Positions 1 to 20,826 of a stretch of 20,826 bases of DNA are shown here, piece by piece. Both the position numbers and the translations under genes were made by a program. Source of the stretch: a virus. The DNA lies in IMG/VR virus record IMGVR_UViG_3300025853_000830, positions 1 through 20,826 of that record; one strand, written 5' to 3'. How positions within the stretch are numbered: position 1 is the first letter of the stretch; every line of letters begins with the position of its first letter. Under the pieces are notes generated by a model. That model saw nothing but the letters and a program-made list of their open reading frames with translations, ran no database searches and had not been told where the DNA came from.

Positions 1-230
1 TCTGGCGCATATTCTCGTTGAGCCTCTGGTTGTACAGCCACAGGCTCTTCGGTAATTTCTTGTTGAACCTCTGGTGTAGCCTCTACCGTAGGCTGTTCTT
101 CTACGGCTGGGGCCTGAGGTTGTTGTGCTGCCGCTACTTCCTCTTCAGAGACAAAAGTAAACGACGGTTCTGGTGTAGAAACGGGAGCCTCTTGCTCCAT
201 CGCCTCTACGGGTTGTGTATTTTCTTCCAT
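1..230 (-). CDS. Acidic Pro/Glu/Gln-rich protein, partial (C-terminus outside window)
   Basis: An open frame starts at ATG 230 and runs off the left edge with no stop, giving 76 codons. The protein begins MEENTQPVEAMEQEAP and is dominated by Glu, Pro, Gln, Val and Ala, with many PE, EE and QQ pairs and almost no basic residues. It is therefore probably disordered and strongly acidic. It is the last visible gene of the leftward virion operon, 18 bases after the preceding stop. In tailed phages an acidic low-complexity protein in this position, usually just before the major capsid gene, is often a scaffold or capsid accessory protein. That role is inferred from position and composition only. 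The reading frame itself is well supported by its length and by the compact operon. Confidence 0.75.
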   Translation of the reverse strand, partial: MEENTQPVEAMEQEAPVSTPEPSFTFVSEEEVAAAQQPQAPAVEEQPTVEATPEVQQEITEEPVAVQPEAQREYAP

Positions 231-248
231 TAAATTAAAATTGGTTTA

Positions 249-608
249 TTACTCGTAAGCCATCACTCCAGTAGCGTTTGAACTTGCAGATACTTTTTGC
301 ACTGAAGTAAAAACCCCTTCCAGAACTTGATTGGCAACGCAAGTTATTGTCACCTGAGTGGTCGGCAAAGCTTCATAGTATCCATCGGCAGCAGCATTGC
401 CAGTGTGTTCAACACCAGTTGCTGGGTCTATAAAACCAGAACCAGAGGCCCCATTAGCTATAAACTGAAAAAGCCCAGTTCCTTTTACGTACAGGGTCCC
501 AGCACCAGCTACCGTAATCTTATTAAAAAACGCACCACTCACAGACGGTGTAGCCGCAGAAGTGTGGTGGACAATAATTGCTTTATTTAAACTACCTGGA
601 TATGCCAT
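249..608 (-). CDS. Putative virion structural protein, 119 aa
   Basis: I do not recognise a named family. The 119-residue product starts MAYPGSLNKAIIVHHTSAAT and is rich in Gly, Ala, Thr, Ser and Val, with alternating short hydrophobic stretches. It looks like a soluble all-beta protein without a signal peptide or membrane segment. Such composition is typical of head-decoration, tail or fibre-associated proteins. It sits in the leftward virion operon between the basic small-protein cluster and the acidic partial gene. A TATATTTG box lies 14 bases upstream of the ATG, so it may start its own transcript. A structural role is inferred from composition and neighbours. Confidence 0.75.
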   Translation of the reverse strand: MAYPGSLNKAIIVHHTSAATPSVSGAFFNKITVAGAGTLYVKGTGLFQFIANGASGSGFIDPATGVEHTGNAAADGYYEALPTTQVTITCVANQVLEGVFTSVQKVSASSNATGVMAYE

Positions 609-622
609 TGCTATTTTTTTTG

Positions 623-630
623 CAAATATA
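623..630 (-). promoter_or_regulatory. Bacteroidetes-type -7 box TATATTTG before the 249-608 gene
   Basis: On the minus strand, TATATTTG followed by C fits the Bacteroidetes -7 consensus TAnnTTTG exactly. It lies in the 26-base gap between two genes and 14 bases before the start codon. No TTTG is present about 20 bases upstream, so only half of the consensus promoter is there. Confidence 0.5.
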
Positions 631-634
631 ACGT

Positions 635-967
635 TTATTTCTTCTTCCCCTTCTTGGCGCGAATCTTAGCCGCTTCACGCTTTCCGAAGGCACTCTTTAC
701 TCTAGCCATAGCCCAAGCGTGTTGAGACACCTTTGGTCTGTTGCCAGAAGACATATATGCAGCCAAGCCTCTACGGTACACTTCTTTCTGTGCCGCAGAC
801 AACCCAGCCATTCCTCCACCCTTCTTCTTCTTTTTCTTCTTCTTGACTTTACCCCCTTTCCTGTACTTCAATATGCCGCCATCTTCCATGTAGCCCATCT
901 TGTTTCTCACCTCTTCTGAGAGCTTTTTTAATCCGACTTGATCGTCTGATGGTTTTTTGAGTTTCAT
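635..967 (-). CDS. Very basic Lys-rich small protein with KYxxGG motif, 110 aa
   Basis: The product is 110 residues. Residues 1-30 are of mixed charge; then comes a GGILKYRKGG motif, a run of eight consecutive lysines flanked by Gly, and a helical segment (AGLSAAQKEVYRRGLAAYMS). It ends in KIRAKKGKKK. The charge suggests binding to nucleic acid or another polyanion, and the KYxxGG motif recurs in other proteins of this window. The gene overlaps the upstream one by ATGA, so the two are probably translationally coupled. The lysine run is encoded by repeated AAG/AAA codons and could be prone to slippage. Proteins of this look are frequent unknowns in marine phage genomes; packaging with the genome is only a guess. 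Confidence 0.75.
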   Translation of the reverse strand: MKLKKPSDDQVGLKKLSEEVRNKMGYMEDGGILKYRKGGKVKKKKKKKKGGGMAGLSAAQKEVYRRGLAAYMSSGNRPKVSQHAWAMARVKSAFGKREAAKIRAKKGKKK

Positions 968-1161
968 ATTTTATCTCTTTGTGCCATGAGCCTCTTGAGT
1001 CGAGCAGCCACAGCAGGCGGGAATCCTTTCTTCTTTCTTTTTGACTTAGTGCCTCTATGCTTCTTATAGATGGCGGCGATCTCAGCCATAAGCTTTTTTC
1101 TCTTGGCTACGTTAGAGCTGCCACGAGTATACTTAGGGTTGAATTTCTTCTTCGCCTTCAT
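964..1161 (-). CDS. Very basic small protein, 65 aa
   Basis: This 65-residue protein starts MKAKKKFNPKYTRGSSNVAK and is about one third Lys and Arg, with few acidic residues. It has no cysteine, membrane segment or signal peptide. ATGA overlaps at both ends tie it to the genes before and after, so it is part of one translationally coupled set of four basic proteins. I recognise no family. Likely roles, by analogy with other highly basic phage proteins, are DNA or RNA binding within the virion or during morphogenesis; nothing in the sequence selects between them. Confidence 0.7.
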   Translation of the reverse strand: MKAKKKFNPKYTRGSSNVAKRKKLMAEIAAIYKKHRGTKSKRKKKGFPPAVAARLKRLMAQRDKI

Positions 1162-1343
1162 GAGTGACTAACGAGCTTGAACTTAGCTTCTTTAACAGCG
1201 CCAGGATGTGGCTTGTAATCTCCTTTCATAAGGAAGTATCTACCCCGATCCACCATCCAATGAAAACCAGCAGGTGCTGGAACAGACTTCGTAGCGGAAC
1301 TAACTTTGAGCTTACCGCCCTTATTGTACTTGACAGCATTCAT
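1158..1343 (-). CDS. Small basic protein with KYxxGG motif, 61 aa
   Basis: I place the start at ATG 1343, which overlaps the preceding TAA as TAATG; a GTG two codons upstream (1349) is also open. The 61-residue product begins MNAVKYNKGGKLKV, so the KYxxGG motif lies at the extreme N-terminus, as in two of the larger virion proteins near 16 and 17 kb. The rest (SVPAPAGFHWMVDRGRYFLMKG) is more hydrophobic and aromatic than its neighbours and could form a small folded domain. The stop overlaps the next gene by ATGA. Function is unknown. Confidence 0.7.
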   Translation of the reverse strand: MNAVKYNKGGKLKVSSATKSVPAPAGFHWMVDRGRYFLMKGDYKPHPGAVKEAKFKLVSHS

Positions 1344-1636
1344 TACCACTTAACCTTATTGGCCCAGTAAGCAGCGCTACTAGGACCTTTAGCAATATTC
1401 TTTCTGTGTCTGGCCTTGAAAGACTTACGCTTCGCCTTCATGCGAGCGCTCTCTCCCTTCTTAGGTTTGCCAGCTGTGCTAGCTCCTCTCTGACCAAAGC
1501 GAATGATCTTGACCTTGCCGTTTACTCGAACAGCAACGATGTGAGATTTCTTCCCACCTGATGTCCTCTTAGGCTTATTTAAACCAGAGAGACCATACCT
1601 CTTAAGTTTTGCTTTTTCGCTTTTACTCAATGCCAT
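1343..1636 (-). CDS. Basic protein with C-terminal SFKARHRKN...AAYWANKVKW motif, 97 aa
   Basis: The 97-residue protein is highly basic. A central segment (HIVAVRVNGKVKIIRFGQRG) resembles a short beta-hairpin. The C-terminal segment KSFKARHRKNIAKG followed by AAYWANKVKW matches, from memory, a short motif common in uncharacterised proteins of marine phages; I cannot assign an accession. It is the first gene of the four-member basic cluster. A TATCTTTG box ends only four bases before the ATG, which would make the mRNA nearly leaderless if the box is used. The TAA stop overlaps the next ATG by one base. A nucleic-acid-binding or virion role is inferred from charge and position. Confidence 0.78.
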   Translation of the reverse strand: MALSKSEKAKLKRYGLSGLNKPKRTSGGKKSHIVAVRVNGKVKIIRFGQRGASTAGKPKKGESARMKAKRKSFKARHRKNIAKGPSSAAYWANKVKW

Positions 1637-1640
1637 CTAG

Positions 1641-1648
1641 CAAAGATA
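1641..1648 (-). promoter_or_regulatory. -7 box TATCTTTG immediately before the basic-protein cluster
   Basis: TATCTTTG on the minus strand matches TAnnTTTG and is followed by C. It ends four bases before ATG 1636, so a start site 4-8 bases downstream would fall at or next to the start codon. The region upstream is very T/A-rich but lacks a -33 TTTG. Confidence 0.45.
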
Positions 1649-1662
1649 ATAAAAATAAAAAG

Positions 1663-1917
1663 TTATGGCTTGACGCCATATTCGCCAGCGGGGATGGTTA
1701 AAGAAACTTTTGTTCCGTCGCTCTCTATATAGGTTACGTTTCGTTCTGCATCTACCACCCACGAATCGTAAGTTGCATAGTAAACCCCATCAACTTCTTC
1801 GCACTCTTCTAAAGATTCTTGGTGGTACATAAAGACCATATGGGGTACACGGCTGTCTACCCAACCTTCGAAAAAATCTGTGTCTTCGGGCACAGTTACT
1901 CTGTATGTATTTTTCAT
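1663..1917 (-). CDS. Hypothetical acidic protein, 84 aa
   Basis: This 84-residue acidic protein begins MKNTYRVTVPEDTDFFEGWV and is rich in Tyr, Val, Glu and Asp, with an alternating pattern typical of a small beta-sheet fold. There is no signal peptide or membrane segment. It lies between the propeller protein and the basic cluster, two bases after the propeller stop, so it is probably co-transcribed with the fibre genes. I do not recognise it. The position right after a likely receptor-binding protein would suit a tail-fibre accessory or chaperone, but that is only a suggestion. Confidence 0.7.
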   Translation of the reverse strand: MKNTYRVTVPEDTDFFEGWVDSRVPHMVFMYHQESLEECEEVDGVYYATYDSWVVDAERNVTYIESDGTKVSLTIPAGEYGVKP

Positions 1918-1919
1918 AT

Positions 1920-3158
1920 TTAACCTACAATAAAAAAGTGACCACTGCTGTTGTCATTATAAGCGATGCAATCAACAGTTGAATTAGCGGATCGCAAGAC
2001 TTCCCAAGAATAGTTGTTGACTACACTTAAACCAGCAGCTAACTTGATTTCATACGCATCATTTCCCCCCATTCTACACTCCCCAGATTTTATTGCGAAA
2101 CAATTTCTTTTTGTGCTTCCGTTTAAATCCCAACCGAAGTAGGCTTGCCACCCTGTACCAAGCGAGTCTAAGCGAAGACCCGCTGATGCGTCTTGAGCAT
2201 TAGATGAAGACGAAACAGCATTGTCAGGTCTGATATAGCTGTTGTATGCATACCCATGAAACCTTAGATATCCATCTGTGTCTATGTTGCACATACCGTA
2301 ATAAGTCATAGTGCCAATTTTTGAGCAGACATAATCAGAGGTACTATCAACCATTAGCAATGGGCCGTTCTTATCGCCACTTCCCGTAAGCTGTGGCCCT
2401 GCAAATCTATTAGCATTATTACCCGTAAAGTAAACATCGCCGTTAGTCATCAGAAACTGAGCGGATCTATAGCCAGGCTTTACATCTGCAAAAGTGGTTA
2501 AATCAAATTGCTCTCTCGATAAAGTTGAAATGGTGCTTGTGTTGCCTTGGCCTAACATATAGTCGTATCCATAACCGCAAGAGTAGAGATGCCCACTTGT
2601 ATTTATTAAATAAGTCGCTCGATATCCAAACTGGATTTTCGACCAGTCGCCAGAGCTGTTTACCTCGGTCCAACTACTGACGCTTGAGCTTGAGCCGTCG
2701 CCTCGCATTCGATATGAACCACGCCCTAAAAACCAATAATCTCCGTCTTTTATCGCCCCGAATTGATTGTCTCCGCCAGTTATATCTGTCCAATTTGTAT
2801 CTGATCCATATTGTCGCCACGTACCATCCGCTGTGTATGCAGAAGGCTTGTAGTAACTGTTCCCAGGAGAAGAGGAAGGGTAATTGTACCAAAGGGTGCC
2901 ATCGCTTTTCAGGGCGTGAAACTGAACGTACTCGTTGCAAACAATTTTAGTAAAAGAGTTCGTAGTGTCTGTTACCCCCCTTCCAAATTCAGCACCAACT
3001 GAGGGATTATAGGAGTTTAATGCATATCCTACTAACTGGACACCAGTCGTAGCTAAGGCGTTTGCCGTTAAGCCCGTGCCGCCTGAAGGCACGTCTTGTT
3101 CGTTGATTTTTGCGATATCTGCCATTTCAATACCGTTTTGTTTGCTGATGTCGGGCAT
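1920..3158 (-). CDS. RCC1-like beta-propeller protein, probable tail tip or receptor-binding protein
   Basis: The 412-residue protein has seven spaced copies of a blade-like pattern of the form (hydrophobic)xxxxG(x)hxxxG. They lie near residues 80-90 (HALKSDGTLW), 132-145 (FGAIKDGDYWFLG), 183-196 (YLINTSGHLYSCG), 233-246 (QFLMTNGDVYFTG), 288-301, 352-364 and 396-411. This is the signature of RCC1/ATS1-type seven-bladed propellers. Here it is attached to a short N-terminal segment with a PSGGTGLTANALATTGVQLVG linker, common in phage fibres. The start overlaps the fibre stop as TAATG; an in-frame ATG at codon 12 is an alternative. Its place directly after the long fibre suggests a distal tail protein that contacts the host surface. 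Fold confidence is good; function is inferred. Confidence 0.8.
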   Translation of the reverse strand: MPDISKQNGIEMADIAKINEQDVPSGGTGLTANALATTGVQLVGYALNSYNPSVGAEFGRGVTDTTNSFTKIVCNEYVQFHALKSDGTLWYNYPSSSPGNSYYKPSAYTADGTWRQYGSDTNWTDITGGDNQFGAIKDGDYWFLGRGSYRMRGDGSSSSVSSWTEVNSSGDWSKIQFGYRATYLINTSGHLYSCGYGYDYMLGQGNTSTISTLSREQFDLTTFADVKPGYRSAQFLMTNGDVYFTGNNANRFAGPQLTGSGDKNGPLLMVDSTSDYVCSKIGTMTYYGMCNIDTDGYLRFHGYAYNSYIRPDNAVSSSSNAQDASAGLRLDSLGTGWQAYFGWDLNGSTKRNCFAIKSGECRMGGNDAYEIKLAAGLSVVNNYSWEVLRSANSTVDCIAYNDNSSGHFFIVG

Positions 3159-6100
3159 TATGCAAGTTCGATGAAATCATTAGAAGGATTAAACCAAATC
3201 TGTCCGTTTGTGCTGTCAAGGCAATAGCCGACCACACGAACAATATCTCCTGCTCCTGAAGGTGCGGTAGATGTGATGTCACCTGCGGTGGTAGACACGT
3301 ATAGTTCGTCTCCAATGGTTCCTGGGTCGTGGTCCAGCGTGTACATGCCGCGCAATAACATGCCGTCTACATCGGGGTCAGTGCCCAAAGCGATAGCCAA
3401 CAGCACTCCACCAGCCGTACCCGTAGCGTCTGCATCTGCTGCAACCCAAGTTCCACTAGACGTGTAGTAACAAAGCTCCCCTTGCGTGGTTGAGCCAGTT
3501 CCAATCTTAACTATATCGCCATTGCTGCTGTGATCGGTATTCGCAGTCTTTGCGAACAGCACATTTTTCCCATTGGTGTCTAGGTCCCCACCGAGCTGAG
3601 GGGTAGTGTCTTCAACCACATTTGAGATTCCACTATCACCGCCATCAACAAACTCAACAGCGTTTCCTGCCGAGTTCACCTTTAAGAACTTGCTTGCTGT
3701 AAAGGAGCTAGGCGTGTCGGTAAGACCCAAAAAGGTTGTCGATCCACTTCCTCCAGCAGAAGCAAAGCTTAAATTACCTCCTCCGTCAGTTTTAAGAAAT
3801 TGTCCTGCACTGCCATCTGCGTCTGGCAATACAAATGTTACATCACTAGTGAGATTTGTTGAAGGACCCCTTAAGATGACGCCATTTGTTCCCCCCTGAG
3901 TGGGCTCATTAAACTTAACAAGCCCAGAGGTAAGACCGCCATCTGCTGTAACAAAGCTTCCATTTACTCGCAAGCCGTTGTTAAACTCAAACCTGTCATC
4001 GTTGGGATCATACTGCATTCGCAGATTACTCCCTGATTTGAAGGTCAAGAAGTTGCTGCCCATGTCGATGTTTCTGGTTCCGCTTAGGGTTTGGTCAGTG
4101 CTGCCAAGATTGGTGTCCGTCTGAGCCACCCAGTCTAAGTTGCCACTACCGTCAGTCTTTAATACTTCGTTTGCACTCCCGTCTGTGTTTGGAAGTGTCA
4201 GCGTATAGGAAGCACCAGCAGAGTGAGGTGGCCCCTTAATTACAATGCCATGGCTATTCTGCTCGCAGTTCAGGACGAACTGACCAGCACCTTTGTCAGA
4301 GTTACCCTTGAATACAACCTTACCCGTTCCGTTGGGGTCTAACTCAATGTCGGCATTGGAAGTACTTACAATATCATTCCCGTTTACATCAAGGTTCCCA
4401 CCAAGCTGTGGAGTAGTGTCATTAGAAAGATCGGTATCTGTAGTTAAGGCGAGCGTACCTGTTGAGCTCGGAAGAGTAATATTAGCATTGCCTGAACCTG
4501 TGTACCGCAGGAGAGCTGATGCACTGCTGCTTTCAATCTTTAGGTTTGACCCGTTCTTGATGATAACGTCAGCCGCATTTGCTGTTGTCGTCCCGTCAAT
4601 ATGTACAGCGGTGAACGCCGTTGAGCCCGAAGCATCAGTAGCAACGATAAACTCAATATCGCCTGGGCTGGCCTCATCAATCGTAATACCAGTGGTGTTG
4701 TACTTAAGGCTAGCAGACGAAGCCCCCAGGTTCAGAACGCCCTTGTCTGTAGATGTCCCATCACCGACAGAGGTAAGAGTGGTAGTCGAGCCACTCTTGA
4801 GCATAGTAACAAGGTCTTGCAGGTTTGAGCTTGGAGAAAAATTACCTGACACGTTAGCAACAAGCACATCGCCATTAGATACCCCTGACGTACTTACATC
4901 GCTAAGATCATTTAAGGCTGAAGCGCCACCCCCAGTCGCTTCTTCGAGGCTAATCTTACCCGTGCTGTTGTCGTAGGTCAACACGTAGTTGTCCTGCCCG
5001 CTACCTACAGACTGATCGGCATCAAACTTGAAGTTGCCGAGGAGCACATCTCCAGCTCCTCCTGGCTCAATGTCAATGTCTCTATCGGTGGCGCTTATAA
5101 TTTTTGCGTGTACCTCTACATTTCCATCCTCGTCAACGCTAAACTTTTCGGACCCGCTGTTATTTACAACTTTAAATTTTTGCCCAGACTCATCATTATC
5201 AGAGTCTAATTTTACTGTGACGTTTCCGTTTGATTGGATTTCTAAATCGTCCTGACTTCCACCTGTACCCGATGGACCGATAGTGTTGGTTCCTGAACCC
5301 GTAAACTTTAACCCTGACGCCAAGAGATCTGCGTTGAAGCTAGCATCGCCTCCAAACGATGAAGTTCCAGTAACCGCAAGATTACCAGTGACTGAAAGGT
5401 CTTGGCTGTTAAGAATCGAAACTGAACCTGTTGTGGCAATCGCGCCAGATATAGTTGTACCAAGGGTGGTGGTACCGCTAAACGTCTTGTTGCCCGTTAT
5501 GGTCTGAGTCCCGTCGAGGGTAACAACATTGCTGCTGTCTGATAAGTCGGATATGGTGGGAGCAACAAACGTTACAGTTCCTGAACCGTCAGTTTGTAAG
5601 AAGGCGTTAGCAGAGCCATCAGCAGCAGGAAGCTTGTAGCCACCAGAGTCTGGACCAATCTGAACGTGCTCAAGAGCGAATGGCGAAGTGCCAGCAGCTT
5701 TAATTTCAAAGAGCTTTGCTCCAGAATCGGAAGTAGACGCCTGATAAAGAGTGGTGGTTCCCAGGCCCTCAATAACAAATCTGTCTTGAGTGAACAGAGA
5801 GTTACCGTCGTACACTTTTGTTTTCCTGGATGTACCGCCATCCATAGTGAGTGTAACGCTATTACCATCAAGGCTTACAGTGCCGCTATTTGATTTAAGG
5901 GTGGCTGGAGCTGCGGAAGCCGTGGCCGAAATATTGACCCCAAAACTTCCAGGAAACTTTACCGTTTGTGCTCGGACATTGATGTTGTCGGAAGCAGACT
6001 GCGTTTGAAGTATAGCACCCCCACCATCAGAAACAGTAATGTCTCCAGCAACCGTGAGGTCCGAATCAAGTGTCGCATCTCCAGTAACGTCCAGAGTCCC

Positions 6101-6358
6101 ACTAAGATCTATGCTGTTGTCTAAGTTTATGGTGTAGTCACCACCAGACTCAGACACGTTGATATTAGTGCCCCCAGTAAGAGTTTGATCCGTTGTGGCC
6201 CCAGCTTCGATACCAGCCAGTTTGTTGCGCTCGGCACTTGTAATTCCAGGCTCAATGCTTATTACAGAATTGTCTGGAGATGAAACTGTTACGGTAGAGG
6301 TTTCGCTTACAGAAACCTTAATTGTACCTGGCGAACTATTTACAACCTTTATAGCCAT
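3158..6358 (-). CDS. Long repetitive tail fibre or virion structural protein, 1066 aa
   Basis: The 1066-residue protein is low in charge and rich in Gly, Ser, Thr, Asp and Asn. It is built from recurring modules: LPxxDGSAxxxLxTDGxGxLxxV occurs near residues 239, 719 and 841, and DTTPQLGGxLDxNGxxI near 650 and 915. IDLSGTLDVTGDATLDSDLTV-like beta-helix repeats lie near the N-terminus. The last 120 residues form a distinct domain with Gly- and aromatic-rich turns (LCYYTSSGTWVAADA, YVSTTAGDITS). These modules are characteristic of fibre or virion surface proteins of marine T4-like and other phages. The gene follows the baseplate-type protein and is followed by the propeller protein. Which attachment structure it forms cannot be read from sequence. 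Confidence 0.85.
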   Translation of the reverse strand: MAIKVVNSSPGTIKVSVSETSTVTVSSPDNSVISIEPGITSAERNKLAGIEAGATTDQTLTGGTNINVSESGGDYTINLDNSIDLSGTLDVTGDATLDSDLTVAGDITVSDGGGAILQTQSASDNINVRAQTVKFPGSFGVNISATASAAPATLKSNSGTVSLDGNSVTLTMDGGTSRKTKVYDGNSLFTQDRFVIEGLGTTTLYQASTSDSGAKLFEIKAAGTSPFALEHVQIGPDSGGYKLPAADGSANAFLQTDGSGTVTFVAPTISDLSDSSNVVTLDGTQTITGNKTFSGTTTLGTTISGAIATTGSVSILNSQDLSVTGNLAVTGTSSFGGDASFNADLLASGLKFTGSGTNTIGPSGTGGSQDDLEIQSNGNVTVKLDSDNDESGQKFKVVNNSGSEKFSVDEDGNVEVHAKIISATDRDIDIEPGGAGDVLLGNFKFDADQSVGSGQDNYVLTYDNSTGKISLEEATGGGASALNDLSDVSTSGVSNGDVLVANVSGNFSPSSNLQDLVTMLKSGSTTTLTSVGDGTSTDKGVLNLGASSASLKYNTTGITIDEASPGDIEFIVATDASGSTAFTAVHIDGTTTANAADVIIKNGSNLKIESSSASALLRYTGSGNANITLPSSTGTLALTTDTDLSNDTTPQLGGNLDVNGNDIVSTSNADIELDPNGTGKVVFKGNSDKGAGQFVLNCEQNSHGIVIKGPPHSAGASYTLTLPNTDGSANEVLKTDGSGNLDWVAQTDTNLGSTDQTLSGTRNIDMGSNFLTFKSGSNLRMQYDPNDDRFEFNNGLRVNGSFVTADGGLTSGLVKFNEPTQGGTNGVILRGPSTNLTSDVTFVLPDADGSAGQFLKTDGGGNLSFASAGGSGSTTFLGLTDTPSSFTASKFLKVNSAGNAVEFVDGGDSGISNVVEDTTPQLGGDLDTNGKNVLFAKTANTDHSSNGDIVKIGTGSTTQGELCYYTSSGTWVAADADATGTAGGVLLAIALGTDPDVDGMLLRGMYTLDHDPGTIGDELYVSTTAGDITSTAPSGAGDIVRVVGYCLDSTNGQIWFNPSNDFIELA

Positions 6359-6370
6359 TAAGGAGCTGTA

Positions 6371-6736
6371 TTAGGGGGTTGTGATATCTTCGTTAATCTG
6401 GAATGTGCCAAACACATGAGTTTTTACAACGCCAGAAATAGTGCTTTGCAAATCATAAACATAAAGACCTGAAGTCAAAGCCTCCATTTCGCCAGCTGAA
6501 ACGGTAATGGTAACCTGCGCGTTAGCGTCCCCGTTGGAATTATTGGCAACCGAAAAGTAGGTGCCACCGCTAAAGGTATCTGTCGCTGATTCGCCAGCGC
6601 TAGGAGCAATCTCCATTTTCAAGTTGCTTGCATCCCATGTTTGAGCTGAGCCAAAGTCTAAAACGAGCGAGAACGTGTCACCTTTCCTGCAAGTAATATC
6701 AAGCCTTGCAGCTGTATCTAAGTTTACTGTAGCCAT
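6371..6736 (-). CDS. Putative baseplate or neck-associated protein, 121 aa
   Basis: The 121-residue protein begins MATVNLDTAARLDITCRKGD, and RKGDTFSLVLDF is a pattern I associate with the N-terminal attachment domain of baseplate upper-protein-like (BppU) sequences. The remainder is a beta-rich segment with a VTITVSAGEMEALTSGLYVYDLQ motif, typical of this domain. It starts in a TAATG overlap with the portal stop and ends 12 bases before the fibre gene. It therefore probably connects fibre and tail, or is a small virion protein at the portal vertex. The family link is from memory and moderate; co-transcription with portal and fibre is clear. Confidence 0.75.
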   Translation of the reverse strand: MATVNLDTAARLDITCRKGDTFSLVLDFGSAQTWDASNLKMEIAPSAGESATDTFSGGTYFSVANNSNGDANAQVTITVSAGEMEALTSGLYVYDLQSTISGVVKTHVFGTFQINEDITTP

Positions 6737-9132
6737 TATAGTTCTGTTTGGGCTTGATTTTGTCTTTGAGAGATAAGCTTGCTTTGCTCTTCAGCCTGCT
6801 TTACCACTCGTTCGTCCTTCCTGTCTTCTTTTAAGACTTCAAGTTTCTCTCTAAAGTTTTCGTCAGTTTCCTTGAATCCGAGAGTAGCCTGGGCTTTGAT
6901 AATTTCAATCTCTCTCCTGAAGCCATGCTTCACCTGTTCTAACTGAGCCTCAAGCTGTGCCTTAAGCTGCATCTCCTGGGCTTTGAGCTGTGCCTCCATC
7001 TGCAACTCTTGCTGCCTTGCCTGAGAAGCCGCCTGAGCAGACTGCTGCTGAACCTGAGCTTGTTGCGCTGAGTTCTGTTGCGCGATTTGTTGGTTCGTAG
7101 CCATCCTCTTTTTCCTGCGAACAATCAAAAGCCTCTCTGCCTGACCTAAGTCTTTTAGTTGTCTGACGGCAATAGCGTCCTCAAGGTCAATCTCTCTTTG
7201 ACCAAGGGCAACCTGAATGTTCTGCTCAAGGTATTGACGCTCCGCTTCTTCCATGTCTTTGACGACTGTAACGCCAAAGTTGTACATCGCCAGATTTCTA
7301 AACGAGCTAAGAACGCTCATGTTTTCTTTGCCCACCGCGTTCTCATAAATTTTATACAGAACAGATTCTGGGTGAATAACCTGAACGCACTTCACGATGT
7401 CTGAACAGACCTTCTTGTACAAAACCATAGAAGAATTTGTTATATCGTATATGGCGTTATTGGCCGCAGCCAAGGCTTGCTGTCTAACACCAACTAAAGA
7501 ATCAGACTTAGGGGTTGAAGCATCCATTACCTCGTTGATACCTGTAGCGTCACGGATCATTCGAAGGTAGTGGTTATACAAACCGATAAGCTCGTTGATG
7601 TTTCGAATGCTGTTGCCGATCTCTCTGATGGGCGGGTTCTGAAACCCTCCTTCTGGGTTTTTACTTCTGTAGTAGAAGACACCCGTCTGCTCATAGATAT
7701 CGTGCAGGTCAAGGGGCTGTAGCTCTCCTCCCCTTCCTAGCTGAACGTTCTCCAGACCCTCAATGTCAATTATGATACCATCAGGTTTGGCCTTAGCGAC
7801 AGCCTGCTGAATCTTTAAGTGAGTGAGCTGAAGCTGATCCGCAAAACCAATGCAGCTGTCCACCATAGACTTTGGCATCATGTCGAGCAGATTGGTAGCG
7901 CAAACAGAGTAGGAAAGATTTGTTCTAGAAATATCGTGAATATTCCTAGGCATATTGTTTTTCTTCCCGTAGTTAAACAAGAAGTCAGTGCCAAGGATGT
8001 AGCACCCGCCATAAACCGAAGAGGTCTCCAGCTTGGTAATCTCCCTATTAAATACAGAGCTGGTTGGCGCCTTATATCTTTCTCCCTTTGCGTAAAACCC
8101 TACATTCCCATATCTGCTCTCCTTGGATTCGTAGTATTCACAATCAACCCCCATGAACTCAAAGTCCAAGATTTCAATCATGTACTCATCGTACCCAAAC
8201 CTAGAAACGTTATTCACCTTATCGTAAGAGGACTGGGTAAGTTTACCAGCATCATACCCATATTTTTTTTGAGCTCTTTGAGCTATGGTTTTATACTGCT
8301 CTTCTGTAAACTGGTCTCCAGCCATTCTCTTTAGCTCCTGGATGGGAACGTGCTTGACCTGACCAGCATATACTAAGTCCCCGAAGTTTGGATCCTCTGT
8401 GAAGCTGTGTATGAAATTTGAAGGATCTACATATTCGGTCTTCAATCCGTACTGAGGATCGTTGTCTCTTTTCACTACGGCTATCCCCAGGACGGCCAGA
8501 TCGTTGACGCACCTTCTCAGGATCGACTCATTAAAGTCATTCCAAGTAAGAGTAAGGTTTGTGGCTATCTGAGCAGCTATCTCAGAAGAAGCCTTCACGT
8601 TCGTCCCCATAAAGATCTCAGCCTCCTCTAGGGTGTCTGGAATAGAATCGGGGTCGCCATTGATCTCAACACCCAATCCCTCTTTTAATCCCTGTAGGGC
8701 TTTCTTGGACTTTACAGAAAACTCAACTTTCTTTTTCTCCATATCCTTTTCAGAAGAGGAGAGGGGATCAACAGCTTCTAAATTAGGGTATGGGTTGAGC
8801 GACAATATTTTGTTTACTACAATCCTTACGAATTTAGGAAGGATAGGAACTGGAGTGAAGTCCAGGTTGAGCATACTCCCATCGCCATTGTTAGGATCCA
8901 GAGAAGTAAGAAGCGACCTATAGATAGCGGTGTCTTGTGTCCCGTTGGCATACCTTCTGTTTTTCTCGAAAGTCTTTCTTCTGTTCCCGTAAGCTGAATT
9001 CTGTTGGTCTATCTTTCCCCACTGATTGTATATAGCCTTGGCGTAGTTAAGGCCATATTCCCTTCCTTGCTTTTCCTCAGAGGAAGCCAAGGGGTCAGGA
9101 AAATTAGAAGATTTTTTAGTGTTACTATACAT
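6736..9132 (-). CDS. Portal protein, 798 aa
   Basis: The portal forms the dodecameric ring at one capsid vertex through which DNA enters and leaves. I call it from its length, its position right after terL, and a typical layout. A charged N-terminal arm (residues 1-80) is followed by LNLDFTPVPILPKFVRIVVN, a long mixed alpha/beta body and an RMIRDATGINEVMDAS segment; comparable segments occur in portals near the stem and crown. The last ~130 residues are a Gln/Ala/Glu-rich coiled coil. At 798 residues it is longer than many portals (about 450-600), mainly because of that tail. I prefer ATG 9132; a TTG two codons upstream is also open. The stop overlaps the next start as TAATG. Confidence 0.85.
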   Translation of the reverse strand: MYSNTKKSSNFPDPLASSEEKQGREYGLNYAKAIYNQWGKIDQQNSAYGNRRKTFEKNRRYANGTQDTAIYRSLLTSLDPNNGDGSMLNLDFTPVPILPKFVRIVVNKILSLNPYPNLEAVDPLSSSEKDMEKKKVEFSVKSKKALQGLKEGLGVEINGDPDSIPDTLEEAEIFMGTNVKASSEIAAQIATNLTLTWNDFNESILRRCVNDLAVLGIAVVKRDNDPQYGLKTEYVDPSNFIHSFTEDPNFGDLVYAGQVKHVPIQELKRMAGDQFTEEQYKTIAQRAQKKYGYDAGKLTQSSYDKVNNVSRFGYDEYMIEILDFEFMGVDCEYYESKESRYGNVGFYAKGERYKAPTSSVFNREITKLETSSVYGGCYILGTDFLFNYGKKNNMPRNIHDISRTNLSYSVCATNLLDMMPKSMVDSCIGFADQLQLTHLKIQQAVAKAKPDGIIIDIEGLENVQLGRGGELQPLDLHDIYEQTGVFYYRSKNPEGGFQNPPIREIGNSIRNINELIGLYNHYLRMIRDATGINEVMDASTPKSDSLVGVRQQALAAANNAIYDITNSSMVLYKKVCSDIVKCVQVIHPESVLYKIYENAVGKENMSVLSSFRNLAMYNFGVTVVKDMEEAERQYLEQNIQVALGQREIDLEDAIAVRQLKDLGQAERLLIVRRKKRMATNQQIAQQNSAQQAQVQQQSAQAASQARQQELQMEAQLKAQEMQLKAQLEAQLEQVKHGFRREIEIIKAQATLGFKETDENFREKLEVLKEDRKDERVVKQAEEQSKLISQRQNQAQTEL

Positions 9133-9143
9133 CTGCAATGTTG

Positions 9144-9170
9144 GAGTTATTTTAACTCAATGCAAATATA
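9144..9170 (-). promoter_or_regulatory. -7 box TATATTTG and leader hairpin before the portal gene
   Basis: TATATTTG followed by C (9163-9170, minus strand) lies 30 bases before the portal ATG, just after the terL stop. Between box and start is an inverted repeat with 6-bp arms and a 3-base loop (9144-9158), which would fall near the 5' end of a transcript from this box. No -33 TTTG is seen. The hairpin could affect mRNA stability or translation of the portal. Confidence 0.45.
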
Positions 9171-9176
9171 GTAAAA

Positions 9177-11342
9177 CTAGGAGTGCCAGACTTTTGGGGT
9201 GTATGTCCTAAAAAACTTCTTGTCGTTAAAGTCGGACTTCACCTTCTTTTGCTTTTGCTTTTGTGCTGCCAGTAAGGCTAAACCAGAGCTAATGGTCAAG
9301 TCAAACTTAGTTCTCTTGTCGATCTTATATGCAATCCAATCTTCTAGCGTTCTATTGAAAGGCATGTTCCCCATCTCTCCTGTCTCCGCTCTAATTCCTA
9401 CGTGATCGTGAATATAGGCCTCGATGGATTGAGCGTGAGACTGAATTACGTCTTGAGAGTTTGAGGGGATGCCTTTAGTCCTTACGTTCCCAGATGAGTT
9501 AGGGTTACGCAAATGCTGAGGACGATCCATTAAGTAGCCGTCATAACCTCTTGATTCAAAGTATCTTGCGATGCCGTACTTGTTGTTCTCTATAAGCAGA
9601 GGATAACCATAAAAGAATGCGCACATCAAAACATCTTCATAGAAGATGCTAGCCAGGTCTGGACGAGAAGCGTACTCCACAACAAACATATTCGGCGGCA
9701 CATCCATGTTGAACTTGTTGTACATATGCAGCGCACCCTTCGAGCCCCTGCCATCTACTGTAGCATCTAGATCATAAGAGTCAACTCCGCCTACCCCGAT
9801 GTGTCCGTTAGGCGGAACTCGCTTGCCGCGCTCGTCTGCCTTATTGTTTCTGAGGTGGTCAGGCGGAAGCCAAGCCACTCGGAACCTCCCGTTTGGGTCT
9901 GGGGAGAACACCACCTCTTCATCTTTTGTGCGCCACACAAAGTTCCCCTGTACAACTGGGTTAGGATAAAGGCTATCGTTGTGCTCTATTTGCTGGTAGA
10001 TCTTCCCGATATTAAACAGGCTGCCGTCGATGCTGTCTCTGAATGCTTCATCTTCGGTAAACGGAAACTGCCTGATAATCTCATTGAGCTCGGAGGGATC
10101 ATCTTTAAATGACTCTCTCTCGTTTTTTAAATACGACTTGCTCCCCTGGTCTATGACCTCCCCGTCTATACCTATTATATCACCACGAAACTTTATGCGG
10201 CGGGTCATGTTAGGGATATGGTTCGGAGGGTTGTCTACGACTGCGTTTCCATACTTATCAAAGAAGCCCTCTAGCGCCTCGTATGCTGGGATGAATATTC
10301 GATACAAGCCCGACCTGGTCCTGCCATTGTTGTTTCTTTCGTTAGGATCTGAGTCTTCCCAGAGGCCCTTGTATTCCTCTCCCCCTTTACCCATGGGGTT
10401 CACTGTACTGCCTAAGAGGGCCTTGCCAACTATGCGCTTACCAACTATCAAGCAGGTTCGCTCAATCCTCCACGCTTCACGTATGTCCGTGGGTTTCTCC
10501 CACTTTCCCGCCTCATCGAGATACAGCATGTGTAGCTTCTCTCCGTCATATGCGTTATTCGTGGTGTTCTTCCAGTTAATGACGGTGTTGAGCGCATCTC
10601 CCCTGTGGGAGGTCTTGTTGTTTTTCGTGATACGCTTTGAGGGTTCACGGAAGGCTAGTTCCATGCGGGGGTTAGTGGTACCGTCCTGAATGGGTTTGAA
10701 AAAGAAGGGGTAGCTCCGAAAGATAGAAACCACCTTTTTCATGAAGATGTTTTCCTGAGCATCTTTACCAGTCTTTGACTGAATGCCCAGCAGCTTCTCT
10801 TTAACCTGACTAGCCTCGTCCACAAGCACAGCAGAGCATATATTAGTGTAGCCAGAACGACGACACTTAGTATATAGCTGACCGAAACAACGGGGATCAG
10901 CTTCGCAAGCAGCCATGTGCAGAAAGATTTCTCTTTGGAAAGCGAGGTATGATGGGTATCCGATATCAATTTTAGACCATTGTAGAAACATATAGTGTCT
11001 CCCTGTAATATACGTAGGGACCCCATTATTGTAAAACCACACACCGTCGCGCCTACGCTGAAACTCTTCCTCGACGTAAGAACGAAACTTGTTCCGAAAC
11101 TCGGAAGGCTTTTCGAGCCACTCATCCATACTGCGAATCCTTTGCAGTTCTTCGGGCATAGCAAGGCGTTGCCACATCTGCATTGCCTTTGGCTTTTCAT
11201 GGAAGAGAATCTCCGATCGCTTTGGTTTCTTTGGGAGTACAACGAGTAACCCATGGAGTTCCATGATCTCTCCCTCTGTACCGTTAGGGTCGATCTTAAT
11301 CCCTTTAGTTTCATACCCGTCTATGTCAATAAGCGCGGACAT
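9177..11342 (-). CDS. terL: Terminase large subunit, 721 aa
   Basis: TerL is the ATPase-nuclease that drives DNA into the prohead and cuts the concatemer. A Walker A-like segment KCRRSGYTN (residues 159-167) has the RRxG(Y/F)(S/T) form common in large phage terminases. Walker B is MLYLDEAG (272-279), with the catalytic Glu after Asp, and LLGSTVNP (309-316) fits the coupling motif. The C-terminal RNase H-like nuclease starts near GVGGVDSYDLDA (516-527), with Asp521 the likely first metal ligand. The 721-residue length and an N-terminal adaptor of about 110 residues are on the large side. ATG 11342 overlaps the zinc-ribbon stop as TGATG. The order TerL then portal is classical. Confidence 0.93.
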   Translation of the reverse strand: MSALIDIDGYETKGIKIDPNGTEGEIMELHGLLVVLPKKPKRSEILFHEKPKAMQMWQRLAMPEELQRIRSMDEWLEKPSEFRNKFRSYVEEEFQRRRDGVWFYNNGVPTYITGRHYMFLQWSKIDIGYPSYLAFQREIFLHMAACEADPRCFGQLYTKCRRSGYTNICSAVLVDEASQVKEKLLGIQSKTGKDAQENIFMKKVVSIFRSYPFFFKPIQDGTTNPRMELAFREPSKRITKNNKTSHRGDALNTVINWKNTTNNAYDGEKLHMLYLDEAGKWEKPTDIREAWRIERTCLIVGKRIVGKALLGSTVNPMGKGGEEYKGLWEDSDPNERNNNGRTRSGLYRIFIPAYEALEGFFDKYGNAVVDNPPNHIPNMTRRIKFRGDIIGIDGEVIDQGSKSYLKNERESFKDDPSELNEIIRQFPFTEDEAFRDSIDGSLFNIGKIYQQIEHNDSLYPNPVVQGNFVWRTKDEEVVFSPDPNGRFRVAWLPPDHLRNNKADERGKRVPPNGHIGVGGVDSYDLDATVDGRGSKGALHMYNKFNMDVPPNMFVVEYASRPDLASIFYEDVLMCAFFYGYPLLIENNKYGIARYFESRGYDGYLMDRPQHLRNPNSSGNVRTKGIPSNSQDVIQSHAQSIEAYIHDHVGIRAETGEMGNMPFNRTLEDWIAYKIDKRTKFDLTISSGLALLAAQKQKQKKVKSDFNDKKFFRTYTPKVWHS

Positions 11343-11530
11343 CAGTAACTTCTACCAAACCTTCCCATTCCTTTAAACCCTGGCGCCCCTGTCTTGGGGT
11401 TAGTGAGCTCCATCTGGGCCCCACATTCGCACTGACCCTCTACGTAGTAGGTCTTTCCGTCTTTTACTTTCATGGTGAGGTTTCGCTCAAATCGCTGCGA
11501 ACCACATTCTGGGCAATGTAAGTCTGGCAT
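11342..11530 (-). CDS. Small zinc-ribbon protein directly upstream of terL, 62 aa
   Basis: The 62-residue protein has a CPECGS knuckle at residues 6-11 and a CECG knuckle at 34-37, the four-cysteine arrangement of a zinc ribbon. A Gly/aromatic-rich tail (PGFKGMGRFGRSY) follows. Between the knuckles lie beta-strand-like segments (FERNLTMKVKDGKTYYV). Zinc ribbons of this size usually bind nucleic acid or a protein partner. Its stop overlaps the terL start as TGATG, so the two are probably translated together. It could serve as a DNA-recognition partner for packaging, but no family I know proves that. Confidence 0.8.
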   Translation of the reverse strand: MPDLHCPECGSQRFERNLTMKVKDGKTYYVEGQCECGAQMELTNPKTGAPGFKGMGRFGRSY

Positions 11531-11547
11531 GTTTTTAATTTAATTCG

Positions 11548-11621
11548 TACACCCGACAGGACTCGAACCTGTGACCGTCTGCTTAGAAGGCAGATGCTCT
11601 ATCCAGCTGAGCTACGGGTGC
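11548..11621 (-). tRNA. tRNA-Arg (anticodon TCT)
   Basis: The minus strand folds into a complete cloverleaf of 74 bases. The acceptor stem GCACCCG pairs with CGGGTGT (one G-T closing pair); the D arm contains GCTCAGCTGGATAGAGC. The anticodon stem TCTGC/GCAGA encloses loop CTTCTAA, with anticodon TCT at 11585-11587. The T arm is ACAGG-TTCGAGT-CCTGT and the discriminator is A. CCA is not encoded. It reads AGA (and AGG by wobble) and lies inside the leftward operon between a 54-codon frame and the zinc-ribbon gene, so it must be processed from the long transcript. Confidence 0.95.
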
Positions 11622-11763
11622 ATATATTTATCTCTAAGTAATCTGTTGTACTGTCCTGATTATCAAAGTCATAGTCGTCCCAGTAGATCAATCCACTAGC
11701 GTTATTTTGAGAAACGTTCTGCGAATCCTCCTGAGTAGTCTTTTTCTTTTTCGATTGATCCAT
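11599..11763 (-). CDS. Small ORF, 54 aa, overlapping the upstream gene and ending inside tRNA-Arg
   Basis: The frame starts at ATG 11763 inside the 3' end of the preceding gene and stops at TAG within the tRNA D arm. The product begins MDQSKKKKTTQED, continues through a polar Asn/Gln stretch, and has an acidic aromatic segment LIYWDDYDFDNQDSTTDYLE that reads like protein rather than chance. It fills an otherwise empty 80-base gap. If the tRNA is cut from the transcript, its RNase P site would separate the last few codons from this frame. Unrecognised; the overlap on both sides makes the call uncertain. Confidence 0.45.
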   Translation of the reverse strand: MDQSKKKKTTQEDSQNVSQNNASGLIYWDDYDFDNQDSTTDYLEINICTRSSAG

Positions 11764-11986
11764 TGTCTTGTAGCTCTTTAACCATTTGTTCTAAACGCTG
11801 ACGCTCTATCAGCAACTCCTTACAGTCAATAGCTGTTTGTTTAATGGATTGCAATTCTGCTTTCCTTGCAGATCCACCAGCTTCTGGGTCCACAGGTTTT
11901 TTTACTTCTTCAATCATGTTATTGATAGCAACCTCCATGCTTGCCATCAACCTCTTGGATGCGCTAATCGTAGTGAACTTAGACAT
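11702..11986 (-). CDS. Helical coiled-coil protein, 94 aa (possible terminase small subunit)
   Basis: I place the start at ATG 11986, which overlaps the previous stop within GATGTCTAA. The open frame reaches back to 12070, but the extension would lie entirely inside the upstream gene. The 94-residue product is almost all helix: MASMEVAINNMIEEVKKPVD, then a heptad-like segment (AELQSIKQTAIDCKELLIER, RLEQMVKELQ), ending DYSGGFAERFSK. Small helical proteins just upstream of terL are often terminase small subunits, but there is no recognisable helix-turn-helix here, so that role is only a possibility. The tRNA and the zinc-ribbon gene separate it from terL. Confidence 0.72.
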   Translation of the reverse strand: MSKFTTISASKRLMASMEVAINNMIEEVKKPVDPEAGGSARKAELQSIKQTAIDCKELLIERQRLEQMVKELQDNGSIEKEKDYSGGFAERFSK

Positions 11987-12242
11987 CTTCCTGGATATCG
12001 TAAACAAAGATGGGCGTCTTCTCTCCAACGTATGCGCCAGCCATGTTGTACTCGAAGTATTCGAGGGCATCTGTAAAGCTCATCTCATCCTCTTCCATCA
12101 AAATGTCAAGACATGCTTGAACACTGTAAACAGCAATCATGTTCGCACCAAACGTAATACCTATTACCGCTGCGTCAAACCCGTCAGCAAGCATGGCCCC
12201 CTCATCAGAAAGGAGAGCAAAAATTTCTTCTTTGCTAAACAT
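11979..12242 (-). CDS. Hypothetical acidic protein, 87 aa
   Basis: The 87-residue protein starts MFSKEEIFALLSDEGAMLAD and contains a hydrophobic stretch VIGITFGANMIAVYSVQACL (about residues 26-45), followed by an acidic half with EDEMSFTDALEYFEYNMAGAYV. The hydrophobic stretch is borderline for a membrane helix and more likely the core of a small helical domain. It starts one base after the GroES-like stop and overlaps the next gene by eight bases, so it belongs to the leftward operon. I do not recognise a family. The pattern DALEYFEYN may point to a protein-protein interaction domain, but no function can be assigned. Confidence 0.75.
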   Translation of the reverse strand: MFSKEEIFALLSDEGAMLADGFDAAVIGITFGANMIAVYSVQACLDILMEEDEMSFTDALEYFEYNMAGAYVGEKTPIFVYDIQEDV

Positions 12243-12243
12243 A

Positions 12244-12828
12244 TTAAATTTCTTTATACATCAGGTCTTCTGCGCGGACCCGATAGTATTCTTTCTCTTC
12301 AATTGTAATCCTGTAGTCCATGTTCTTTCGAAACCCAACTACGTCTCCTACTTCGAGCCCTAGCTCTTCCACCCAAGGCGGAGTAAAAGAGACCTTCCCT
12401 TTCGTGACAGGGCTGTCCTTGAGTTTAACAACGTCGATAATATCAGACTGTTTCTCTTCTCTTTCTTCCACTCGTTCGAGAAGTGACCAGCCCGCCAACG
12501 GATGTACGTCCCCAGTCTTTGCAGACTTGTAAGCAATAGCCTGGTTGTTAACGGTGTGATCAGGATCGAAGCGTACAAGATAGTGATCATCCTCACCAGT
12601 AAGAGGCTGACCATCGTTAATAACAACGAGATGGTGGAAGTACAAAGTGTCACCCACTTCGACTCCAGTATCGTACTTAAACGGGACCGCCACGACGGGC
12701 GCTTCTGTGGTTCTGTTTTGGAATTCATTGAATCTGTTGTCTATGTAGAGCTCTAAGCCGCCCTCGGTTTTCATGGTGTCGTTTATCCGTTTGTTGATCT
12801 CAACAACGAACAAGTCAAACGTTTTCAT
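12244..12828 (-). CDS. GroES-like co-chaperonin with two tandem domains, 194 aa
   Basis: Two GroES-like segments lie in tandem. Residues 5-105 contain FDLFVVEINKRI, a variable loop region, APVVAVPF, then VEVGDTLYFHHLVV. Residues 114-192 contain WSLLERVEE, KGKVSFTP, LGLEVGDVVGFRKNMDYRIT and EYYRVRAEDLMY, which follows the GroES order (strand, GxV, VGDxVxF, xxI, EYxxVxxxDL). GroES is about 97 residues, so 194 fits a duplication. Phage GroES analogues such as T4 gp31 fit the host GroEL to fold the capsid protein. A gene in the virion operon fits that role. The mobile loop that contacts GroEL cannot be placed with confidence. Family assignment is by pattern, not by search. Confidence 0.68.
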   Translation of the reverse strand: MKTFDLFVVEINKRINDTMKTEGGLELYIDNRFNEFQNRTTEAPVVAVPFKYDTGVEVGDTLYFHHLVVINDGQPLTGEDDHYLVRFDPDHTVNNQAIAYKSAKTGDVHPLAGWSLLERVEEREEKQSDIIDVVKLKDSPVTKGKVSFTPPWVEELGLEVGDVVGFRKNMDYRITIEEKEYYRVRAEDLMYKEI

Positions 12829-12831
12829 TAA

Positions 12832-13068
12832 TTAAAAGTTTAAATCGTATTCAAGCATGCAAGGCATTTCGTCTACCGCCTTCCAAAGGAGTGTTCCTTC
12901 TTCGTTTTCAATATAGATAAGATACCTTTTCTTTCCAAACTTGTGAAGATGGTGATCGTCTTCTAGTATAGCGGACACTTCACCTCTTCCTGCTCGCATG
13001 CCGATGTAATAAGCCATGCCGTCTTTTGGCTCTTTGCCAATGACAATTTTTCTAATAAGTCCTTCCAT
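12832..13068 (-). CDS. Conserved-looking hypothetical protein, 78 aa
   Basis: The 78-residue protein starts MEGLIRKIVIGKEPKDGMAY and continues YYIGMRAGRGEVSAILEDDHHLHKFG, YLIYIENEEGTLLWKAVDE and MLEYDLNF. It has well-spaced beta-strand patterns and a His-rich loop (DDHHLHKFGKKR). From memory, proteins with the same GLIRKIxIGKxPKDxMAYY opening occur in other Bacteroidetes phages, without a known function. The start overlaps the preceding stop as TAATG, and the GroES-like gene follows after three bases. It is therefore part of the same translationally coupled run. Confidence 0.78.
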   Translation of the reverse strand: MEGLIRKIVIGKEPKDGMAYYIGMRAGRGEVSAILEDDHHLHKFGKKRYLIYIENEEGTLLWKAVDEMPCMLEYDLNF

Positions 13069-13370
13069 TAGTTTAAGGATATGCCCAAATCGCCTAGGAG
13101 GTTGTCCAGGTCGATGTCATCATCGTCTTGATAGGCATTGTCCATAACCTGCTTTACTGACTCTAGCTCGGCTCGGCTCTGGAGATTGAAGCTGTACATG
13201 GTTTTCATTTCAGCTTCCTCGTCTCCGTATTCTATTGCCTCAAGGTCAAGAACACCTACGATTATCGATGCGAGAACTCGATCTTTCATTTCAAACTCGT
13301 CGATAGTCTCCTCCATCTTCTTGACGAGCGAGTACATTTCGGCGAAGAAGAGGGTGTCTTTGGGACTCAT
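13068..13370 (-). CDS. Hypothetical acidic helical protein, 100 aa; first gene of the operon
   Basis: The 100-residue protein begins MSPKDTLFFAEMYSLVKKME and is strongly acidic, ending in an Asp-rich stretch (YQDDDDIDLDNLLGDLGISL). The body is predicted to be helical (VKKMEETIDEFEMKDRVLASIIVGVLDLEAIEYG). It is the first gene after the divergent intergenic region at 13371-13410, preceded by a TATCTTTG box and a perfect palindrome. It therefore probably opens a transcript through the GroES-like gene towards terL. No family recognised. Its first-gene position next to a DNA-binding protein makes a regulatory or early-morphogenesis role possible, but this is not shown. Confidence 0.75.
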   Translation of the reverse strand: MSPKDTLFFAEMYSLVKKMEETIDEFEMKDRVLASIIVGVLDLEAIEYGDEEAEMKTMYSFNLQSRAELESVKQVMDNAYQDDDDIDLDNLLGDLGISLN

Positions 13371-13390
13371 GATGTAAATTTGTTTACATC
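13371..13390. promoter_or_regulatory. Perfect palindrome, candidate operator
   Basis: The sequence is GATGTAAA-N4-TTTACATC, a perfect inverted repeat with 8-bp arms. It occupies the bases between the minus-strand -7 box (13390-13397) and ATG 13370, exactly where a bound protein would block transcription or elongation. The winged-helix gene starts only 21 bases to the right. Size and symmetry fit a dimeric winged-helix repressor; a hairpin in the leader RNA is the alternative. Confidence 0.6.
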
Positions 13391-13397
13391 AAAGATA
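13390..13397 (-). promoter_or_regulatory. -7 box TATCTTTG for the 13068-13370 operon
   Basis: TATCTTTG on the minus strand matches TAnnTTTG exactly and lies 19 bases before ATG 13370. A CTTG lies 18 bases further upstream and could be a weak -33 element. The box abuts the palindrome at 13371-13390. Confidence 0.5.
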
Positions 13398-13410
13398 CGA
13401 CACAATTTAA

Positions 13411-13830
13411 ATGCCCAAGTCCACAGTAAAAAGATCTAGACTATTTAGAGAAGTGTCGAAGTTGCCAGAGCGATATGTGAAGCACAACCACCTGAAGAAC
13501 CTGCGCTCTGCTACTAACGAATTCCTAGAAAGCAACCCAGACCTCACCAAGTCGTACCTGCACCTACTGCTCTTCCTGTACGACTTAGAGTTTTTCACGA
13601 TTGACTACGTAGCGTCTGAGTATGGCATGAATCGAAAAAACCTGGCTGACAGGATGATATACCCGCTGGTGATTGCTGGGTATCTATATAAACATTTCGA
13701 TAAGCTCACGCCGTCTCATACCCTAGAGGATCATCTGTTTCGGGACGAGACAAAAATGAATTATAGAGTTCGGTACGCGATGTCGCAGAAAGGTAGGCTA
13801 GCGGTGCAACGTTTCTATAACTCACTTTAG
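13411..13830 (+). CDS. Winged-helix DNA-binding protein, 139 aa, probable transcription regulator
   Basis: The 139-residue protein is basic at the N-terminus. It carries a MarR-like winged-helix pattern: helix (SYLHLLLFLYDLEFFTI), helix-turn-helix (DYVASEYGMNRKNLADRMIYPLVIAGYLYK, about residues 64-93), a wing segment (KLTPSHTLEDHLFRDETKMN) and a C-terminal helix with MSQKGRLAVQRFY. In such folds the NRKNLADRMIYPL helix enters the DNA groove. It is the only rightward gene between 1 and 14.6 kb and is divergent from the structural operon across a 40-base gap with a perfect palindrome. It is thus a good candidate to control that promoter, as repressor or late switch. Its 3' end overlaps a minus-strand mini-gene by four bases. 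Confidence 0.75.
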   Translation: MPKSTVKRSRLFREVSKLPERYVKHNHLKNLRSATNEFLESNPDLTKSYLHLLLFLYDLEFFTIDYVASEYGMNRKNLADRMIYPLVIAGYLYKHFDKLTPSHTLEDHLFRDETKMNYRVRYAMSQKGRLAVQRFYNSL

Positions 13831-13964
13831 CCACTACAGTTTTCGCAGCCTTCTGGTGCATGAATATCACACACGATCTTACCACTCTTGACCTTCTCTT
13901 CGGTCGCTTTTACTCGTTCTGGATCTAGGAAATCTACGTTGAAGTCTTCTTCTTTTTCGCGCAT
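13827..13964 (-). CDS. Mini-protein with C-x7-C-x2-C, 45 aa
   Basis: The frame starts at ATG 13964 and stops at 13827, overlapping the convergent winged-helix stop by four bases. The 45-residue product begins MREKEEDFNVDFLDPERVKA and ends CDIHAPEGCENCSG. Cysteines at 32, 40 and 43, with a His at 35, could bind a metal ion. The acidic N-terminal half with a FLDPERV turn looks like real protein. It lies in the leftward series directly after the 44-aa basic mini-gene, with a 35-base gap. Function is unknown. Confidence 0.6.
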   Translation of the reverse strand: MREKEEDFNVDFLDPERVKATEEKVKSGKIVCDIHAPEGCENCSG

Positions 13965-13999
13965 GATAAAAAATTTTAGGAGCGCGAATATAGACAAAT

Positions 14000-14134
14000 T
14001 TATCTTCCTTGTCCGCGATACTTCTTCTTGTAGTTTTTGCTGCTTTTGTTGCTCGACGTCTTCGTCTTAGCGTGTACCCCTGGGCGGCTAACTTTGTGTT
14101 CCTCAGGGGCGAAGTTGCTTACGTTCTTAGGCAT
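14000..14134 (-). CDS. Basic mini-protein with RPGVHAKTKTS motif, 44 aa
   Basis: ATG 14134 lies inside the end of the lysin gene (8-base overlap) and the frame stops at 14000. The 44-residue protein begins MPKNVSNFAPEEHKVSRPG and contains VHAKTKTSSNKSSKNYKKKY before the end RGQGR. From memory this RPGVHAKTKTS...SKNYKKxYRGQGR pattern is a recurrent small protein of Bacteroidetes phages and their prophages, of unknown function. It is highly basic and probably disordered. Its conservation and coupling to the lysin gene make it a firm gene call despite its size. A role in lysis or in binding nucleic acid would be speculation. Confidence 0.8.
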   Translation of the reverse strand: MPKNVSNFAPEEHKVSRPGVHAKTKTSSNKSSKNYKKKYRGQGR

Positions 14135-14597
14135 TCTCTACTGTGTAATAAACTTTATTCTTCTCGTCTCTTCGGGCTCGCTTAATCTGTTTACGGTTGC
14201 GCCCCGCAGACTTGTACGAGATGTGTACCCAGTTAGGCTCCTCATCATCCCCGAACTCCCAGATCATCTGGTCCCACACCAGGTTGTCTTTTACGAAGTT
14301 GAAGATATCTGCATTCGTGATACGTCCAAACACATCTGCGTCCAGGTCTAGCGCTTCCCCCACCATGTGCTGCGAGTACTTGCTCCCCCCAATGGCCTTG
14401 TTGAGTTGCTTGCCTCTATATCCAGAGCTCACGGCAATGGGTACACCGAAGTGATCGCGGATAGGTTGGAATACATTCTCTGCTACAGCCTTGAGGTTTT
14501 CGATCTCCCAGTCTTCGGGTGTGTTATCGATCCCAAGGCGGCTGGCCGTGTTTGACTTCACGACTTCTTTCAGTGATAGGTTTTTGCTTAACTGCAT
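14127..14597 (-). CDS. M15-family peptidoglycan peptidase (endolysin), 156 aa
   Basis: The protein is a zinc-dependent DD/LD-peptidase-like enzyme that would cut peptide bonds of host peptidoglycan for release or entry. The core motifs are SSGYRG (57-62), SKYSQHMVGEALDLD (72-86) with zinc ligands His77 and Asp84, and WVHISY (123-128) with His125. These are the HxxxxxxD and H ligands of the M15_3 type (counted from Met14597). That start gives the usual MQLSKNLSLKEVVKSNTA opening; an in-frame ATG nine codons upstream (14624) is also open. No signal peptide or membrane segment is present, so a holin or equivalent would be needed. A membrane protein is encoded divergently at 14774. Confidence 0.9.
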   Translation of the reverse strand: MQLSKNLSLKEVVKSNTASRLGIDNTPEDWEIENLKAVAENVFQPIRDHFGVPIAVSSGYRGKQLNKAIGGSKYSQHMVGEALDLDADVFGRITNADIFNFVKDNLVWDQMIWEFGDDEEPNWVHISYKSAGRNRKQIKRARRDEKNKVYYTVENA

Positions 14598-14656
14598 TTC
14601 GATTGGCAATCCAGGAAGGATCAATTCTCTTAATCCTAGGGTTGTGGTAATATTTT

Positions 14657-14673
14657 TTCAATCTATGATTGAA
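14657..14673. repeat. Inverted repeat TTCAATC-TAT-GATTGAA in the divergent region
   Basis: A perfect inverted repeat with 7-bp arms and a 3-base centre lies between the lysin gene and the rightward promoter. Its half-site GATTGAA recurs at 14700-14706, directly after the -33 TTTG, and TTCAATC recurs at 14782-14788. The spacing around a promoter suggests an operator, with the downstream copy as a second half-site. Confidence 0.4.
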
Positions 14674-14695
14674 TAAGCGAAGTTAGACAAAAAAA

Positions 14696-14727
14696 TTTGG
14701 ATTGAATAATATTTCGCCCTACATTGA
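14696..14727 (+). promoter_or_regulatory. Bacteroidetes-type promoter for the small membrane protein
   Basis: TTTG (14696-14699) and TACATTGA (14720-14727) are separated by 20 bases, the spacing of Bacteroidetes promoters. The -7 box matches TAnnTTTG at its first six positions only. The surrounding bases align without gaps to the perfect promoter at 19582-19613, sharing ATTTGGATT at the -33 box and GCCCTA leading into the -7 box. Confidence 0.6.
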
Positions 14728-14773
14728 GATCAGCAAACCGAATTTACGAAACAATTTAAAACAGTTATTTGCT

Positions 14774-14980
14774 ATGAATAATTCAATCTTCTTCCCCGCT
14801 ACACTGGTAGCAATCTTCTTTGTTGTGTCTGTAATCTCTATTCTGGACCCAGCTCCTCAACCAACCCGCTACGAACTGAGCCCCGCTCAGAAGTACGATC
14901 GTGCAATTGACGTAGGATCCTTGATTCACGCTCAAGACAAGTTGCGATTAGCTCAGCGTCGAATCGCTGAAGCACAATAA
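14774..14980 (+). CDS. Small single-pass membrane protein, 68 aa
   Basis: The start is ATG 14774; an upstream TTG frame from 14702 would run through the promoter and is rejected. Residues 5-24 (IFFPATLVAIFFVVSVISIL) form one membrane helix close to the N-terminus. A Pro-rich linker (DPAPQPTRYE) and a soluble helix (AQDKLRLAQRRIAEAQ) follow. The topology is one short N-terminal anchor with a cytoplasmic or periplasmic tail. It has its own promoter and is followed at once by a terminator, so it is a single-gene unit. Being next to the lysin gene, it could be a holin or spanin-like component, but the single weakly charged anchor could equally serve host modification. Confidence 0.7.
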   Translation: MNNSIFFPATLVAIFFVVSVISILDPAPQPTRYELSPAQKYDRAIDVGSLIHAQDKLRLAQRRIAEAQ

Positions 14981-15006
14981 GAAAAGGGGCCTTGCGCCCC
15001 TTTTTC
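14980..15006. terminator. Bidirectional intrinsic terminator
   Basis: GAAAAGGGGC pairs with GCCCCTTTTTC around a CTTGC loop. The stem is followed by a T run on the plus strand, and by TTTTCTTATT on the minus strand. It sits between the convergent genes 14774-14980 and 15007-16089, overlapping the last base of the first and ending one base before the second, and would stop both transcripts. Confidence 0.88.
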
Positions 15007-16089
15007 TTATCTCCTGTATGCCGTCTTTCTTTTCTTTTTCCTAAAAGGAAATCCCCCACCTCTGTTTTGGTTTTCTAGCTCAAGGAGATCCACAAGTCTT
15101 GCTATGTTTGCTCGCTTCTGAGCAAACGGTCCAGTAGCTCTGTCTGCTCCACCGCTTCCAGTATAGTCACTAGGCATTACGAGCAAATCTCCCATGGGGA
15201 TACCTGCGGTTCTGTCTCTGCGAACTACTGGATCCTCTTTTGGTGTAATCACCACCTCTGGCAGCTCAGCTCTAAACGAACCTGAAGTACCTGATGATCT
15301 ACTAGAACCTGATGATCTACTAGAACCTGATGATCTACTAGAACCTGAAGTACTTGAGGAACCTGAGAAGCCTGACGTTTGCTCAGGATCTCTTCTTACG
15401 ACTACTGGCTCTCTTGGAGGTACTGGGTCAACAGGTTCTTCTCTGCGTGGCTCAGGCTCAAAGGTTTCCTCAGGGGTAGAGTAACCTCTTTTCTTCCCAG
15501 AGGCAAAAGGAAAACCGAGGTTATCGGTCGGGTCAGCCAACTGCTGAGTGTTTCTGGATGAAGATCCGAATCCAGTTTTTGCAAATTTAGCGCCCTTGCC
15601 TCTATTGATTTTCCTGTCTCTCCCTTCACCGCTGTAAATAATTTCACCATCTTTTCCGTAAAGGTCGTACCTTCTATTAAGATTGTCAGCAGTGACTTCT
15701 CCCTCTGGGTTTCTGAGGTCGTCTCTTTTGAAATTTTGATTAAAGGTTAAAGGAGCGTTGTTTTCGATAGATTTTTCGATAAAATTGTTGAAGGCGTTTC
15801 CGCTTACGCGCCCAGACAGGTAGAGATCTTCTGCAAACTTAGCTTCATCTGGAGTCATATTGGCGAATACAATCTCTTTCATTTCGTCGGTAAGCTCTCC
15901 AGTCTCTGCGAACTGCTCAGCCAATGCCCTGGCTTCAGCTCTGGTTAGCGGTCCGCCGTCATCATACTGCTTAGGCATTAATCCACCGCCAGGGTACTCC
16001 ATCATACCGCCACCCATATATTCTTTGAGCATAGCACCCATTTCGTACATGGGTTTGATCGCTGCTCCTTTTCGATACTTGTGCTTCAT
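15007..16089 (-). CDS. Putative virion protein with N-terminal KYxxGG-type repeats and Ser/Gly/Arg region, 360 aa
   Basis: The N-terminus is a row of Lys/Tyr/Met/Gly repeats (KYRKGA, PMYEMGAML, EYMGGGMMEYPGGG, KQYDDGG, residues 1-47), the motif shared by several proteins of this window. A helical, acidic segment follows (LTRAEARALAEQFAETGELT). A Pro/Arg/Glu-rich stretch then leads to a Ser/Gly/Arg tract encoded by an 18-bp tandem repeat (about residues 249-268). The end is basic (FPFRKKKRKTAYRR). Most of it is probably disordered. It lies third in the leftward block with the HELYH protein and the Ala/Gly-rich protein. A virion role is likely from context; the specific job is unknown. A TATATTTG box ends four bases before the ATG. 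Confidence 0.72.
   Translation of the reverse strand: MKHKYRKGAAIKPMYEMGAMLKEYMGGGMMEYPGGGLMPKQYDDGGPLTRAEARALAEQFAETGELTDEMKEIVFANMTPDEAKFAEDLYLSGRVSGNAFNNFIEKSIENNAPLTFNQNFKRDDLRNPEGEVTADNLNRRYDLYGKDGEIIYSGEGRDRKINRGKGAKFAKTGFGSSSRNTQQLADPTDNLGFPFASGKKRGYSTPEETFEPEPRREEPVDPVPPREPVVVRRDPEQTSGFSGSSSTSGSSRSSGSSRSSGSSRSSGTSGSFRAELPEVVITPKEDPVVRRDRTAGIPMGDLLVMPSDYTGSGGADRATGPFAQKRANIARLVDLLELENQNRGGGFPFRKKKRKTAYRR
15291..15344. repeat. Three perfect 18-bp tandem repeats encoding (Ser/Gly/Arg) hexapeptides
   Basis: The unit CTGATGATCTACTAGAAC is present three times head to tail. CTGAAGTAC flanks both ends (15282-15290 and 15345-15353) as partial copies. The length is a multiple of three, so copy-number changes would only lengthen or shorten the SSGSSR tract of the encoded protein. 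Confidence 0.92.
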
Positions 16090-16093
16090 AAGG

Positions 16094-16101
16094 CAAATAT
16101 A
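16094..16101 (-). promoter_or_regulatory. -7 box TATATTTG immediately before the 15007-16089 gene
   Basis: TATATTTG followed by C on the minus strand ends four bases before ATG 16089. No -33 TTTG lies 19-20 bases upstream. If used, transcription would start at or beside the start codon. Confidence 0.42.
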
Positions 16102-16106
16102 GCTAT

Positions 16107-17048
16107 TTATAATTTTCCTCTCAGGTACGTATTGTACTTCTCTCTAGACTCAGGTATCAAGTCTTCTCTAAGTTCTCCTCCTGTAAATACACCAAAGGCA
16201 TAAAGCAATTCCTTTGCTGTGTCGTTACCCATTTCGTATGCCTTGAGTATATCATCATACTCTAAAGAGAATTGGTCCTTTGGTATCTCACCCTTCTCTT
16301 GCAGGAGGTTAGTAAGATCTCTTGTCCTGGCGCTTAACTCTGTGGGGTTTCTAAAATAGAAAATGCTGTTTGCCCTTTCGTTCGGATCACTGTCCACCAC
16401 AAATTTGTAATTGCGTATGTCTCTTCCAGTCTTGCTCTGTGAGCGTAAATCTCCTACTGGCGATAAAAACTCCCCAGAGTACATATCACTATCTTCTTCA
16501 AGGTTTCCCATTCTCTCTCTACCGAAGTACCTAGAGTCTAAGTTGTCCATGTAAAACCTACCAATGTTAGTAGGCTCTGCTACAGTGTGATACAATTCGT
16601 GAACAACAGGGCCTCTAATGTCATCTGTTTTGCTGGGATCAACGAACGTTCCAAACACTGGCTTACTGTAATTTAAATACCTGCCCACTTCATTTAACGG
16701 GCGGGACTCTCCGTAAGTCCGAGGTCCCAAACTTTCAAATTTTAGTTCATCTCCCGCCGCTCTTATCTTCTCATGCATAGCGCTTTCCTCGTCTCCAATC
16801 TCACTTCTCATCATTGGAGCGCCGCCAATCTGCCTTTTGTATTCGTCTGACTTCATCCATCTTTGAAGAAAGTCTACAGCCCCCTTTACTTTTTGCTGCT
16901 TGTTGTCATTTATCTTTTTGCTGTATTGATTCAAAGCAGCAACAAGATCTGAGGAGCCAGCGCCATCTCTGTTTATGGCGTCTTGGAATTCACTCAGTGG
17001 GCTGCCCCCGTTTTCAAACTGTGCGTATTTACGTTTCTTGATCTGCAC
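16107..17048 (-). CDS. Putative zinc metalloprotease (HELYH) with N-terminal KYxxFxxGG motif, 313 aa
   Basis: GTG 17048 is the only sensible start and gives the N-terminal KKRKYAQFENGG, a variant of the recurring KYxxGG motif. A helical region (20-75) precedes the catalytic segment GPVVHELYHTVAEPT (147-160). His150, Glu151 and His154 form an HExxH zinc site, and NPTELSAR (234-241) provides a likely third ligand at Glu237. HExxH proteins with an (N/E)PTExxAR partner occur, from memory, among virion-associated unknowns of Bacteroidetes phages. The enzyme could mature virion proteins or act on a host substrate at entry. The zincin call rests on motif and hydrophobic context only. It is flanked by two other candidate virion genes at 12 and 18 bases. 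Confidence 0.72.
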   Translation of the reverse strand: MQIKKRKYAQFENGGSPLSEFQDAINRDGAGSSDLVAALNQYSKKINDNKQQKVKGAVDFLQRWMKSDEYKRQIGGAPMMRSEIGDEESAMHEKIRAAGDELKFESLGPRTYGESRPLNEVGRYLNYSKPVFGTFVDPSKTDDIRGPVVHELYHTVAEPTNIGRFYMDNLDSRYFGRERMGNLEEDSDMYSGEFLSPVGDLRSQSKTGRDIRNYKFVVDSDPNERANSIFYFRNPTELSARTRDLTNLLQEKGEIPKDQFSLEYDDILKAYEMGNDTAKELLYAFGVFTGGELREDLIPESREKYNTYLRGKL

Positions 17049-17059
17049 GGCGTATACCT

Positions 17060-17749
17060 TTAGTTATTAATGCTGTATGGGGAGTAGAAGGACTGGTTGA
17101 AGTAGTTCTGAGTATTGGCAGCACCCTGTTGCAGGGTAGGTCCAGCAGGATTAGGTAACTGTGAATTACCAAACCCCATATTCATACCATACTGTTGGTA
17201 GGTCTGAGGTGTGAACTGGATCTGAGAATAGTCTGTTGGGTCCACTTGAGGGGGTTCGATTGTTTGTGGCTGCAAGGACTGAGCAACCATGCGTCCAGCA
17301 TCAACAACTGGCTTCACTGTATCAATAACCTTCTTAGCTTTCTTGCCAGCGCTCAACAGCTTTGCCCCAAGCTTAGCGCCTTCAACTGCGCCTGTACCAC
17401 CAGCAGCAGCCCCACCCGCTCCAATAGCGCCAGTAGCCAAACCCGCTGTTAATGCAGTGGCCGCAACAGCCCCAGCAGCTATAGCTATACGCTTGTTCCT
17501 GCCTTTTTTAAGATCCTTGAAGTAGTCAGCAGCATCCTGCTCCTGTTCGGTGAACGCCTCAAACCCATAGTCCTCAGCGTCACCACCTTTCCTTCTGGCT
17601 TTGCGTTCAGCCCGACGGTTTCTTCTACGCTGTTTGTTTAGTTCTCTCTTGGTTTCTCTGAAGTCAGCACCGTCGAGGTCGCCACCCGCCAGCTCCATAG
17701 CCGCCTGACGGTCTTCTTCGTTACCAGCTCTATATTTAAACCTACTCAT
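17060..17749 (-). CDS. Putative virion or ejection protein with Ala/Gly hydrophobic segment, 229 aa
   Basis: Residues 1-65 are charged and partly very basic (ETKRELNKQRRRNRRAERKA). A segment of about 35 residues rich in Ala and Gly follows (IAIAAGAVAATALTAGLATG then AIGAGGAAAGG, about 87-120); it could insert in a membrane or form a small-residue helix bundle. Next is a helix with Lys, then a C-terminal third rich in Gln, Pro, Asn and Tyr (GPTLQQGAANTQNYFNQSFY). This three-part design resembles internal proteins ejected with DNA, as in podovirus-like phages, but no motif proves it. SRFKYRAG at the N-terminus is a partial match to the recurring KYxxGG motif. It opens the leftward block that ends at the 14980 terminator. 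Confidence 0.7.
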   Translation of the reverse strand: MSRFKYRAGNEEDRQAAMELAGGDLDGADFRETKRELNKQRRRNRRAERKARRKGGDAEDYGFEAFTEQEQDAADYFKDLKKGRNKRIAIAAGAVAATALTAGLATGAIGAGGAAAGGTGAVEGAKLGAKLLSAGKKAKKVIDTVKPVVDAGRMVAQSLQPQTIEPPQVDPTDYSQIQFTPQTYQQYGMNMGFGNSQLPNPAGPTLQQGAANTQNYFNQSFYSPYSINN

Positions 17750-17771
17750 CTCTACTAGATCCTTTTACAAG

Positions 17772-17779
17772 CAAATATA
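17772..17779 (-). promoter_or_regulatory. -7 box TATATTTG for the 17749-15007 block
   Basis: TATATTTG followed by C on the minus strand lies 22 bases before ATG 17749. About 20 bases upstream there is only TGTGA, a poor -33 match. It would drive the leftward block and is back to back with the rightward promoter at 17789-17818. Confidence 0.5.
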
Positions 17780-17788
17780 CAAACACAG

Positions 17789-17818
17789 TTTTTGCGCCTT
17801 CACAGCTTCATATGTTTG
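17789..17818 (+). promoter_or_regulatory. Possible promoter for the hairpin-rich rightward transcript
   Basis: TATGTTTG (17811-17818) is an exact TAnnTTTG box. TTTTTG at 17789-17794 is the only -33 candidate, and at 16-18 bases it is closer than the usual 19-20. A start near 17825 would put the whole region 17825-18521 into the leader of the Lys-rich gene. Confidence 0.4.
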
Positions 17819-17823
17819 ATTGA

Positions 17824-17880
17824 CGCTTCGTAGTGTCGTTTTGTGCGTACATACGCACTCTCCCTAGATCGCTTCGTAGT
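17824..17880. repeat. 11-bp direct repeat CGCTTCGTAGT and hairpin
   Basis: CGCTTCGTAGT occurs at 17824-17834 and again at 17870-17880. Between the copies lies a perfect hairpin, GTGCGTA-CA-TACGCAC (17843-17858). The arrangement repeat-hairpin-repeat begins right where the rightward transcript would start. Confidence 0.7.
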
Positions 17881-17910
17881 AAAAACAGCTTCGAAGTTTC
17901 ATCGCTAACA

Positions 17911-18036
17911 ATGCTTGGCGAAGTTACAGCTTTTTTTTTGGAAAGTCAAGTATTCAAAACCGCTTTAAGTAGCACCCCCAAAGCATTGATCAACAGCATC
18001 TTAAAACGTTTAGGTGAGCAAACCGTGGAAAACTGA
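17911..18036 (+). CDS. Doubtful small ORF, 41 aa
   Basis: ATG 17911 opens 41 codons ending at TGA 18036: MLGEVTAFFLESQVF, then TALSSTPKALINSILKRLGE. The product would be amphipathic and helical. The frame contains a run of nine T bases, and the surrounding region is rich in small repeats and hairpins. It extends upstream with GTG at 17833, but without better coding character. It could be chance in a region that is otherwise non-coding; I list it only because nothing else explains these 126 bases. Confidence 0.22.
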   Translation: MLGEVTAFFLESQVFKTALSSTPKALINSILKRLGEQTVEN

Positions 18037-18200
18037 TATCGACAGCGAACCTTAGAAAATGGTGCGTAATACAGATCGTGGGGATTATATGTATCATGAG
18101 TCAGTTGGGGCTACGCCCCAAAACAGAATCCCTAAACCCCGTGGGTATAATGCACTGGGGGTTTTGCTTAGACTTTCAGCTAATAACCCTCAGCTAAGTA

Positions 18201-18388
18201 GCTGAGTGTTAAACAGTTAAAGCTGATTGGTTGGAGTTGATTGACAGTAAGCGTAGCTTAAACCGCTCAGAATCAGCTTGGGACAATCCCCCTTCTAAAC
18301 CTATGGTTTAGCATATAACCTTCATTTATGAAGGTTCACTGATGCCTTCAACCAAACTCTCCAAACGCGCTGAGTGTTAACAAGTTAA
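18201..18388. repeat. Duplicated GCTGAGTGTTAA element
   Basis: GCTGAGTGTTAA occurs at 18201-18212 and 18369-18380. It is followed by ACAGTTAA in the first copy and CAAGTTAA in the second. In both copies the 5' part takes part in a hairpin, so the repeat may be a duplicated structural module. Confidence 0.7.
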
Positions 18389-18456
18389 CACCATATGTTT
18401 GGCTACCAATCGCAGGAGTATCAACCAAAGTTGATACCGCAGGAATTGGAGAAAGT

Positions 18457-18514
18457 AGATATAGATTAAAGAAAGAATGGAATTCTATGAATTCTTTCTT
18501 TAATCTTAATATCT
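18457..18514. repeat. Long inverted repeat just before the start of the Lys-rich gene
   Basis: A perfect 16-bp stem pairs 18463-18478 with 18491-18506 around a 12-base loop. It is extended by six more pairs (18457-18462 with 18509-18514) across a two-base bulge. It ends seven bases before ATG 18522, so in RNA it would sit against the initiation region. One arm is A/G-rich and the other T/C-rich. Confidence 0.93.
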
Positions 18515-18521
18515 AACAGTT

Positions 18522-19247
18522 ATGGCAAAAACCATTTCCCACTCTGAGCTGCTGAAAGCAGCAAAAAAGGCTGTAAACAGCCTGATGTTCAACCCAACAC
18601 CTTCGAAGAAGGTGGAGGCAATCAAGGCTTTAGCCTTGGTTTGTGAATTTGTCGCCGAAGTCGATGCTCCGAAGGAGGAGCCGAAGCCGAAGGCTTCGAA
18701 GTCAAAGAAGAAGCCGAAGGCTTCTAAGGCGAAGCCGAAGGCTTCGAAGTCGAAGTCGAAGTCCAGCCGTAAGGCTGAGATTGAGGCTGTTCTTACCTCT
18801 GGTAAGAAGCTGAAGAGGTCAGAACGTTCCGTTCTGAACAAGGAGCTTCACGCTCTCCTCCAAGAGGAGAGAGCAGCTGCTCGTTCTTCGAAGAAGAACA
18901 AGAAAACTGTTCGACGACCTAAGAGGTCGTCAGCGGCTGGTCTTGAACAAGACCAAGCAAAGCAGAACACTGCCAACAAAGTTGGCAAAATCAAGAAAAC
19001 CAAAGTCGTCAACGCAGTTGACGGTGGAGCGGCTCAACCTTTCGAGCAGCGAGTGGAGGTGCCCGTGATCGAGCCGAAGGCTCGGAAGAAGCAGCAAATG
19101 AAAGTTACTCTCCTTCCAGGAGAGTCACCTGAGGAAGCAATGGCTCGACTCCGCTCCGCTCGCTTGGAGCAAGAGCGCTTGGAGGCAGAGGCGCTGATTT
19201 CCTCTGGAAATCCGATGTTGGAGCCATCTTTCGCTCCCGCAGTGTAA
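18522..19247 (+). CDS. Lys/Ala/Ser-rich histone H1-like protein encoded in a hairpin-dense sequence, 241 aa
   Basis: Residues 1-48 look folded and helical (ELLKAAKKAVNSLMF, KVEAIKALALVCEFVAE). Residues 52-82 are Lys/Pro/Ala/Ser repeats (KPKASKSKKK, KPKASKAKPKASKSKSKSS), as in histone H1-like tails. Residues 84-120 form a charged helix (AEIEAVLTSGKKLKRSERSV), and the rest is basic with a final helix (ESPEEAMARLRSARLEQERL). It probably binds DNA or RNA; I recognise no named family. The gene is unusual at the DNA level: about 22 short hairpins lie within 726 bases, roughly one every 30, most with arms of 6-8 bp and loops of 2-4 bases. It may have evolved under a constraint unrelated to the protein. 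A long stem directly precedes the ATG. Confidence 0.8.
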   Translation: MAKTISHSELLKAAKKAVNSLMFNPTPSKKVEAIKALALVCEFVAEVDAPKEEPKPKASKSKKKPKASKAKPKASKSKSKSSRKAEIEAVLTSGKKLKRSERSVLNKELHALLQEERAAARSSKKNKKTVRRPKRSSAAGLEQDQAKQNTANKVGKIKKTKVVNAVDGGAAQPFEQRVEVPVIEPKARKKQQMKVTLLPGESPEEAMARLRSARLEQERLEAEALISSGNPMLEPSFAPAV

Positions 19248-19284
19248 AACGAAGTTTTAGTTAAACCCTATAAATCAAAGATTT

Positions 19285-19572
19285 ATGAATCAACCAATTT
19301 TTGCTTTTGTCTTCACCTTCGGTGAAGAGCGTGGAGAGTTTCGCTGCAAGCGGAACTTCGTGGACGAGGAGGCGGCCTGCGAGTGGGCGGCCTCGATGAT
19401 GGTGCAGGACGAGGTCTGCTATGTGTGTGAGTGCGAGAGCGCGGACTACGTGTTCGAGCCAGCGTGTGAATCGCACACTGCCGTAAGCTGGAGTGCGGAC
19501 GGGCTGACGTGGCAGATGCTCGAAGTAGTCGATGATTTCGATGAAGAAATGGAACTCTACCCTAAAGGGTAA
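19285..19572 (+). CDS. Hypothetical acidic Cys-containing protein, 95 aa
   Basis: The 95-residue protein starts MNQPIFAFVFTFGEERGEFR and is strongly acidic, with cysteines in DEVCYVCECESADYVFEPAC (about residues 43-62) that could bind metal. It ends LEVVDDFDEEMELYPKG. The beta-strand pattern and the CxxCxC spacing suggest a small folded domain; I do not recognise it. Its ATG lies inside the hairpin ATAAATC-AAA-GATTTAT (19270-19286), and the TAA stop overlaps another (TACCCT-AA-AGGGTA, 19558-19571). No promoter is seen in the 37-base gap before it, so it is probably co-transcribed with the Lys-rich gene. Confidence 0.72.
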   Translation: MNQPIFAFVFTFGEERGEFRCKRNFVDEEAACEWAASMMVQDEVCYVCECESADYVFEPACESHTAVSWSADGLTWQMLEVVDDFDEEMELYPKG

Positions 19573-19581
19573 AAAAATAAA

Positions 19582-19613
19582 TTTGGATTTAGGGATTCTT
19601 TGCCCTATCTTTG
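19582..19613 (+). promoter_or_regulatory. Consensus Bacteroidetes promoter for the small-gene cassette
   Basis: TTTG (19582-19585) and TATCTTTG (19606-19613) are separated by 20 bases and match the -33/-7 consensus completely. Transcription should start near 19620, about 30 bases before ATG 19651. It shares sequence with the promoter at 14696-14727, which suggests a common phage promoter class. Confidence 0.8.
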
Positions 19614-19650
19614 TTGTCGGCAATTCTGCCAAACTCAAAATCTCTTACTG

Positions 19651-19812
19651 ATGCATAACAGCACAAACACAGAGCGCAAGAAAGCGCAAATGGCTTCGGC
19701 CTTGTTCAACGATGTTCAACTCCTCGGTTCTGCCGTCACCTGCACGGCGGAGTTCGACCTGCTCTCCTGTGACGAGCAGATGCGATTGGAGGACTTAATT
19801 GCTACTGCATAA
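19651..19812 (+). CDS. Small protein, 53 aa, first of a coupled cassette
   Basis: ATG 19651 lies about 30 bases after the expected transcript start. The frame is open back to 19600, but the extension would cover the promoter. The product begins MHNSTNTERKKAQMASALFN, continues VQLLGSAVTCTAEFDLLSCD and ends MRLEDLIATA, with an acidic helical second half. Its stop overlaps the next ATG as TAATG. Unknown function; the consensus promoter and coupling to three further mini-genes support that it is real. Confidence 0.65.
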   Translation: MHNSTNTERKKAQMASALFNDVQLLGSAVTCTAEFDLLSCDEQMRLEDLIATA

Positions 19813-19889
19813 TGGTGGTCGCAATTATGGCCGCCTACGTGGTGGCTACTACCTACGTGATGGATGAATCCCTAAAGCTGAACCGATGA
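19812..19889 (+). CDS. Very small protein, 25 aa, in the coupled cassette
   Basis: ATG 19812 overlaps the preceding TAA (TAATG) and the frame ends at TGA 19889, which overlaps the next ATG (TGATG). The product begins MVVAIMAAYVVATTYVMDES, a short hydrophobic helix that could sit in a membrane. Its length alone would not support a gene; the exact junctions on both sides do. The alternative is that it is only a translational bridge between two real genes. Confidence 0.45.
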   Translation: MVVAIMAAYVVATTYVMDESLKLNR

Positions 19890-20059
19890 TGGACAAAGAC
19901 CAAATCCGCGACGTGGCTATTGAGGTCACGGACTACTTGCTCGACAACGCTCCCACGCTCCTCGACGAGGGCGTGATGGAGGTGGACGGCGAGTACACCG
20001 AAGGCACTTGGATGTTGCAAGATGCCATTACCGATGTCCTAACTAAAATCCTTGGATGA
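19889..20059 (+). CDS. Small acidic protein, 56 aa, in the coupled cassette
   Basis: ATG 19889 and TGA 20059 are joined to the neighbours by TGATG at both ends. The 56-residue product begins MDKDQIRDVAIEVTDYLLDN, continues APTLLDEGVMEVDGEYTEGT and ends in LQDAITDVLTKILG, so it is acidic and helical with a short hairpin-like centre. The regular alternation of hydrophobic and acidic residues is that of a folded small protein. No family recognised. It could be one of the many small early proteins by which phages modify host enzymes. Confidence 0.65.
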   Translation: MDKDQIRDVAIEVTDYLLDNAPTLLDEGVMEVDGEYTEGTWMLQDAITDVLTKILG

Positions 20060-20202
20060 TGTACAACCACTTCCTCGAATTCAGCGTGGACGAGATGGTG
20101 GATGCGTATACGTACTTCGATCACATCCGCGACTACGAGGGCTGCCGCCTTGTTGGTGCAGCCTTCGCTCAAAATACTTCGATTGACTTTCAGAACTTCT
20201 GA
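20059..20202 (+). CDS. Small acidic protein, 47 aa, last of the coupled cassette
   Basis: ATG 20059 overlaps the previous TGA, and the frame ends at TGA 20202, about ten bases before the tRNA-like element. The 47-residue product begins MYNHFLEFSVDEMVDAYTYF and continues DHIRDYEGCRLVGAAFAQNT. It is acidic and helical, with many aromatic residues. Unknown function. The coupling to the preceding gene is the main support. Confidence 0.6.
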   Translation: MYNHFLEFSVDEMVDAYTYFDHIRDYEGCRLVGAAFAQNTSIDFQNF

Positions 20203-20212
20203 GCAATCACAC

Positions 20213-20294
20213 AGCGGCTGCCTGCCCAAGTACCCAGTGCACGGGGAACGGGAGTGGAGGTCAGTGTCGCAGGGTTCGAATCCCTGAGCCGCTC
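20213..20294 (+). other. tRNA-like element with non-canonical D and anticodon region
   Basis: AGCGGCT (20213-20219) pairs perfectly with AGCCGCT (20287-20293) as a 7-bp acceptor-like stem. The second strand directly follows a textbook T arm, CAGGG-TTCGAAT-CCCTG (20270-20286). The 50 bases between cannot be folded into a normal D arm and an anticodon stem with T33; I tried the T positions as T33 and none gives a five-pair stem. It could be a degenerate tRNA, a tRNA mimic, or a tRNA 3' end carried as an attachment site. It lies in the 112-base gap before the gene at 20315. Confidence 0.4.
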
Positions 20295-20314
20295 TAATTT
20301 CAAAATCTTTTTCA

Positions 20315-20734
20315 ATGAAATATCTTTCTTTCGACGAAGCTATGTGCTTCGCTTACGGTCGGACTATGCTGTTCGGCGGATGCTCAATCGCTCTCGTATA
20401 CGAGGACGGCGAAACAAAATACTACATCCCTAACAAGGGCTTCGTAGTCGGTGGCGTAGTGCCTGAGAAGTCCATTGGTATGGACAACGAATCTGCCTTC
20501 AAGCATATGTACAACCGCTTCCACTTGCAAGCGCAGATGGAACTGAATGAGAACGGCAGCGCAGTGATGGGTATGTGGGTAGAGGACGGAAACAAAATTG
20601 TCTTCGACCTGTGTAACCTATACGACAACGTAAAGTCGTTCAAAGTCCCGCTCGAAATCGCTGCGAAGCGCAAGGAGCGTGCCATCTACGACCTCGAAGC
20701 TGAACGTGAAATCTTTGTAAATACTGGAGCATAA
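20315..20734 (+). CDS. Hypothetical protein, 139 aa
   Basis: The 139-residue protein starts MKYLSFDEAMCFAYGRTMLF and continues with beta-strand-like segments (SIALVYEDGETKYYIPNKGF), a Gly/Val loop and a helical part (ESAFKHMYNRFHLQAQMELN). It ends in a charged helix (AAKRKERAIYDLEAEREIFV). No signal peptide, membrane segment or known motif is seen. A mixed alpha/beta small enzyme or regulator is possible. It lies 20 bases after the tRNA-like element and overlaps the next gene by TAATG, so it belongs to the rightward small-gene region. Confidence 0.75.
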   Translation: MKYLSFDEAMCFAYGRTMLFGGCSIALVYEDGETKYYIPNKGFVVGGVVPEKSIGMDNESAFKHMYNRFHLQAQMELNENGSAVMGMWVEDGNKIVFDLCNLYDNVKSFKVPLEIAAKRKERAIYDLEAEREIFVNTGA

Positions 20735-20826
20735 TGGAAAATTGGATAATGTACGGACGAGCCGAGCGTGGCGCATACGGGGGGAATTGGGTGAAGATTG
20801 CATCAGGTGCAACTCAACAGGAATGG
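20734..20826 (+). CDS. Partial CDS, C-terminus outside window
   Basis: ATG 20734 overlaps the previous stop (TAATG) and the frame is open to the right edge, 31 codons. The visible part begins MENWIMYGRAERGAYGGNWV and continues KIASGATQQ. The TAATG junction, as in the rest of the cassette, supports translation. Too little is visible for a function. Confidence 0.6.
   Translation, partial: MENWIMYGRAERGAYGGNWVKIASGATQQEW

Follow-up and report, generated by a model that had tools for sequence, protein, structure and literature searches.

An array of perfect hairpins, possibly DNA hairpins, spans a putative origin and the adjoining gene in Bacteroidota-type podoviruses

A dense array of perfectly paired hairpins occupies the divergent intergenic space (17819-18521) that separates the two gene arms of a Bacteroidota-type podovirus contig. 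In our favored explanation, which we are about equally prepared to accept and to doubt, these are DNA hairpins, located in a putative origin/promoter region, with pairing that selection holds perfect and sequences that template switching rewrites. The contig is a linear virus record of 20,826 nt, referred to here in its entirety as the window, with structural genes (terminase, portal, and endolysin) on the minus strand to the left and plus-strand genes to the right. As we envision it, about 26 short DNA hairpins with perfect Watson-Crick pairing and, in most cases, loops of 3-4 nt would stand in tandem over ~1.3 kb, adjoining a conserved divergent promoter/putative origin site and continuing through the downstream Lys-rich gene. 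The hairpins would form as the DNA becomes single-stranded or supercoiled in the course of replication, selection would keep their pairing perfect, and polymerase template switching between the arms would yield two-sided changes and flipped loops. The conserved core beside them would be a replication origin or main regulatory site, and a long hairpin before the gene may have assumed a role of that gene's lost sigma-A promoter. This explanation is built upon the observed density and localization of the hairpins, their covariation, the near absence of G.U pairs, strand symmetry, and loop inversion. Only tentatively, and with a minority share of our confidence, would we extend it to the full claim that selection maintains an array of interchangeable DNA hairpins with flipping loops across both putative origin and gene, that the long hairpin substitutes for the sigma-A promoter, and that the coding sequence (CDS) is constrained by hairpins and protein alike.

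A first-pass annotation of this DNA had described about 700 stem-rich non-coding bases, and this description is borne out. The plus strand of 17819-18521 has a minimum free energy (MFE) of -214.6 and a z-score of -9.25 against 20 dinucleotide shuffles (minus strand, -4.74, 20 shuffles), and it contains 8 perfect hairpins, counted for the region as a stem of at least 6 pairs with a loop of 3-8 nt, compared to 1.04 in shuffles (maximum 5). A hairpin at 17843-17858 (GTGCGT-ACAT-ACGCAC; hairpins and conserved blocks are given without strand) covaries in homologues as helix 2. The non-coding part of the array (18105-18437) is apparent from the hairpin scan, covariation, and loop flips and has members at 18105-18121, 18189-18206, 18295-18311, 18317-18336, 18374-18391, and 18418-18437. 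Nested stems had been claimed around 18374-18391, and there the inner part is exact, while the outer arms CCAAAC/GTTTGG covary by eye in alignment A1 (CTAACC/GGTTAG and CCAACC/GGTTGG). The 22-pair stem reported before the start codon is equally real. This long hairpin (18457-18514) consists of a perfect 16-bp main stem (18463-18478/18491-18506), an extension (18457-18462/18509-18514), and a 12-nt apical region containing GAATTC-TAT-GAATTC, and it ends 7 nt 5' of the ATG at 18522. With the downstream 241-aa protein as query, 18 loci were retrieved whose upstream regions are alignable with the window. Among 14 homologous sequences, 91.5% of the cells in nine helices were paired, and 65 two-sided changes were found in these helices compared to 21.5 in shuffles and 0-10 in slid controls; helices in the middle part of the MAFFT alignment A1 were left out of this count because the alignment is unreliable there. 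Thus, the homologues vary with compensation, rather than without it as the first-pass annotation had envisaged for a mistaken candidate.

The same annotation overlooked the continuation of the hairpins beyond the start codon; that the array runs through the CDS is one of several results that do not support a discrete large non-coding RNA. The plus-strand gene at 18522-19247, which encodes the 241-aa Lys/Ser/Ala-rich protein, holds 18 perfect hairpins from 18548 to 19212, compared to 1.85 (maximum 6) in 500 shuffles keeping protein and codon usage, and codon shuffles yielded MFE z-scores of -7.3 and -6.8 for its two strands. Hairpin density peaks in this gene at 24.8/kb, compared to 1.7/kb in the left arm, and the last two array hairpins (19270-19286 and 19310-19328, together 19270-19328) occupy the spacer and the beginning of the ORF that follows. 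Close homologues keep 16-18 of the 18 CDS hairpin positions, 9-13 of them with changed sequence, and the relative L045 shares 9 positions at 64% protein identity, compared to 2.4 expected. The protein itself has no Pfam or PHROG match; its predicted structure (pLDDT 69, pTM 0.25) comprises helices and disordered Lys-rich linkers and holds no functional hint. In composition, it is histone-like.

The alternative that survives best is a structured mRNA leader in the lineages that have the long hairpin, which we judge unlikely, though worthy of serious consideration. The leader would be 0.4-0.7 kb in length and transcribed from an unrecognized promoter further left, the long hairpin would control translation from its position 7 nt before the AUG or serve as an RNase III cleavage site, and the CDS hairpins would tune mRNA stability. 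It is favored by the covarying stems, nested ones included, and by the distribution of promoters. A full-match sigma-A promoter stands shortly before the gene in seven of the nine genomes without a long hairpin, whereas none of the 20 genomes with one has such a promoter before the gene (Fisher p 2e-5, uncorrected for kinship); as all 20 lack a sigma-A promoter between the long hairpin and the gene, transcription must enter from elsewhere. However, no good promoter was found upstream. The TAnnTTTG box that the first-pass annotation saw at the left edge does exist (TATGTTTG, 17811-17818, plus strand), but it is a weak promoter candidate with a TTTG spacer of 16 nt. Strong promoters of these phages have spacers of 18 nt after TTGAC and 20-21 nt after TTTG, which leaves the spacer of TATGTTTG about 4 nt too short for the TTTG type, and several lineages carry TTAGTTTG or other variants in its place. 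The window's only full match to a rightward sigma-A promoter (TTTG-N20-TATCTTTG, 19582-19613, plus strand) is located downstream of the array. A leftward Bacteroidota sigma-A promoter (TTGAC-N18-TAACTTCG, 17918-17949, minus strand) that serves the minus-strand structural arm accounts for the strongly conserved left part of the presumed RNA. Most of ~45 genomes carry this promoter in the form TTGAC-N18-TAnCTTyG; its -7 box is separated from the core, to the left, by about 143 nt (range about 126-206).

Base-pair type and strand symmetry also argue against a leader. We counted 104 distinct perfect 6-bp hairpins upstream of the gene and 85 in the CDS, compared to 5.5 and 9.9 expected, while 6-bp stems with one internal G.U numbered 12 (10.6 expected) and 13 (14.9 expected), respectively. 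G.U pairs are nearly absent from the non-coding stems. Among 7-bp stems, those with G.U are modestly over-represented in the CDS (11 vs 4.7 expected), which gives some indication of RNA-level tolerance and is the main one found; it favors the leader and counts against DNA hairpins. The same kind of scan found 8 perfect (5.4 expected) and 22 G.U stems (12.0 expected) in E. coli 16S+23S rRNA, the opposite balance to that of the window, where there were 54 (2.2 expected) and 3 (3.2 expected). Across 24 genomes, the mean z difference between the strands was -0.01, with 12 of the 24 favoring the plus strand. The window alone folds somewhat better as the plus strand, which is a point against DNA hairpins, but in light of the symmetry across the family this asymmetry is not a family property. 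Eight of nine core-bearing genomes without a long hairpin have a near-zero plus-strand z (+1.6 to -1.3). The exception, L016, lacks the long hairpin yet has non-coding hairpins, and these sit to the left of a sigma-A promoter, an arrangement ill suited to a leader.

Hairpins with identical arms and reverse-complement loops were found in different phages, amounting to 12 pairs with 4-nt loops (0.68 expected) and 4 pairs with 3-nt loops (0.33 expected); the sequences are related, so the flip events are fewer than the flip pairs. On the arm CCTTCA, for example, the loops TTTA/TAAA, TTCA/TGAA, TCAA/TTGA, and GTTC/GAAC all occur, the CTTG/CAAG flip is present on several kinds of arms, and the window and L008 differ by one flip (TGTTAA-CAAG/CTTG). 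Stem and loop changes were counted by pairwise comparison. In the fifteen closest pairs, stem changes are almost exclusively two-sided Watson-Crick replacements, and neither G.U nor A.C intermediates occur. Taken together, the pairs above 82% identity, which share ancestry and thus do not provide independent counts, yielded 52 two-sided, 10 G.U, 12 A.C, and 23 other changes along with 18 flips, at change rates of 0.062 in stems, 0.198 in loops, and 0.106 outside. Arm homogenization and spacer inversion have been described as outcomes of template switching by polymerases (PMC8604942, PMC8794818), and the array exhibits both perfect arms without wobble intermediates and loop inversion above chance. 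It could be supposed that the hairpins are a purely mutational footprint, made and kept perfect by template switching without any selected function. Such a footprint would explain the flips, the homogeneity of the arms without G.U, and the occurrence of hairpins in coding and non-coding DNA alike, but we consider it improbable. If stems mutated at the outside rate, one-sided changes in them would outnumber the 18 flips, yet few such changes are seen, and from this we infer that perfect pairing is under selection as well. The hairpin positions retained by L045 and the complete absence of the array from some lineages are further arguments against a footprint, the latter being a difficulty for selected DNA hairpins as well.

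Published template-switch studies describe scattered and rare events, with 10 spacer inversions in yeast genes and 69 inversions confined to the loop in a large collection of rRNAs (PMC8604942, PMC8794818). The array is similar to such inverted repeats in its homogenized arms, instantaneous two-sided changes, inverted 3-5 nt spacers, and effect upon coding sequence, but it differs in its density of ~26 hairpins in 1.3 kb, its many flips, and its seemingly selected pairing. Minute inversions are also known from chloroplast spacers such as trnH-psbA, in which loops between perfect inverted repeats flip recurrently (PMC2903610); those are single hairpins in plant organelle spacers, whereas here an array extends through a phage gene.

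A new giant ornate non-coding RNA is a much poorer candidate, and we would be surprised to find it correct. GOLLD and ROOL, to which the first-pass annotation had likened the region, are Rfam families that often occur near tRNA islands and form RNA cages (PMC12286853). The phage setting, the length of about 700 nt, the number of stems, the plus-strand z-score, and the covariation all recall them. However, an Rfam scan of the window at gathering score produced no match, nor did a scan of six loci, including the window region, down to E = 1; GOLLD, ROOL, and OLE are among the families without a match. There is no tRNA island near the region, the one tRNA-Arg in the window being 6.4 kb away. Furthermore, the array extends into the CDS, the fold is not strand-specific, and most core-bearing relatives without the long hairpin show no fold. 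What persists of the proposed large structured RNA is a hairpin-rich region with compensatory changes; a discrete large non-coding RNA is not supported.

Virion-polymerase promoters of phage N4 are small stems with 3-nt loops adjoining the gene start. A similar promoter for a virion-borne RNA polymerase, formed by the apical stem and 3-nt loop of the long hairpin, is the least credible reading of all: by eye, most window-type long hairpins do have an apical 5-6 bp stem with a purine-centered TAT/TGT loop, and the mutual exclusion of long hairpin and sigma-A promoter would suit it, but there are far more hairpins here than in N4 and most lie inside the CDS, no such polymerase was found in a PF00940 search of 11 long genomes (in which the positive control was silent too), and the giant 2.6-3.9 kaa proteins carry no convincing T7-type RNAP motif set and have no solved relative, one matching LPD38 only. 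These proteins (2600-3860 aa) are encoded at the far end of the structural arm in G004, G033, G036, and G008 as well as in MW202828 (741-12320), and the LPD38 (polyvalent-protein domain) match of the G004 copy is accompanied by matches to three giant PHROGs of unknown function.

The conserved core next to the hairpins (18053-18181) aligns nearly without gaps over 130 nt and contains the 25-bp motif ATACAGATCGTGGGGATTATATGTA (18069-18093), followed downstream by the blocks CCnAAAC, ACCCC, and TTTCAGCT at near-constant spacing. An additional block, GGGACAATCCCCC (18280-18292), lies about 210 nt right of the core start and is present in most relatives. The core motif matched 55 stretches in viral contigs representing 46 distinct sites, two of which (L048 and L053) look like chance. 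Among 41 whole records scanned, 38 had exactly one match each, and this single occurrence led us to reject the core as a repeated phage promoter. RNAalifold analysis of the core from 18 diverse genomes returned only GGGG/CCCC and no stacked covarying columns. Core-bearing sites have a minus-strand gene on the left and, if the contig extends that far, usually the Lys-rich gene or another basic one on the right. In five near-complete genomes, the core is located at the divergence point of the arms, and the array, at 10-17 hairpins per kb compared to about 1 elsewhere, lies to the right of the core only, a one-sidedness that counts against the DNA-hairpin explanation; the array is absent in G036 and G041.

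The cumulative GC skew reaches its minimum at the core in the window and in three of the five near-complete genomes (G008, G033, and G041); in G036 the minimum is a few kb right of the core, and G004 ends there. A unique site with a GC-skew minimum and an AT-rich stretch (GGGGATTATATATA) is reminiscent of DnaA-type origins; these signs are suggestive rather than proof, since a GC-skew minimum follows the switch of gene strand anyway. Within the 130 nt that flank the core on its left, DnaA-like boxes reach 6.4/kb across relatives, compared to 0.65/kb elsewhere, although many relatives lack them and the window has only degenerate versions, with no box counted there; the core is not a known origin. 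A DnaA-domain-IV-like protein is found in one relative, where the sub-threshold HTH match (L088:2251-2619) adjoins exonuclease and primase/helicase (DnaB-type) genes. All of this is suggestive of the core being a replication origin or main regulatory site. It should be noted that about 22 of 38 core contigs end 30-620 nt right of the core and none just left of it. A genome terminus at the core is disfavored: the ends are scattered and the site is internal in other contigs, which makes assembly breaks likelier, and these probably occurred at hairpins or repeats.

If our favored explanation of selected, template-switched DNA hairpins is true, then the covariation among homologues that is commonly taken to prove a structured RNA can have another source. 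The near absence of G.U, strand symmetry, and loop inversions would be simple tests to separate DNA hairpins from RNA and would be useful for any covariation-based screen for new structured RNAs. These phages would also constitute a natural system with frequent template switching, as well as an example of a promoter apparently replaced by a hairpin and of a protein under constraint from hairpins.

By terminase, the nearest named relatives of the window are an uncultured podovirus together with Flavobacterium and Cellulophaga phages. DNA searches of a phage collection with the region and that of a distant relative as queries detected no homologue, none of the GTDB contigs searched matched the core motif, and MW202828, the nearest named phage by terminase, has neither core nor array. 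MW202828 encodes GroEL and a chaperonin-10 subunit, and the window encodes a protein with a Cpn10 (GroES-like) domain on its minus strand (12244-12828). In the array-less relatives L058 (10095-10650), L065, and L079, long CA/TG-rich and GCGGATG-type repeats replace the hairpins.
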